Of a DNA stretch of 64,000 nucleotides, positions 1 to 64,000 are shown one piece after another (positions within the stretch are counted from its first letter, which is position 1; the number at the start of each line of letters is the position of its first letter). Made by a program: the position numbers and the translations under genes. The notes below the pieces were generated by a model, which saw only the letters and a list, made by a program, of their open reading frames with translations, was not told where the DNA came from and ran no database searches. The DNA is from Seleniivibrio sp. (GTDB taxonomy: Bacteria; Chrysiogenota; Deferribacteres; Deferribacterales; Geovibrionaceae). Location: positions 1 to 64,000 of the forward strand of contig NZ_JAJOIL010000027.1 of assembly GCF_021209385.1 (NCBI RefSeq). Direction: 5' to 3'.

Positions 1-138
1 GAGCAGTGCCTTCTTTCAGCGGCAGTGCAGAATATGAAGAAGATAGCCCTTGTGCTGTCATATTTGTTTATATATTTCAGAGAGATGCTTGAAATACCCG
101 TGATAAATGATGAAAATCAGCTTTCGGCTGCGATATAA
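1..138 (+). CDS. C-terminal end of a probable IS transposase (cut by window edge)
   Basis: An open frame enters from the left edge and stops at 136-138, giving 45 residues. It contains the stretch SAAVQNMKKIALVLS, which resembles the conserved end of DDE transposases of the IS5/IS1182 type, where an AxxQNxKK/R helix follows the catalytic glutamate. The catalytic residues would lie outside the window, so the family call is an inference from this short tail. No terminal inverted repeat is recognisable between the stop and the hairpin at 173-204. It could instead be any protein with a similar basic helix. Confidence 0.4.
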   Translation, partial: EQCLLSAAVQNMKKIALVLSYLFIYFREMLEIPVINDENQLSAAI

Positions 139-172
139 ACCGGAAAAAGAAATAACAAGATACAAAAACAAA

Positions 173-204
173 AAACGCCGCACTTCTCACGAAATACGGC
201 GTTT
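173..204 (-). terminator. Rho-independent terminator between convergent genes
   Basis: AAACGCCG at 173-180 pairs with CGGCGTTT at 197-204 around a 16-base loop. On the minus strand the stem is followed by a T-rich tract, so it should end the FUSC-family gene. An A/T-rich flank on the other side allows some termination of the plus-strand gene as well. Confidence 0.7.
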
Positions 205-225
205 GTCATCAGTCTGTGGCGGCTT

Positions 226-723
226 TTATGCCGCCTTTTTTAATGCCTTCATGGCAGGGCATTTATTATCTACAAAACTTACCAGAAGCGCCGCGCAGAT
301 ACCCAGCGAAACCTCCACGAATCTGTCGAACCCTATACGCCAAGCAACTTCGCTGTGGTGCATCAGAAGGATGATAGTAAACGTTACGCCGCCGAGCCTG
401 TATGCGCTCACTGTCAGCCTCATGGCATAACAGATCATACCCATTATAAATATCCCCAGACCGAAATTCAGCGTGTTGACCTCCGGAAAAACATAGTTGA
501 AGGCACCGGCAAAAAGCGCGCCTATCACAGTTCCAATAAGCCTCTGTTTGGAAGTGTCCCATGACTGACCAAGAGTTGACTGCATCACGATTATAGCGGA
601 TATAGGCGCCCAGTAGTATTCAGCAAGTCCAAGCAGTTTTGCCGACGAAAGCGACAGCATAGCCGCCGCCGCAGTCCAGAATGAGTGTCTCAGCCACATG
701 TTGTTCACTAAATTTCTAAGCAT
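226..723 (-). CDS. FUSC-family inner-membrane protein (short form)
   Basis: This 165-residue protein is almost entirely hydrophobic. After a short amphipathic N-terminus (residues 1-15) it has about four to five membrane segments. The stretch YYWAPISAIIVMQSTLGQSW, followed by RLIGTVIGALFAG, is typical of the FUSC/aromatic-acid exporter N-terminal module (YccS/DUF939 type). Full-length exporters of this kind are usually longer and carry a cytoplasmic domain, which is absent here. The start is supported by AAAGGTG six bases before the ATG. It is divergent from argH and ends at the hairpin at 173-204. Substrate unknown. Confidence 0.7.
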   Translation of the reverse strand: MLRNLVNNMWLRHSFWTAAAAMLSLSSAKLLGLAEYYWAPISAIIVMQSTLGQSWDTSKQRLIGTVIGALFAGAFNYVFPEVNTLNFGLGIFIMGMICYAMRLTVSAYRLGGVTFTIILLMHHSEVAWRIGFDRFVEVSLGICAALLVSFVDNKCPAMKALKKAA

Positions 724-861
724 TCTCTATCACCTTTTATGTAATAATCATCATAACCTATACGAAAAATTATTCAATGACCGATGCTTTTTAAGTTTTA
801 TCTGGATTAATTCCCGCAAATTACCTATATATGAAGCTGTATGTAAAAGGAGAGCGGTATT

Positions 862-2247
862 ATGTCTGAAAAGATGTGGTCAGGGCGCTTTACGCTGCCC
901 ACTGACAAGTTTGTGGAAGAATTCAACGCATCAATCCACTTTGACAAAAGATTTTATAAATACGACATCAAAGGAAGCCTTGCCCACGCGCGTATGCTCG
1001 GCAGACAGGGCATCATCTCCGAAACCGATGTTAAGGACATCGAAAGAGGTCTGGCGCAGGTTCTGGAAGAGATCGAATCAGGAAAGTTCCGGTTCCGCAC
1101 GGAAGATGAAGATATCCACATGGCTGTTGAAAAACGCCTGACAGAGATAATCGGCGACGCAGGAAAGAGACTGCACACTGGCAGAAGCAGAAACGATCAG
1201 GTCGCTGTTGATTTCCGTATGTATCTCAAAGCCGAGATTGAAGAGACCATGGCGCTCGTTAAGCACCTGCTTGACACCATCATAGCAAAGGCAGAGAAGA
1301 ACATCGACGTTTACATGCCGGGGTTCACCCACCTGCAAACCGCACAACCAATCCTTTTTGCGCAGTACATAATGGCATATTTCCAGATGCTAAAAAGGGA
1401 CTACGGCAGATTTGCCGACTGTCTGGAACGCATGGATTTTTCTCCTCTTGGTTCAGGCGCGCTTGCTGGAACGACTTTCCCCATAGACAGACACTTCACA
1501 GCGAACGAACTGGGCTTTAAAGCACCAACAGAAAACACTCTGGATTCCGTCAGCGACAGGGATTTCGCAATCGAATTTCTCTCCGCCTGTGCGATATGCC
1601 AGATGCACCTTTCCAGATTCTCCGAGGAACTGATAATCTATTCCACATCAGAATTCGCATTCATAGAGCTTTCAGACGACTTCTGCACCGGTTCCAGCAT
1701 AATGCCGCAGAAGAAAAACCCTGACATGCCTGAGCTTATCCGCGGAAAGACCGGAAGAGTTTACGGAAGTCTCATAAGCATGCTTACAACCATGAAAGGT
1801 CTGCCCCTTGCATACAACAAAGACATGCAGGAGGACAAGGAACCTGTATTTGATGCAGTTGACACCATAAAAGCATCCCTTAAGATATTTGCACCCATGG
1901 TGGAAAAGATGAAACTGCTCACTCCCAAAATGGAGAAGGCGGCAACCGCAGGATATTCCACCGCCACAGACTATGCAGACTACCTTGTACGCAAAGGCGT
2001 TCCGTTCAGGCAGTCACACCATATTGTCGGCTCCACCGTCGCATACGCAATTCAGAAGGGTGTGGACATCAGCGAGCTTAAAATTGATGAGTTCAAAAGA
2101 TTCTCTGATGTGATAGAATCAGACATATACGACGCAATCACTCTTCAGGCGTCGGTAAACGCAAGAAAAGCATACGGCGGCACCGCAAAATCCGCTGTTG
2201 AAACACAGATAAATAACGGGAAAAACTTTTTAAATGAAATACGCTAG
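862..2247 (+). CDS. argH: Argininosuccinate lyase
   Basis: Cleaves argininosuccinate to arginine and fumarate, the last step of arginine synthesis, in the cytoplasm. The 461-residue length is standard. The fumarase/aspartase superfamily signature [10 protein letters not shown] lies near residues 277-286 and includes the catalytic-loop serine. The N-terminal MWSGRF and the TGRSRNDQ region are also diagnostic. The start is set by AAGGAGAG upstream of ATG 862. Its last bases overlap the next gene (2234), so the lipoprotein is probably translated from the same message. No argG or other arginine gene is adjacent. Confidence 0.97.
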
Positions 2248-3109
2248 TCTTATTTTAGCACTTTTTTTGGTACTCGCCGGATGCGGAAAGAAAACCAATC
2301 CGGTTCCTAAATCTGCCCTTGCAGACATGACACCGCCCACATCTGTTTTTGTTTCAGTTGATGACGCTGGTGTTAAAATAGATAATCAGGAATCTGATCA
2401 GCTCTTTATTGAAAAAGGTGTTTCAGCTGACGACGAGTGTTCCGTTTTTAACCCTTTAAAAACAGTTGATCCGAAATCTGTCTTCATTGATGAAGACGTT
2501 CAACCGGGATATAAATACTTTTACAGGCTCCGCAAAAGGTCTGTGAAATACGGCGTACTTTCAGAACCTTACATGGCAAAAGTAGTCTATGCGAAACCGA
2601 TGAAGGTTCAGAACGCAAAATATACGAAAGAGGGCGGAGTGTACCGCGTATCCATCGAAACCGATGATAAGTTCACCCGTTTCGACGTTTATTCCGGCGG
2701 AAAAACTATCGCACAGACCGGAGGAAAAACAATAACTTTTCCCGAAACTTCTGTGGTTGATAATAAATTCTATCTGATACTGTCCGACTACGACGGTAAC
2801 AGAGGAACCCCGTATACAGTTGAAATACCTGTGCAGAAGGTGCTTAATCCGCCTCTGCCAGTTGCAACAATTTCCGTGCTGAACATAGGAGCCGACTCCC
2901 GCATCGTGTGGAGTGATTCCGAAGGCGCGGACACATACAACGTGAAAGCGTGTGAAAATGTTTCATGTGAAACGTTTTCTACTCAAAACACATCAGTGGT
3001 CTACCCAAAGACAATTAAAAGCTGTCTGGACATAACAGTTACCGCCGTGAATGCAGACGGCGAGTCCGCACCGACAAAGATACGCTACTGCAAACCGGAA
3101 GAGGAATAA
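2234..3109 (+). CDS. Lipoprotein with probable fibronectin-III-like domains
   Basis: A 291-residue protein with a lipoprotein signal peptide: a hydrophobic stretch, then LAGC with the lipidated cysteine at residue 17, followed by [10 protein letters not shown]. The rest is beta-rich, with alternating aromatic residues ([35 protein letters not shown]) that suggest two Ig/FN3-like repeats. Small lipoproteins starting GCGxKxxP follow argH in many bacteria. This one is much longer than the LptM/YifL type, so the functional link is only suggestive. It overlaps argH by 14 bases and ends one base into der. A parS-like sequence lies inside it at 2959. Confidence 0.65.
2959..2974. promoter_or_regulatory. 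Weak parS-like palindrome inside the lipoprotein gene
   Basis: TGTTTCATGTGAAACG differs from the ParB-site consensus TGTTTCACGTGAAACA at one central base and the last base. It lies in coding sequence (Asn-Val-Ser-Cys-Glu-Thr), so chance is quite possible. It is listed because two better matches occur in this window (18082, 29571). Confidence 0.25.
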
Positions 3110-4449
3110 TGTTTACCATAGGAATCATAGGACGCCCGAACGTGGGCAAATCCACACTGTTTAACAGACTGGCTGGAAAAAAAATTGCAATCGTTGACGA
3201 TATGCCCGGCGTTACCCGCGACAGAATAGAATTCGTTGCCGACTGGGACGGATACAGGTTCACAATTGTGGACACAGCCGGATTCGACCTTAAAGAAGAA
3301 CTGCTGAAAAAAGAGATGCAGGCCCAGTTCATGCACAACCTGAACGAAGCCGACTTCTTTATCCTTATGACAGACGGAGTTGAAGGCGTACATCCCCTTG
3401 ACGAAATTGTCATAGATCTGCTCCGCCAGACAGGCAAACCATATCAGGTTGTTGTCAACAAAGTGGACAGCGACTCGAAAGAAGTGCTTACATACGATTT
3501 TTTCCGCCTTGGCGTGGAAGAAATAATCGGAATAAGCGCTTCACACGGGCGTAATGTTGACATACTGCTTGATAAAATAGTCGAGCAGATACCGGAAGAC
3601 CATGACAAAACCGACCCATACGAAGGCAGAATAAAGCTTATCGTGACAGGAAGACCCAACGTCGGTAAATCAAGCATGATAAACAAATGGCTGGGACAGG
3701 ACAGACTTATCGTCACACCCATACCCGGTACAACCCGCGACGCGGTTGACACCTTCTTCGAGTACGACGGACAGAAATATGTCCTTATCGACACTGCGGG
3801 AATCCGTAAAAAGAAGATAATGTTCAAAGACAAGATAGAAAAATACGGCTACCACCGCTGGGAAGACGCAGTTGAGCGCGCAGATATAGCCGTGTGCATT
3901 ATAGACGCAAACGAAGGACTGACCGACAGAGACGTTAAAGTTATAGCGGACAACTGGGAAGCGGGCAGACCAGTTATCCTTGTTGCGAACAAATGGGATC
4001 TTATTGAAAACAAAGACGAACGGGCAAAGGAATTCCTTAAAGATATAGACCATCACCTTCAGTTTCTGAATAAACCTTCGCTGATATACACTTCAACACT
4101 GACAAGCAAGAATATTTTTAAGGTGTTCGATGCGGCGAAAGAACTTTATAAGGAATACAGCAAGCGTATCTCCACCCACAAGCTTCAGGAGGTACTGGAA
4201 GAAGCCGTACAACGCCACCAGCCGCCCGTTACCCGCAACAGAAGGGTGAAGTTCTATTTCATCACACAGGTCTCCACCTGTCCTCCTGAATTCGTGGTAT
4301 TCGTTAACTATCCGGATGCGGTGCATTTTTCATACCAGCGATTCATAGTAAATATCATCCGCGCCCACCACAGTTTCGACGGTGTGCCTATTAAGATACA
4401 CTTCCGCCAGCGCGGCGAATCAAAAAACACTCCAATACCTGAATATTAA
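3109..4449 (+). CDS. der: Ribosome-assembly GTPase Der (EngA)
   Basis: An essential GTPase for late 50S subunit assembly. It has 446 residues and the diagnostic pair of GTPase domains: the first P-loop GRPNVGKST is at residues 8-16 and the second GRPNVGKSS near 181-189, each followed by a DTAG switch-II motif and an NKxD specificity motif (NKVD, NKWD). A C-terminal KH-like domain (about 350-446) includes the family-typical RVKFYFITQ. The start codon shares one base with the preceding lipoprotein stop. Transcription probably ends in the terminator/repeat structure at 4453-4630. Confidence 0.97.
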   Translation: MFTIGIIGRPNVGKSTLFNRLAGKKIAIVDDMPGVTRDRIEFVADWDGYRFTIVDTAGFDLKEELLKKEMQAQFMHNLNEADFFILMTDGVEGVHPLDEIVIDLLRQTGKPYQVVVNKVDSDSKEVLTYDFFRLGVEEIIGISASHGRNVDILLDKIVEQIPEDHDKTDPYEGRIKLIVTGRPNVGKSSMINKWLGQDRLIVTPIPGTTRDAVDTFFEYDGQKYVLIDTAGIRKKKIMFKDKIEKYGYHRWEDAVERADIAVCIIDANEGLTDRDVKVIADNWEAGRPVILVANKWDLIENKDERAKEFLKDIDHHLQFLNKPSLIYTSTLTSKNIFKVFDAAKELYKEYSKRISTHKLQEVLEEAVQRHQPPVTRNRRVKFYFITQVSTCPPEFVVFVNYPDAVHFSYQRFIVNIIRAHHSFDGVPIKIHFRQRGESKNTPIPEY

Positions 4450-4452
4450 AAA

Positions 4453-4624
4453 AGGGCAGCTACGGCTGCCCTCTGTCAGATGATAAAGACATATAAATAC
4501 GAGATCGCGTCGTCATTTCATTCCTCGCGAAGACAAAACCCGTCTCTGCGAGGAGCACCAGCAACGAAGCAGTCTAATGGTTTTAATAGTTTGTCAACAA
4601 CCTTAGGGCAGCTACGGCTGCCCT
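4453..4624. repeat. Hairpin repeat element (copy A) flanked by a duplicated terminator hairpin
   Basis: A ~132 bp element (4473-4604) lies between two identical 20 bp copies (4453-4472 and 4605-4624) of a hairpin with stem AGGGCAGC/GCTGCCCT. Its core contains a strong internal hairpin: CCTCGCGAAGAC (4523-4534) pairs at 11 of 12 positions with GTCTCTGCGAGG (4542-4553), and is followed by ACGAAGCAGTCTAATGG. A near-identical copy is at 7002-7140, between two copies of a different terminator. The GCGAGGAG...GACGAAGCA style resembles dispersed non-coding repeats known from many bacterial genomes. No ORF of note lies inside. Confidence 0.85.
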
Positions 4625-4632
4625 AACTTTTT
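4605..4632 (+). terminator. Terminator of der (right copy, with T tract)
   Basis: The stem AGGGCAGC/GCTGCCCT (loop TACG) is followed on the plus strand by AACTTTTTTC. The identical left copy (4453-4472) lacks this T tract but has an A tract before it, so it works on the minus strand. It would end the lipoprotein gene read from the right. Plus-strand der transcripts would therefore run through the repeat and stop here. Confidence 0.7.
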
Positions 4633-5453
4633 CAGATAAACAGTCCGATGCTCATCAGTATATACCCCAGATAGGTCCCCTTTTCGGCTCCCTCCTCATA
4701 CTCCATATACATGTATCCTGCGGGTGTTCCGCCGAAACTGCCGGCGATGTCTATCTGAGCCAGCTTCCCGTTCTCATCATACGAATACGACCTGTATTCG
4801 TCCTTGGTTCCGTCGCCATCCTCATCAATAATGACGTCGGTTACGTTACTGTCAGCATCATAGGAATAATCAGCAGCATAGTCTATAGCCGGCACAGATA
4901 TGTAATCTTCGTTAAGCTCATAATGGTATGGTTTTCCTGCAGTAAAATATGTGAACAGAGAATAGTCGTCCACAATGCCGTCATTGTCATTGTCGATGTC
5001 GGCTCTGGTTATGTCACCGTCGCTGTTCGTTGTGTAATACTCGGCGTAGTTAAAGGTTCCGTTTGAAGTATAGTCCGATTTCATGGATACAATTGCGTTA
5101 GACCCGTCATAGACCAGTTCCACAGTTTTTACAGTACCCGTGTTTTTGGTTATCGTAATGCCTGTTATGTTCTTTGCCGCATCCCGCGAGAACACATAGG
5201 TATATATTACCTCACCGTTAGAGCAGATTGCAGAACTTTTCGGCGTCCCGTCATCGCAGTTTTCCATTGTTGCCGATCACAGATAAGACTCACTGTCGTA
5301 TTCCAGAGTATAAACTTGGTCTGCTTTGTTGTCAGCATTATCATCAATGATGATTTTTTTGAGCCTCGTTTCACTGCTGCTTCCGGAATCGCCTCCGCAT
5401 GCGGACAGCAGTAATGCCGCGGCTATAATAGCCGGATAAGTTAATTTTCTCAT
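4632..5453 (-). pseudogene. Lipoprotein gene interrupted by one in-frame TGA
   Basis: One reading frame runs from ATG 5453 to the stop at 4632, broken only by TGA at 5279-5277. The first 58 residues have a lipoprotein signal peptide with lipobox LSAC and then GGDSGSSSE. After the TGA the same frame continues for 214 residues. It is rich in D, N, Y and S, with repeated DxDxDG-like strings (DNDNDGIVDD, DEDGDGTKDE) and YD-type repeats similar to calcium-binding or RHS-like beta repeats. The downstream ATG (5267) has no ribosome-binding site, so independent translation is unlikely. AGAGGTG supports the 5453 start. Either a nonsense mutation (or sequencing error) or read-through/selenocysteine would explain it; I favour mutation. 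Confidence 0.65.
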
Positions 5454-5489
5454 GATGCACACCTCTTATAAAAAGTTCACCTATGAACT

Positions 5490-5498
5490 ATTATAACA
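5490..5498 (-). promoter_or_regulatory. Extended -10 promoter for the interrupted lipoprotein gene
   Basis: Read on the minus strand, TGTTATAAT is an extended -10 (TGnTATAAT) about 37 bases upstream of the ATG at 5453. No good -35 is visible, which fits extended -10 promoters. Confidence 0.4.
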
Positions 5499-5663
5499 TG
5501 CATTATGAGCAAATGCCTCTTTTTGGATGTGAAAAACCACATTTTGCAGATTATTCTGGAAATATTGCGCCAGTTGTAATATAAGTCAAAACCTATACCC
5601 TCGTTTTTGCGTCGCAACAAAAAAGAGGCAGGCGTAAGCCAAATACTTATTAAAAGGTGTTAT

Positions 5664-6974
5664 ATGCGTTATGACCTGGCCAAAAGCGGAAACGGCCTGA
5701 CCTATGAGATCCGCAATATTGTCAATGTTGCTAAGGTTCTGGAGCAGCACGGCGTCGAGATCTGTTACGAGAATATCGGCGACCCGGTTGCAAAGGGCGA
5801 GATCATCCCCGACTGGATGAAAGATACCATCGCTGATCTTGTCAGAAACAACAACATGACCTTTGCCTACTGCCCCACAAAAGGCGATTACGACGTTCGC
5901 GAATTTCTCGCGGAACGCACAAACGCCAGAGGCGGAGTGCAGATTACAAAAGACGACATCATTTTTTTCAACGGACTTGGCGACGCAATAGCACGAGCGT
6001 ATAGCTCAATCAGGGTAGATGCAAGGGTAATGCTGCCTGAGCCTACTTACTCAACACACCTTCTGGCGGAAGTTCTCCACGCATCATTTCCGCCCAACAC
6101 ATACAGAATGAACCCTTATAACAACTGGGCTCCCGATCTCAATGAGCTTGAGAAAAAAGTTGAAAGCCACAAATCAATTGTGGGTATTCTGGTCATTAAT
6201 CCCGACAACCCCACAGGTTATGTCCATACCGAAGATGACCTGCGCAGAATCGTCAATATGGCGAAAGAACACGACCTGATGCTCATCTTTGACGAAATAT
6301 ACCTTAACATGGTCTATAACGGTAAGAAGACCATAGCCCTTTCCGACATAATCGGAGACGTTCCTGGTATCGCTATGAAGGGAATATCCAAAGAGTTCCC
6401 CTGGCCGGGCGCACGCTGCGGCTGGATGGAAGTTTATAACGCAGACAAGGACGAAGCCTTCAAACGCTTCACAAATGCCATACTGAACCAGAAAATGGCT
6501 GAGGTCTGCTCAACGACTCTGCCTCAGATGTCAATTCCCCACATAATGACACACCCCATGTACACAACGTACCTGAACGAAAGGCTCAAACATTATGAAA
6601 AACTGTCCAACATCGCTTACAACATGCTGAAAGACTGCCCCTATGTGGTTGTAAACCGCTCAAACGGCGCTTTCTACATGTCAGTAGTGTTCAACGAAGC
6701 GGTTCTGAACAAAAACCAGAAGCTGAACATCGAAATTAAAGAGGTACGCGATATCGTTGATAAGATGTGTGAGGACAAAATGAGCCACGATAAGCGTTTC
6801 GTTTATTATCTGCTTGGCGCAACAGGCATATGTGTGGTTCCGCTTACATCGTTCTTTACATCAATCCCCGGATTCCGTATGACTCTGCTTGAAAAAAATG
6901 TTGAAAAATTTGAGCAGACTGTAACCACCATCAAAGAAAAGATAGTGGAATACGTTGAATCAGGAAGCTGTTAA
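5664..6974 (+). CDS. PLP-dependent aminotransferase, class I/II
   Basis: A fold-type I aminotransferase, 436 residues from ATG 5664. This start is preferred over an upstream ATG (5607) because AAAGGTG lies five bases before it and the 19 extra residues look non-conserved. The PLP-binding lysine is probably Lys243 in GISKEFPWPGARCGW. Other family marks are NPDNPTGYV, DEIYLNMVY and a C-terminal PGFRMTLL arginine motif for the substrate carboxylate. The substrate is probably an amino acid such as aspartate or alanine, but cannot be fixed from the sequence. The gene stands alone and ends at the terminator/repeat structure at 6982-7166. Confidence 0.85.
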   Translation: MRYDLAKSGNGLTYEIRNIVNVAKVLEQHGVEICYENIGDPVAKGEIIPDWMKDTIADLVRNNNMTFAYCPTKGDYDVREFLAERTNARGGVQITKDDIIFFNGLGDAIARAYSSIRVDARVMLPEPTYSTHLLAEVLHASFPPNTYRMNPYNNWAPDLNELEKKVESHKSIVGILVINPDNPTGYVHTEDDLRRIVNMAKEHDLMLIFDEIYLNMVYNGKKTIALSDIIGDVPGIAMKGISKEFPWPGARCGWMEVYNADKDEAFKRFTNAILNQKMAEVCSTTLPQMSIPHIMTHPMYTTYLNERLKHYEKLSNIAYNMLKDCPYVVVNRSNGAFYMSVVFNEAVLNKNQKLNIEIKEVRDIVDKMCEDKMSHDKRFVYYLLGATGICVVPLTSFFTSIPGFRMTLLEKNVEKFEQTVTTIKEKIVEYVESGSC

Positions 6975-6981
6975 ACAAATA

Positions 6982-7160
6982 AGGGAGCTGAAAGGCTCCC
7001 TTAAACTGATGTAAAGCATATAAATACGAGATCGCGTCGTCATTTCATTCCTCGCGAAGACGAAACCCGTCTCTGCGAGGAACACTAGCGACGAAGCAGT
7101 CTAATGGTTTTGTATGAATCTGTAGTTTGTCAACAACCTGAGGGAGCTGAAAGGCTCCCT
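6982..7160. repeat. Hairpin repeat element (copy B) flanked by a duplicated terminator hairpin
   Basis: This is the second copy of the element at 4473-4604. Its hairpin arms are CCTCGCGAAGAC (7050-7061) and GTCTCTGCGAGG (7069-7080), and the right end GTTTGTCAACAACCT is the same. The flanking hairpin here is AGGGAGC/GCTCCCT with loop TGAAAG, a different sequence from copy A, and it again occurs twice (6982-7001 and 7141-7160). Copy B carries about ten extra bases after AATGGTTTT. It also lies between convergent genes. Confidence 0.85.
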
Positions 7161-7166
7161 TTTTTA
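7141..7166 (+). terminator. Terminator of the aminotransferase gene (right copy, with T tract)
   Basis: The stem AGGGAGC/GCTCCCT is followed directly by TTTTTT on the plus strand. The left copy at 6982-7001 has the same stem and loop but is followed by TAAACTG, so it should terminate poorly in this direction. The GGDEF gene on the other strand stops at 7164, inside this T tract. Confidence 0.7.
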
Positions 7167-8429
7167 TTCAGATACAGTATTTCTGCCTTTTGCCTTAGCC
7201 CTGAACAGGGCGCTGTCAGCTGCCTTTAAAAACTCTTCCGCATCCTCACCGCTGAACTGCACCACACCGAAACTGCAAGTGGCCTCGCCGATATTCGCAA
7301 ACTCATGACCTGATATACCGAGTCTGAGTTTCTCGGCAAGTTTCATAGCGCCCTCAAGTCCCACCTCAGGCGTGAGTATGAGAAATTCCTCTCCGCCGTA
7401 TCTGGCAAATACGTCAGTCGTTCTGACATTTGCACCAACAAGGGCGGCAAGCTCCTTTAAAAGCCCGTCGCACGCCTGCTGACCGTATTTTTCATTCATA
7501 TCGCAGAATTTATCTATGTCGAACATTATCATAGCCAGGCTGCCTTCGTATCGGCGGCTTCTGGTTATCTCTCTGTTGAGTTCATCCAAAAATTTCTGTC
7601 TGTTGTATATATCCGTAAGCGGATCCTTCATCGCAAGGTTATGGAAGAACCGTTTCTGGGATTCCATCACCGTTATGTCTATAAAGGAGATAGCAAACCC
7701 GTCCTCTTCCTCTATCCTCGTGACTCTGGCAATATAGGTCTTAGCATCACTTTTAAGCATATCGCCGCGGATAAGGCTCACGATGGTCTCATATCCGTCA
7801 AGTCCCTGAACTCTTTTAAGCCACATAGGGAAGGGGACTGCCATATCGTTTCTGCGATTTTCCACAACTTCAACATTTGCCATGCCATCTGTGCAGACAG
7901 CAGAGCTTATCCCGAAAAATTCGAGGAGTGATGCGTTCATGTATGTGACAGTTTCACCAAACCCAGCCATGTACATCTCTCTGGATGTGTCCAGTATCCG
8001 TGTCAGAAGATTTCTGCTACGCTGTGCTGCTCTTTGCCTGTTTATCTTTTCCGCAGCAAGTGCTATATTCTTTTTCAAATTACGAAGGTTTACAGGTTTC
8101 AGAAGGTAACATTCAACATTAGCGTTAAGCGCTCCGAGAAGCAGTTTTTCATCCTTATGTCCGCTTATAATCATTACAGGAGTGTCCGGACTGATCTCTC
8201 TGATACGTCCGGCGAGTTCCAGACCATCGGAAAACGGGAGCATTGCCTCAGTTATCACAAGATCCGGACGGAATTTCATGAAATGTTCTATCGCCTCTTC
8301 GGCAGTAGGCATAATTGTAAGACTTTTAAGGGAATTTTCAAATGTGAACCTTAACGCTTCTGCGGTATCAGCATTGTCATCAACATAAAGCACTGTCAAT
8401 TCGCGTAAAAGATGTGATTTGAGATGCAT
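7164..8429 (-). CDS. Receiver-GGDEF diguanylate cyclase with a Glu at the phosphorylation site
   Basis: Makes cyclic di-GMP from two GTP. The 421 residues hold a receiver domain (about 10-122), a PAS-like linker (about 140-255) and a GGDEF domain (about 265-420). The active-site motif is GGEEF at 345-349, and an inhibitory-site RxxD (RTTD) is at 336-339, so product inhibition is expected. In the receiver the acidic pair (Asp17, Asp18) and the conserved lysine (Lys111) are present. The phospho-accepting aspartate, however, is replaced by glutamate (Glu61 in LVITEAMLP). The start is supported by AGAGGT seven bases before the ATG. It is downstream of, and probably functionally linked to, the hybrid kinase gene. 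Confidence 0.9.
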   Translation of the reverse strand: MHLKSHLLRELTVLYVDDNADTAEALRFTFENSLKSLTIMPTAEEAIEHFMKFRPDLVITEAMLPFSDGLELAGRIREISPDTPVMIISGHKDEKLLLGALNANVECYLLKPVNLRNLKKNIALAAEKINRQRAAQRSRNLLTRILDTSREMYMAGFGETVTYMNASLLEFFGISSAVCTDGMANVEVVENRRNDMAVPFPMWLKRVQGLDGYETIVSLIRGDMLKSDAKTYIARVTRIEEEDGFAISFIDITVMESQKRFFHNLAMKDPLTDIYNRQKFLDELNREITRSRRYEGSLAMIMFDIDKFCDMNEKYGQQACDGLLKELAALVGANVRTTDVFARYGGEEFLILTPEVGLEGAMKLAEKLRLGISGHEFANIGEATCSFGVVQFSGEDAEEFLKAADSALFRAKAKGRNTVSE

Positions 8430-8497
8430 TTCCGGACCTCTGGAGGCTCATTAAAAATAAAGTATACCACTAATTACACAGTTGGCAAATTTATTTG

Positions 8498-10774
8498 CTA
8501 GTTTTTTGCGATGAGCTGTTCAATCCGTTTTATAAGCTCCTTGACAAGTAGAGGTTTCAGCAGGACAACATGCTCGCTTTCATCAAAGTTGTCTCTTTTA
8601 TGGGTTTCACCGACATAGCCGGTGGTGAATATCATTTTTACATCAGGGTTGACAGCACTCATCTGAGAATAGGCTTCTATGCCGTCCATGACAGGCATCA
8701 CTATATCGCTTATGACAAGATCTATCCCTCCGTGCTGCTTTTTATATATATCAAGAGCCTCTTTTCCGTTAGCCGCCTCAATGACCTTATACCCGTAAGC
8801 GTCAAGGGCGTTCATAAGGCTTTCACGCACCATCTTTTCATCTTCTATAAGGAGTATTACTGCACTTTTTGTTGATTTAACATCAATCTCTTCTTTTGTT
8901 TCTTCCGGTTTCTTCTCTGTAACAGGCAGTTTTATAATGAATTCCGTACCGACGCCTATCTCGCTCTGACATTCTATCATGCCGTGATGGCGGTTTATAA
9001 TGTCGCTGACAATATATAAACCCAGTCCGGTTCCTTTGCCTTCCTCTTTCGTGGTATAAAAAGGCTCGAATATCTTTTTAAGCTTCTTATCATCTATGCC
9101 GCTTCCGTTATCTTTAACACTTATGACAGCATACTCTTTAAAGCCGCCTCCGGCTTCTTTGCTGCTTATCATAAGCCTGTCGGTGGAAATGGTAAGTATG
9201 CCGTCCTTTGTAACGGCATCTCTGGCATTTGTTGCGAGGTTGATTATCACCTGTTCCAGCTGCACAGGGTCACCGATTATATTGATTTCTTCGGGGCTGA
9301 GTTCTTTCCTTATTTCAAGTTTGTTGCCTATCACCATGGAAAGAAAGCCGCTGACAGTATCCACAAGGTCATTCAGGTTAAGCACTCTTTCAGACTGCAT
9401 CTGTTTGCGGGAGAAAGTGAGCAGGTTCTGCGTCAGGCTTTTCGCCCTGATTGTAAGCTCAACTATCTTATCGACATACATATAAAAGCTGCTTTCAGGC
9501 TCCATTTTGCGTTTCATAATGGACGCAAAACCGCCTATCGCTGTGAGCATGTTGGTAAAATCGTGAGCTATGCCGCTCGTAAGCTCGCCAACAGTCTCCA
9601 TCTTCTGCGCATGCATAAGCTGGCTTTTGATGCGTAGCCTCTCTGTGATATCCTCTTCAACTATAACAATATTCTGGAGTTCGCTTCTCTCGTTCAGAAC
9701 AGGGGAGACTGAACCGAGAACAACGTATTCCTCACCATCCCTTCCGAGCCTGTTATATTCACCCACCCAGCTCTGACCGCCGCCGCAGTTTTTCAATGCG
9801 TTCCTGAAGTCATTCTTTTTTTCATTGCTGACTATATTCCCCAGAATATCCGCACCTATTGCGTCACTTCTCGATTTTCCGGTCATCGTGCAGTATGCTT
9901 TGTTCACATAGAATATTTTGTAGTCGTTATCTGTTATGATTACGGACGAAGCGCTGGCATCTATAGCTTTGTTAAGTATCATCGCCTGCTGTTTTGCAGA
10001 TTCCTTTTCGGTTATATCATGGATAATACCTAAAATAGCAGTTTTACCATCTGTTTTAACCGACTGAAACACAGCTTCCGCGGGATATACTGTCCCATCG
10101 CTCCTTTTCATGCGGGTGTAAAAAGTTTTTCTCGACTTAAATTTATCCCAGCCGCTCATAAACCCGACAGGCATAACGTCTGTCATGATCTCATTCATGA
10201 ACATTTTTTTCAGTTTATCTTCAGGATATTTCAGGTTAAAGGATGCTTTGCGGTTTGCAAATGTGATGCGGAAATCTGCACCATCAAGTACATATATCTC
10301 ATCCTCTGCGGAATTGATTATATTCTGGAGTTCTTTAATCTCCTGTTTTGCCTTTTTGCCTTCAACTATTTCTTTATACCCTTTTACTTCCCGCTTTATT
10401 ACAGGGCATAGGCGTATAAGGTTATCAGTTGTGACATAGTCAGAAGCTCCGGAACTTATGAATCCGGCTGCTTTTTCCTGTTTGTCTTTGTTAGTGATCA
10501 AAATGAGAGGGAGATCCTGATCGATAGACTTAAGTATAGCAAGCGCCTGAGTGATGTAAACATCACCCAGGGCTGTATCTGCAAGAGCGATAATCACTTT
10601 TCCGGAAAGCAGTTTCTCCGAAAACAAGCTCAGATCGCTGGTTATTTCAAAGACATGATCACAGCATACAGTTTTAAGATACTCCTGCACGGCAGTGCAG
10701 AGCTGTTTATCAGCAGTAAGAAATATGATACCAGTGCGGTTTTCCATTTTGATAATCTTACCAGCTCCGGTCAT
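8498..10774 (-). CDS. Hybrid PAS histidine kinase with C-terminal receiver
   Basis: A two-component sensor without predicted membrane segments, so probably cytosolic. Its 758 residues have a degenerate receiver-like domain (about 12-125), two PAS domains (about 145-260 and 270-385) and a HisKA domain with phospho-accepting His404 in SGIAHDFTNML. These are followed by a HATPase_c domain with NARDAV, GSGID and GTGLGLYIV, and a C-terminal receiver (about 635-755) with Asp690 in LVISDIVMP. The start could also be ATG 10747 (MENRTG); neither has a strong ribosome-binding site. It follows the IclR gene by 25 bases and is probably in one operon with it. Confidence 0.9.
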   Translation of the reverse strand: MTGAGKIIKMENRTGIIFLTADKQLCTAVQEYLKTVCCDHVFEITSDLSLFSEKLLSGKVIIALADTALGDVYITQALAILKSIDQDLPLILITNKDKQEKAAGFISSGASDYVTTDNLIRLCPVIKREVKGYKEIVEGKKAKQEIKELQNIINSAEDEIYVLDGADFRITFANRKASFNLKYPEDKLKKMFMNEIMTDVMPVGFMSGWDKFKSRKTFYTRMKRSDGTVYPAEAVFQSVKTDGKTAILGIIHDITEKESAKQQAMILNKAIDASASSVIITDNDYKIFYVNKAYCTMTGKSRSDAIGADILGNIVSNEKKNDFRNALKNCGGGQSWVGEYNRLGRDGEEYVVLGSVSPVLNERSELQNIVIVEEDITERLRIKSQLMHAQKMETVGELTSGIAHDFTNMLTAIGGFASIMKRKMEPESSFYMYVDKIVELTIRAKSLTQNLLTFSRKQMQSERVLNLNDLVDTVSGFLSMVIGNKLEIRKELSPEEINIIGDPVQLEQVIINLATNARDAVTKDGILTISTDRLMISSKEAGGGFKEYAVISVKDNGSGIDDKKLKKIFEPFYTTKEEGKGTGLGLYIVSDIINRHHGMIECQSEIGVGTEFIIKLPVTEKKPEETKEEIDVKSTKSAVILLIEDEKMVRESLMNALDAYGYKVIEAANGKEALDIYKKQHGGIDLVISDIVMPVMDGIEAYSQMSAVNPDVKMIFTTGYVGETHKRDNFDESEHVVLLKPLLVKELIKRIEQLIAKN

Positions 10775-10798
10775 ACACCGGATAACAGCTTCTGTTTG

Positions 10799-11590
10799 CT
10801 ACTCTTCGTCTGTAAGCTCTCTGAATCCGAATTTTTTCGAGAGAACTTTTGCAGCCTCAAGCACCATAGGGGCAACACTGTCCCTGATGGAATCCATAGG
10901 CATCCTTTCCGCAGGAGCGGAAACGCTTATGCCTGCAATTATATTGCCCATGAAGTCTTTGATAGGCGCACCGACACAGCGGACGCCAAGTTCATATTCT
11001 TCATTATCTACAGCATACCCGTTTCTTTTTATCTCGTCCAGTTCGTCTTTAAGCTGATCGAAATTCTTTATAGTGTTTGCAGTTATCTTTTTGAACTCAC
11101 CGGTATAGAGTTTTTCAAGTTCCATAGGGTCATAATACGCAAGCTGAGCTTTGCCTGTTGCTGTTGCGTATGCCGGACCTACATTTCCTATGCGCGGCAG
11201 AACACGCACTGCCTGTTCTGTTTCGATAACGTTCAGATATACAACGTTACCTTCACGCAGTACGCTGATGTATGCAGATTCATTCGTATCGTTTTTCAGT
11301 TGCTGAAGAACCTGTATGGATATCTCTATCAGGTTCAGTTTGTTTATATACGCCTGCGATATCTGGAAAGTTTTAACTCCCAGACGGAAGTTTCCGGTAT
11401 ATCTGTTGTGTTCGACATACCCCAGCATCTCCAGCGTCGCGAGGAGCTTGTTCACATTGCTTCTGGTGAGGTTCAGCGTAGACACCACGTCTGTTATACT
11501 GAGTTCATTGTCGCTGTCGCCAAGAAGTTCCAGTATATCAATGGCATTGCTCACCGCCTGCACAGCATATTCAGATTTTTCCCTTTTCAT
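10799..11590 (-). CDS. IclR-family transcriptional regulator
   Basis: A DNA-binding regulator of 263 residues from ATG 11590, which has GGAG six bases upstream; an ATG ten codons earlier lacks such a site. Residues 7-75 form the IclR winged helix (AVSNAIDILELL, then LSITDVVSTLNLTRSNVNKLLATL). Residues 90-255 form the ligand-sensing domain with the conserved GPAYATATGKAQLAY and the C-terminal GAPIKDFMGNIIAGISVSAP. Members usually control catabolic genes in response to small acids. None is adjacent, and the only likely operon partner is the hybrid kinase downstream. Confidence 0.92.
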   Translation of the reverse strand: MKREKSEYAVQAVSNAIDILELLGDSDNELSITDVVSTLNLTRSNVNKLLATLEMLGYVEHNRYTGNFRLGVKTFQISQAYINKLNLIEISIQVLQQLKNDTNESAYISVLREGNVVYLNVIETEQAVRVLPRIGNVGPAYATATGKAQLAYYDPMELEKLYTGEFKKITANTIKNFDQLKDELDEIKRNGYAVDNEEYELGVRCVGAPIKDFMGNIIAGISVSAPAERMPMDSIRDSVAPMVLEAAKVLSKKFGFRELTDEE

Positions 11591-11699
11591 CCCTGTCTCC
11601 GTATGCTTTCTGCATAACATTGTACTATTTTAAGACTATAGTTATCTTTGCAAATAAATACGCCTTCGTCAACACAATCTTTTACCATTTATATGTAGG

Positions 11700-12926
11700 C
11701 TACAGACCGAACTTATCTGTAAAGTCATAGCTTTCCATCATTACTCTGTTAAACTCTTCAAAACTTATCTGGAGCAGCCCGAAACAGTCGACTATTTCAC
11801 ATACATCGTCACTTTCATAGCATTTGACTGTCTTAAGCAGCAGACCGAGATCACCCTGCTGTTTCGTAACTGCAATCTTGACCTCTTCATCAACGTTGAA
11901 CTCTCTGACTATATCTTCTATCTCTCTGTTGAATATAACATCCAGAAGGGACATAAGCCCCACCAGATAAGCGCTGTCCGCTTTTTTATTGATATTTGGA
12001 CTCACCTGACATAAGCGCTCCATTGTCTTTGCACGGACCTGTGCGGTTATAAGCACCGGATTGCTCTGACTGTCATTGTTTGGTCCGGCATAAAGTATCA
12101 GATAGAGCCATTTCGTGAGGTTCACTCTACCCAGCATTGCCATAGCATGTTTAATTGAAGTTATCACTCCGCGGGTGAAGAACGCCGATGAGTTCATAAA
12201 CTTCAGCAGATTAATATAAAGATCGGGATAGCTCTTTATAACCTTTTCAAGCTCATTTGGCTCCGCATCACTCCTGAGCATATTAATAAGCTGTATCGTG
12301 GCTGCTCTTGACGGATCAACTGATTTTTGCGAAATCACTATAGGTTTTGCGAAATAGTATCCCTGGAACAGATCAAATCCCATTCTGCGGCAGCTTTCAT
12401 ATTCTTCTTGTGTTTCCACCTTTTCAGCCAGTTTTTTTGCTTTAACACCTGAAAGCAATTTCATATTCTGTTCAAGAATGGTTCTGTCGGAAAGCATGTA
12501 ATCCACTTTAATGTAGTCAACTACCGGAAAAAGCTCTTTAAAAGTTCCGATATATTCCTTTGTAAACTCCATGTCATCGAGAGCAAACTTATACCCTTTC
12601 CCCATATAGTATAGTATCTTATCAATAAGCTTTTGGCTCATCTTTGTGGATTCAAGAATCTCAATGACAAAGGTCTCTTTTGGCAACAGGTCAATTGCAC
12701 CGTCAAGAATTGTACTTTCATCGGCGTTTATAAACCCTTTTTTCCCTCCGAGCAGTTTTTCAAGCCCGAAGTTCTGCATCGCGTTTATGAGAACTCTTGC
12801 GGTTGCAGCCGCGTTGTCAGTTACAGAAGCCCCCGTCTGCCCATGACTCCTGTAAAGTACCTCATACGCGAAGATAAGCCCTTTTTCATCAAGGATGGGC
12901 TGTCGTCCTATATAAAAATCACTCAT
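11700..12926 (-). CDS. EAL-HDOD signalling protein (YuxH type)
   Basis: The 408 residues have an EAL-type domain (about 4-200) and an HDOD domain (about 205-395). EAL signature residues look largely kept: YEVLYR stands where EAL is usual, with FINAD, VIEILE, FALDDMEF, YIKVDY, a KVETQEEY glutamate and FQGYYFAKP. Phosphodiesterase activity on cyclic di-GMP is therefore possible, although the family is often considered degenerate. The HDOD part is related to HD hydrolases but lacks clear HD metal ligands. The start follows AAGGAG. It is a single gene, divergent from the DUF362 gene. Confidence 0.88.
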   Translation of the reverse strand: MSDFYIGRQPILDEKGLIFAYEVLYRSHGQTGASVTDNAAATARVLINAMQNFGLEKLLGGKKGFINADESTILDGAIDLLPKETFVIEILESTKMSQKLIDKILYYMGKGYKFALDDMEFTKEYIGTFKELFPVVDYIKVDYMLSDRTILEQNMKLLSGVKAKKLAEKVETQEEYESCRRMGFDLFQGYYFAKPIVISQKSVDPSRAATIQLINMLRSDAEPNELEKVIKSYPDLYINLLKFMNSSAFFTRGVITSIKHAMAMLGRVNLTKWLYLILYAGPNNDSQSNPVLITAQVRAKTMERLCQVSPNINKKADSAYLVGLMSLLDVIFNREIEDIVREFNVDEEVKIAVTKQQGDLGLLLKTVKCYESDDVCEIVDCFGLLQISFEEFNRVMMESYDFTDKFGL

Positions 12927-13049
12927 CTCGTCTCCTTCACTTGTGTATATTTTAAAATTGAGGACTTTACCATCATTAAGTTAAATTGAATATTGTGCGT
13001 TTTCACACTAATATTGTACTATATTACCACTTTTGGGAGGTTTTTTATA

Positions 13050-14114
13050 ATGTCTCAAGTCTTTTTTTCATCAATTGATAGTAAAAAACACAAAAGCCCT
13101 CTGTTGAAAATTTCAAAATTACTAAATAGATGTAATCCACAGGATTTTTTTACTAAGGGCGATCTTATTGCTGTTAAAACACATTTCGGAGAATATGGAA
13201 ACACTGCTTTCATACGTCCTGTTTTCCTGCGTCCTGTTCTGGATATTTTAAATCTTCTGGGAGCAAAACCGTTCCTTACAGATACCAACACCCTTTATGT
13301 CGGTATGCGTACAAACTCCGTAGACCATCTGCACAACGCCACAATGAACGGTTTTAATTATTCCACCCTGCAAACTCCAGTGATAATCGCAGACGGCTTA
13401 AGAGGTGACAACTCTGTTGATGTCCCTGTGCAAGGGGAGCTTCTTTCAAAGGTGATGCTTGCTGCTGAAATAGCTTCTTCCGACGGCATGATGGTTGTTT
13501 CTCACTTTAAGGGACACGAGGTTTCAGGATTCGGAGGAGCAATCAAAAATATCTCCATGGGGTGCGCCTGCCGCAAAGGAAAACTTGATATGCACTCCGA
13601 TTCTCACCCTTCGGTTGTTCAGGAAACCTGCACAGCCTGCGGGCGCTGTCTTACCTTTTGTGCATCAAACGCAATTGATATGAACCCTAAAGCTTTCATT
13701 ACCGATAGATGCACAGGATGCGCAATGTGTATCAGTGTTTGCCCTCATTCCGCCATACAAATAAACTGGAACGCATCATCTGCAACTACACAAAAGAAGA
13801 TGGCAGAATACGCAGCAGGCGTTTTCAACGCTCTGGACAGAAAACTGGTTTTTCTCAGCATTATACTTTCGGTTTCACCTGCATGCGACTGTTACCCCGG
13901 CAACGACAGACCTGTGGTCGCAGATATAGGTTTTGCCGCCTCAACAGACCCTGTGGCTCTGGATAAGGCATGTCATGATCTTGTTATTAAGGCTTATGGT
14001 GGAAATGATCCGTTTAAAGAGAAATACCCGAATATTGATTCTGCAGTCCAGCTTGCCCATGCCGAAAAACTTGGCATAGGCACAGCTGACTACAGACTTA
14101 TAGAAGTGGATTAA
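13050..14114 (+). CDS. DUF362 protein with two 4Fe-4S clusters
   Basis: From ATG 13050 the protein has 355 residues. GGGAGG precedes this start, and an earlier in-frame ATG (12993) has no such site. It opens with the DUF362 pattern (VKTHFGEYGNTAFIRP, then TDTNTLY). A bacterial ferredoxin insert has cysteines 194, 197, 200 and 204 plus 221, 224, 227 and 231, enough for two 4Fe-4S clusters. The C-terminal CDCYPGNDRPVVADIGFAAS is also typical. The function of the family is unknown, but an electron-transfer role is likely. Its stop overlaps that of the convergent secreted-protein gene by four bases. Confidence 0.88.
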   Translation: MSQVFFSSIDSKKHKSPLLKISKLLNRCNPQDFFTKGDLIAVKTHFGEYGNTAFIRPVFLRPVLDILNLLGAKPFLTDTNTLYVGMRTNSVDHLHNATMNGFNYSTLQTPVIIADGLRGDNSVDVPVQGELLSKVMLAAEIASSDGMMVVSHFKGHEVSGFGGAIKNISMGCACRKGKLDMHSDSHPSVVQETCTACGRCLTFCASNAIDMNPKAFITDRCTGCAMCISVCPHSAIQINWNASSATTQKKMAEYAAGVFNALDRKLVFLSIILSVSPACDCYPGNDRPVVADIGFAASTDPVALDKACHDLVIKAYGGNDPFKEKYPNIDSAVQLAHAEKLGIGTADYRLIEVD

Positions 14115-15664
14115 TTTTCAACTCTGGTGAGCTTGCCGCCTCCAAGGATGCGGTAAGCTCTGCTCTCTCTTTTGATTCCGTCGTCGGTCTCTTTTATATT
14201 CAACAGATAGGTTCCGCTGCCGCCGACTCTTCTTTTCTCTATGAACTGTATAAAGTCGTGACCAATGAAATCGCTCATTGTTGCAGGCTTGTTGAAATCT
14301 TTTGAAAATACTGATGCGAACTCTTCAGCCTCTGCCTGTTCTGTGAGTATCATGTCGCTGACCACATATGTATTTTTAGAGAATTCACCATATTCTCCTG
14401 TAAGATATTTTTTACCTACGGTATCTACTGCGTTCACAACGATAGACTTATCCGGTTTGGGTGAATAATATCTCATAAAAGGAAGTATCTTAAGCACCTG
14501 TTCCTGAGTTCCGCCTATAACATACGAAAGGGGCTGCCCGCCTGCCTTTCCCTTAAACTCTTTAAGTCTGCCCTGATAGTCTTTTTCCTGAATATTGAAA
14601 AGCATGAACTGTGCTCTGTCTTTATATCTGTCTGCAATATCAGATGCGGTGTCTCTGTATCCCTCTCCATAACCGAGAACGATTATCTTTGCTCCCATAT
14701 TCACAGCCATGTCAGCAGCCTTAGTCATATTCTCTTTCCTGTTGGACGAAAAATCATATGTGCTGTTTCCGGCTGTTATGGTTGCCGCTCCGGCATCTAT
14801 GACATAATCATAAAAACCGCGGTCGCCTTTGAAATCAAGCTCTATGCTTGTTTTCTGCCTGCTTATAGTATAAAGCATTGCTTCAACAATCTCCGGATTC
14901 TGGAAACTGTTCACTACGTTAACAACTACTTTGCCTTTGGTAAGAATCGGTTTCGGCTGTTCTTTAACCGGTTGGGGTTTTGTTATCTCAGGCTCATGCA
15001 TAGGTTCAGCTGTATTTTTCTCTTTAACTCTGGGAGCCATCGAAACTTCCGGCATAGCGGGTACGGCAGTAACCACAGGGGAGGGGAGAGGAGTTTCGTC
15101 TGCTTTGGAAACAGTTTTTACCACAGGCTGAAGATCAAAAACGCTTTCAGGTTTTTTCACTGCCTTTCTTTCAATACAGGCTCTTACGTTTTCATTATCG
15201 ATGTGCAGTTTTTCCTGTGAGCAATACAGACGGTAAGCTTTCTCTGCCTTGTCATCCATCTCCTGACCGCTGAGGTATTGTGCCTGATCAGCAGCAACTT
15301 TTTCATCTTTGCTTTTCTTTGCGGCATCAAGAACCCAAAGATGGGCATTAATCTTCATAAATCTGTCGAAATAGCTGTCGTCCAGATTATCCTGAAGCAT
15401 TTTATACCCTTTTTCAAGCTCACCCTGTCTGACATAATAACGTCCGAGGATGATCCCTGCATTCTTTGCAGCTCCGGTATCTTCGCTGATGGTAAGTTCC
15501 TTCAGCTTCCAGACGTCAGTTGCGTTCAGATCCTTAATAGCGTAATACTCGCGGTTGAAGATTATCAGCTCACCAGCGGCATAGGCGCTAATGGAGCCTG
15601 CTGTCATCATCAGCATGATGAATAATAGTATATGTCCTTTGAATCGGTTCGTCATATCTGACAT
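14111..15664 (-). CDS. Secreted protein with periplasmic-binding-protein-like C-terminal half
   Basis: A 517-residue protein I do not recognise with certainty. It begins with a signal peptide (hydrophobic about 10-29, cleavage near AYAAGE). A helical N-terminal half has TPR-like content (GYKMLQDNL, AYRLYCSQEKL), followed by a proline-rich linker (about 175-240). The C-terminal half has alternating beta strands and helices with paired sites such as AKIIVLGYG and KSIVVNAVDT, resembling the type I periplasmic binding fold and the LpoA/YraM-like activators. That similarity is an inference. GGAG seven bases upstream supports ATG 15664, which puts the first 77 bases inside rsmG. Confidence 0.55.
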   Translation of the reverse strand: MSDMTNRFKGHILLFIMLMMTAGSISAYAAGELIIFNREYYAIKDLNATDVWKLKELTISEDTGAAKNAGIILGRYYVRQGELEKGYKMLQDNLDDSYFDRFMKINAHLWVLDAAKKSKDEKVAADQAQYLSGQEMDDKAEKAYRLYCSQEKLHIDNENVRACIERKAVKKPESVFDLQPVVKTVSKADETPLPSPVVTAVPAMPEVSMAPRVKEKNTAEPMHEPEITKPQPVKEQPKPILTKGKVVVNVVNSFQNPEIVEAMLYTISRQKTSIELDFKGDRGFYDYVIDAGAATITAGNSTYDFSSNRKENMTKAADMAVNMGAKIIVLGYGEGYRDTASDIADRYKDRAQFMLFNIQEKDYQGRLKEFKGKAGGQPLSYVIGGTQEQVLKILPFMRYYSPKPDKSIVVNAVDTVGKKYLTGEYGEFSKNTYVVSDMILTEQAEAEEFASVFSKDFNKPATMSDFIGHDFIQFIEKRRVGGSGTYLLNIKETDDGIKRESRAYRILGGGKLTRVEN

Positions 15665-16205
15665 TTTGCCACTCCAAATGTTTTTTCACGATTGTTATTT
15701 TAGATGCGAACAGTTCTGCCTCGGCATTTTCACCTTTGTAAAGAACCCATACGCTTCGCTTATCTGCAAGATTTTCAGTGAATTTAAGCAGTTCGGCAGT
15801 CTTCGCCACACCCCTTGAAAGGATAGTGGCAAATTTTCTGTTCTTTATATTTTCGGCACGGGATGTAATAACTTCAACATTATCAAGCCCAAGCTCCTTC
15901 GCCGCGTCCTCAACGAATTTACATTTTTTCGCGATGCTGTCCACCAAAGTAAACTTTATATGCGGATACATTATTGCAAGTATAATACCAGGAAAACCTC
16001 CGCCTGTTCCTATATCGCAGACAGGCGATTTCAAAATATTCTTTCTTTCGGTGAAAAGTAAGAAACTGTCAAGAACGTGTTTTCTGTAAAAATCCTCTTT
16101 ATCTTTTATCGCAGTTACGTTCAGTACAGCATTGACATGTATCTCGTAGAATTGTTCTATTTTCTTAAGCTGGCTTTCTGAAAAAGGAAAATACTGCTCT
16201 ATCAT
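15588..16205 (-). CDS. rsmG: 16S rRNA (guanine-527-N7) methyltransferase
   Basis: Methylates G527 of 16S rRNA using S-adenosylmethionine. At 205 residues it is a typical GidB/RsmG. The SAM-binding motif VCDIGTGGGFPGIILAI is near residues 64-80, followed by TLVDSIAKKCKFV and the family-typical ITSRAENI. The start overlaps the mnmG stop as ATGA. The mnmE-mnmG-rsmG order is widespread, but parA-parB, which often follow, are replaced here by an unrelated secreted-protein gene that overlaps the rsmG end by 77 bases. Confidence 0.95.
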   Translation of the reverse strand: MIEQYFPFSESQLKKIEQFYEIHVNAVLNVTAIKDKEDFYRKHVLDSFLLFTERKNILKSPVCDIGTGGGFPGIILAIMYPHIKFTLVDSIAKKCKFVEDAAKELGLDNVEVITSRAENIKNRKFATILSRGVAKTAELLKFTENLADKRSVWVLYKGENAEAELFASKITIVKKHLEWQNVRYDEPIQRTYTIIHHADDDSRLH

Positions 16206-18061
16206 TTTTTCCCCATTATATATATGTGTAGAAGTGAAACAGCAGCAGGCGTCATTCCCTGTATACGTCCCGCCTGACCAAGAGTTTCAGGACGTATAGC
16301 CTTCAGCTTGTCCTTATATTCTTTGCGTAGCCCCTGTATGCTGTCAATATCCAGATCATCCGGTATGCGAACCTTTTCAATTTTATCAAATTTTTCTATC
16401 TCTTCCTGCTGTTTATCCAGATAACCTTCATATTTCACAGCTATTTCAACCTGCTCTGCAACACGTGCGTTATCTGTTCCGCCGTAAAGAATTTTCAGTT
16501 TATCATAATCCATTTCAGGACGGCGCAGAAGCTCTTTAGCTGTTACTCCGGTTCGCACCTGAAATCCGAACTGTTCAAGAATGCTGTTTGTTTCTTTATT
16601 CGGATTAACATGTATCTTTGTTATACGGTCAAGATCCTGTTCAAATTCAGCTTTCTCCGCATGGAACCTGTCGTATCTGGTTTTGCTGATAAGACCAAGA
16701 GCATACCCTTTTTCGAGAAGTCTGAACTCCGCGTTATCTTCTCTGAGCCAAAGTCTGTATTCCGCCCTTGAGCTGAACATTCTATAGGGTTCATCAACTC
16801 CCTTATTCACAAGGTCATCGCACATAACACCGATATAGCTTTCGTTTCTTTGCAGAATCATCGGTTCTTTGCCGTCCAGTGCAAGGACGGAATTTATTCC
16901 GGCAACAAGACCCTGCGCCGCAGCTTCCTCATATCCGCTGGTTCCGTTAAGCTGACCTGCGAAGTAAAGACCGCTTATCAGTTTAGTCTCAAGAGTAGGT
17001 TTAAGTGCTGTGGGCTGTACAAAATCGTATTCAATTGCATATGCAGGACGTACAAACTCAACGTTCTCAAGTCCTTCAACGCTTCTGTACATTGCAATCT
17101 GAACATCAATAGGCAGAGATGATGAAAAACCGTTAGCATACCATTCTTTTGAGCGCAGACCTTCCGGTTCAAGAAAAATCTGATGCCTTATCTTTTCTGG
17201 GAATTTTTTCACTTTATCTTCAATGGAAGGGCAATATCTGGGACCTACACCCTGTATAATACCTGCATAAAGCGGTGAACGGTGCAGGTTGTTACGGATT
17301 ATCTCGTGGGTTCTCTCATTAGTATATGTAGTATAGCAGGGAACCTGCGGAAGTTTTATCTCTTTAGTTTCAAAAGAAAAGGGCAGGGGGGGATTGTCTC
17401 CGCCTTGCGCTTCTAACCTTGAAAAATCTATTGTTGCAAAATCCAGCCTTGCAGGTGTTCCTGTTTTAAGTCTTTTTGTTTCAAATCCAAGCCTATGAAG
17501 AGAATAAACAAGTTCAACAGAAGCGAATTCGTTCATTCTGCCTGCTTCGTAATGCTTATCACCTATATGTATAAGACCTTTCAGAAACGTTCCTGTGGTA
17601 AGAATAACTTTTTCAGACCTGTATAACATTCCGGTATCACTGATAACACCGTTTACTTTCCCATTTTCAGCAGAAACTTCGTGAACTAAACCCTGTTTCA
17701 GGTCAAGCATGGGTTCCTGCATGATAACTTCCAGCATCCGCTGGCGATAAAGTTCTTTATCTGCCTGCGCGCGGCTGCTGCGGACAGCGGGTCCTTTCTT
17801 CATATTGAGTATGCGGAACTGAATACCTGTTTCATCGGTATTTCTTGCCATCTCTCCGCCGAGAGCGTCGATATCTTTTACTATATTCCCTTTCGCCAGC
17901 CCGCCGATGGCAGGGTTACAGCTCATCTGTGCCAAGGATTCCACAGATATTGTAAATAATAGCGTCTTCGCGCCCATTCTTGCAGAGGCAAGCGCAGCTT
18001 CACAGCCTGCGTGTCCTGCTCCGACAACAATAACGTCGTACTTTTTGTCATAAACCAACAT
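16202..18061 (-). CDS. mnmG: tRNA uridine-5-carboxymethylaminomethyl synthesis enzyme MnmG
   Basis: The FAD-dependent partner of MnmE, modifying U34 of certain tRNAs. The 619-residue length is standard. The FAD dinucleotide motif VVGAGHAGCEAALASARMG is near residues 11-29, followed by MSCNPAIGGLAKGN (with the conserved catalytic-region cysteine), the second signature ARLDFATIDFSRLE, and GIQGVGPRYCPSIEDK. A parS palindrome lies just upstream, and mnmE ends 51 bases before the start. Protein partner and gene neighbour agree. Confidence 0.97.
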   Translation of the reverse strand: MLVYDKKYDVIVVGAGHAGCEAALASARMGAKTLLFTISVESLAQMSCNPAIGGLAKGNIVKDIDALGGEMARNTDETGIQFRILNMKKGPAVRSSRAQADKELYRQRMLEVIMQEPMLDLKQGLVHEVSAENGKVNGVISDTGMLYRSEKVILTTGTFLKGLIHIGDKHYEAGRMNEFASVELVYSLHRLGFETKRLKTGTPARLDFATIDFSRLEAQGGDNPPLPFSFETKEIKLPQVPCYTTYTNERTHEIIRNNLHRSPLYAGIIQGVGPRYCPSIEDKVKKFPEKIRHQIFLEPEGLRSKEWYANGFSSSLPIDVQIAMYRSVEGLENVEFVRPAYAIEYDFVQPTALKPTLETKLISGLYFAGQLNGTSGYEEAAAQGLVAGINSVLALDGKEPMILQRNESYIGVMCDDLVNKGVDEPYRMFSSRAEYRLWLREDNAEFRLLEKGYALGLISKTRYDRFHAEKAEFEQDLDRITKIHVNPNKETNSILEQFGFQVRTGVTAKELLRRPEMDYDKLKILYGGTDNARVAEQVEIAVKYEGYLDKQQEEIEKFDKIEKVRIPDDLDIDSIQGLRKEYKDKLKAIRPETLGQAGRIQGMTPAAVSLLHIYIMGKK

Positions 18062-18080
18062 TATTCACCACAAGAAGCCG

Positions 18081-18098
18081 ATGTTTCACGTGAAACAT
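18081..18098. promoter_or_regulatory. parS site (ParB binding palindrome)
   Basis: ATGTTTCACGTGAAACAT is a perfect 18 bp palindrome whose inner 16 bases equal the consensus parS sequence of chromosomal ParABS systems. It lies in the 51 bp gap between mnmE and mnmG, a classic location near the origin. parA and parB are not in the window. The site can be mistaken for the start of a small gene because it reads Met-Phe-His-Val-Lys-His. Confidence 0.85.
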
Positions 18099-18103
18099 TC
18101 AAC

Positions 18104-18112
18104 TTATCCACA
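18104..18112 (+). promoter_or_regulatory. Consensus DnaA box next to parS
   Basis: TTATCCACA matches the DnaA-box consensus exactly, six bases from parS in non-coding DNA. It is a single box with no visible cluster or AT-rich unwinding region in the gap, so an origin is not supported. DnaA titration or regulation is possible, and so is chance. Confidence 0.35.
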
Positions 18113-19435
18113 TTATTTTCCAATACAAAAGTTATTGAAGATATTAGTAAGAATATCCTCAGTGTATGAAAGTCCCGTTATCTCCGAAAGGAGACGCAGG
18201 GAACTATTAAGTTCATATTCAAAGATGTCAAAATCTATTTCCGACTCATCGGACAACTTTTCAACTGTTTCAAGTATCTTTATGAAATATCCGCGCTGTC
18301 TTGCTGTAACCATCACAGCCTTACCGAATCTGTCAGCATCTGTAATACTGACGACTTCGCCGCACTTTTTCAGAAGCTCAGACATACCTGAACCATCCTT
18401 AACAGACACCAGACAATCATATTTTATATCATTAAGCAGGAGAGGGCGGTCAGATTTATTAACAACAACCAGCCTTTTAAGCTCTTTTGTGCTCTCCAGA
18501 ACGTTTTTGTCCTCTTCATCCAGAGGTGTTGAGCCATCAAGCAGTACTAAAACAAGGTCAGCATCTTTTATAACTTCGCCTGTACGCTCGATACCTGCCT
18601 TTTCAACAGCATCGGATGTAATGCGAAGCCCTGCTGTATCCACAAGACTGACAGGAACACCGTTCAGCACAAAATTTGATTCAATATAATCCCTTGTAGT
18701 TCCTGCAACATCAGACACTATAGCCCGTTCCTCTTTTAAAAGGAAATTCATCAGAGATGATTTGCCTGTATTGGGCTTTCCTGCAATTGCTATACGATAT
18801 CCGTCACGCATTATCCTGTGGCTGTCATAAGACGCGAGAATAGCAGACAGTTCGGCTTTAAGCAGCTCAAGGTTTTCAAAGACTATCCTGGCGTGCGCGT
18901 CTTCGATGTCCTCTTCCGGAAAATCTATATGAGCTTCAATAATGGTCAGCGCATTGATAAACAGGTCTTTTATATACTCTATTTCTTTGCGCAGACTACC
19001 TTTAAGCTGTTCGTAGGAATAATCTATCCCTTGTAAAGTCTTTGAGGAGATCAGCTCTGCAACGGATTCTGCCTGTGTCAGATCCATTTTACCGTTCAGG
19101 AAGGCTCTTTTGGTGAACTCTCCCGGTTCGGCCGTAACAAAACCGAGCTTTTCAAAATCCTTAAAAGCTGATGAGACTATTATAGGATTGCCGTGAAAGG
19201 ATATTTCAACCACATCCTCCCCGGTGTATGAATTTGGTGCTTTGAAATACACGGCAAGAACGTCATCCGACACACTGCCGCTGTATTTGAGGTTATAAAC
19301 ATTACGGGGCTGGATGTTCTTCACATCCGCCCCGTTTAAAAGTTCAAAGACCTCTACGGCTTTATCCCCCGAGATCCGCACGACTATTATCGCTGAAGAT
19401 ATCAGCGGACTTATCGCCGCATAAATGGTGTCCAT
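18113..19435 (-). CDS. mnmE: tRNA modification GTPase MnmE
   Basis: A GTPase that works with MnmG on tRNA wobble uridine. From ATG 19435 (MDTIYAAISP, the usual family start) it has 440 residues; an ATG seven codons earlier (19456) would overlap folD. The N-terminal formyl-tetrahydrofolate-binding domain (1-118) precedes a helical domain, and an inserted G domain carries GKPNTGKSS, TTRDY, DTAGL and NKSD. The C-terminal CIGK contains the conserved cysteine. Five bases separate it from the folD stop, so the two are likely coupled. Confidence 0.96.
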   Translation of the reverse strand: MDTIYAAISPLISSAIIVVRISGDKAVEVFELLNGADVKNIQPRNVYNLKYSGSVSDDVLAVYFKAPNSYTGEDVVEISFHGNPIIVSSAFKDFEKLGFVTAEPGEFTKRAFLNGKMDLTQAESVAELISSKTLQGIDYSYEQLKGSLRKEIEYIKDLFINALTIIEAHIDFPEEDIEDAHARIVFENLELLKAELSAILASYDSHRIMRDGYRIAIAGKPNTGKSSLMNFLLKEERAIVSDVAGTTRDYIESNFVLNGVPVSLVDTAGLRITSDAVEKAGIERTGEVIKDADLVLVLLDGSTPLDEEDKNVLESTKELKRLVVVNKSDRPLLLNDIKYDCLVSVKDGSGMSELLKKCGEVVSITDADRFGKAVMVTARQRGYFIKILETVEKLSDESEIDFDIFEYELNSSLRLLSEITGLSYTEDILTNIFNNFCIGK

Positions 19436-19439
19436 ATAA

Positions 19440-20285
19440 TTAGAGTGTTGCCTCAAATGATTTCATAGTATTCGCAAGGAGCATTGCAATTGTCATGGGA
19501 CCGACGCCGCCGGGAACGGGAGTGATGTAGCTTGCTTTTTTAGCTACTTCCTCATATGCAACGTCGCCTACGAGTTTGTCGTTCACTCTGTTTATGCCCA
19601 CGTCGATAACAACCGCGCCCTCTTTAACAAAATCTGCTGTAACAAACTCGGGTTTACCGATGGCAGCGACAACAATGTCCGCCTGACGGCAGATTCCTGC
19701 TATATCTTTTGTTTTGGAGTGGCATATTGTCACTGTGCAGTTTGCTTTGATAAGCAGAGAAGCCATGGGCTTGCCCACGATGTTGCTTCTGCCTATAACA
19801 ACAGCATTTTTTCCGCTTGTCTCGATGCCGTATTCCTCAAAGAACTTCATACATCCGTAAGGAGTACAGGGATAAAGAGTCTCCTCGCCGATGTTCATAA
19901 GTCCCACGTTAAAAGGATGGAATCCGTCCACGTCCTTTTCGGGTTTGATGGCATAAAGAACTTTATGTTCATCTATCTGCTTGGGCAGAGGGAGCTGGAC
20001 AAGGATACCGTTAATTGTATCGTCGTTGTTGTACTCGTTAACAACTGCCAAAAGCTCTTCTGTCGTGGTTTCAGCCAGCATCCTGTTAACTATGGATTTG
20101 TAGCCTGCCTCTTCACACGCTTTGTTCTTCATTCTTACATAGACCTGACTTGCAGGGTCTTCACCAACGAGAACGACGGCAAGTCCGGGAACTCTGCCCG
20201 TTTTTGCCTTATGGCCGTCAACCTTCTGTTTCAGCTCCGCTCTCACCTTCGCTGCCAGTATCTTCCCGTCCATCGCTATTGCCAT
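19440..20285 (-). CDS. folD: Bifunctional methylenetetrahydrofolate dehydrogenase / cyclohydrolase
   Basis: Interconverts 5,10-methylene-, methenyl- and 10-formyl-tetrahydrofolate using NADP. It has 281 residues. Family motifs are GYKSIVNR with the active-site lysine region, the QLPLPKQID segment, [14 protein letters not shown] for nucleotide binding and [15 protein letters not shown] near the C-terminus. A very strong site (AAAGGAGGG) sits eight bases before ATG 20285, so this start is favoured even though it puts the first 68 bases inside gyrA in another frame. MnmE and FolD both use folate chemistry, which may explain the linkage. Confidence 0.96.
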
Positions 20286-22707
20286 TGTCCTGTCCCTCCT
20301 TTACAACCGCAAAAGATATTATCTCGTTATCCTCTTCGATATCCATCAGTTTGACGCCCATTGTGTCGCGTCCCATAGTGGATATGCCTGAAACGTCTAT
20401 TCTGATGGTCTTGCCTGATTTTGTTATCAGCATGACCTCGTCGCCGGGGCGAACCTGTTTCGCGCCGCATACAAAGCCTGTTTTTGAGCTTACTCTGCAA
20501 AGCTTGATTCCCTTTCCGCCTCTGGTCTGTACTCTGTATTCCTCGCGTTCAGTCAGTTTTCCGTATCCGCCGGCTGTTACAGACAGAATATAGGGATCGC
20601 CTGTCAGAATTTCCATAGAAACAACATAGTCTCTCATATCAAGTGTCATTCCTCTCACGCCTGTTGCGCTTCTGCCCATAGGGCGAACGTCCTGAGATGA
20701 GAACTGTATAGTTTTTCCGTCTCTGCTGGTGAAGATAACGTGATCTTCATCAGTAGTGATGTCTGCGGATATAATTTCATCGCCGTCACGCATTTTGATA
20801 GCTACGATTCCGCTTCTGCCGCTGGAGAATTCATCAAGGCTGGTCTTTTTCGCTACGCCGTCTTTGGTGGCGAAGAACAGGAACTTGCCTTCTATTTCAG
20901 TGGGTAGAGCAAGAACGCTTGCGATCTTTTCTTCTGCTTCAAGTGTCAGCAGGTTGGATATATGTCTTCCTTTGGCTTCTTTAAGAGCTTCGGGAAGGTT
21001 GTATACTTTCAGATAATGCACCTTACCTGTATTTGTAAAGAACATAAGGCGTGTGTGGTTGCTTGTTACGATGATCCTTTCAATGAAATCCTCGTCTTTG
21101 CTTCCGGCGCCTGTTTTGCCTTTACCGCCGCGTCTTTGTGACGTGAACGCACTGAGCAGAGTGGATTTGATATATCCCTGATGGGTCATCGTAACGACCT
21201 TTTCAGTATTGGGGATAAGGTCCTCATCTTCAAAATCCTGAACGTCTGCAGTGATTTCGGTACGTCTTTCATCGCCGTATTTAGATTTGACCTCGTCCAG
21301 CTCTGTTTTGATAAGAGACATCATGACATGTCTGTTACCAAGAATGCTTCTGTAATATTCTATATCTTTCAGAGTATTTTGATATTCTTCCTGAAGTTTT
21401 TCGATTTCAAGTCCGGTCAGTTTCTGCAGTCTCATCTCAAGAATTGACTGAGCCTGAATTTCGGAGAAACTGAATCTTTCACACAGATTGCGTTTCGCGT
21501 CCGGTGTGTCTTTAGAAGACTTGATTGTCTTGATAACTTCGTCGATGTTCTCAACTGCCTTTATCAGACCTTCCAAGATGTGCAGTCTGTCTTCCGCTTT
21601 TCTGAGCAGAAATTTTGTTCTGCGGGTAACGACTGTAACCCTGTGAGAGATGAACTCCTGAAGGATACGGACAAGAGAAAGCGTATGGGGCTTACCGTCA
21701 ACCAGAGCAACCATGTTGAAACCGAAAGAGGTCTGCATCTGAGTGAATTTATAGAGCCTGTTAAGAACCACGTCTGCGTTTTCGCCCTTACGCAGTTCGA
21801 TAACAACCCTGATACCGTCTTTATCCGATTCGTCACGCAGGTCTGTGATACCTGTTATCTTTTTATCATGAACAAGTTCAGCTATTTTTTCGATCATAGC
21901 CGCCTTATTGACCTGATAAGGAATCTCGCGGACGATTATCACAGGTTTACCTGTTTTGGTCTCTTCAATAACAACTCTTGAGCGGATGGTTATTGACCCG
22001 CGACCTGTTCTGTATGCGTTGAGGATGTCCTTTTTCCCCATGATAAGACCATAGGTAGGGAAGTCAGGACCTTTAACGATATTAAGGATATCCTCTTCGG
22101 TATATCCTTCATTATCAATCATATAGTCAAGAGCAGTGATAACCTCTGTGAGGTTGTGCGGGGGGATGTTAGTAGCCATACCGACCGCAATACCGCTGGT
22201 ACCGTTTATAAGGAGTGTGGGGACGCGTGTGGGCAGAACTGCGGGTTCGTCCAGTGAACCGTCATAGTTCGGCGTAAAATCCACCGTGTCTTTATCAAGG
22301 TCGGAGAGAAGTTCATCAGATATCTTTGAAAGCCTGACCTCTGTATATCTCATTGCCGCTGCGCTGTCGCCATCGACAGAACCGAAGTTACCCTGACCGT
22401 CGACCAGAGGGTATCTCAGCGAGAAATCCTGTGCCATACGCACGAGAGTGTCATAAACGGCGCTGTCACCGTGTGGGTGATACTTACCGATAACGTCACC
22501 GACGATACGGGCGGATTTTTTGTAAGGCTTGTTGTATTCAACGCCCATTTCGCTCATAGAATAGAGCACGCGGCGGTGAACAGGTTTCAGACCGTCGCGC
22601 ACGTCCGGAAGCGCACGTCCCACGATAACGCTCATGGCGTAGTCGAGGTAGCTGTTCTTTACGGATTCTTCAACGGTTATTCCGACAATTCTTTTTTTAT
22701 CTTCCAT
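20218..22707 (-). CDS. gyrA: DNA gyrase subunit A
   Basis: The breakage-reunion subunit of DNA gyrase. At 829 residues it is slightly short of the E. coli protein. The catalytic tyrosine is near residue 121 in AAAMRYTE. The quinolone-resistance region reads [17 protein letters not shown], with serine and acidic residue at the usual sites, so no common resistance change is seen. The GyrA box QRRGGKG is present and marks it as gyrase rather than topoisomerase IV. The tail is acidic and gly/ser-rich and contains the folD start. AGGTG lies before the ATG, eight bases after the gyrB stop. Confidence 0.97.
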
Positions 22708-22715
22708 TAATACAC

Positions 22716-26105
<3,390 letters not shown>

Positions 26106-26106
<1 letters not shown>

Positions 26107-27212
26107 CAGAACCTGTTGATTGAGATTGGAACCACAAGATATTTATATTCACCGCTGTCAGGAAGAATGATGGCAGGGTTTCTGTCCGCAATCATTTTCA
26201 GAACAAAATAGTCAGTGTCTATGTTATTTATCATTTCAACCATGTGTTTTGAGTTGAAAATAATATCTATCGGGTTACCTGTGTATTCGTAATCTTCAAT
26301 AGTTTCGTTACCGGCACCATATTCTGTTTCAAGGCTGTAAAGCGTAAGGCTTTCATCTTTGAAGGAAAGAACGACGCCGTGTGTCACTTCGCTGGTGATG
26401 GCAGAAACGCGTTTTATGACATCAAGAAATTCGGAGCGTTTAAGCCTTGCCACGAGTGGGAAATCGTTAGAGAACAGTTTAGTGATACTTTTGATATATT
26501 TCTCTATGAGTTTTGAATATATCTGAATTGTACCGATTTTAAATATTATCTGCTTTCTGTCTGTATCAATCTCAACATATTCATCGTGTTCAAGAATTTT
26601 GATGAGTTCCACAACGGTCTTTCTGGGAATATTTATTATGAATTCATTTGCGTATTCATCGTCAAAAGTAATGCTGCTAGTGGCTATACGCTGGAAGTCA
26701 GCGGCTGATACTTCAAGTTTGTTTCCGTAAACTGCAAGATGCGCTCCTGTATATTCGATTTTAGATGCATCTGTTGAAATACAAAAACTTGTTTTCTTTA
26801 TGAGGTCTAGGAGTAGATTGCTTTTAATTTTAAGGCTGTATTCAGGTGTTATCTCCGCCATTGTAGGAAAGATTTCGTGGCTTATGGTGGAGAGTTTAAA
26901 ATTGGATCTTCCGGCACTGATATTTATTTTTGATCCGTCGAAAAAGAAATCTATAACAGAGCCGTCAGGAATTTCTTTTACGATGTCCAGAAGCTTCTTG
27001 CCGGATACTGTAGCTATGCCTGTTGTTTCGACGCTGACGTCGAGTTTGCCGGAGAATCCAACCTGCATATCAGTTGCCCGCAGTGTAACTCCGTCCGCTT
27101 CTGCTTCTATGTATATGTTTTGCAGAATAGTATTGAGGTTTTTAGGGCTCGTAAAGTTGTTCGCATATTGGATGAAAGGATATATTTCATCTTTAACCGC
27201 CTTAAAACGCAT
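26106..27212 (-). CDS. dnaN: DNA polymerase III beta subunit (sliding clamp)
   Basis: The ring-shaped processivity factor of the replisome. From ATG 27212 it has 368 residues; AGAGGA is correctly spaced only for this start, not for the ATG two codons earlier. The three-domain clamp pattern is visible: TLRATDMQVG in domain 1, and a C-terminal MPI-like end VVPISINRF, where the family usually has MPMRL/MPVRL. It is the first gene of a dnaN-recF-gyrB-gyrA-folD-mnmE-mnmG-rsmG run with overlaps or short gaps. dnaA, its usual neighbour, is not here. Confidence 0.93.
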
Positions 27213-27256
27213 ACACATTCCTCTTATTCTTATATTTTTTAATAATAGTCGTAGTA

Positions 27257-27285
27257 ATAATAAGCTATTTGGAAATTGTTGACAA
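27257..27285 (-). promoter_or_regulatory. Sigma-70 promoter of dnaN
   Basis: On the minus strand, TTGTCA (27285-27280) and TATTAT (27262-27257) are separated by 17 bases and lie about 45 bases upstream of the dnaN start. The matches to consensus are five of six and four of six, respectively. Confidence 0.55.
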
Positions 27286-27420
27286 GCGATTTACGCTAAA
27301 TTTGTCAAGGATTTTTGCTTGTACAGAAATGTTGAAAACCTGACAGTGACTTTCAACCTGATAAACACAAAAAAATGTATTACAATTTTCATAAATAAAC
27401 AATGTGGATTAAATTAAAAC

Positions 27421-27448
27421 TTGTAAACACAGATAAACAATTTATAAT
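27421..27448 (+). promoter_or_regulatory. Sigma-70 promoter of the double-Hfq gene
   Basis: TTGTAA (27421-27426) and a perfect TATAAT (27443-27448) are separated by 16 bases, 31 bases upstream of ATG 27480. An AAAGGGGAGAG ribosome-binding site follows. The 27219-27420 stretch also holds a 7 bp inverted repeat (GTTGAAA 27331-27337, TTTCAAC 27351-27357) of unknown role. Confidence 0.55.
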
Positions 27449-27479
27449 CTGCTAAGATACAACAAAGGGGAGAGTTTTC

Positions 27480-28004
27480 ATGGATAATTCCGCTTCGGGC
27501 GCGTCGTTTCATGCGCAGATAGAGTTTGTGTTTATGCACAACGCCAGAACGCGCAAGATACCGCTCATGTTTATAATGAAGAACAAGGAAAGATTCAGAG
27601 GCAGAGTGATGGATTTCGATCCGTACCATATCCTTCTGGACGATGCTGAAATTAAAATACTGCTTTCAAAAAATGATATTGCAACAGTTGCTGCTGCAAA
27701 GACAGTTGTGGATATCGACTTTATCTCAAAAATATATTACAGCGCGCATCAGGGCAGACACCCGAAACATACACGTCCGCCGATGCAGGATATCTTTCTG
27801 AATGAAGTTCGTAAGTCGCGTTCACCAATAGTCAGTTTCCTCATAAACGGGGTTAAGATACGCGGAAGTCTCATCGGTTTCGATAACTATACTCTGCTGA
27901 CCTCTTTCGAGGGGCGTCAGCAGCTTGTCTATAAAAACACTATATCAACCATATACCCCATCTATCAGACAGGGGAAATTATTAAATATGACGGCGAGAG
28001 ATAA
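27480..28004 (+). CDS. Tandem Hfq-like (double Sm domain) RNA-binding protein
   Basis: The 174 residues hold two Hfq-like Sm domains in a row. The second (about 101-162) is close to bacterial Hfq: QDIFLNEVRKSR, then SPIVSFLINGVKIRG, SLIGFDNYTLL and QLVYKNTISTIYP, matching the usual QDxFLN, VxxxLxNGxKLxG, FDxFxxLL and YKHAIST pattern, with the KH pair changed to KN. The first (about 14-75) matches the same plan more loosely: FMHNARTRKIPLMF, MKNKERFRGRVMDFDPYHILL and KILLSKNDIATV. A role in small-RNA or mRNA binding is likely. Such a protein might form a trimer of double units, equal to the usual hexamer; that is inference. Its stop overlaps the next gene's start (TAATG). Confidence 0.8.
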   Translation: MDNSASGASFHAQIEFVFMHNARTRKIPLMFIMKNKERFRGRVMDFDPYHILLDDAEIKILLSKNDIATVAAAKTVVDIDFISKIYYSAHQGRHPKHTRPPMQDIFLNEVRKSRSPIVSFLINGVKIRGSLIGFDNYTLLTSFEGRQQLVYKNTISTIYPIYQTGEIIKYDGER

Positions 28005-28369
28005 TGGATAACCTGAAGATACTTGTTGTTGACGACGAAGAACACACACGCCTCGGATATGCCGAGATACTGAAAATGGGCGGCTATGAAGTTGATATGG
28101 CTGTTGATGGTCTGGATGGACTGTTTAAGGCTGAAAAAGGCTCTTATGACCTGATTGTTACCGACCTGCGTATGCCGAAGCTTAACGGACTGGAATTCAT
28201 GGAAAAAATGCAGGAAAGAAATATCGTTGCGAAAGTAATAGTTATAACCGCATTCGGCTCATACAAATCATTTAAGGATTCCGAAAATCTTGGAGCTTGC
28301 ATATACCTGAACAAACCAGTGCGCGCTGCCGACCTGGACGGAGCCATAAGCGAGCTTTTCAGGAAATAA
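28004..28369 (+). CDS. Stand-alone response-regulator receiver (CheY-like)
   Basis: The 121 residues form a single receiver domain and no output domain. Acidic residues Asp10 and Asp11, phospho-accepting Asp54 in LIVTDLRMP, the Thr/Ser of VIVITAFGS and the lysine of YLNKPV are all present, so phosphotransfer chemistry is intact. It is translationally coupled to the double-Hfq gene, a pairing that suggests phosphorylation-linked RNA regulation, although nothing in the sequence proves contact. The partner kinase is not adjacent. The last 11 bases overlap the convergent gene. Confidence 0.88.
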   Translation: MDNLKILVVDDEEHTRLGYAEILKMGGYEVDMAVDGLDGLFKAEKGSYDLIVTDLRMPKLNGLEFMEKMQERNIVAKVIVITAFGSYKSFKDSENLGACIYLNKPVRAADLDGAISELFRK

Positions 28370-29924
28370 TTTTCTGCTCACACTCTTTTTGCATATCAAT
28401 AAACGCGGCATCCTCGTCAAGGTTTATAACCTCATGGGTGCCGAATCTTTTTGAGAAATAAACCTCGATATCCTTTTCCTGAAAGAACTGAACCGCATAT
28501 ATTGACGGATCGCCTGAGAATGTTTTAAGCCGTTTTTCGTACTTCTTAGGCACTGCGGACAGAGCAAGCAGATCCTCCGCAAGGGTCATGCTGTCCGTGA
28601 GGGTATAAAAAACAATGTTGTCGATGGTGTTAAAACGTTTTTCCGCATAGCTGATCACAGTCCTTATGAACAGACGGAATCTGTTAAGGCAGTTCAGCGC
28701 GTTCTGGTCAATGTAAAGGTCACATCCCTGTTTTCTGTAAATATTGAATCGTTTAAGCCCGTCATGTTTTCCAAGCTTCACAGTTATCTCAAGGGGCATG
28801 AGATCCATAACGTCCGCGCGCTCGCGAAGCTGAAGTCTTCTGTCTGTCAGACCGGCTTTCATAAATATTACAGCAGTGTGGAAAAATACTGTAAAAGATA
28901 TTGAATCCGGCTGGTGAAAGTTATCTTTGATGGTTGTTTCAAGCAGATCGTCGCTAAGACCTATCACAGGGTTTTTACCATTAAACTCGCTGAGCGAGAG
29001 AAGCCCGTCATAACCGGTGTTTGAAGACTCAAGCTCAAAAAGATTACCTTCATCAAGGAAATAAGCCTTTTCCATAGAATCAAGCGGAATGAGCAGACGT
29101 TTGCCGGGTGTCTGATTTACAAAGCGCATGAAGCGCACCATATCTCTGTGGTTCTGCATAGGCTGTAAGACTTCTATAAGGAAAGAGCCAATGTGGATAG
29201 ATGTGTAAATCACCAGATTAAACATCTCCTTGCCCTCAAAATAACAGTCGTCCAGCATGATTATAACGCGTTCTATGTCTTTGATATTTATGTTGTTATA
29301 GATGAAATCCGAAACAAACTGCTTTTCAAGCAGTGTCTCAAGGCGCTCTGCGGTTTTAATCGTTCCCTTGGAAGCTATGTTTCCTATACCCGCGCTGTAG
29401 TGATAATACTGAATTCCATCGGGAAGCTGGATAAGCAGCAGTCCGTCGTTGGAATATGAGTCATCCTGAACCATGTTCCCGTTTATGTGAGAAACTATTT
29501 TTATGGTCTCTTCCTGCTGTTTTGCGGGTTCTTCCTGGATATTTTCATCAACAGGGGGAGTGAAAGCAAATGTTTCATGTGAAACATGTTCTTCAAGCGG
29601 CTCGTCTTCCAGACTTTCGTCAACGATAAGCTCCGGTTCATAGTTTTCCGGAACCTTTACAGGTTCATTAACAGAGGTTTCGCTTTGATTTATAAACATT
29701 TCGGTGTTAAGAAATGGCTTGAATTCATTCTCTTCAATCTCACCGGATTTTTTTACAATCTTCATACTTATTATGCCGGGGTTAACGTTTTCGCGTTTTG
29801 TAGGCTCCTGTGTGTCCACTTTGATATCGGATTTGACTGAATACTGGCATGCCAGACGGATACCGGAATCCAAGCTTGTTTCGGCAAGAACAAGTCGTTC
29901 TTTTTTTAGTGGGTTTATTGACAT
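28359..29924 (-). CDS. Main part of a frame-broken ferredoxin-domain protein
   Basis: An open frame of 521 codons whose beginning is the second half of a 2Fe-2S domain. After NPLKKERLVLAETSLDSG come RLACQ, the typical fourth-cysteine motif of RACE/RACo-type ferredoxins, and KSDIKV. The rest has an acidic Glu/Pro-rich linker (about 90-150) and a 350-residue region with alternating strands and helices that I do not recognise; an ASKHA-like actin fold, usual for this ferredoxin type, is not evident. The first three cysteines are encoded in another frame just upstream (30096-29908), separated by a run of seven A. ATG 29924 has no clear ribosome-binding site and splits the domain, so it is unlikely to be the true start. 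Confidence 0.6.
   Translation of the reverse strand: MSINPLKKERLVLAETSLDSGIRLACQYSVKSDIKVDTQEPTKRENVNPGIISMKIVKKSGEIEENEFKPFLNTEMFINQSETSVNEPVKVPENYEPELIVDESLEDEPLEEHVSHETFAFTPPVDENIQEEPAKQQEETIKIVSHINGNMVQDDSYSNDGLLLIQLPDGIQYYHYSAGIGNIASKGTIKTAERLETLLEKQFVSDFIYNNINIKDIERVIIMLDDCYFEGKEMFNLVIYTSIHIGSFLIEVLQPMQNHRDMVRFMRFVNQTPGKRLLIPLDSMEKAYFLDEGNLFELESSNTGYDGLLSLSEFNGKNPVIGLSDDLLETTIKDNFHQPDSISFTVFFHTAVIFMKAGLTDRRLQLRERADVMDLMPLEITVKLGKHDGLKRFNIYRKQGCDLYIDQNALNCLNRFRLFIRTVISYAEKRFNTIDNIVFYTLTDSMTLAEDLLALSAVPKKYEKRLKTFSGDPSIYAVQFFQEKDIEVYFSKRFGTHEVINLDEDAAFIDMQKECEQKIIS
29571..29586. promoter_or_regulatory. Near-consensus parS-like site inside a coding region
   Basis: TGTTTCATGTGAAACA differs from consensus parS (18082-18097) by one central base (CATGTG for CACGTG). 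It lies within the ferredoxin-domain gene (Val-Ser-His-Glu-Thr). It is 11.5 kb from the perfect site, a spacing normal for clustered parS sites. Confidence 0.45.
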
Positions 29925-30096
29925 CGGAACCGGTTATCTTGACCTTACATTTTCCGCACTGGCTGCTGCCGTCGCAGAGCATCTTTTCAATAAGATCATG
30001 CTCCCGCAGAACTTTGTAGAGGTTTGAACCGTGTTTAACCTCAAGAACTATGTTTTTATTTACTATGGTCACTTTGTATTTGCTGGTAAAAAACAT
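29782..30096 (-). pseudogene. N-terminal 2Fe-2S fragment, out of frame with the rest
   Basis: This frame starts at ATG 30096 and encodes the first half of a 2Fe-2S ferredoxin domain: VTIVNKNIVLEVKHGSNL, then CDGSSQCGKCKVKITG with three of four cluster cysteines (C-x5-C-x2-C). After VNKPTKK the sequence stops resembling the family, while the neighbouring frame continues with KKERLVLAETSLDSGIRLACQ. The switch is at a run of seven A (plus-strand T at 29901-29907). Removing one A joins both frames into one protein of about 575 residues. Cause unknown: mutation, sequencing error in a homopolymer, or slippage. Confidence 0.6.
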
Positions 30097-30149
30097 ATAA
30101 ACCCCCGGATTAATACACTAAATCGGAAAAAAAGCGAAGACCTGAACAG

Positions 30150-31316
30150 TTAAAGCTGAATTTTATCAGAAATATGCTGATATATCCTCAGATTAAACTC
30201 AGGAGTGATCGCTGTCAGGTGATCAAAAATGTCCGCCTGCACGTCCTCATAGAATCCCCAGTCAGTATCACATACGAAAGCGTAAATTTCAATGGGGAGT
30301 CCGTCGGGAGAGGGCGGCATCTGGCGAACCAGCAGTGTCATACCTTTATGGATGTTTTTGTTATGTTCAAGGTAGCTTTTTATATATGCTCTGAAAGTCC
30401 CGATGTTGGTGAGTCTTCGTTTGTTGATATCTGTTCCGGTGGGGTCGATATCTTCATTAAGCTTTGAATCAAGATAGTCTTTTATAAGAGAGAAGCTTTT
30501 AAGCTTTTCAATGTCTCTAGGAGTAAGAAACCTGATGCTGGACTGGTCTATAGTGATAGTTCTCTTTATCCTTCTTCCGCCCGACTCCTGCATTCCGCGC
30601 CAGTTTTTAAAAGAGCTTTCAATGAGTTTGCTGGTGGGTACCGTTACGATTGTTTTGTCAAAGTTTTCAACCTTAATTGTATAAAGTGCAATATCCTGAA
30701 CAACGCCGTCAACGCCGAAGGCAGGCATCTCTATCCAGTCACCTTTGTGTACGAGGTCATTGAACATGATTTGTACACCTGCGATAAACGACATGATGGT
30801 GTCTTTGAATATCAGCATTAACAGGGCGGTCATGGCACCCAGTCCGCTGAGTATGCCCAGAGGTGATTTGCCTATGACCATGCAGACGGAGATTATAACT
30901 CCGAGGAATCCCACCGCAACCTGTATCATTTGGATATAGCCTTTTATGGGTCTGCGGGCAGAAACCTCGAAAGTGTTGTAAATGTTTATTATGACAGTCA
31001 GCAGTCTGACTATGAAGATCGTTATATTAACTGCAATGTATGCAGAGATTATCTGTGTAACGTGCTTCGGCAGGCTGATTATGTCCGATGAATAGATGAA
31101 CACAAGCGCCGGAGCGATGAAGGCAAGCTGTGAGAAGATGTTGGATTCTATGAGCATGTCGTCATAGTTGTTCTCTGTTTTTTCAAAATACTTGTGGATG
31201 TACCTTACAATGACTTTTTTGACGATAAAGTAGCTGAGGATAGCAACGAAAATCACTGCAACATACTCGGAGGATTCCAGAAAGAAATCCATCACTCTCT
31301 TTAAATACGGATTCAT
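30150..31316 (-). CDS. MscS-family mechanosensitive channel
   Basis: An inner-membrane channel likely to open under membrane tension. Its 388 residues have about five N-terminal membrane segments (1-155), and a pore-region helix with a Gly/Ala-rich stretch (ILSGLGAMTALLMLIFKDTIMSFIAGVQIM) around residues 150-185. The MscS beta domain follows (VHKGDWIEMPAFGVDGVVQDIALYTIKVENFDKTIVTVPTSKL), then an extended soluble C-terminus with EIYAFVCDTDWGFYEDVQADIFDHL. It resembles the YbdG/MscM subgroup. Its ATG shares a base with the preceding stop, so it belongs at the end of the motility operon. Confidence 0.88.
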   Translation of the reverse strand: MNPYLKRVMDFFLESSEYVAVIFVAILSYFIVKKVIVRYIHKYFEKTENNYDDMLIESNIFSQLAFIAPALVFIYSSDIISLPKHVTQIISAYIAVNITIFIVRLLTVIINIYNTFEVSARRPIKGYIQMIQVAVGFLGVIISVCMVIGKSPLGILSGLGAMTALLMLIFKDTIMSFIAGVQIMFNDLVHKGDWIEMPAFGVDGVVQDIALYTIKVENFDKTIVTVPTSKLIESSFKNWRGMQESGGRRIKRTITIDQSSIRFLTPRDIEKLKSFSLIKDYLDSKLNEDIDPTGTDINKRRLTNIGTFRAYIKSYLEHNKNIHKGMTLLVRQMPPSPDGLPIEIYAFVCDTDWGFYEDVQADIFDHLTAITPEFNLRIYQHISDKIQL

Positions 31317-32782
31317 TAAATTATCACCTCAAAATTTCCCAGATCTGCAGTCAATTCCCTTGCCGGGTTCATGACCTGAAGATCCTGCTTATTAAATTTT
31401 AACCAGCGCACTGTTCCGTTATCAAGTTTTATATCGTCCATGTATTCGGAGATATCCTTTTCAGTCTTTATGGAAACGGTGTAGCTGTTCTGTACCTGTT
31501 TGATCACGATAAGGGTTTCACCAAGCTCTGTAAAACTGGTGGAAACATAAACCGTGTTAGAGCCGTCAGCACCTTTTTTAATCTTACAAAGGGTATCGCC
31601 GACATTTTCATCTTTTGTCTTGAGAAAAGACATAACACCGTCTGCGATTACAAGGTTAGTTATCTGCATCTTTGTGATGCCGTCTTTTGCCTGATTGTCT
31701 CCTGTGAGAAGAGCACGGAATTTTTCGTCCCCCCCCACGTCCTGATCGTTAAGCAGCTTGTTTTCAAAGGTGAGCCCACTGTTTTTAAGCGCATCCTTAA
31801 GGGTTTGATGTGTCATATCCTCCATGCTGACGCGGGTGAACTTTCCGAACGCCTGCATGAATTTTTCAATATCAAAGCCGGAAACCTGCTGTTTGACATA
31901 CTGAGGATTGAGATTTTCCACAGGAAGCTTTGCAAAGGTCAGAAGGACAGAATCGTTCTGAATCTTTGCCTCTGCTATCAGCGTTTTAAAAAGCTGTGGA
32001 TCAAGCTTAACCTCGAAAAGCGTGTCCTTCACACTGATGAGGGTTTTGCCGTTGTCCAGCATTTTTACAACGTGAACCTCCATAGGTTCGCCGTCTGCAA
32101 CGGGTATGGAGTTCGGAGGAAGTTTTATAGCAGTTGTAGTGTTATTTTCAATAATTGCCGTTGCAATGCGTATTGCAGGTTGTATTGCAGTCTGCTTTTG
32201 CCCGTCACCCTGGGGGATGACGGTTTCGGCTTTCTGAGGGAGAACCCGAACGTCTTTAACTATTGCAGTACCTATCTGGTGCCTTGTTTCCTGCCGGAGT
32301 TGAGTTGACTGCTGTGCAGTTTGCTGTGAAGCAGCCTGTTGTTGTGGTGCAGTCTGCTGCGGGATTGTCTTTGTTTGGGGCAGATCAGTCAGCTCCGGTT
32401 TTATGGTCGTTTGCGTCTGTTGTGAAGCTGTGGTGTTCTGTTGTGGCTGGTTCTGTGTCTGTACCGGCTGTTTGGTGAAAGTATTCTGTTGTTGGTCAGA
32501 TGGCTGTGTAAAAGTTGTAGCCGCTTTTTCAAGCAGGGGAGGGAAGAATTTAAACTGAGTGGTTCCGTTTGCGCCTTTTGTGGCAACTGCCTGAAAGTTT
32601 TTGGAAGACGGTTCAAAGTCGAGTTCAGCTGACACGGTTCTGCCTTTCACCGCCAGAAGATATCCCCCGGAGCGAAGGCGTTTCAGCACCTCAACTTTTG
32701 TTTCCTCTCCTTCTTGAAGAGTGACCTCCTGCCCCTGTGCATCCTGTGCGGTGACCGGAACAGTCTGTTTTGTTATTTCCAT
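31316..32782 (-). CDS. Gln-rich protein, possibly a flagellar hook-length-control (FliK-like) protein
   Basis: The 488 residues fall into an N-terminal part (1-85), a long low-complexity linker rich in Gln, Thr and Pro (about 90-190), and a C-terminal region. The C-terminus contains STSFTELGETLIVIKQVQNS and a pattern of strands and short helices ending in KLDNGTVRWLKFNKQDL, which resembles the C-terminal domain of FliK-type proteins only loosely. A flexible linker and a position in a flagellar operon fit that idea. It could be an unrelated motility-associated protein. The start abuts the DUF6115-like gene. Confidence 0.4.
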   Translation of the reverse strand: MEITKQTVPVTAQDAQGQEVTLQEGEETKVEVLKRLRSGGYLLAVKGRTVSAELDFEPSSKNFQAVATKGANGTTQFKFFPPLLEKAATTFTQPSDQQQNTFTKQPVQTQNQPQQNTTASQQTQTTIKPELTDLPQTKTIPQQTAPQQQAASQQTAQQSTQLRQETRHQIGTAIVKDVRVLPQKAETVIPQGDGQKQTAIQPAIRIATAIIENNTTTAIKLPPNSIPVADGEPMEVHVVKMLDNGKTLISVKDTLFEVKLDPQLFKTLIAEAKIQNDSVLLTFAKLPVENLNPQYVKQQVSGFDIEKFMQAFGKFTRVSMEDMTHQTLKDALKNSGLTFENKLLNDQDVGGDEKFRALLTGDNQAKDGITKMQITNLVIADGVMSFLKTKDENVGDTLCKIKKGADGSNTVYVSTSFTELGETLIVIKQVQNSYTVSIKTEKDISEYMDDIKLDNGTVRWLKFNKQDLQVMNPARELTADLGNFEVII

Positions 32783-32783
32783 A

Positions 32784-33275
32784 TCAGCTTATATCCAGTT
32801 TTCTGACTATCTGTACCTCTGTTGTGGATATGCCGAGCCTTGATGCGATCTCAGTATCCTGCAGACCGGAGCGGATAAGCTCTGCGATCTTGTCCCGCAT
32901 TGTAAGGGGTTCCTGAGAGTATTGAGGTTCCGATAATGCCGCCTGTCTCTGCTGCATTGCGAAATACTGTTTCAGGACAGCTTTCTCTTCCGGCGCCTTT
33001 ATGGACTCAAGCCTCTTTAATTTATCTTCGGCAAGAGTTGAGATATCTTCAAGAAGTTCTTCTTTTTTGGCTATGGCATCTTCAAGTTTGTCTGCAATGC
33101 GCTCCGATTCTATGACAAGTTCCCGCAGTTCCTCCATGAAAGGGTAGAGATCCTTCGGGCTGACGTCCGCCAGACATTTCTGAATGTTATGTATCTTGGT
33201 GAAAGCTATAAGCAGCATGATGAACATAACGCATATAAGGAAGAATGCGAGGCTGATAAGCGTAGTTTCAGACAT
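32784..33275 (-). CDS. Membrane-anchored coiled-coil protein with C-terminal HTH (DUF6115/DUF2802-like)
   Basis: From ATG 33275 it has 163 residues; AAGGATCAGGG precedes this start, and the stretch upstream reads through the neighbour in another frame. It has an N-terminal membrane helix (about 5-25), a charged coiled-coil (about 40-110) and a C-terminal helix-turn-helix-like motif (MRDKIAELIRSGLQDTEIASRLGISTTEVQIVRKL). This plan matches DUF6115/DUF2802 proteins encoded beside flagellar genes. Function unknown. It overlaps the previous gene by eight bases (ATGTCTGA). Confidence 0.6.
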   Translation of the reverse strand: MSETTLISLAFFLICVMFIMLLIAFTKIHNIQKCLADVSPKDLYPFMEELRELVIESERIADKLEDAIAKKEELLEDISTLAEDKLKRLESIKAPEEKAVLKQYFAMQQRQAALSEPQYSQEPLTMRDKIAELIRSGLQDTEIASRLGISTTEVQIVRKLDIS

Positions 33276-34053
33276 TTGCCCTGATCCTTTTAAGTTTTTC
33301 CCTCTCTTTCTCAAAGACGAAATGTACCATTCCGTCTCTTGATATCTCGTCCAGATGCACAAATTCCGATATCACTATTACGCCTTGCGGGGCTTTAATA
33401 ACCTCTTTTGCTTTGCAAAGGGCAGCAAAGATAAAGTTTGAAGTATATTTCGGAGTGGATTGGATGAAAAAATAGTCGCCTGCTGAAGCGCTGTCGGAAG
33501 TGAAATACAGTCCTCCGCCGCTCAAGGCGAGCAGTTTACATTCTTTCAGTCCGTCGATGCTGCCGTCCATCTTGTGTGCCAGAAGCTCGTCAAGCTTTCC
33601 GTCTATTTGAAGCAGAAGCCTGAAGAGGAACTGGTTCGTGAGGGTCTCATCGGAAAGAATATTTTTTATCTGTGTGGTGAGGCTGTTTCGGAACCGCCTG
33701 TTGATGTTGTCGGTCTTCTGTTTGAAATCGGCTATCTCCGATTCCTGCACATGGCGGAACTCAACTGTTTCATAGGTGTCAATGATGTGAAACTGTTCGG
33801 TTTCATCTTTTTGCACACCGGAAACAGGCGAAAGGGTGAGTTTTCCGTTATCATAGCTTTTAAACGTGCATACCGCCGAATGCTGTATGTCGTTTTCATA
33901 CCACTCAAAGCGCATATAGAGCGCATTTTGGGCGTCTTCCCCGCTAAATCCGGTGGGGATCAACACGAAAGATGCCGGATTTTCACTCCGGCATTGAATA
34001 ACCTGAACTTTGTCAGAAGAAATAACAATCAATTTACATATCTGCATTATCAC
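33268..34053 (-). CDS. PilZ-like motility-associated protein (tentative)
   Basis: The 261 residues have no signal peptide or membrane helix. The C-terminal third has a PilZ-like pattern LLALSGGGLYFTSDSASAGDYFF, recalling the (D/N)xSxxG motif of c-di-GMP receptors, but the usual RxxxR is not obvious. The N-terminal part is beta-rich, as in YcgR-type PilZN domains. A role as a c-di-GMP-responsive flagellar regulator is therefore plausible, not shown. The start is GTG 34053, overlapping the previous stop as GTGA, or ATG 34047. Confidence 0.45.
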   Translation of the reverse strand: MIMQICKLIVISSDKVQVIQCRSENPASFVLIPTGFSGEDAQNALYMRFEWYENDIQHSAVCTFKSYDNGKLTLSPVSGVQKDETEQFHIIDTYETVEFRHVQESEIADFKQKTDNINRRFRNSLTTQIKNILSDETLTNQFLFRLLLQIDGKLDELLAHKMDGSIDGLKECKLLALSGGGLYFTSDSASAGDYFFIQSTPKYTSNFIFAALCKAKEVIKAPQGVIVISEFVHLDEISRDGMVHFVFEKEREKLKRIRANV

Positions 34054-34283
34054 GCTTCCAGATCAATTATGTGTCCCGTGTCCTTCACAAGTCTTCTTGC
34101 GACCTGTTTCTGGCGCTCACGGTTCTTTTTCTGCTCCTGTTCCTGTTTTTGTCTCTCTTCATCGCCGATGGTCTTGCCTTCGGGTTTGTCCGCCTGATTA
34201 ACGGATTCAGCTTTGTGCTTAAATTCGTTCTGCTGTTCGTGGGTCACAGCCATAGCCTTGTTGTCAGCGTTTCTCTGCTGCAC
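34050..34283 (-). CDS. Small hydrophilic flagellum-associated protein
   Basis: At least 77 residues, Gln/Glu/Lys-rich and helical, ending in DTGHIIDLEA. Small charged proteins with a similar hydrophobic tail lie between motility genes in several phyla. GTG 34283 is the first usual start in frame, but the frame stays open upstream to a TAA near 34344 and reads PIEVQHTLVAEKIQDV, which looks like real protein. An ATG at 34339 is out of frame by one base at a run of G, so the true N-terminus is uncertain. It lies between cheR and the PilZ-like gene, overlapping the latter. Confidence 0.55.
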   Translation of the reverse strand: MQQRNADNKAMAVTHEQQNEFKHKAESVNQADKPEGKTIGDEERQKQEQEQKKNRERQKQVARRLVKDTGHIIDLEA

Positions 34284-34349
34284 GTCCTGAATCTTTTCAG
34301 CAACAAGTGTGTGTTGAACCTCAATGGGACCTATCCCATGGCGTTACCC

Positions 34350-35183
34350 TCAGATCTTTCTATAAATTATACCACCTCCGAAGTTTTCCATCCTGAACGC
34401 TTCCGAAATCTTATTAAGTGTTTCGGAATGTCCGAGATAAAGCGCTCCGGGCATACCGAGAGATTTATGGAACAGATCGATAACCTTCTGCTTTGCAGGG
34501 ATATCGAAGTAAATAAGCACGTTTCTGCAAAAAATTATGTCGAGCCTTCCGACTTTTGCGCTCATCATGGGGTTGAGCAGGTTGCCCTGGAAGAACTTTA
34601 CCTTGTTCATGATGTTCGCATCCAGCTTAAAAGCGAAACCGTCCTTTGAGAAATATTTATCCTGTATCATCGGCGGCACGCCTCTGAAGGATATTGTTCT
34701 GTAAAGACCTTTCTGCGCTATATCAAGAACTTCCGTGTTGATGTCCGTAGCCAGTATCTCAATATTTGCCTTAGCGAAAAGCCCAGCCTCGTTCAGAAGA
34801 ATGGCAAGAGAATACGGCTCCTCACCGGATGAACAGGCGGCGGACCATATGCGTATGGATCTTTTGCCTGCGGCAAGCAGTTCCGGTATAGCGGTTTTTA
34901 TCATGTGATCCATCTGCGCTCTTTCCCGCAGGAAATAGGTTTCGTTGATGGTCACCTGATTTAGCAGGATCTCCATTTCCTCCCGCTTTTTGGCATCGTA
35001 TTTAAGGTAATAGATGTAATCCTTAAAGCTGTTGAAGTTGAGTTCCTGTAGCCTTTTGGACAGTCTGTTCTCAAGAAGATACTTCTTGCTGTCCGCAAAC
35101 GAGATGGCGGCGTTCTTATAGATTATGTCTTTAAGTTCCACAAACTCGTCGTCTTTTATTTTAATGGTTGCAGCAGTTATCAT
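34350..35183 (-). CDS. cheR: Chemotaxis protein methyltransferase CheR
   Basis: Methylates glutamates on chemoreceptors with S-adenosylmethionine. The 277 residues contain an N-terminal helical CheR domain (about 10-75) and a catalytic domain with VTINETYFLRE, IRIWSAACSSGEEPYSLAI (SAM-binding), ILATDINTEVLDIA and FCRNVLIYFD, and end in LGHSETL. The start overlaps the STAS-HEAT stop (ATGA), so it is coupled to the phosphatase/STAS group rather than next to cheB, which is 11 kb away in the same strand run. Confidence 0.95.
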   Translation of the reverse strand: MITAATIKIKDDEFVELKDIIYKNAAISFADSKKYLLENRLSKRLQELNFNSFKDYIYYLKYDAKKREEMEILLNQVTINETYFLRERAQMDHMIKTAIPELLAAGKRSIRIWSAACSSGEEPYSLAILLNEAGLFAKANIEILATDINTEVLDIAQKGLYRTISFRGVPPMIQDKYFSKDGFAFKLDANIMNKVKFFQGNLLNPMMSAKVGRLDIIFCRNVLIYFDIPAKQKVIDLFHKSLGMPGALYLGHSETLNKISEAFRMENFGGGIIYRKI

Positions 35184-36598
35184 ATTTCTTCCAGTACAGC
35201 CTGTATCTTTTCTTTAACGTACTTGCTGTTATCCACGGCAAGTCTGGACATAAGCATATCCCTGAAGCCCTCCGGTCTTATCTGTTCCAGAATTTCAAGA
35301 GCCTTGTAACGCACAAGCCAGCTTGAATCATTTTCAAAAAGGTTCAAGGCAACCGCATTAATATTCTCTTTGTTATCGTGGAACAGTGAAGAAAGCACCT
35401 CTTTCCGGATGTCTTCGTTCCCGTTATCCAGGATGCTCATGTAAAAATCGCTGAAATCACCCGGTATTTTGCCGAGCGCCTCAACAATGGCGAGTTTAAC
35501 GTTTTCATCAACTTTGTCGTAACTGCTCATGAGCCTGTCCGCTTCGGATGCAGAACATATCTCACCGCATGCTTTAACGGCGAAATAGCCGACCCATGCG
35601 TCGTTGTCAGTTATACGCGACATTATATCCTCAAGCTTGTCCTTTGCCTTGATTTTTGCAAGTCCGCTTGCCGAAGCCTCGCGTATCTTGATGGATTTGC
35701 TGTCCAGTCCTTTGATAAGGATGTCAGATACCCCGCTCCTGTTGAAAGAGGATATGGCCCGTATCAGCACAGCTTTAACGTCGTCCTCTTTCTCGTTGTC
35801 CAGAGCGCCTTTGAGCAGTTCAAAACAGTTGTCGTCGTTTATAAGGGTCAGCGCCTGAATTGCGGCAGTGCGGATTATTTTGCTCTGGCTTGTGAGAAGT
35901 TTTCCGAGCCTTGCCGCGTCTGAATCGTCGCTGAGCAGAGCAATGGACGCTGCTGCTGCTTCCGCTACCTCTTCGTGACCTGTTTCAAGCACACCGTAAA
36001 TTTTTTCTTTGCTGCCGGAATCTCCGAACCAGCCGAGAACAAGAACGGAAGCCTGCACTATAAGCGGTATCTCGCTGTCAAGCTCCTGTTTGATACGTTC
36101 TTCGGCACTGTAGTCATGCGCCTTTCCCATGGTAAGGATGGCATAGAACTTGAGTTCGGGTTCAGGCATCTCCAATATTTCAAGGAGTTTCGCGCGGAAT
36201 TCGTCTGAGTATGATTCCGCTATAAAGTCTGAAACTCTGTCAGCATAATCAGGTTGAAAGAATTTTTCCACCAGCTCGCTTGATGTATATGATGAAAAAT
36301 CCTCTTCGATATTGAAATATGATGTAAGATTCGCCATTTCCATGACCTGATAAATATTGTCGCAAACGTTTGTGACAATGAATTCGGCGCCAATTTTGGC
36401 GGAGTTCTTTTTCATGGCTATAAGAGCGGCAAGAGCCTTGCTCTGTATGTAATAGCAGTTTTTCAGGTCGAGGCTGATACGTTTAAGATCTTTAAGATTA
36501 ACGATCCCGCGTGCCGCATCTTCAAGGTCTTTAAACGGGGCGTCCTGTTCCACCAATATCTTGAGGAAATCACCGTAACGGGTGAATTTATAAGACAT
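35180..36598 (-). CDS. STAS-like domain fused to HEAT repeats
   Basis: The 472 residues start with a STAS-type domain (1-100: KRISLDLKNCYYIQSKALAALIAMKKNS). The SSG phospho-acceptor loop of ordinary anti-sigma antagonists is replaced by QSKA, leaving one serine (Ser53). From about 135 to the end are HEAT-like helical repeats (KAHDYSAEERI, AASIALLSDDSD, AAIQALTLINDDN, ASGLAKIKAKD, AVKACGEI, ALEILEQIRP). Such repeats usually bind proteins. Placement between a STAS gene and cheR suggests a scaffold linking a phosphatase switch to chemotaxis; that is inference. Confidence 0.75.
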   Translation of the reverse strand: MSYKFTRYGDFLKILVEQDAPFKDLEDAARGIVNLKDLKRISLDLKNCYYIQSKALAALIAMKKNSAKIGAEFIVTNVCDNIYQVMEMANLTSYFNIEEDFSSYTSSELVEKFFQPDYADRVSDFIAESYSDEFRAKLLEILEMPEPELKFYAILTMGKAHDYSAEERIKQELDSEIPLIVQASVLVLGWFGDSGSKEKIYGVLETGHEEVAEAAAASIALLSDDSDAARLGKLLTSQSKIIRTAAIQALTLINDDNCFELLKGALDNEKEDDVKAVLIRAISSFNRSGVSDILIKGLDSKSIKIREASASGLAKIKAKDKLEDIMSRITDNDAWVGYFAVKACGEICSASEADRLMSSYDKVDENVKLAIVEALGKIPGDFSDFYMSILDNGNEDIRKEVLSSLFHDNKENINAVALNLFENDSSWLVRYKALEILEQIRPEGFRDMLMSRLAVDNSKYVKEKIQAVLEEI

Positions 36599-36601
36599 AT
36601 T

Positions 36602-36922
36602 TTACCCCAGTGCTTGAGATTGCGTATCGTAGATCTTGAAAACTTTGTCCAGTCCTGTGAAGGTGAACATTTCGCGGATGTCGGCAGACATCTCGCACAG
36701 TTTCAGTTCTTTTTTAAGTTTATTAACGCTTTTCAGCAGGTCGATTATCTCTCTGAGACCGGAGCTGTTCATATAAACAACGCCTTTAAAAGAGATTACG
36801 ACAGACGAAGCAGAGTTATAAAGGTCAAGAATACTTTTTTTAAGCTCGCTTCCTGTCTGTGCGTTCACTTCGCCTTTAACAAAAACTACTTTTTTCCCGC
36901 CGTTGTCCTGTACGTCAAACAT
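36602..36922 (-). CDS. STAS-domain anti-sigma factor antagonist
   Basis: A single-domain STAS protein of 106 residues from ATG 36922. A strong AGGAGG lies nine bases upstream; longer in-frame starts fall inside the phosphatase gene. The SpoIIAA-type loop VVYMNSSGLREII includes the probable phosphorylation site Ser54. Known relatives are phosphorylated by an RsbW-like kinase and dephosphorylated by a PP2C phosphatase, and the latter is the gene just upstream. No kinase or sigma factor of the SigB/SigF type is visible nearby. Confidence 0.88.
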   Translation of the reverse strand: MFDVQDNGGKKVVFVKGEVNAQTGSELKKSILDLYNSASSVVISFKGVVYMNSSGLREIIDLLKSVNKLKKELKLCEMSADIREMFTFTGLDKVFKIYDTQSQALG

Positions 36923-36932
36923 CTGGATCCTC

Positions 36933-38507
36933 CTAAAGTTTTTTAAAAGCCAGTATGGTGATATCATCTTCAAAGGGGTGTCCCTGTGTAAATGCTCTGA
37001 CATCCTCCATGATATTCTCTATCAGCTCGCTTACAGGCAGAGACGAGAACATCATGATCTTGGAGATAAGCTGGTCGTACCCGTACTGCTCACGGCTGCG
37101 GTTCATAGCTTCGTTCAGACCGTCTGTGTACATGAACACTATATCGCCGCTGTCAAGGGTGAGCGTACCCTCTTCATATTCTACCATATCAAATGCTCCA
37201 AGGAACATTCCGTGGGCAGAAACTTTTTTAACCAGCATTTCGGACTTGTCATACAGCAGTAGGGGGTTGTGTCCCGCGCTTGCAAAATTGCAGACTCCCT
37301 TTGCAGAATCAAGAACAAGATAGAACATTGTGACAAAGTCGTTGGTGTGGATATTGTCGCAGAGTATCTCGTTCACCATGGCAACAGCCTCGGAGGAAGA
37401 TATGATGTCGTAAGTGTAGGAACGCATTATGGCGCGTGTGATCGCCATGATAACGGATGCAGGTATGCCGTGACCGGAAACGTCCGCCACGCCTAGACCC
37501 CAGTAGCCGTTGCTCATTTCGATACAGTCGTAATAATCGCCGCCTGCATGTTCCGCAGGTGTGTAAAAGGCGCCGAAGTCATATCCGGGTATCTCCGGCA
37601 GCTTTTCGGGAAGCAGACTCGCCTGAATCTGTCCCACCTGCATAAGTTCTTCATCTATTATCTTATGGGCCGTTTTCAGCTTATCGTTCATTCGCAGAAG
37701 GTCTTCGTTCAGCAGTGCCATCTGGCGCTGTTTCTCCTGAAGTACGCTCTGCTGGGTCTTTATTTCATCGATGAGTTTAAGTTCTTTTGTCGTATCCCTT
37801 AATGACTCGACAATATATTTGTCAAAGTGGTTCATGGTTACAGTCAGTTTTTTCCCGTTTGCCTCGCGGAAGGAGCGTACGTTTTTCGGGTCGAGAAGGG
37901 GGCAGTCCTTGCACTGCTCTGTATAACCGTAGACCTCATAGCATTTAATTGCGTTCATGCTGACATGGAAGAGTCCGCATGTTTCCTGCAGGCTGGTGTT
38001 GGACATATTTATGGTCAGATCCGGATTAACAACCATAACGCCGTCATTGAGCGAGTTTATGGTCTTGAGTATAAAGCGGTGTTCCTTTTCAGTCTCCTTG
38101 CGTTTGAGGTTAAGGATAACGTTGGACGCTTTAAGCTCTTTGGAGTGACGGGTCAGCTTGTCTATGAGCTTTTTTGTGCTGGTGATGTCGGTAAGTATCT
38201 CTGCATACGTTCCCTCCTGCAGGGTTATAAACTTTGCAGAGAGCAGTTTGCGGAAACCTCTGTGCGTAATGGTATCGTGTTCGATATCAATCGGAATTTT
38301 GTTTTCGCGCAGTTTCTGGAGCTGGCACTCTTTGCAGGGTTCCATCTTATTGAAGAGAACCATATGGCATTTCTTGCCGATCATCTTTTCCGGCGGCTTC
38401 CCCGTGATGTTTTTCACCTGAGGGCTGCAATACTGTATCTGGTATTTGTCGTTAATGACAAATACCACTTCGCTGATGTAATTTAGTATCTCTTTTATGT
38501 ATTCCAT
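36933..38507 (-). CDS. PAS-PP2C (SpoIIE-type) serine phosphatase
   Basis: The 524 residues hold two PAS domains, each ending in a Cys-rich tail (CHMVLFNKMEPCKECQL near 47-63; CYEVYGYTEQCKDCPL near 183-198), then a coiled-coil (about 240-295) and a SpoIIE/PP2C domain (about 300-522). Metal-binding motifs are GGDYYDC, GVADVSGHG, FMYTDGLNEA and EDDITIL. The C-x2-C patterns could bind a metal or sense redox state, which is inference. The likely substrate is the phosphorylated STAS protein encoded 10 bases downstream. Confidence 0.9.
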   Translation of the reverse strand: MEYIKEILNYISEVVFVINDKYQIQYCSPQVKNITGKPPEKMIGKKCHMVLFNKMEPCKECQLQKLRENKIPIDIEHDTITHRGFRKLLSAKFITLQEGTYAEILTDITSTKKLIDKLTRHSKELKASNVILNLKRKETEKEHRFILKTINSLNDGVMVVNPDLTINMSNTSLQETCGLFHVSMNAIKCYEVYGYTEQCKDCPLLDPKNVRSFREANGKKLTVTMNHFDKYIVESLRDTTKELKLIDEIKTQQSVLQEKQRQMALLNEDLLRMNDKLKTAHKIIDEELMQVGQIQASLLPEKLPEIPGYDFGAFYTPAEHAGGDYYDCIEMSNGYWGLGVADVSGHGIPASVIMAITRAIMRSYTYDIISSSEAVAMVNEILCDNIHTNDFVTMFYLVLDSAKGVCNFASAGHNPLLLYDKSEMLVKKVSAHGMFLGAFDMVEYEEGTLTLDSGDIVFMYTDGLNEAMNRSREQYGYDQLISKIMMFSSLPVSELIENIMEDVRAFTQGHPFEDDITILAFKKL

Positions 38508-38540
38508 TTTGCCCTGTGGTGCGTCCTTTATGAGCTAAGT

Positions 38541-38566
38541 AATTTAAAATTATGTAATTTTAAATT
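38541..38566. repeat. AT-only 12 bp inverted repeat
   Basis: AATTTAAAATTA (38541-38552) and TAATTTTAAATT (38555-38566) are exact inverted repeats with a two-base centre (TG). It sits 33 bases upstream of the phosphatase start in the only sizeable gap (116 bp) of this part of the operon. It could be an operator or a cruciform; no family of sites is recognised. Confidence 0.6.
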
Positions 38567-38606
38567 ATAATCCTTAAAAAATCAAACAAATTGCAAGAAT
38601 AAAAGG

Positions 38607-38621
38607 ATACCGGATTGGTAT
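38607..38621 (-). terminator. Weak terminator-like hairpin
   Basis: ATACC/GGTAT with loop GGATT follows the stop of the 331-residue-gene reading frame on the minus strand and is followed by CCTTTTATT. The stem is only five base pairs, so partial termination at most. Confidence 0.35.
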
Positions 38622-38623
38622 TT

Positions 38624-39607
38624 TTACTTTTTTAACATCATTATGCCGAAAAAAACCGCCATGAACACAATGATGCCTATTGAGGTATAAAGCAGTCTGT
38701 AGCTGAGGCTTTCTGCTTTATCCATCTGTTCCTTATAAAATTCTTCCAGCTTACCGTCAATTTCTTTAAGGACGTTCAGTTCCTTTTCTATCTTTTCCCG
38801 GCAGTTATTAAGTTCTTCTTCAGATTCCATCTCGACAAGAGCGCCGATATAGATTATCAGGCTCTCCTGAATATTATATATGGACTGTGCAAGATAGTCG
38901 AATCTATCAGTGAACTTATAAAACAGGGTCTTGCGCAGTTCCGGCAGAAGCTTAGTCTGAACCCGCTTAAATCTGTCTTTGAGTTCCGGACTCATGTTGT
39001 TAATATCGTCAACACGATCCACATCGTTAAGTATCTGGCGTGTCATGACAACATAATGGTCGCACATGTCCGAAAGGGTGCTTGTGTTCACAAAGACTTT
39101 TTTGCCCTTAGGCGGGTTCTGTTTCAGATAATTGCGGATTTGAAAAAAACCTGAAGCTATTTTAACCGTTTTACGTTTCTTAACAGGTTTAACGGTTATC
39201 CGTTTCATATCAAGCGCTTCCAGAGTTTCGATTATATCTGCCGGCGTAAATATGTAATGGTTTTTCCCGTCGAGAATATCGCGTGTGTCTTCGTCAAGAT
39301 TCGAGTTTGTGAAAAAGAAGAGTTTTGTCAGCCCCTCTTCATTCATAGTACGCAGAACATCGGACGAAACATATCTGTCGATATCTTCGCCGTTTCTCGC
39401 TATTTCAATCCAGACCATGGCTGATTCTTCACTTTTGGATGAACGCCAGAGCTCGATTCTCCGCTTTCCTTCCTCGTCTTTAATACTTCTGTGGACTGTG
39501 AAGGTGAAGTCATGCATGACTTCCGTGACAAATTCATAAAACTTGTTGAGTTTTATGTTAAAGAAGTCCTGATATGTTATTTTCTGTTCGTCGTTATCTT
39601 CGCTCAT
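38624..39607 (-). CDS. Tail-anchored protein with possible restriction-endonuclease-like fold
   Basis: From ATG 39607 it has 327 residues; the ATG four codons earlier overlaps the OmpA-like stop and has no better site. The N-terminal 115 residues read like a degenerate Mrr/RecB-type nuclease fold: AMVWIEIARNGEDIDRYVSS, then a strand LTKLFFFTNSNLDEDTRDIL. The family's usual QxK core is not intact. A helical middle and a coiled-coil (about 265-300) lead to one C-terminal membrane helix (about 302-325). Function unknown. It lies between the chemotaxis and phosphatase/STAS groups. Confidence 0.5.
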   Translation of the reverse strand: MSEDNDEQKITYQDFFNIKLNKFYEFVTEVMHDFTFTVHRSIKDEEGKRRIELWRSSKSEESAMVWIEIARNGEDIDRYVSSDVLRTMNEEGLTKLFFFTNSNLDEDTRDILDGKNHYIFTPADIIETLEALDMKRITVKPVKKRKTVKIASGFFQIRNYLKQNPPKGKKVFVNTSTLSDMCDHYVVMTRQILNDVDRVDDINNMSPELKDRFKRVQTKLLPELRKTLFYKFTDRFDYLAQSIYNIQESLIIYIGALVEMESEEELNNCREKIEKELNVLKEIDGKLEEFYKEQMDKAESLSYRLLYTSIGIIVFMAVFFGIMMLKK

Positions 39608-40502
39608 ATACCACTGCACGCCTGTTTAGCGGCTGTCCCTGCGGTCTGTTGGGTGCGACAGGGTATGCAGGTCCCATGCCCATCATTTTAATGGACGAGC
39701 CTGCCAGCCCGTTTGAAAGTATTTTTGATTTAACGAATGTCGCACGTTTGTTTGAAAGCTCTATGTTGTCTTTGTATTCGACATTAGGGATAACGCGTAC
39801 ATCATCCGTGTGTCCGATTATCACATATTTTTTATTTTTGCTGAGAGACTTAAGCATGCTTATGCTGTCCTGCGAAAGTTTTGTACTGAATTTTCCAAGA
39901 TCGAAATAGACAATGCCTATCTCTTTAAGATCCTTGTCTCTTATGCCGTTAGAATCACATTCCTTACCGTTCTTTTCAAAAACGGCAACGACATATGTGT
40001 CCTTTTTAACGTTTTTAAGCGAATAGCTGTCTGAAACATCAACCTGTTCGCCATTGACAACAAGTTTGACAAGTGTCTGGCACGGACCGGGTTTGAGTTT
40101 GAAATCCACGTCAGCTCCGTCTTTTACGGCAAACTTGCCAATGGGCTGGATATCGCCTTCACCGAGTTTCGTGACGCTGATTTCATGATCTGAGGGAGAA
40201 GCGGGTGCAGTTGTCTGAGCCTCTGTTCCTCTGGAAGTATTTACATTCGGATTGTAAGGAGCACCTGGTTCCGACTGTTCGATAGATAATATCTGCCAGC
40301 CGTTAAGTGCCACGTTTTCACGAGCCTCCTCTTCATTCTCTGCCCAGACGCGCATCTGAGTTGTCATGTTTGAATCGGGGCGCGCAACTATAACGCGATA
40401 GAATTTGCGATCGTTAGCTGAACTATCTCCACCATATAAAACGGCGGAAATTAGGATTAGGCTTAGAAAGCTTCGGAGAAAGGTCACGGAAATTATTTTC
40501 AT
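39594..40502 (-). CDS. OmpA-family peptidoglycan-associated envelope protein
   Basis: 302 residues from ATG 40502. This start yields a clean signal peptide (FLRSFLSLILISAVLYG, cleavage near DSSA). After a small beta-rich segment (FYRVIVARPDSN) and a Thr/Ser/Pro linker comes a C-terminal OmpA-like domain: IGIVYFDLGKFSTKLSQDS, VIIGHTDDVR and LSNKRATFVKSKILSNGL, ending MMGMGPAYPVAPN. Such domains bind peptidoglycan non-covalently and could help anchor the motor, but MotB membrane features are absent. The gene overlaps the preceding small secreted-protein gene by about 80 bases. Confidence 0.8.
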   Translation of the reverse strand: MKIISVTFLRSFLSLILISAVLYGGDSSANDRKFYRVIVARPDSNMTTQMRVWAENEEEARENVALNGWQILSIEQSEPGAPYNPNVNTSRGTEAQTTAPASPSDHEISVTKLGEGDIQPIGKFAVKDGADVDFKLKPGPCQTLVKLVVNGEQVDVSDSYSLKNVKKDTYVVAVFEKNGKECDSNGIRDKDLKEIGIVYFDLGKFSTKLSQDSISMLKSLSKNKKYVIIGHTDDVRVIPNVEYKDNIELSNKRATFVKSKILSNGLAGSSIKMMGMGPAYPVAPNRPQGQPLNRRAVVYERR

Positions 40503-40743
40503 CAAGTTTATACTGTTTTGCTGCTGCTTCAAAGTCGTCACCTTTCACGACGTCTACGACGGTTAGTTCGTAAATAATATCTTTTCCGCCGTAGTAGTGT
40601 AAGAATGCGGATGGTTGGAGTTTCGAGGCGGTCTGGAAACGTCTGGTTTCCGTGACCACCTCGTATATGTAAATCTTAGCCGTAGCTGTACGGCAAAATA
40701 TCAATACTAAACTAAGAGTTAGAAGAGTTCGCCATAAGCTCAT
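40423..40743 (-). CDS. Small secreted protein overlapping cheA and the OmpA-like gene
   Basis: The 106 residues begin with a signal peptide (LLTLSLVLIFCRTATA) and continue as a charged, soluble sequence (YEVVTETRRFQTASKLQ, then VVKGDDFEAAAKQYKLDENN). It starts 32 bases before the cheA stop and ends well inside the OmpA-like gene, both in other frames. The N-terminal secretion signal and codon-like composition make it credible, but no family is recognised. Confidence 0.5.
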   Translation of the reverse strand: MSLWRTLLTLSLVLIFCRTATAKIYIYEVVTETRRFQTASKLQPSAFLHYYGGKDIIYELTVVDVVKGDDFEAAAKQYKLDENNFRDLSPKLSKPNPNFRRFIWWR

Positions 40744-42793
40744 CTATTTTGTCCATCAGCATCTGCATGTTCAGAGGCTTAAGGAGGAAAGCGTCGATAC
40801 CCGCCGCTGATATTTTTTTACGTTCGGATATTTCCGATCTGCCTGACGCTGCGATGATGGGCTTATCATAGCCTTTTTCTCTGAGACTTCTTGCAACCTC
40901 GTAACCGTCCATATCAGGCATCATGATGTCGGTTATGACGATGTCCGGATCAAGCTTATCGATCATCTTTACAGCGTCTTTGCCGCTTGTTACCTCTTTG
41001 GTCTCCATCCAGCCTGTGGATGTGAGCAGCCTGCTGATTATCTTGCGGTCTGTTGCCGAATCGTCGATTATCAGAACTGTTATTTTATTGTTAGTCTTTC
41101 TGCCGGAATCAACTTTTTTCTTCTGGCGGAATCTTCTTGGCATTTTGGAGGCAATTTCCATTACGCCTGCGACGTCGATGATAAGGCGTACGCGTCCGTC
41201 ACCCATGATGGTAGCGCCTGCTATACCTTCGTTACCGCTGAGGTATTCACCCAGAGATTTAATAACGATCTCTTCCTGACCGACAAGCTTGTTGACGATG
41301 AAGCCGAGGCGTTTTTCAGCTATACCGACGACAACGACATAAATGTCTTCGTCATAGGATTCCTGAAATTCGTATATTTCGTTCAGGCGGATAAGGCTGA
41401 GAACGGAATCGCGCAGTTTAAGAACTTCACGTCCTTCAAAGCTGTGTATCTGTTTTTCGTTTATGCGAACTGTCTCGATAACTGAAACAAGCGGGATTGC
41501 GAGCACCTCGCCGGATACTTCAACGAGAAGTGCCTGAATGATGGCGAGTGTAAGGGGCAGCTTCATTTTGAAGCGTGTTCCGTGACCTATTTCAGATTCT
41601 ATGTTAATAATACCGTTCAGTTTTTCAATGTTAGTCTTAACAACGTCCATACCGACGCCGCGACCTGAAACGTCTGTTATCTGTGCGGCAGTTGAAAAAC
41701 CGGGACGGAAGATGAGACCGTATGCAGTCTCGTTATCCATGTTTTTGGCTTCTTCGGGGCTGATAACGTTCTTTTCGACAGCTTTCTTTTTAAGCATGTC
41801 AGGGTCGAGACCTTTACCGTCGTCTTTAATTTCAACAACGATGTGGTTGCCTTCGTGATAAGCAGACAGATTTACAATACCTTTATCTGGTTTGCCTTTT
41901 TTGCGTCTTTCTGCGGGAACCTCGACACCGTGGTCAACAGCGTTTCTGATCATGTGCATCAGGGGGTCGCCTATCTCTTCCACGACAGATTTATCAAGTT
42001 CTGTCTCTTCACCTGTGATCACAAGGTCTATGTCCTTCTGCATGTCGCGGCAGAGGTCGCGCACCATGCGGGGGAATTTGTTGAAAACTTTGCCGATGGG
42101 AACCATTCTGGTCTTCATAACTGCGAGTTGCAGTTCAGTGGAGATAAGACCGATCTGTGATGTGGTCTCCATAAGCTGTTCGACCAGATATTCGCCTTCA
42201 AATTTCTTTTCCAGTTCGCCGGATATCTGTCCGATACGGTTACGGGAAAGAACAAGCTCGCCCACGAGGTTCATAAGTGAATCCAGACGTGAAACGTCAA
42301 CGCGAATGGTCTGTTCAACGGCAACAGCGGCTTTTTTGACCTGCTCGACGCTCTCTCTTTTTGCGCTTGCGCCTGCGGATGCTTCGCTTGCGCCGCCCAT
42401 TCCGAGTTTTCCTTCGTTTGCAAGCTTGAGCTTGGGAACGATTTCGTCGATTGACGCCGTGTTTGTACCGTTTTTAATATCTGCAATGATAGTTTTTGTA
42501 ACGTCAACAAACTCAAGCAGAACGTCCATTATCTCAGGAGTAACCTGCATTTCGTTCTTTCTCAGTTTGTTGAGGATTTCTTCAGCGTGGTGGGTAACGC
42601 TGCTCATCTTGTCAAACCCAAGGAAGGACGAAGCACCTTTCATGGTGTGAGCCGCCCTGAATATTTTATTCAGAAGTTCAAAGTCATTTTTTCTGTTTTC
42701 CAGTTCAATAAGATCCTGATCGAGACTTTCGATTATTTCATCTGTCTCAAGAATAAAGTCCTGAACAAGGTCCTGCATTTCATTATTGCTCAT
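40712..42793 (-). CDS. cheA: Chemotaxis histidine kinase CheA with fused receiver
   Basis: The central chemotaxis kinase. The 693 residues have an Hpt domain with phospho-accepting His49 (FRAAHTMKGASSF), a dimerisation domain (about 170-230) and a CheA-type ATPase with HMIRNAVDHG, DDGKGLD and DVSGRGVGMDVV. A CheW-like domain follows (about 415-555), then a C-terminal receiver (about 570-690; VLIIDDSATDR and IVITDIMMP with an intact aspartate). A receiver on CheA may act as a phosphate sink or an alternative output. GGAGG lies before the ATG. It follows cheZ by 15 bases. Confidence 0.96.
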   Translation of the reverse strand: MSNNEMQDLVQDFILETDEIIESLDQDLIELENRKNDFELLNKIFRAAHTMKGASSFLGFDKMSSVTHHAEEILNKLRKNEMQVTPEIMDVLLEFVDVTKTIIADIKNGTNTASIDEIVPKLKLANEGKLGMGGASEASAGASAKRESVEQVKKAAVAVEQTIRVDVSRLDSLMNLVGELVLSRNRIGQISGELEKKFEGEYLVEQLMETTSQIGLISTELQLAVMKTRMVPIGKVFNKFPRMVRDLCRDMQKDIDLVITGEETELDKSVVEEIGDPLMHMIRNAVDHGVEVPAERRKKGKPDKGIVNLSAYHEGNHIVVEIKDDGKGLDPDMLKKKAVEKNVISPEEAKNMDNETAYGLIFRPGFSTAAQITDVSGRGVGMDVVKTNIEKLNGIINIESEIGHGTRFKMKLPLTLAIIQALLVEVSGEVLAIPLVSVIETVRINEKQIHSFEGREVLKLRDSVLSLIRLNEIYEFQESYDEDIYVVVVGIAEKRLGFIVNKLVGQEEIVIKSLGEYLSGNEGIAGATIMGDGRVRLIIDVAGVMEIASKMPRRFRQKKKVDSGRKTNNKITVLIIDDSATDRKIISRLLTSTGWMETKEVTSGKDAVKMIDKLDPDIVITDIMMPDMDGYEVARSLREKGYDKPIIAASGRSEISERKKISAAGIDAFLLKPLNMQMLMDKIDELMANSSNS

Positions 42794-42808
42794 GGTGTCC
42801 TCCGGACC

Positions 42809-43441
42809 TTACTGACCGAACTCTTTAAGGAGTTCGTCAACAAGATTCTGGTCTTTTAAAAGGTCTTTTTTATCTTTGATCATATCAAGCATCTGAACGT
42901 CGATCTTATTCTCTTTAACGCCGAACATGAGAACAAGATGCGCCAGCCTTTCCTGAAGGTCATAAATTATTTTAACAAGCTTATCTATTTTTTGCTTGGT
43001 AATGTCCTGAAATTCCAGAGAAGCAATAATATCGAAACAGGTGTCCTGACCGCCGAGTGCTTTGTCGCGCAGTCTGTCTATTATTCCGCCGGCAAGTCCG
43101 AATTGTCCGGCGGCAACCTGATCCTTTATTGTTTGTATGTTTTCTCTGATATCATCCGTTATGAAATTGATTTTGTCAACACAGGTAAGAACGTTTTCCG
43201 AAGCGGTTTTCGAGTCTGCAATGATGGCTTTCAGCGTGTCTTCAAACCCAGGAAGGTCTTCATAGCTGTCTTCCACTGTATCGTACACAGCTTTCAGCTT
43301 GTTTATGGCATCGCTGAAATATTGTGCGATATGATAAAGTTCGTTTTCGGCGTTAACGTCAACGCCTGCAACGTCATAATTCCCTTCATTGATGCTTCTG
43401 GCGATATCCAGAAGTTCGTTTATGTCTTTGTAATCAGACAT
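42809..43441 (-). CDS. cheZ: CheY-P phosphatase CheZ
   Basis: From ATG 43441 the protein has 210 residues; longer frames run back into cheY. It is mostly helical. The catalytic pattern FQDITKQ gives Asp146 and Gln150, matching the D-x3-Q of CheZ, and the C-terminus VDELLKEFGQ resembles the CheY-binding peptide of CheZ (VDDLLDSLGF). The start lies four bases after the last coding base of cheY, with GGGA upstream. CheZ is unusual outside Proteobacteria, so the motif match is worth noting. Confidence 0.85.
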   Translation of the reverse strand: MSDYKDINELLDIARSINEGNYDVAGVDVNAENELYHIAQYFSDAINKLKAVYDTVEDSYEDLPGFEDTLKAIIADSKTASENVLTCVDKINFITDDIRENIQTIKDQVAAGQFGLAGGIIDRLRDKALGGQDTCFDIIASLEFQDITKQKIDKLVKIIYDLQERLAHLVLMFGVKENKIDVQMLDMIKDKKDLLKDQNLVDELLKEFGQ

Positions 43442-43442
43442 A

Positions 43443-43820
43443 TTACAGTCCCAGAAGCTTGTTAACCTTCTCCTGAAGAGTATCCGGTGTGAACGGCTTA
43501 ACAACATAGTTGTTAACACCGCTGCGCAGTGCAGTAAGGATATCTTCTTTGGCGGCTTCTGTGGTCACCATGAGTATGGGCGTCTCTTTGTATTCGTCCT
43601 TCGCTCTGAGTGTTTTTACGAAGGTTAGTCCGTCCATTTCAGGCATGTTCCAGTCGGTGATTATCAAATCAACTTCGTTTTTTGCAAGCACATCAAGACC
43701 TTCAACGCCATTACCTGCTTCAAGAACGTTTGTGAAGCCCAGTTTGGTGAGGGTATTCTTGATGATTCTGCGCATCGTTGAAGAATCGTCAACTGTTATA
43801 ATCACATGGTCGTAAGCCAT
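43443..43820 (-). CDS. cheY: Chemotaxis response regulator CheY
   Basis: 125 residues from ATG 43820, which has GGAGG upstream, five codons after an earlier ATG. It is a single receiver domain with Asp11, Asp12, phospho-accepting Asp56 in LIITDWNMPEMDG, Thr in MVTTEAA and Lys in YVVKPF. The DWNMPEMDG string and neighbours cheZ and cheA identify it as the motor-switch signal rather than a generic regulator. It is expected to bind FliM/FliN, encoded just upstream. Confidence 0.94.
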   Translation of the reverse strand: MAYDHVIITVDDSSTMRRIIKNTLTKLGFTNVLEAGNGVEGLDVLAKNEVDLIITDWNMPEMDGLTFVKTLRAKDEYKETPILMVTTEAAKEDILTALRSGVNNYVVKPFTPDTLQEKVNKLLGL

Positions 43821-43850
43821 TATCGGGTCCTCCACCTGTTTATATACAAT

Positions 43851-43881
43851 ATATTATTTCCAAAACAGCGGGTACTGTCAA
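43851..43881 (-). promoter_or_regulatory. Possible sigma-70 promoter for cheY-cheZ-cheA
   Basis: On the minus strand a perfect TTGACA (43881-43876) overlaps the fliN stop codon. It is followed after 17 bases by AATAAT or after 19 by TAATAT. It is in the 57-base gap before cheY. Confidence 0.45.
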
Positions 43882-44795
43882 TCTTTTAATTTCTTTATCC
43901 GCTCTGCACGGCTGACAATTTCTTTTATGCGGAAGCCGAAATAGCCGTCCACGATAACGACCTCGCCTCTTGCGATGACTTTGTTGTTAATCACAAGTTC
44001 AACAGGTTCGTCTGCGGATTCGTCAAGTTCTATAATATTACCTGATCCCATTGTGAGAATATCCTTTAAAAACATGTTTGTCGAACCCATTTTCACACTT
44101 ATGGGAACATCAATATCGAGAAGCAGGTCCAGATTGCCCGGAGTGTGTCCATGTCCGCCTCCGCCTATCTCCGGAATATGCACTCCGGCTTCGTCGTCTG
44201 GAAACTTGAAAGCCGCTCCGAAATCAGGTTCTTCACTAAAAGAGGTTCCGCCGGAACCGCCTCCGAACTCGTTCAGCAGTGAGCTGTCGGTGTAAAAGCG
44301 GAAAGTCGTGCTTGTGGAGCCTATGCTGAGTGCAGCGTCCACCACCATATATTCAGCAGCCTGAAAAAGTGCAGGCGCATCGTTAACCATTACATCGTCT
44401 ATTCTGAAAGAAACCTTAACGCCGGTTTTCTCTTTAACCGGTTCGCCGCATGCAGCCAGAAGCTGAGATGCGTATTCTTTTATAGCGTCCTTGTCGTCCG
44501 GCTCCAGTTTGTCTTTGCCCGGTTCGTCCATCATCATCATAAGATTGGTCATGTATGTGATGTCCACGGTGTTGAACATTATGCCCGCTTCCATACCGGA
44601 GTTTTCCTCTGTAACCAGAATGAGGGTTTGTTCCTCGTATCCGGATGTGAGATCGTCGGGGTTTGCAGAACTCACCTGTGCAAAAGAGAGGCTTACGTCT
44701 TTATCCATTGACATGCTGGTGATAGTGTTTTTAAACACATCCAGAAGAACATTGGTCAGCGAGGAATGTCTGCTGTCACTCAGCGGTGTTTTCAT
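43878..44795 (-). CDS. Flagellar motor switch protein FliN/FliY
   Basis: Part of the C-ring that sets rotation direction. The 305 residues have an N-terminal CheC-like domain (about 15-175) and a C-terminal SpoA/FliN domain (about 222-300: DLLLDIDVPISVKMG, ILTMGSGNIIELDESADEPVEL, VIARGEVVIVDGYFGFRI). The two-part structure resembles FliY more than the short FliN. The CheC half lacks an obvious paired E-x3-N phosphatase motif, so CheY-P hydrolysis is not claimed, and CheZ is also present. The start lies within the end of fliM with GGAG upstream. Confidence 0.9.
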   Translation of the reverse strand: MKTPLSDSRHSSLTNVLLDVFKNTITSMSMDKDVSLSFAQVSSANPDDLTSGYEEQTLILVTEENSGMEAGIMFNTVDITYMTNLMMMMDEPGKDKLEPDDKDAIKEYASQLLAACGEPVKEKTGVKVSFRIDDVMVNDAPALFQAAEYMVVDAALSIGSTSTTFRFYTDSSLLNEFGGGSGGTSFSEEPDFGAAFKFPDDEAGVHIPEIGGGGHGHTPGNLDLLLDIDVPISVKMGSTNMFLKDILTMGSGNIIELDESADEPVELVINNKVIARGEVVIVDGYFGFRIKEIVSRAERIKKLKD

Positions 44796-45786
44796 CGTTA
44801 TTCTCCGTTAAAAATTCCGTAATCTTCACAGCCTTTTTCACCCCTAAGGTGCCGACAGTACCGAGGAACTTTTTCTTGTTGTTAAGGAATATTTCCGAGG
44901 GTCTGTCGCTTTTTACGTTGAACATAACAAGATCTCCTTTTGAAAGCTCCAGTATGTCCTCTATGCTCAGTTTGCTGTGTCCCATGTATACTTTTGTGGA
45001 TACTTCCGTGTCGTTAAGGATACTGAGTATCTCGTTTTCGTTGTCGCCCATGGCTCCTTTTTTGGCACCTATGAGCCAGTCAGTGGAGCTTATCTTGCCG
45101 AGAACCGGTTCAAGAACTATGGCAGGGATACAGAGGTTCATCATACCCAGCACTTCTCCGAACTTTACCTCGAACACGACAAGAATGACAACTTCGTTCT
45201 GGGAAACGATCTGTATGATGTGGGGGCTGTTTTCAGACAGCTCCTTTTTCATCCGTATGTTGGGGATTATCTGCCGCCAGACCTCCTCAAGGTCTTTGAG
45301 GATAAGGCTTAAGATACCGTCCATAATATGCTGCTCAAGTGTGGTAAGCTCGCGTGTGTTGAACAGGGGCTTTCCCATTCCGCCAAGAAGTTTGTCAACG
45401 ATAGGGAAAACCAGCGACGGGTTTATCTCCAGTACTGTGTTTCCTTCCATGGGGATCATGCTTATGATGTTGAAACTGGTGGGGTCGGGAAGTGACATAA
45501 GGAATTCGCCGTATGTCATCTGGTCAACTGAAGTAAGTGTTATATCAGTGATTGTTCTCAGATAATTAGAGAGTGTAGACGAAAAGTTCCTTGCGAACTT
45601 GTCGTGCAGGTTTCGTATGGAGCGTAGCTGTTCCTTGCTTACGCGGTCGGGTCTTCGGAAATCGTAAACGGATATTTTCTTGGGGACAAAATCCAATTGT
45701 TCGACAGTATCATCCGACATCTCGTCGTCTGTCGAGACGGTTGACAGCAGGGCATCAATCTCCTCCTGACTAAGAATATCCGCCAT
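44776..45786 (-). CDS. fliM: Flagellar motor switch protein FliM
   Basis: A C-ring protein that receives CheY-P. The 336 residues start with LSQEEIDALL, the CheY-binding peptide, followed by the family-typical YDFRRPDRVSKEQLRSIRNLH. A CheC-like middle domain is next, then a C-terminal SpoA domain (about 255-330). AGGGTGAT precedes the ATG. Strict neighbours are fliN/Y downstream and cheB 10 bases upstream. Confidence 0.97.
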   Translation of the reverse strand: MADILSQEEIDALLSTVSTDDEMSDDTVEQLDFVPKKISVYDFRRPDRVSKEQLRSIRNLHDKFARNFSSTLSNYLRTITDITLTSVDQMTYGEFLMSLPDPTSFNIISMIPMEGNTVLEINPSLVFPIVDKLLGGMGKPLFNTRELTTLEQHIMDGILSLILKDLEEVWRQIIPNIRMKKELSENSPHIIQIVSQNEVVILVVFEVKFGEVLGMMNLCIPAIVLEPVLGKISSTDWLIGAKKGAMGDNENEILSILNDTEVSTKVYMGHSKLSIEDILELSKGDLVMFNVKSDRPSEIFLNNKKKFLGTVGTLGVKKAVKITEFLTENNDENTAE

Positions 45787-45796
45787 TTATCACCCT

Positions 45797-46867
45797 TTAC
45801 TTGCAGTATGCAACGATACGCTGGTATATCTCGTCCAGAGGGACAACTTCGTCATGTATGTTCGCTTCAACAACCGCTCTGGGCATGCCGTAGACAACGC
45901 ATGACGCTTCGTTCTGGGCGATGACGTTTCCGCCCTTAAGTTTCAGGAGCTGGAGCCCCTTCATTCCGTCGGAACCCATTCCCGTCATGATAACGCCGAG
46001 CGCGTCGCGCCCGATATTCTCCGCAACGGAAGCCACCGTGACATCCACGCTGGGGATATGCAGCGAGTTTGAAGGCTCCGGTGAAAGCTCTGTATAATAG
46101 TGGGGACCTACTTTTTTCAGTTTCATGTGTATGCCGCCTTTGGCGATGTACACTGTGTTGGGTTCAAGCTGCTCCTTGCCCTGCGCCTCGAGAACGTGAA
46201 GTTTGCTCAGTGAATCGAGCCTCTGGGCGAGGGATTTTGTAAAGTTCGGCGGCATGTGCTGAACCACAAGAACGGGGACGCCGAGGTCTGCCGGAAGCAT
46301 AGGGATAACCTTTTGCAGAGACTGGGGACCGCCTGTTGAAGTGCCGATCACAACAAGTTTCTTTTTGCTGGTTATCTTCGGAGCCGCCCTTGTTATCATG
46401 GGTGCAGCAGGAGCTGTCAGCCCGGAGGGCGCCATGGGTTTTCTCATGGATCTTGCGAAGAACGCCTTGCGTCTGCCGAAGTTTTTAACTTTTTCGCGCA
46501 GGTCGTCCTCAATTTTAAGCACGCCGAAGCTGGCGAATGATTTATCTTTCGGAATGAAGTCAACAGCGCCGAGGTCAAGTGCCTTAAGTGTCGCTTCCGC
46601 TCCCTCTGTGGTGAGTGAGCTGACCATGATAACGGGCAGAGGGTTTTCCGCCATTATCTTTTCAAGAGCCGTCAGTCCGTCCATCCTGGGCATTTCAATG
46701 TCCAGAGTGACAACATCAGGCTTAAGTGTCTTAACCTTTTCTATAGCTTCGATGCCGTTGATGGCTGTGCCTATGACCTGTATATCCGGGTCTTTGGCAA
46801 GCATACCTTCAATTGCCTTACGCATGAAGGCGGAATCATCAACAACAAGTACAGTGATCTTATTCAT
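45797..46867 (-). CDS. cheB: Chemotaxis protein-glutamate methylesterase CheB
   Basis: Removes methyl groups (or amides) from receptors when phosphorylated. The 356 residues have a receiver (1-120, Asp56 in VVTLDIEMPRMDG) and a methylesterase domain (about 165-355). The catalytic serine is in IGTSTGGPQSL, the histidine in VVQHMPPNFT, and the aspartate in MTGMGSDGMKGL. Its start lies inside the sigma-factor stop (ATGAATAA). Confidence 0.96.
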   Translation of the reverse strand: MNKITVLVVDDSAFMRKAIEGMLAKDPDIQVIGTAINGIEAIEKVKTLKPDVVTLDIEMPRMDGLTALEKIMAENPLPVIMVSSLTTEGAEATLKALDLGAVDFIPKDKSFASFGVLKIEDDLREKVKNFGRRKAFFARSMRKPMAPSGLTAPAAPMITRAAPKITSKKKLVVIGTSTGGPQSLQKVIPMLPADLGVPVLVVQHMPPNFTKSLAQRLDSLSKLHVLEAQGKEQLEPNTVYIAKGGIHMKLKKVGPHYYTELSPEPSNSLHIPSVDVTVASVAENIGRDALGVIMTGMGSDGMKGLQLLKLKGGNVIAQNEASCVVYGMPRAVVEANIHDEVVPLDEIYQRIVAYCK

Positions 46868-47597
46868 AAAACTCCCTCAGCCTCTTCTGAAGTTTTGATG
46901 CTGCCGCAGAGTGGATCTGTGACACTCTGGACTCTGTGATGCCCAAAACTTCAGCTATCTCCTTCATAGTAAGTTCTTCGTAATAATAGAGTGAAACGAC
47001 GTATTTCTCTTTTTCGCCCAGAGCGTCTATCTCTTCCGCCAGTTTTTCCACAAGCATGTTGCGTACGGTTTCGTCCTCTGGTGTCAGTCCGTTGAACTTA
47101 ATGAAATCCACAAGCGTGGTTTCACCGTCCGGTCCAATGGTTTCGTCAAGGCTGAGCACCTTGTCGTTTTCCATAAGTTCCTGAAGCCTGTGTACCTCTG
47201 TTTCGGAAAAGTCGCTGTTGCTGACAATTTCCTCAACGCTGGGTTTTTCACCGGAATGTCTGTAATGGCTGTCCATATGTCTTTCAAGCTGTTTGAGCCT
47301 TGTGCGAACATTTCTTGGGAGAAAGTCAAGGTTCCGAAGTGTGTCGAGTATCGCACCTTTGATACGTCTTTCGCCGTATGTATAAAAATTTACGTTTCTG
47401 TCTTTGTCAAATCGTTCGAGCGATTCTATAAGTCCGAGACATGCGGAAGAGTAGAGATCATCCACATCAACGCTGTCGGGCAGAGTGGTACTGATACGCA
47501 GAACCCATGACTTTATCTTCGGCATGAATTCCGTGATGATCTTTTCCTTCTCTTCCCTGCTGAATTTGTTACCTGATGCAGACTCGTAAGGCGTCAC
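46860..47597 (-). CDS. fliA: Flagellar sigma factor FliA (sigma-28)
   Basis: A sigma-70-type factor directing late flagellar genes. The 245 residues have region 2 with DVDDLYSSACLGLIESLERFD and FYTYGERRIKGAILDTLR, and LPRNVR entering region 3. The region 4 helix-turn-helix is YYYEELTMKEIAEVLGITESRVSQIHSAA. This is the WhiG/FliA group. The start is GTG 47597 overlapping the previous stop (ATGTGA). No anti-sigma FlgM is visible in the window. Confidence 0.93.
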   Translation of the reverse strand: MTPYESASGNKFSREEKEKIITEFMPKIKSWVLRISTTLPDSVDVDDLYSSACLGLIESLERFDKDRNVNFYTYGERRIKGAILDTLRNLDFLPRNVRTRLKQLERHMDSHYRHSGEKPSVEEIVSNSDFSETEVHRLQELMENDKVLSLDETIGPDGETTLVDFIKFNGLTPEDETVRNMLVEKLAEEIDALGEKEKYVVSLYYYEELTMKEIAEVLGITESRVSQIHSAAASKLQKRLREFYE

Positions 47598-47797
47598 ATT
47601 ATCTTCCTGAAGTTAATTAAAATACGGTCTATCATAAAGAACAGACTTTTTGCGATCATATAAATCGCAAAGAACATTATAATGTCCCTTATCATATAAG
47701 TCAATTTTACATCAAAAATTATGAATTTCACCACAAAAGAGGTGATGAAGACCGTTGAAGACAACAACAGCGCCATTTCTCTGTAAGAAAGATTCAT
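47594..47797 (-). CDS. Small two-helix membrane protein between flhG and fliA
   Basis: The 67 residues have two membrane helices (about 8-25 and 35-55) and a basic C-terminus. AGGAGG lies five bases before ATG 47797, and its stop overlaps the GTG of fliA, so translation is well supported. No family is recognised. A role at the flagellar pole with FlhF/FlhG is only suggested by position. Confidence 0.65.
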   Translation of the reverse strand: MNLSYREMALLLSSTVFITSFVVKFIIFDVKLTYMIRDIIMFFAIYMIAKSLFFMIDRILINFRKIM

Positions 47798-47819
47798 ACC
47801 GTCCTCCTGTGAAACCTGT

Positions 47820-48665
47820 TCACTTGAAGACGCCTTTCAGCTTTTCGTAGAGATTCTGCTTTTTCTGTTCCAGTTCAAGCTGCCCCGAAATTTTCTTTGC
47901 TATGGGCAGCAGGTCTTTAACATATGATGCCGTGGGTGCGAGTATGCAGACCGGCTTCTGGTTCCTTACGGATTTTATCAGCGTTTTGTCTTCGCGCAGA
48001 TACCCCAGAAGGGAAAGCTCCACGTTAAGGAACTTCTGTGCAACATTTTTCATGCTCTCAAAAATTCCTTTAACACCTGCAACGTCGTCCACCCTGTTCA
48101 GCACAAAGTGAATCTCCTGAATGCCGTACTGAAAATGCACGACCTTCATAAAAGCGTATGCGTCGGTTATCGCGGTTGGCTCCGGTACTGTAAGCACGAT
48201 GACCATATCCGCGACGGATGCGAACCGTATCACGTTTTCAGAGATTCCCGCGCCCGTATCGAACAGTATGAAATCATACTGTCCGTCCAGCAGAACGAAG
48301 ATGTCCAGAAGCTTCTCATGTTCCTGTTCAGACAGATTTGAAAGCTCAACGAAGCCGCTTGAGGCAGGGATGACATCAACGCCGTAGACGTTTCTTTTTA
48401 TGATGTCGTTAAGCCCGACCTCGCCCGTCAGATATTTTCTGATAGAGGCGGAAACGCTGATGTTGAGCAATATGTCAACGTTGGCAAGTCCGAGGTCTGC
48501 GTCGAAGACGAGGACTTTTTTGCCTAGCTGTGCCAGCAGACAAGCAAGGTTTACGGCAAAATTTGTCTTGCCGACACCGCCTTTACCGCTGGAGATAGAA
48601 AGGTAAGTCGCCTTTCTGTTCTGCTCCCATGCTTTCTTTCGCAGGCTGTGTGCCTGATCCGTCAT
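47820..48665 (-). CDS. flhG: Flagellar number regulator FlhG (MinD-like ATPase)
   Basis: A ParA/MinD-family ATPase that, with FlhF, sets the number and place of flagella. The 281 residues begin with a basic leader and the deviant Walker A GKGGVGKTN (27-35), then VLVFDADLGLANVDILL and ILFDTGAGIS. It lacks a clear C-terminal MinD amphipathic helix. ATGA overlap couples it to flhF. Confidence 0.94.
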   Translation of the reverse strand: MTDQAHSLRKKAWEQNRKATYLSISSGKGGVGKTNFAVNLACLLAQLGKKVLVFDADLGLANVDILLNISVSASIRKYLTGEVGLNDIIKRNVYGVDVIPASSGFVELSNLSEQEHEKLLDIFVLLDGQYDFILFDTGAGISENVIRFASVADMVIVLTVPEPTAITDAYAFMKVVHFQYGIQEIHFVLNRVDDVAGVKGIFESMKNVAQKFLNVELSLLGYLREDKTLIKSVRNQKPVCILAPTASYVKDLLPIAKKISGQLELEQKKQNLYEKLKGVFK

Positions 48666-49882
48666 TTATCGCTCCATAGGGACGGTATCTCTCCGAGAAC
48701 CTGAGAAGCAATTTTCCTGCCATCAGGTAACTCCATATCGTCCGGTACATTTTGTCCTTTTGATAACAGCATAACAGGTGTCTTTTTCTTTATCGGCAGA
48801 TTTATCAGCGGACCGAAATATTTTGTTTCGTCCAGTTTTGTGAATATCAGGTATTCGGGCATCAGCTTGGAATATCTGTCGAATGTGTCCGATAGTTCCG
48901 CATGGTTGCAGCTCATGGACAGCACCAGCGCCACTTTGATAAGGGGGCTGACCTCAAGGAATTTCCGCAGGTCGCCTATCTGTTCGTTGTCGAACTGACT
49001 GCGCCCCATGGAGTCTATAAAAACATACTCGTAATCTTTAAGTTCGTATATTATTTTTTCAAGTTCGGTTGGGGAGGATGCAACTTTCAGGGGGATGCTC
49101 ACTATTTCCGCATAGTTTTTAAGCTGTTCAACGGCTCCTATACGGAAGTTATCTATGGTGATCAGCGCCACTGATTTCTTGAGCTGCAGGCTCAGGTTTG
49201 CGGCTATTTTTGCAATCGTAGTCGTCTTTCCGACGCCTGTAGGCCCTACAAGTGCAAGCACCTTCTGTTTTATCATGGAGAAGTAGTCCTTTTCCATAGG
49301 CACAAGGTCGCCCAGAAGCTGTACGGAAAGGTTTTTCACCTGATTGCGGGAAAGACCCGCAGCCGCACGTTTTTCTATCTTTTTAAGGAATTTGTAAGCG
49401 ATGTCGTCGTCCACGCCGTTTTTAAGCAGAATATTATAAAACTCAAGCACAGGCTGTGACAGGTCAACGACAAAATTGTCCTTCATGCCGGATTTTATCT
49501 CAAGCATCTGCCTTTTTATCTCAGCGATATCGTTTACAAGTCCCTCAAATTTGTTAAGCCCGAGAGTGTTGATAATTTCGGTTATTTTGTCCGCTTCGGA
49601 TTTCTCCGGAACGGCAGGTTTGAACTGTTGCGGTTTATAAGTGTTTGCGTATGCATTTGCAGCCGGAGCGGCTGGTTTTCCTGCGGTCTTTTTAGCGTTT
49701 ATTACCCGTTCGTCGTCCTCGATACCGACAGTCACTTCTATGATAGGGCGCGAAAAGAGACCGAAGCTGTTGTTCTTAACCACCTTTCTGGTGGAAAGTA
49801 TCATCGCTTCGGGACCGAGCTCTTCCTTAATGAGCTTCATCGCCTCCTTCATATCAAAGACTTCGTACTTTTTGATCCTCAT
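48662..49882 (-). CDS. flhF: Flagellar biosynthesis GTPase FlhF
   Basis: An SRP-like GTPase placing the flagellum at the pole. The 406 residues have an N-terminal B domain starting MRIKKYEVFDMKEAMKLIKE, with an Ala/Pro linker (about 80-110). The N-domain follows, then a G domain with GPTGVGKTTT (213-222), DNFRIGAVEQLKNYA and TKLDETKYFGP. The last motif, TKxD, is the guanine-specificity site. ATGA overlap with flhA. Confidence 0.95.
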   Translation of the reverse strand: MRIKKYEVFDMKEAMKLIKEELGPEAMILSTRKVVKNNSFGLFSRPIIEVTVGIEDDERVINAKKTAGKPAAPAANAYANTYKPQQFKPAVPEKSEADKITEIINTLGLNKFEGLVNDIAEIKRQMLEIKSGMKDNFVVDLSQPVLEFYNILLKNGVDDDIAYKFLKKIEKRAAAGLSRNQVKNLSVQLLGDLVPMEKDYFSMIKQKVLALVGPTGVGKTTTIAKIAANLSLQLKKSVALITIDNFRIGAVEQLKNYAEIVSIPLKVASSPTELEKIIYELKDYEYVFIDSMGRSQFDNEQIGDLRKFLEVSPLIKVALVLSMSCNHAELSDTFDRYSKLMPEYLIFTKLDETKYFGPLINLPIKKKTPVMLLSKGQNVPDDMELPDGRKIASQVLGEIPSLWSDK

Positions 49883-51966
49883 ATATTAATCTCCAGCATA
49901 CCGAGGCTCTCTATCCTTACGCTGTCACTTATCTCATTATGGGACATAATATTTATGTTGTGAACAAATTTTTCAACAAATCTTCTCATTGGCAGTCTTA
50001 TGGGCGGAGAGACTATCAGAACGGGGGGGAGGCTCTTCGCTATACACTGGTCGGATTTCTGTATTATAGCAGACAGTATCTTCTGCGCAACGGAAGGGTC
50101 AATAACTATTTCCTGTCCGTCGTCGCCTTTCTGTATGTTTGTGGCTACGAACTGCTCAACCTTGGATGGCAGAGTGAAAACGTAGAGTTTGCCGTCTGCG
50201 GCGAGCAGGCTCTCTGTTATCTGACGTTTCAGCACGGCGCGCACACGCTCCGTAAGGAAATCGGGATGTTTGTTCTGCATTCCGTATGTTGCCAGAATTT
50301 CCAGGATGGTCTGCAGGTTTCTGATGGAGACGCGCTCTTTCAGAAGTGCCTGAAGCACGCGGTTCACGGTACCGAGGTCGAGTATAGCAGGGATAACGTC
50401 GTCCACGAGCTTCGGATATCTCTCTTTGAGTTTATCCAGAAGTTCCTGCGTTTCCTGCCTGCCAAGAAGCTCATGAGCGTTTGACTTAATTATTTCTGTC
50501 AGGTGGGTCGCAATGACCGTTGAAGGATCGACAATGGTACAGCCCTCTATCTCTGCCATATCCTTAACAGCTTCGTCAACCCATTTTGCTTCCAGCCCGT
50601 ATGCCGGTTCCTTGGTGGGTATGCCGTCGAAATCCGCAACCGAACCTTCAGGGTTCATAATGAGAAATTTATCCGGAAAGATTGAGCCGGTATTTATGCG
50701 CACGCCTTTCAGCATGACAGCATAGCCGTTGGCATCAAGCTGAAGATTATCGCGTATGCGCACCGGCGGAACAATGAAGCCCATTTCAAGTGCGAGCTGG
50801 CGGCGGATTGCCTTTATCCTGTTAAGGAGCGTTCCGCCCTGACTGGCGTCAACCAGCGGGATAAGGGCAAAGCCTATCTCCAGTTCCATTATGTCCATTT
50901 CCAGAAGACTTTTTACCTCGTCTTCTTCCGGAACAGGTGCTTTTTCTTTTTCTGTTGCGGCGGCTTTTTCCTTTTCCTGTTCTTTTTCTTTTCCGGCGTT
51001 CTTAGAAAGCCAAGCCAGATAGATGAAAAGCGAACCCAGCAGTATGAAAGAGAGTTTCGGCATGCCGGGGATTATGGCGAAGAAGAGCAGAATTCCGCCT
51101 GTTATGCCAAGCACTTTCGTGCTGTTGAAAAGCTGGCTGAAAAGCTGGTTTGAAAGATCGCCGCCGGAACCTGCGCGTGAAACGATAAGACCGGCAGCAG
51201 TGGATATTATAAGTGAAGGTATCTGCGATACCAGACCGTCGCCTATTGTCAGGATAGTGTATCGTTCGGCCGCCTGAATGACTTCCATTCCGCCCTGAAC
51301 AACGCCTATCACAAGACCGCCCAGAATGTTAATAACTGTGATGATGAGACCCGCAACGGCATCTCCACGGACAAACTTACTGGCACCATCCATAGATCCG
51401 AAGTAGTCCGCCTCCCTTTGTATGTCGATACGTTTCTGCCTTGCCTCGTCCTCAGAAATCATCCCCGCGTTCAGGTCTGCGTCGATAGACATCTGTTTAC
51501 CGGGCATAGCATCCAGAGTGAATCTAGCTGCAACTTCAGCAATACGGGTTGAACCCTTGGTGATGACCATAAAGTTGATTATTATCAGGATAAGGAAAAC
51601 TATGATACCGACGGCATAGTTACCGCCTACCACAAACTGACCGAACGCACGGATAACTTCGCCTGCCGCATCTTCGCCTTCGTAACCGTGGAGAAGGATC
51701 GTTCTGGTTGTTGCAACGTTCAGAGATAGTCTGAACAGTGTAACGATCAGAAGCACTGTGGGAAATGTGGAAAATTTCAGCGGCTGGTCAGAGTGTATCG
51801 CCACCATAAGTATGATGATGGACAGCGCCACGCTGGTTGTCAGCAGAAGGTCGAGAAGTATGGCAGGAACCGGCAGAACCATTACGGCGATAATCGCCAT
51901 GAAGAACACGGAGAATGAGATCTCTTTCTGCTTTAGTATGTTAAGATATTCTTTGGCGTCTGCCAT
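49879..51966 (-). CDS. flhA: Flagellar type III export protein FlhA
   Basis: A large membrane component of the flagellar export gate. The 695 residues have about eight N-terminal membrane helices (to about 325), with FHIPEP-type marks such as IPSLIISTAAGLIVSRAG and ARFTLDAMPGKQMSIDADLN. A charged Glu/Lys linker (about 328-350) leads to the cytoplasmic domain (about 355-695, ending EKFVHNINIMSHNEI). It is separated from flhB by an unusual 349 bp gap and has AGGTG before the ATG. Confidence 0.97.
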   Translation of the reverse strand: MADAKEYLNILKQKEISFSVFFMAIIAVMVLPVPAILLDLLLTTSVALSIIILMVAIHSDQPLKFSTFPTVLLIVTLFRLSLNVATTRTILLHGYEGEDAAGEVIRAFGQFVVGGNYAVGIIVFLILIIINFMVITKGSTRIAEVAARFTLDAMPGKQMSIDADLNAGMISEDEARQKRIDIQREADYFGSMDGASKFVRGDAVAGLIITVINILGGLVIGVVQGGMEVIQAAERYTILTIGDGLVSQIPSLIISTAAGLIVSRAGSGGDLSNQLFSQLFNSTKVLGITGGILLFFAIIPGMPKLSFILLGSLFIYLAWLSKNAGKEKEQEKEKAAATEKEKAPVPEEDEVKSLLEMDIMELEIGFALIPLVDASQGGTLLNRIKAIRRQLALEMGFIVPPVRIRDNLQLDANGYAVMLKGVRINTGSIFPDKFLIMNPEGSVADFDGIPTKEPAYGLEAKWVDEAVKDMAEIEGCTIVDPSTVIATHLTEIIKSNAHELLGRQETQELLDKLKERYPKLVDDVIPAILDLGTVNRVLQALLKERVSIRNLQTILEILATYGMQNKHPDFLTERVRAVLKRQITESLLAADGKLYVFTLPSKVEQFVATNIQKGDDGQEIVIDPSVAQKILSAIIQKSDQCIAKSLPPVLIVSPPIRLPMRRFVEKFVHNINIMSHNEISDSVRIESLGMLEINI

Positions 51967-51976
51967 CTATCACCTG

Positions 51977-52032
51977 TATTGCCGTTTATATGCTGCGCAT
52001 CACTGCGTCAGTTGTTGCAGTTTATCTGCTGC
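51977..52032. repeat. Imperfect 20 bp direct repeats upstream of flhA
   Basis: TATTGCCGTTTATATGCTGC (51977-51996) and TGTTGCAGTTTATCTGCTGC (52013-52032) match at 16 of 20 positions and start 36 bases apart. They lie immediately before flhA in a 349 bp stretch (51967-52315) without a credible gene. Confidence 0.55.
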
Positions 52033-52178
52033 ACTCTACGTCGTCATATTTTGTTCGCTCGCAACACATACAGAGTACGTATGCTTTTGCTCGTCTCACA
52101 AAATCTTCCTTGTATAGCTTGCATCTAAACAGCAAGTTTCAAATGCGTTGCGTCCTGCTTTTCTCCCTCCTTTAGATA

Positions 52179-52208
52179 AAACATTCGCCGTATTTTGTGC
52201 GAATGTTT
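52179..52208. repeat. 10 bp inverted repeat in the flhB-flhA gap
   Basis: AAACATTCGC (52179-52188) pairs with GCGAATGTTT (52199-52208), loop 10. On the minus strand the stem is followed by TATCT and then AAAGGAGGGAG, which looks like a ribosome-binding site but leads no recognisable reading frame. It may terminate fliR-flhB or be part of a structured RNA. Confidence 0.5.
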
Positions 52209-52265
52209 CTGAACCGGGCTAGCCGGAAAGGAGGGTTGGGGTGGATTTGATTTATAATTAATGAA

Positions 52266-52297
52266 AATCCCCCTTAATCCCCCTTTATTAAAGGGGG
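52266..52297. repeat. C-rich repeat unit with hairpin
   Basis: AATCCCCCTT occurs twice in tandem (52266-52275, 52276-52285), and CCCCCTTT (52279-52286) pairs with AAAGGGGG (52290-52297) around ATT. Dispersed elements of this type (CCCCCTTTA..AAAGGGGG) are common in unrelated bacterial genomes. It follows the flhB stop by about 20 bases. Confidence 0.6.
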
Positions 52298-52315
52298 AAG
52301 AAAAACAAATGTGTT

Positions 52316-53365
52316 CTATTTCTTCTTAAATTTATCAACAAGGGCGAGAATTTCCGCCACTGCTTTGTACAGATTTTCGGGTATTTCATCCCCTATGTCA
52401 ACCGTTTTGAAAAGTGAGCGTGCAATGGGCGGGTCTTCATGTACAAGGATGCCGTATTCCTTTGCCACCTCGCGTATCCGAAGCGCCATAAGCCTCTGTC
52501 CTTTTGCCAGACAGACAGGCGCTCTGTCCTGACCCAGATTATATCGCAGAGCCACTGCATAGTGGGTAGGGTTGGTAATGACTACGTCCGCTTTAGGCAC
52601 GTCGTCCATCATCCTCTGGCGTGCAAGTTCCCTCTGTGCCTTGCGTATCCGACCCTTTATCTGGGGATCCCCCTCCATCTGCTTGTGTTCGTCCTTTATT
52701 TCCTGCTTGGTCATTTTGAGGTCTTCTTTGTGCTGATAGCGGACATAGGCATAGTCTATGAGAGCCATAATCAGTGCCAGAAGACTTATCTTCCAGACCA
52801 ATTCGTACATCAGCGAACCGAAATACTCAATAATATCTATAATATCAGCGTCGGCAAGGGTTACGATGGTCTCCATCTTCCCCTTAACGATATAATATGC
52901 AAACCAGCCTACTACGAAAATCTTGAACATGGATTTCGCCAGTTCAACGAGGCTTCTTTTAGAGAAGAACCGTCCGAATCCGGTGAAAGGATTTATCCTG
53001 TCCAGTTTCAGTTCCAGAGCTTTCGGCGTGAATACGAACCCCACCTGCATGATGTTTGCGGCAATGGATATGAACAGTATCAGTGCCATGAAGGGCGCGA
53101 CTATCAGTCCAGCCTCTTTTGTGCAATAAACCAGAAGCCCCATAAGGTTGTCCACCGTGATGTTGTAATCATCAATTGTGAGCAGTTCGCGCATTATCCT
53201 GCCCATGCCTTTCATAAAATACGGTGCGTAAAAATGGAGAAATACAGCACTGGCAAGGAGTATCAGCGCAGTTGGCAGTTCGCGGCTTTTCGGAATGTTC
53301 CCTTCGGATGCGGCGTCTGAAAGCCGCTTACCCGTCGGGTCTTCGGTTTTGTTCTCGTCTGCCAT
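52316..53365 (-). CDS. flhB: Flagellar export switch protein FlhB
   Basis: A membrane protein that sets export substrate specificity. The 349 residues start with ENKTEDPTGKRLSDA, as in the family. Four membrane helices lie between about 28 and 215. The cytoplasmic part contains the autocleavage motif NPTHYAVALRY, with Asn265-Pro266 as the expected cleavage site. It follows fliR directly. Confidence 0.97.
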   Translation of the reverse strand: MADENKTEDPTGKRLSDAASEGNIPKSRELPTALILLASAVFLHFYAPYFMKGMGRIMRELLTIDDYNITVDNLMGLLVYCTKEAGLIVAPFMALILFISIAANIMQVGFVFTPKALELKLDRINPFTGFGRFFSKRSLVELAKSMFKIFVVGWFAYYIVKGKMETIVTLADADIIDIIEYFGSLMYELVWKISLLALIMALIDYAYVRYQHKEDLKMTKQEIKDEHKQMEGDPQIKGRIRKAQRELARQRMMDDVPKADVVITNPTHYAVALRYNLGQDRAPVCLAKGQRLMALRIREVAKEYGILVHEDPPIARSLFKTVDIGDEIPENLYKAVAEILALVDKFKKK

Positions 53366-53366
53366 T

Positions 53367-54140
53367 CTATAAATACCTTATAAGGTTTGCCACATTCTCA
53401 AAATAGACGTGCAGGAGCTTTTCAAAAACGATGTAGAAATAGCTCATGCCTATCGCCATAACGGTCATACCCACTGCTATCTGTATGGGAAATCCGACTA
53501 TCATCAGGTTAAGCTGTGGAACCATACGCCCCATGATACCCATAACAAGCTGGAGAATCAGAAGGGTTATGAATACGGGTGCGGTTATCTTAAGCGCTGT
53601 TATAAATATCGTTGAGAATAGTTTTGTAAGGTACAGAAACGCGTTGGCGTCCACAGGATATATACCTATCGGGATGGTTTCAAAAGATGCGCGTATCGCC
53701 TGTATCAGAAGGAGATGCCCGCCCACGGCAATAAATATGAGTATCATGGCGATGTTAAGAAACTGGGAGATGATGGATATGGATATGTTTGCCTGAGGGT
53801 CGAAAACGTTAACAATACCGAACCCCATCTGGGTACCGATTATCTGACCGCCCAGCTGGACACCGATGAACAGAAGATGCACCAGCATTCCTATACACAC
53901 GCCAAGAAGTATCTCTTTGGCTATCATGAGAATAAGCATGGGACCGGACGGGTCGGCTATATCCAGTTTTTTGACGGAAGTATATATTATCATGGCGAAT
54001 ATCAAAGAAAAGAGCATGCGTATATGGGGTTTTACGACGTTACTGCCGAAAACCGGCGCAGTCGTCATTATCGCCGCAGTGCGTATCATCACCAGCAGAA
54101 ATGTAACAAAAAGCTGAGTATCGTATAAAAATTCAAACAT
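53367..54140 (-). CDS. fliR: Flagellar export protein FliR
   Basis: A membrane component of the export gate. The 257 residues contain about six hydrophobic segments and family motifs RTAAIMTTAPVFGSN, GVQLGGQIIGTQMGFGIVNVFDPQ and GRMVPQLNLMIVGFPIQI. It is the first gene of the minus-strand flagellar run. fliP and fliQ, usually just upstream, are not in the window, because plus-strand mqnC lies there. Confidence 0.95.
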   Translation of the reverse strand: MFEFLYDTQLFVTFLLVMIRTAAIMTTAPVFGSNVVKPHIRMLFSLIFAMIIYTSVKKLDIADPSGPMLILMIAKEILLGVCIGMLVHLLFIGVQLGGQIIGTQMGFGIVNVFDPQANISISIISQFLNIAMILIFIAVGGHLLLIQAIRASFETIPIGIYPVDANAFLYLTKLFSTIFITALKITAPVFITLLILQLVMGIMGRMVPQLNLMIVGFPIQIAVGMTVMAIGMSYFYIVFEKLLHVYFENVANLIRYL

Positions 54141-54187
54141 GCTTCATTCTATTGCCAGTCACGGAGAATTACAACGGATTTCAGGAA

Positions 54188-54215
54188 AAAAGACTTTCAA
54201 TTGTTCTGCCGATAT
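54188..54215 (+). promoter_or_regulatory. Possible sigma-28-type promoter upstream of mqnC
   Basis: GCCGATAT (54208-54215) matches the flagellar sigma-28 -10 GCCGATAA at seven of eight bases. An AAAAGACT about 12 bases before it matches TAAAGTTT at five of eight. It points toward mqnC and the kinase/FapA genes. The match may be accidental. Confidence 0.35.
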
Positions 54216-54265
54216 GTAAAATTAAGATGTGGAAATGTTTTTACATAACTTAAGAGGTTTTTAAG

Positions 54266-55294
54266 GTGTCCAGAATAAGTTTTGAAGACGGATGCAGGAT
54301 GCTTGCCGATGCCGATCTTTTCGAGCTGGCGGGGCTTGCGGACGAAATGAGGAAAAGACTGCACCCCGAAGGTGTCGTTGCGTACGTTATTGACAGAAAT
54401 ATAAATTACACAAATATATGCTCGTGCAAATGCTCTTTCTGCGCTTTTTATAAAGATATAAAGGACAAGGGCGGGTATGTTATAAGCCATGAACTGCTCA
54501 AATCCAAGATAGACGAAACAAAGGCACTGGGCGGGACGCAGATACTTTTGCAGGGTGGTCTGCACCCTGAACTGGGTATAGACTTCTATGAAGATATGAT
54601 GCGTTTCATTAAGGAGCAGGGGGTCTGGATACACGGACTTTCCGCACCGGAGATAAGCCACATAGCGAAACTTGAGAATATTTCAGTTGAGGATACCATA
54701 AAAAGACTTGTCGCTGCCGGACTGGATTCCATACCCGGTGCGGGCGCTGAGCTTCTGGTGGATTCCGAAAGGAAGCTGGTAAGCCCGAATAAGATATCTT
54801 CCGGCAAGTGGCTGGGGGTCATGGAAACCGCCCATGGACTTGGTTTGAAGACAACTGCAACAATGATGTTTAAAAAAACAGATAAAGTTGAGCATATTAT
54901 CGAACATTTTGATAAAATAAGGTGTGTACAGGACAAAACCGGTGGTTTTACGGCATTCATACCGTGGCCATATCAGCCTGCGAACACGGAACTTGGCGGA
55001 GAGAACGTTTCCGCAGTCGAATATCTGCGGCTGCTGGCAATGGCGCGGATATATCTGGACAACGTTCCGAACATTCAGGTTTCATGGGTTACGCAGGGTC
55101 CGAAGATAGGTCAGACGGCGCTGAGGTTCGGCGGAAACGATTTCGGCAGCCTGATGATTGAGGAGAACGTTGTTGCGGCATGCGGAGTGGGTTTCCGCAT
55201 GAGCATAGAAGAGATAAACAATAATATCCGCAAGGCGGGCTTTATCCCTGCCCAGCGGGATATGCAATACAACATATTGAGGTATTTCGACTGA
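54266..55294 (+). CDS. mqnC: Cyclic dehypoxanthinyl futalosine synthase MqnC
   Basis: A radical-SAM enzyme of the futalosine route to menaquinone. The 342 residues start at GTG 54266 with AAGAGG upstream. The cluster cysteines C52-x3-C56-x2-C59 lie in YTNICSCKCSFCAFY. Other marks are GGTQILLQGGLHPELGIDFYED, LDSIPGAGAELL, and a C-terminal SWVTQGPKIGQTALRFGGNDFGSLM. Related MqnE shares the fold, but the length and the PGAGAE string favour MqnC. Other mqn genes are not in the window. Confidence 0.93.
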   Translation: MSRISFEDGCRMLADADLFELAGLADEMRKRLHPEGVVAYVIDRNINYTNICSCKCSFCAFYKDIKDKGGYVISHELLKSKIDETKALGGTQILLQGGLHPELGIDFYEDMMRFIKEQGVWIHGLSAPEISHIAKLENISVEDTIKRLVAAGLDSIPGAGAELLVDSERKLVSPNKISSGKWLGVMETAHGLGLKTTATMMFKKTDKVEHIIEHFDKIRCVQDKTGGFTAFIPWPYQPANTELGGENVSAVEYLRLLAMARIYLDNVPNIQVSWVTQGPKIGQTALRFGGNDFGSLMIEENVVAACGVGFRMSIEEINNNIRKAGFIPAQRDMQYNILRYFD

Positions 55295-55335
55295 AAAGAG
55301 ACTTTCTGGAGGTTCTCGTTGAGATCTCCGAAAAA

Positions 55336-56466
55336 ATGAACAGTATGTTCGAGCTGCATAACCTCCTTCCGGCTATCATAAACATAGCTAAGGAATATCT
55401 TGGGGTTGAGCGTATCTCTCTGATGCTCATCGAGGATGAGTATCTGAAGATGTATGCCCATGCAGGTTTTGAGGTTGATCATTCCAGCGTTCACATCCGG
55501 CTTGGTGACGGAATAGCGGGAAAGGTCGCCAAAACAGGTATTGAGGTAATGTCGAACAAAACTGAAACAGACAACGACGTTCTGGGTTACCAGACCTCTT
55601 CTTTTATGTCTGTTCCTCTGAAAAAAGGTGACAAAGTTCTTGGGGTTTTAAACCTTACGGACAAGGAAGATGATTTTTTCACTGAGGACGATGTGAAAAT
55701 CGCACGTTTTATAGCTTCCCAGTGCGCACTGGGTGTTGACAGATTTAATATGTACAGCGACATGCGCAAAAGTGAAAACCTCAGGGTGATAGGGATGCTT
55801 AACTCATCCATTGCCCACGACATAAAGAACCTGCTGAACATTGTTCAGTCTTATCTGGAGCTTATGGCGCAGGAAAAAGATATAAAACCTGAAATGCAGG
55901 AATATATCGACGCCATCCACTCAGAGGTTAAGCGCATCCACGGGCTTACGCTGGATATTCTGGATTTTTCCAGACAGAGGGTCTCTATTGCTATTGAGAC
56001 TTTCAGAATATCCGAACTTTTTGATGAAATCAGAAAACATGCCAATATAATGACCAGAGATACGGCAATCTGTGTAGATGTTGAGGTTTTGGACGATATT
56101 ATTATGAAGGTGGACAGAGGCAAGATATTCAGAGTAATTTTCAATCTTGTTTCAAATGCCATCGACGCGCTTCCTGCAAAAGGCATAGTAAAACTGACCG
56201 CCCAGAAGGAAGGAGACCTTTGTGTCATAAAGATCCGTGACACAGGTGCTGGGATAAGCAGCGATAACCGGAACAAGCTGTTTCAGCCTTTTTTTACTTC
56301 GGGTAAAGCGAAAGGAACAGGACTGGGGTTGGCCATCGTAAAGATGATTGTGGAAGCTCACTGCGGTACGATCGATGTAGATTCGGATGAAGGGGTTTAC
56401 ACCGAATTTACCGTGAGGATACCATTTAATTATGAATCTTTTAAGGAATTACACAGGCAGGGATGA
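55336..56466 (+). CDS. GAF-domain histidine kinase
   Basis: A soluble sensor kinase of 376 residues from ATG 55336. A GAF domain (about 5-145: LGVERISLMLIED, VHIRLGDGIAGKVAKTGIEV) precedes a HisKA-like helix with His161 in SSIAHDIKNLLN. A HATPase_c domain follows (NLVSNAIDAL, DTGAGIS, GTGLGLAIVK). The same frame is open for 14 or more codons upstream of the ATG and reads KRDFLEVLVEISEK, which looks like real protein, yet contains no ATG, GTG or TTG before the mqnC stop. GGAGG lies at 55310-55314, so a non-standard start is possible. No receiver partner is adjacent. Confidence 0.85.
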   Translation: MNSMFELHNLLPAIINIAKEYLGVERISLMLIEDEYLKMYAHAGFEVDHSSVHIRLGDGIAGKVAKTGIEVMSNKTETDNDVLGYQTSSFMSVPLKKGDKVLGVLNLTDKEDDFFTEDDVKIARFIASQCALGVDRFNMYSDMRKSENLRVIGMLNSSIAHDIKNLLNIVQSYLELMAQEKDIKPEMQEYIDAIHSEVKRIHGLTLDILDFSRQRVSIAIETFRISELFDEIRKHANIMTRDTAICVDVEVLDDIIMKVDRGKIFRVIFNLVSNAIDALPAKGIVKLTAQKEGDLCVIKIRDTGAGISSDNRNKLFQPFFTSGKAKGTGLGLAIVKMIVEAHCGTIDVDSDEGVYTEFTVRIPFNYESFKELHRQG

Positions 56467-57973
56467 AAAAAGCCTCATAGTTCTCATGTCGGACAGATAT
56501 GATCTTGAAGGCGCTGATTTTATTACTTCGCGGGACGAACAGGGCAGGATAATCATCAAGGTTGTCTGCGATAAGGTTGCGCCTCCTGTCACTGAGGTAA
56601 AGGTGACAGCAGATGGTTTGCGTGCTTATCTTGACGTTTACCCCGGGGTAAACACCGGAAGTGTTGTAACAGCAGACGATATAATGGTTTTGTTACAACA
56701 CGAAAGAATTACGGTGAATATCAACCGCGAGGCAATAAATAATGTCGTGCGTCTTGCCTCAGATGGCGGGATATCTGAAAAAGTTCTGATTGCGGAAGGT
56801 GTTGAGCCAATTGCAGGAAAAAACTCTCAGGTAGTTCTCAATTTTGAACCTGTCAATAACGCTCCGAAAGTATTGAATAACGGAAGGGTGGACTATCGCA
56901 ATGTTGACAACATCAGAGTTGTTAACGAAGGCGACCTGCTGCTCACCAAAAAACCGGCCACTGCCGGAGTCAGGGGACTGACCGTCCGTAACGAAGAGAT
57001 TCAGGCGGAACCTGGCACAGATACTGAAATATACACCGGCGAGGGCGTGCGCTCCGAAAAGGACAACACAGAGTTTTATGCATTAACTGACGGATGCGTT
57101 ACCTTTGTGCGCAATACGCTGGAGGTAAGTCCTGTGTACACTGTCCGCGGAAACGTGGATTACAGCACCGGCAACATAGTCTTTAACGGCAACGTTTATG
57201 TAAAAAATGATGTTCTTTCAAACTTTACGGTTAAAGCTGAAAAGGATATCTTTATTGAAGGCGTCTGTCAGGACGCCATAATAGAGAGCGGCGGCAACGT
57301 AGTTATAAAGCTTGGTGTGCGCGGCGATGGAAAAGGGATGATATCCGCCAAAGGCGATGTTTTCATCGGATATGCCGAGAATACGCTGATAGAGGCTCGC
57401 GGAAATATAGAAGTATTGAAGTATGCATTCAACTCCCGACTGAGAGCGGGCGGAAAGATATCTGCGATCAAAGATCCCGGCATAATTGCAGGCGGGGAAG
57501 TCACCGCTTTTGAAGAGATCCAGCTTCTTCAGGCGGGAACTGCCGGAAACTCGAGGTTCACCATAAGCGTGGGTACAAAATTTTATTTTGAAAAAGAACT
57601 CGAGGAGCTTAAATTAAACAAAGACAAGTTCGTTGACAACAAGGCAAAGATAGATGAATTTCTTGGAAGCGTTAACCTCAGAAAAAAAGAGGTGCTGGAG
57701 AACCCGAAGGTTCGCCAGCTTATTGCTCTCAGAAAGCAGCTTGACGGAAAGATAGCCATTGTTGATGCAGCCATGCAAAAGCTCATCAGAGAGGCGCATC
57801 ACCCAAGACCCAAATTAAAAGTGCGTGGTGAACTTTACGGCGGCATAGACGTTCAGGTATACAGGGAAAGAGTATCAATCAGGGAGAACCAGAAGAACAT
57901 GGTCTATTTCTTCGACGATAAATATCAGAGAATACAGGCGATTTCACTGGAAGACAAAGAATGGGATGAATGA
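56432..57973 (+). CDS. FapA/DUF342-family polymer-like protein
   Basis: The 513 residues match the FapA plan: an N-terminal variable domain (about 1-170), a right-handed parallel beta-helix (about 180-375, with repeated G-x-V/I-x-x-x-G rungs such as GGNVVIKLGVRGDGKGMISAKGD... and GGKISAIKDPGIIAGGE), and a C-terminal coiled-coil (about 385-465) ending in a small beta domain. Family members are linked to motility and surface behaviour in Vibrio and to c-di-GMP-related regulation, but the reaction is not known. Its start lies 35 bases inside the kinase gene and its end overlaps uvrA by eight bases. Confidence 0.85.
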   Translation: MNLLRNYTGRDEKSLIVLMSDRYDLEGADFITSRDEQGRIIIKVVCDKVAPPVTEVKVTADGLRAYLDVYPGVNTGSVVTADDIMVLLQHERITVNINREAINNVVRLASDGGISEKVLIAEGVEPIAGKNSQVVLNFEPVNNAPKVLNNGRVDYRNVDNIRVVNEGDLLLTKKPATAGVRGLTVRNEEIQAEPGTDTEIYTGEGVRSEKDNTEFYALTDGCVTFVRNTLEVSPVYTVRGNVDYSTGNIVFNGNVYVKNDVLSNFTVKAEKDIFIEGVCQDAIIESGGNVVIKLGVRGDGKGMISAKGDVFIGYAENTLIEARGNIEVLKYAFNSRLRAGGKISAIKDPGIIAGGEVTAFEEIQLLQAGTAGNSRFTISVGTKFYFEKELEELKLNKDKFVDNKAKIDEFLGSVNLRKKEVLENPKVRQLIALRKQLDGKIAIVDAAMQKLIREAHHPRPKLKVRGELYGGIDVQVYRERVSIRENQKNMVYFFDDKYQRIQAISLEDKEWDE

Positions 57974-60770
57974 TCATATAATTATTAAAGGGGCAAGGCA
58001 GCATAATCTAAAGAATATCAATCTGAATATTCCAAAAAACAGGCTGGTGGTCATAACGGGAGTTTCCGGTTCAGGAAAGTCCACTCTCGCCTTTGACACT
58101 CTATACGCAGAGGGTCAGAGACGTTATGTGGAGTCTCTTTCGGCTTATGCACGTCAGTTCCTTGAGCTTATGGAAAAACCGGATGTGGATTCGATAGATT
58201 ACCTTTCGCCTGCCATCAGCATCGAACAGAAGTCAATCAGCCGCAACCCGCGTTCAACCGTGGGAACCATCACGGAAATATACGATTATATGCGTCTGCT
58301 CTGGGCAAGAGCCGGAAAGGTATACTGCTACAGCTGCGGGCGTGAAGTGGCGAGCTATTCCGTTCAGCAGATAGTGGACAGGATAATGTCGCTGGGAGAG
58401 GACGCAAAGGCGGAACTTCTGGCTCCTGTCATTCGCGGTAAAAAGGGCGAATATAAGAAACTTTTTGAAAAACTGCTGAAAGACGGCTACGTTCGCGCAT
58501 ACGTTGACGGAGAGGTCAAAAGGCTGGAAGAGCCTATCGAACTGGACAAGAACGTCAAGCACAGCATCTCCGTCGTTATCGACAGACTTAAGATAAAAGA
58601 GGGCATAAAGCGCAGGCTGACGGATTCCGTTGAAACGGCGCTCCGCCTTGGCGAAGGACTCTGTGAGGTCGCTACCGACGACGGTGTGAACCTCTATTCA
58701 CAGAATTTCACCTGCCCCGACTGCGACATCAGCATAGAAGAAGTTGAACCCAGAAGTTTTTCGTTCAACAACCCGTTCGGCGCCTGTCCGGAGTGCGAAG
58801 GTCTCGGCGAAATGCAGGTGTTCGATATCGACGCCATAGTTCCCGATCCCAAACTCAGTGTTCGCGAAGGCGCGCTGAAACCATGGGAGCAGTTCGATAA
58901 TTTCCACTATTACAATACACTTGTCGCTCTTTCCGAACAGTTCGGAATAGACATGAACAAGCCTTTCGGCACACTTGACAAGAAACATCAGGATATCCTG
59001 CTTAACGGTATGGATGAACCCGTTAAGCTGTACACTTTCAAGGGAGAAAAAAAGATTCCCTATGAAAAAAAGTTTACGGGTGTTTGCGGCTATCTTAAAG
59101 AAAAACTTTATACTGGCACCGTTACTGACAAGGAGTTCGCAAAGCGCTTCATGTCGGCACAGGACTGCCCTTCCTGCCACGGAAGCAGGCTAAAAAAGAC
59201 CAGCCTTGCGGTGCGCGTCGGCGGCAGGAACATTGCCGAAGTTTCCGCAATGAACGTTAAAGAGGCGCTGGATTTCTTTTCCGCGCTGGAGTTTGACGGC
59301 TTCATCAAAGAGGTTGCGGACAAGATAATTACGGAGATAAAACGCAGGCTTGCGTTCCTTAACGACGTCGGTCTGAACTATATAACAATAGAGCGTAAAT
59401 CAGCCACACTGTCAGGCGGTGAGGCACAGCGTATCAGGCTGGCAACACAGATAGGTTCAGGGCTTACCGGCGTGCTTTACGTCCTTGATGAACCGAGCAT
59501 CGGTCTGCACCAGCGCGACAACGATATGCTCATCGAAACGCTTAAAAACCTCCGGGACATCGGCAACTCGGTAATAGTTGTGGAACATGATGAAGACACC
59601 ATAAATGCCTGCGACTTCATAATAGATATGGGACCTGGAGCAGGCAGAAAGGGCGGAGAAGTTGTCTTTACCGGACATCCCGAACTGCTGAAACACAGCG
59701 AAACGTCGTTGACGGGAATGTATATGTCCGGTCGCAAAGTGATAGAGGTTCCGGCGGAACGCAAGAAGCCCGACGGCAGATATATAGAGCTTAAACACGC
59801 TACTGAACACAATCTCAGAGACGTCAGCGTTAAAATTCCGCTTGGGCTTATGGTTTGCGTTACAGGAGTTTCAGGTTCAGGAAAATCAACGCTTATCATG
59901 GACACCCTGCAGGCGGCTCTGAAAAAAGGACTGCTGGGGACTAACATGAAGACCGGCGCATACGGAAGCATAACGGGCACGGAACATCTGGATAAGGTCA
60001 TTGATATTGACCAGTCGCCCATCGGCAGAACCCCCAGATCGAACCCGTCAACCTATACGAGCCTGTTTTCGGATATCCGCGAACTGTTCGCCATGACGCC
60101 GGATGCAAAGCTGCGCGGCTATAAAATAGGGCGCTTCAGCTTCAACGTTAAGTCCGGGCGCTGTGAAACCTGTCAGGGTGAGGGGTACATTAAAATAGAG
60201 ATGCACTTCCTGCCGGATATGTACGTTAAATGCGACTCGTGCCACGGCGCGAGATACAACCGCGACACCCTTGATATCAAGTACAAGGGCAAAAGTATTG
60301 CCGACGTTCTTGACATGACGGTCAATCAGGCATTTGAGTTTTTTGAAAATATTCCGAAGTTATGTAATAAGCTTTCGGTTTTAAAAGATGTCGGTTTAGG
60401 TTATATTAAACTCGGACAGCCCGCAACCACTCTCTCCGGAGGTGAGGCGCAACGGGTGAAACTCTCAAAAGAGCTGATGAAAAAGCCAACAGGCAAAACG
60501 GTTTATATCTTTGATGAACCGACCACCGGTCTGCATTTTGATGATATAAACAAGCTGATAGGCATTTTTAAAAAGCTGACCGAGAGCGGCAACACTGTCA
60601 TTATCATTGAGCATAACCTTGATGTTATAAAATGTGCCGACCACATCATCGACCTCGGACCCGAAGGCGGGATAGGCGGGGGCGAGATCATCTTCGAGGG
60701 AACACCCGAAGACTGTGTGAAATGCAAACAGTCCTACACGGGCAAATATCTGAAGGGAAAACTTTTGTAA
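57966..60770 (+). CDS. uvrA: Excinuclease ABC subunit A
   Basis: Recognises bulky DNA damage and loads UvrB. The 934 residues have two ABC ATPase halves with Walker A GVSGSGKST near residues 31-39 and again near 635-643, two LSGGEAQR signatures, and Walker B DEPSIGLHQRD and DEPTTGLHFDD. Zinc fingers are C-x2-C...C-x2-C (CYSCGREV and CPDCDISIEEV/CPECEG; CETCQGEGY/CDSCHGARY). Length and order are standard. uvrB and uvrC are not in the window. Confidence 0.98.
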   Translation: MNDHIIIKGARQHNLKNINLNIPKNRLVVITGVSGSGKSTLAFDTLYAEGQRRYVESLSAYARQFLELMEKPDVDSIDYLSPAISIEQKSISRNPRSTVGTITEIYDYMRLLWARAGKVYCYSCGREVASYSVQQIVDRIMSLGEDAKAELLAPVIRGKKGEYKKLFEKLLKDGYVRAYVDGEVKRLEEPIELDKNVKHSISVVIDRLKIKEGIKRRLTDSVETALRLGEGLCEVATDDGVNLYSQNFTCPDCDISIEEVEPRSFSFNNPFGACPECEGLGEMQVFDIDAIVPDPKLSVREGALKPWEQFDNFHYYNTLVALSEQFGIDMNKPFGTLDKKHQDILLNGMDEPVKLYTFKGEKKIPYEKKFTGVCGYLKEKLYTGTVTDKEFAKRFMSAQDCPSCHGSRLKKTSLAVRVGGRNIAEVSAMNVKEALDFFSALEFDGFIKEVADKIITEIKRRLAFLNDVGLNYITIERKSATLSGGEAQRIRLATQIGSGLTGVLYVLDEPSIGLHQRDNDMLIETLKNLRDIGNSVIVVEHDEDTINACDFIIDMGPGAGRKGGEVVFTGHPELLKHSETSLTGMYMSGRKVIEVPAERKKPDGRYIELKHATEHNLRDVSVKIPLGLMVCVTGVSGSGKSTLIMDTLQAALKKGLLGTNMKTGAYGSITGTEHLDKVIDIDQSPIGRTPRSNPSTYTSLFSDIRELFAMTPDAKLRGYKIGRFSFNVKSGRCETCQGEGYIKIEMHFLPDMYVKCDSCHGARYNRDTLDIKYKGKSIADVLDMTVNQAFEFFENIPKLCNKLSVLKDVGLGYIKLGQPATTLSGGEAQRVKLSKELMKKPTGKTVYIFDEPTTGLHFDDINKLIGIFKKLTESGNTVIIIEHNLDVIKCADHIIDLGPEGGIGGGEIIFEGTPEDCVKCKQSYTGKYLKGKLL

Positions 60771-62564
60771 ATGAAAAAACTGTTACTGGCGCTTCTTATC
60801 GTTTTGACATGCCTCACGCTTTTTGCGGACGACATCGACGAATATAACTCCGCAAAAAGAGATTTCGACTATATAGAACACTCCGACAAGGTTACTCGGC
60901 GTTCATATCTGATTGTAGCTGATAAGTTTTATAAACTTTATGCTTCCGCACCGAAGGCCGAGACGGGAGACGACTCCCTTAATTATGCAGCCCAGACCTA
61001 TTACAGAAGCTATTCAAGATTCGGATACCGCGATGACCTGCTGAAGGCGCTTCGCTACTTCAGAATTCTTTCCGGAAACTACGACACACCCCTAGCATCT
61101 AAGGCATATCTGCAATCAGCAAAAATATACGAACAGCAGAAGGATTACCCTTCATCTCAATATATGCTCCGCAAACTAATAGCCAAATTCCCCAATTCTG
61201 ACGATGCTGCAGAGGCAAGAGGTAAGCTTGGCGATATAGATACTAAGTTCGCTTCAAAAACTCCTTCTGACAAGCCGAAAAAACCTGAGCTGAGACCAAA
61301 AGCTCCTGTTAAGAGCGAAACTGTCGCATATCATCCCAAAGCCGATGAGGACACTGCGGACAAAGCGCAGGTATCAAACAAACAGACCAGTTTCGGCGAT
61401 ATCAATACCCCGGCAAGCCTTCCCGAAGGCAGAGCTGCTGTCAAACGTATCAGATATTTCACCACACCGGACTATACCCGTGTGGTTATGGATCTTTCGG
61501 GCAAGATAGAGTTCGACAAGCACTGGCTTAAGGCGGATCCTTCCATACAGAAACCGCCGCGGCTTTTCATAGACCTCAACAACGTTGTTGTCTCTCCCGA
61601 AATACCGCAGGATATAGAGATAAAAGACGGTCTTCTGCGTTCACTCCGCTGGGCGTATAACAGGCCGGGCGTGGCGCGGGTAGTTTTGGACAGCGACAAC
61701 GTTCAGGATTTCACGGTTTTCGCAATGCCCGACCCAGACAGACTTGTTATAGATGTCAGCAACACGGCAGGAAGCCCGAAAGGACAGCCGGAACCCAAAG
61801 CACCTGTTAAAACCGAGGTTGCATCAGCGTCTCCTGTTCCTTCAATTAAAGGCACAGGCAGTTCAGCAACGCTGGCAAGTGTGTTCGGACTTAAGATAAA
61901 AAGCATCGTTATCGACCCAGGACACGGCGGAAAAGACCCGGGCGCAAGCTATTATGGTGTTAAAGAGAAAGATATCGTTCTTGACATCGGGAAAGAGCTT
62001 TATGCTCTTATTAAAGAATCATATCCTAATATTGACGTATACATGACAAGAAATACGGACGTATTCATACCCCTTGAAGAGAGAACCGCCTTTGCCAACA
62101 GGAAAAAGGCAGACCTGTTCGTTTCAGTTCACATCAACGCCGCGCCTAACAAAAGCGCACGCGGGGTTGAAACCTACGTTCTGAACGTTACCAACGACAA
62201 GCGCGCTCTTGCCGTTGCGGCTCTGGAAAACCAGACGACGCAAAAATCCATGTCAGACCTTCAGGGTATCCTGAAAGACCTGATGATGAACTCAAAACTG
62301 GAAGAATCCCTCCAGCTTGCGTCCTACGTTCAGAAGAACCTTCACACCGGTCTATATACCGACAGCCGATACAATCTCGGTGTTAAGCAGGCTCCGTTCT
62401 ATGTCCTTGTCGGTGCGATGATGCCCTCGATACTTGTCGAGTGCGGATTTGTGTCGAATCAGGATGAGGCTGACAATCTCACCAAAGACAGCTATAGAAA
62501 AGAGATCGCAAAGGGTATATTCCAGGGCGTGACATCTTACATTAAACAGTTTAACGGTAATTAA
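60771..62564 (+). CDS. N-acetylmuramoyl-L-alanine amidase with TPR and AMIN domains
   Basis: A periplasmic peptidoglycan hydrolase of 597 residues. It has a signal peptide (LLLALLIVLTCLTLFA), then TPR-like helices (about 55-160), a Lys/Pro linker and an AMIN domain (about 220-335: IRYFTTPDYTRVVMDLSG and RVVLDSDNVQDFTVF). A second linker leads to the zinc amidase domain (about 375-595), with IVIDPGHGGKDPGA and VFIPLEERTAFANRKKADLFVSVHINA; the catalytic Glu is in ILVECGFVSN. ATG directly follows the uvrA stop. An AmiC-type role in daughter-cell separation is likely. Confidence 0.94.
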   Translation: MKKLLLALLIVLTCLTLFADDIDEYNSAKRDFDYIEHSDKVTRRSYLIVADKFYKLYASAPKAETGDDSLNYAAQTYYRSYSRFGYRDDLLKALRYFRILSGNYDTPLASKAYLQSAKIYEQQKDYPSSQYMLRKLIAKFPNSDDAAEARGKLGDIDTKFASKTPSDKPKKPELRPKAPVKSETVAYHPKADEDTADKAQVSNKQTSFGDINTPASLPEGRAAVKRIRYFTTPDYTRVVMDLSGKIEFDKHWLKADPSIQKPPRLFIDLNNVVVSPEIPQDIEIKDGLLRSLRWAYNRPGVARVVLDSDNVQDFTVFAMPDPDRLVIDVSNTAGSPKGQPEPKAPVKTEVASASPVPSIKGTGSSATLASVFGLKIKSIVIDPGHGGKDPGASYYGVKEKDIVLDIGKELYALIKESYPNIDVYMTRNTDVFIPLEERTAFANRKKADLFVSVHINAAPNKSARGVETYVLNVTNDKRALAVAALENQTTQKSMSDLQGILKDLMMNSKLEESLQLASYVQKNLHTGLYTDSRYNLGVKQAPFYVLVGAMMPSILVECGFVSNQDEADNLTKDSYRKEIAKGIFQGVTSYIKQFNGN

Positions 62565-62591
62565 AGACTACTTTTTTTAATCGGAGACGCT

Positions 62592-63950
62592 ATGAATCTT
62601 ATGGTGCTTATCCTTGCGGCGGGCAAAGGGACACGCATGAAGTCCGACATGCCGAAAGTGCTTTTCAAAGCGGCAGGCAGACCTATGGTGGATTACGTTG
62701 TAGATGCGGCATCAGAGCTTGGTGCCGGACGTATCAACGTCGTTATAGGCAACGGCGCGGAACTTGTTCAGAAACATCTGGCAGGAAAGGCTGAATTTTC
62801 CGTGCAGACGCAGCAGCGCGGCACAGGCGACGCAGTTATGGCGGCTGCTGACAGCATAAACGGTTTTGACGGAAAGGTTCTGATACTTTGCGGGGACATG
62901 CCCCTTGTTAAATCAGAAACCCTCAAAAGTTTCATTGAAGAGGCTGAAAAACATCCGGTGGCGTTCATGTCCGTAAAGGTGAAGAATCCTTTCGGTTACG
63001 GCAGGGTGATTCGCGGCGTAGACGGTTCCGTTATCAAAATTGTAGAGGAAAAGGACGCGACAGAGGATGAAAAACGCGAAGACGAAATAAATACGGGAAT
63101 TTACTTGTGCGACAGCAAAGAGCTTATGACGCGGTTAGCCGAAGTCGACTGCAACAACGCACAGGGCGAGTATTACCTGACAGATATAGTGAAAAAAGGC
63201 GCATATGCGCATCTTTGTAAAGACGAAACCGAGTTTCTTGGGGTCAATAACCGCGTTCAGCTTGCGGAAGCATCCCGTGTCCTTTGGGACAGGGTAGCTG
63301 AAAAGCACATGATGAACGGTGTTTCCATACTCGATCCAAAGAACTTTTACTGCGACTGCACTGTCGAAATAGATAACGATGTAACGATCTATCCCAACGT
63401 TTTCCTTGAGGGTGACACGACGATAGGCAAGGGCAGCATAGTTTATTCAGGTTCAAGGATAAAGGACAGCATCATAGCTGAAAACTGCGAGATAAAAGAG
63501 AACTGCCTCATAACCGAAAGCCACGTCGGGGCGGAAAGCCATATCGGTCCCATGGCTCATCTGCGCCCGGGAAGCGTGCTTGATGGAGAAAATAAGGTAG
63601 GTAACTTTGTTGAGCTTAAAAAAGCAAAAATGGGCATAGGTTCCAAGTCCAGCCACCTTACATACCTCGGCGATGCCGAGATAGGCAAAGACGTGAATAT
63701 CGGCTGCGGAACCATTACATGCAATTATGACGGATACAGCAAATATAAGACGATAATTGAGGACGGAGTGTTCGTGGGCAGTGACGTTCAGCTTGTGGCA
63801 CCTGTAAAGGTTGGCAAGGGCGCGCTCATAGCTGCCGGCTCCACTATAACAAAGGACGTTCCTGCAGATGCGCTGGGTATTACCCGCGCGAAACAGCAGA
63901 ACATGGAGGGCTGGGTCTCTTCATGGAAAAAGAAAAAAGGGGTTGAATGA
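62592..63950 (+). CDS. glmU: Bifunctional N-acetylglucosamine-1-phosphate uridyltransferase / glucosamine-1-phosphate acetyltransferase
   Basis: Makes UDP-GlcNAc, the precursor of peptidoglycan and lipopolysaccharide. The 452 residues have an N-terminal pyrophosphorylase domain (LAAGKGTRMKSDMPKVLF, GTGDAV, LCGDMPL, NTGIYL) and a C-terminal left-handed beta-helix acetyltransferase domain (about 255-450: GPMAHLRPGS, NFVELKKAKMG, LTYLGDAEIG, CNYDGYSKYKT). The next gene starts the same pathway step before it (glmS), as in many bacteria. Confidence 0.97.
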   Translation: MNLMVLILAAGKGTRMKSDMPKVLFKAAGRPMVDYVVDAASELGAGRINVVIGNGAELVQKHLAGKAEFSVQTQQRGTGDAVMAAADSINGFDGKVLILCGDMPLVKSETLKSFIEEAEKHPVAFMSVKVKNPFGYGRVIRGVDGSVIKIVEEKDATEDEKREDEINTGIYLCDSKELMTRLAEVDCNNAQGEYYLTDIVKKGAYAHLCKDETEFLGVNNRVQLAEASRVLWDRVAEKHMMNGVSILDPKNFYCDCTVEIDNDVTIYPNVFLEGDTTIGKGSIVYSGSRIKDSIIAENCEIKENCLITESHVGAESHIGPMAHLRPGSVLDGENKVGNFVELKKAKMGIGSKSSHLTYLGDAEIGKDVNIGCGTITCNYDGYSKYKTIIEDGVFVGSDVQLVAPVKVGKGALIAAGSTITKDVPADALGITRAKQQNMEGWVSSWKKKKGVE

Positions 63951-63953
63951 TAT

Positions 63954-64000
63954 ATGTGCGGCATAGTCGGATATATTGGCGAACAGACAGCATCCCACAT
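63954..64000 (+). CDS. glmS: Glutamine-fructose-6-phosphate aminotransferase, start only
   Basis: Fifteen full codons are visible: MCGIVGYIGEQTASH. A nucleophilic Cys2 after the initiator methionine, followed by GIVGYIG, is the glutaminase N-terminus of GlmS. The start is four bases after the glmU stop, with AAGGGG upstream. The rest lies beyond the window. Its product feeds GlmM and GlmU in UDP-GlcNAc synthesis. Confidence 0.92.
   Translation, partial: MCGIVGYIGEQTASH

Follow-up and report, generated by a model that had tools for sequence, protein, structure and literature searches.

The window analysed here, i.e. the whole stretch of 64,000 nucleotides taken from one contig of a Seleniivibrio genome (2.90 Mb, 42 contigs), holds two copies of a short repeat, each framed by two copies of a hairpin and each lying between convergent open reading frames. 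At the first locus, between der (plus strand) and a lipoprotein-like gene (minus strand), the left hairpin copy, AGGGCAGCTACGGCTGCCCT, occupies positions 4453-4472, with an A tract to its left and no T tract; it is followed by a repeat of 132 bp on the plus strand (4473-4604), whose left end is decayed (three mismatches) and whose right end reads CAACAACCTT, and then by the right hairpin copy, again AGGGCAGCTACGGCTGCCCT (4605-4624), with a T tract to its right. At the second locus, between an aminotransferase gene (plus) and a response regulator-GGDEF gene (minus), the hairpin AGGGAGCTGAAAGGCTCCCT stands at 6982-7001 and again at 7141-7160, where it runs into TTTTTT, and encloses a repeat of 139 bp on the plus strand (7002-7140) with a decayed left end and the right end TTTGTCAACAACCTG. 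At the very edge of the contig, positions 1-216 (plus) belong to a probable IS1182-family insertion sequence (IS) of which the contig end has left the 3' portion, comprising the transposase C-terminus (1-138) and a TIR (~202-216). Next to its terminal CTG (214-216) stands the hairpin TGGCGGCTTTTATGCCGCCT (217-236), the right copy of a duplicated hairpin whose left copy adjoins the other end of the IS, on contig C8.

Flanking hairpins and empty sites

An earlier note on this DNA had described a near-identical element between exact hairpin copies of about 20 bp, different at each locus and the same within it, and this is borne out: in both 4453-4624 and 6982-7160 the two copies are exact over 20 bp, loop included, and the cores of the two repeats are 96% identical over 95 nt. 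Left copies retain the A tract and right copies the T tract, which the note had described for the first locus, and the strands of the ORFs are convergent at both loci, just as the note had it. The element RNA is predicted to fold into uncommonly stable structures at the two loci, of -33.8 and -46.4 kcal/mol respectively (z -3.1 and -5.1); Rfam gave nothing at or above the gathering score near the elements, with two weak sub-threshold matches only. The lipoprotein-like gene convergent with der (4632-5453, minus strand) contains an in-frame TGA (...SESYL*SATMENC...), at the position of which the orthologue in the congener G001 reads through, and it is probably a pseudogene.

Empty sites with one hairpin, which the note had expected in relatives, do exist. 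At the aminotransferase locus the four congeners (G001-G004) all have one hairpin and no element; when the two flanks are joined and compared with G003, 117 of 140 positions are equal and the 20-bp hairpin differs by one base. At the der locus the convergent gene is shared by G001, which has a single hairpin there, and is missing at that place in G002-G004.

A MITE family and its probable IS1182-family partner

In the sample of the genome obtained with pattern and DNA searches, the core of the repeat has some 40 partial relatives, and the ends of complete copies turn up at 32 sites if one mismatch is tolerated and at 57 if two are, against 8 for a reversed control pattern. Chance is excluded as the origin of the hairpin-flanked elements, since the pattern recurs genome-wide, and the majority of copies with both ends stand between stems that match each other and differ from locus to locus, as the note had anticipated. 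Complete copies start with CAGACTGATGACAAA and their right end, reversed, reads CAGGTTGTTGACAAA. Both repeats in the window are MITEs, short and non-coding, with imperfect inverted ends of ~16 bp (CAGACTGATGACAAA.../...TTTGTCAACAACCTG): at 132 and 139 bp they lack a transposase, have ~16 bp in common with the ends of the IS and keep its asymmetry, the MITE left end being the IS right end and vice versa, and 20-bp hairpin duplications accompany both MITE and IS here, with a similar picture in congeners. A text search of papers for the core sequence gave no match.

Two further observations concern the relatives of the core. Many dispersed palindromic units of 75-80 bp (e.g. L009, L010, L015, L027, L028), of the pattern ATGAGATCGC..GTC..CCTCGCGAAGAC...GTCTCTGCGAGGA..CGACGAAGCAGTCTCAT, match the MITE interior and have neither TIRs nor hairpin duplications; they look like a separate repeat family. 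At L032 (G000:C8:29800-29990) the flanks of the MITE have the same stem and, apart from one base, an inverted loop (GGGGGCTGAAAAACCCCC versus GGGGGCTTTTCAGCCCCC), presumably by inversion or by a different joining event.

About 15 ends of the IS were found in the host genome at some 100-450 bp from the end of a contig, a position that would be expected if the assembly breaks in a multicopy insertion sequence; the IS is thus seen as two transposase ends only, its middle being unassembled, with both TIR ends found repeatedly beside contig breaks. The ORF (MLKETEDQFQTELYLNIDDLVPKDHLLRKIA...) starting behind one kind of IS end matches the IS1182 transposase model and DUF772. Its N-terminal fragment of 129 aa scores 144 bits (E 8e-42) against NCBIfam transpos_IS1182 (NF033551), whose curated cut-off of 270 is for the whole protein, and a related Enterococcus faecium protein scores 466 bits against the IS1182 model. 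The C-terminal fragment of 45 aa (window 1-138) is 81% identical over 26 aa with the copy of Clostridium carboxidivorans; in the family search this fragment alone had no family match. The congener G002 carries the same IS, likewise broken at contig ends, and no full-length IS was found in congeners; full-length relatives measure 1.5-1.6 kb.

When the flanks of the IS ends were matched by eye via the reverse complement, 14 of the 15 fell into seven pairs, each with exactly the same 20-bp hairpin (L034/L037, L031/L039, L033/L055, L035/L036, L042/L043, L045/L049 and L048/L050), L038 being left unpaired; exact 20-bp hairpin duplications are therefore present in 7/7 pairable IS copies of the host genome.

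Targets and length of the duplication

The targets share no sequence. Most resemble terminators that work in both directions, the stem being bordered by an A tract at one foot and by a T tract at the other. A MITE copy (L008, G000:C7:510-740) lies inside the stem-loop of a CRISPR repeat, in an array of at least 8 repeats GTCGCACCCCTCGCGGGTGCGTGAGTTGAAAC, and the target of L084 is a weak palindrome, AGGGATAATCATATTCCT, with no obvious T tract. The note's mobile, non-coding element is supported; the terminator as its target is too narrow, for the CRISPR-repeat hairpin is also hit, and it is hairpins in general that are targeted. Nor need the stem be perfect, since imperfect hairpins are hit (L069, L081, L084).

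Likewise, the duplication of about 20 bp proposed in the note applies to both loci of the window, yet it is not a fixed length and follows the hairpin. Across 43 two-ended elements (from Seleniivibrio species, a family relative, Clostridium, Vibrio, Testudinibacter, Aminobacter, Rhizobium, Bacillus, Brevibacillus, Alkalihalophilus, Acinetobacter, Enterococcus and an unclassified Bacillota bacterium) the duplication ranges from 17 to 52 bp and is centred on the dyad of the hairpin. The fraction of arm positions that pair is 0.86 in register, as against 0.21-0.34 when the frame is shifted by 1-8 bp, and randomly chosen stretches give 0.25. As elements were admitted to this table only with a duplication found, it tells what is duplicated and not how often; the eleven C. 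carboxidivorans copies in it represent one IS. In Seleniivibrio the duplications are mostly ~17-24 bp long, and many start with A and end with T. In some AT-rich targets (L094, L100, L110) a longer stem could form than the one duplicated, which is just its inner portion, so that the outermost stem base is not always used.

The frequency of duplication was taken from samples chosen independently of it, namely C. carboxidivorans, plasmid relatives and further plasmid copies. The C. carboxidivorans IS, 65% identical, has a hairpin duplication in 11/11 copies, the plasmid relatives in 7/8, and further plasmid copies of the same clade in 2/3 (47 and 30 bp); beside the third of these (E. faecium, L174), whose transposase is annotated only in part, no flanking repeat was seen. 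The eighth plasmid case (L170, Providencia) and L047 of the host genome (G000:C36:3519-3664) have a different hairpin at each end, probably through recombination between copies. In one C. carboxidivorans copy (L092, 3001-4436) the transposase reads as two ORFs of 196 and 264 aa; as the eleven copies are nearly identical, expression may involve a frameshift, or the family may have been recently inactivated.

Mechanism, known systems and significance

Setting out from what is directly seen (the element, the ends it shares with the IS, the whole-hairpin duplication, its dyad-centred variation in length and the empty sites), the reading preferred here, to which a probability of roughly 0.9 may be assigned, is that the repeats are non-autonomous MITEs moved by the host's IS1182-family DDE transposase into hairpins, with duplication of the whole stem-loop. 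Acting in trans, the transposase would recognise hairpins in DNA, in most cases those of bidirectional intrinsic terminators, which would most likely be extruded as cruciforms, and gap repair would then copy the entire stem-loop to both sides of the element. Duplication length would equal hairpin length because the two cut phosphates adjoin at the four-way junction whatever the length of the arms, and the symmetric displacement of the cuts in the AT-rich targets could reflect branch migration of that junction. Extruding 18-bp hairpins as cruciforms is costly in energy in vivo; the hairpins might instead form in DNA that is single-stranded during replication. As the near copy has lost its U tract (the left one being without a T tract and the right one without an A tract), each convergent transcript would read through the near hairpin and terminate at the far copy, both 3' UTRs would gain the MITE hairpin, and the insertion would be nearly harmless.

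Other readings account for part of these data. Duplex palindromes, rather than extruded or single-stranded hairpins, might be recognised through their symmetry by an equally symmetric dimer of the transposase on B-form DNA, flexible spacing then yielding duplications of variable length; the mostly similar size of the Seleniivibrio targets fits this, as does the frequent A...T outline of the duplications, a possible weak sequence preference. However, closely related transposases give duplications from 17 to 52 bp that are always dyad-centred, a span exceeding three helical turns that a protein of fixed geometry would not produce on B-DNA, and the targets have no sequence in common; I regard this account as unlikely. 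The note had looked to a REP-type (Y1) transposase as mobiliser, and a REP/REPIN-like origin with a RAYT enzyme would suit a palindromic, intergenic core whose TIR-less units are common in the genome; yet no match to Y1_Tnp (PF01797) is present in the genome (3% of it missing; controls positive), the likely mobiliser is an IS1182-family DDE transposase instead, the ends match the IS, and the target duplication is long, all of which leaves this origin very improbable. That the hairpins belong to the element, which would carry its own terminator at each end, recalls the terminator-like ends of some mobile elements; this last idea, the least credible of all, is refuted by the orthologous element-free sites with one hairpin, and is at odds with hairpins that differ between loci and are identical within each.

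Hairpin targeting by IS1182 relatives is already known. IS1272 and TnSha1, of the same family, insert into hairpins, including confirmed terminators, without sequence consensus (PMC4923244, PMC5678879), and the size of their target likewise follows the inverted repeat (21-85 bp for IS1272); IS1272, however, replaces or deletes the hairpin with no duplication (PMC5678879; PMC4923244 agrees), whereas in the present elements the hairpin survives in full and in two copies, standing on both sides of the 43 two-ended elements and once in empty sites, so that replacement of the IS1272 type is not what is found. Other IS1182 members of the clade, ISBspe1 of Alkalihalophilus and the E. faecium and C. 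carboxidivorans copies, agree with the present case in their CAGrCTGyTGACAAA-like ends and in whole-hairpin duplications of 17-52 bp, though these are full-length ISs rather than MITEs. Distant IS1182 members such as ISCfr1, of the same family by annotation, have only 25-28% identity and other ends (GGCCGATTCTGTTGAAAAAGTAG), and in them hairpin duplication was looked for and not found. REP/REPIN-RAYT systems and REP-targeting ISs (e.g. ISPpu9) resemble the present one in their palindromic intergenic elements or their targeting of palindromes, and differ from it in that here there is no Y1 transposase, the targets are unrelated in sequence and the duplication is long.

A more general proposal, which I would favour by a small margin over its negation, is that the whole IS1182 clade with CAGrCTGyTGACAAA ends, known here from Deferribacterota, Bacillota and Proteobacteria, makes its cuts where the extruded hairpin joins the duplex, whence a duplication that is the hairpin itself, 17-52 bp long, and that the replacement by IS1272 would be the same attack on the junction with opposite strand polarity.

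Whole-hairpin duplication, its structure-set length and the MITE family are not documented in the literature searched, ISfinder lying outside its scope. IS1182 members have direct repeats of widely varying length in ISfinder, and hairpin duplication may in part be catalogued already. In most DDE transposons the transposase dictates how long the duplication is, and the length is constant; here it depends on the secondary structure of the target, for which there is hardly an explanation other than an enzyme working at the foot of an extruded hairpin. The copies described here exemplify in nature a route with stem-loop duplication that PMC5678879 had sketched as no more than a possibility, and one of them shows that CRISPR repeats can be hit. 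Insertion between convergent genes, with a terminator left for each, suggests a low-harm mode of spread; and because the duplication is set by target structure, the extrusion of hairpins or cruciforms in living cells becomes testable from genome sequence alone.
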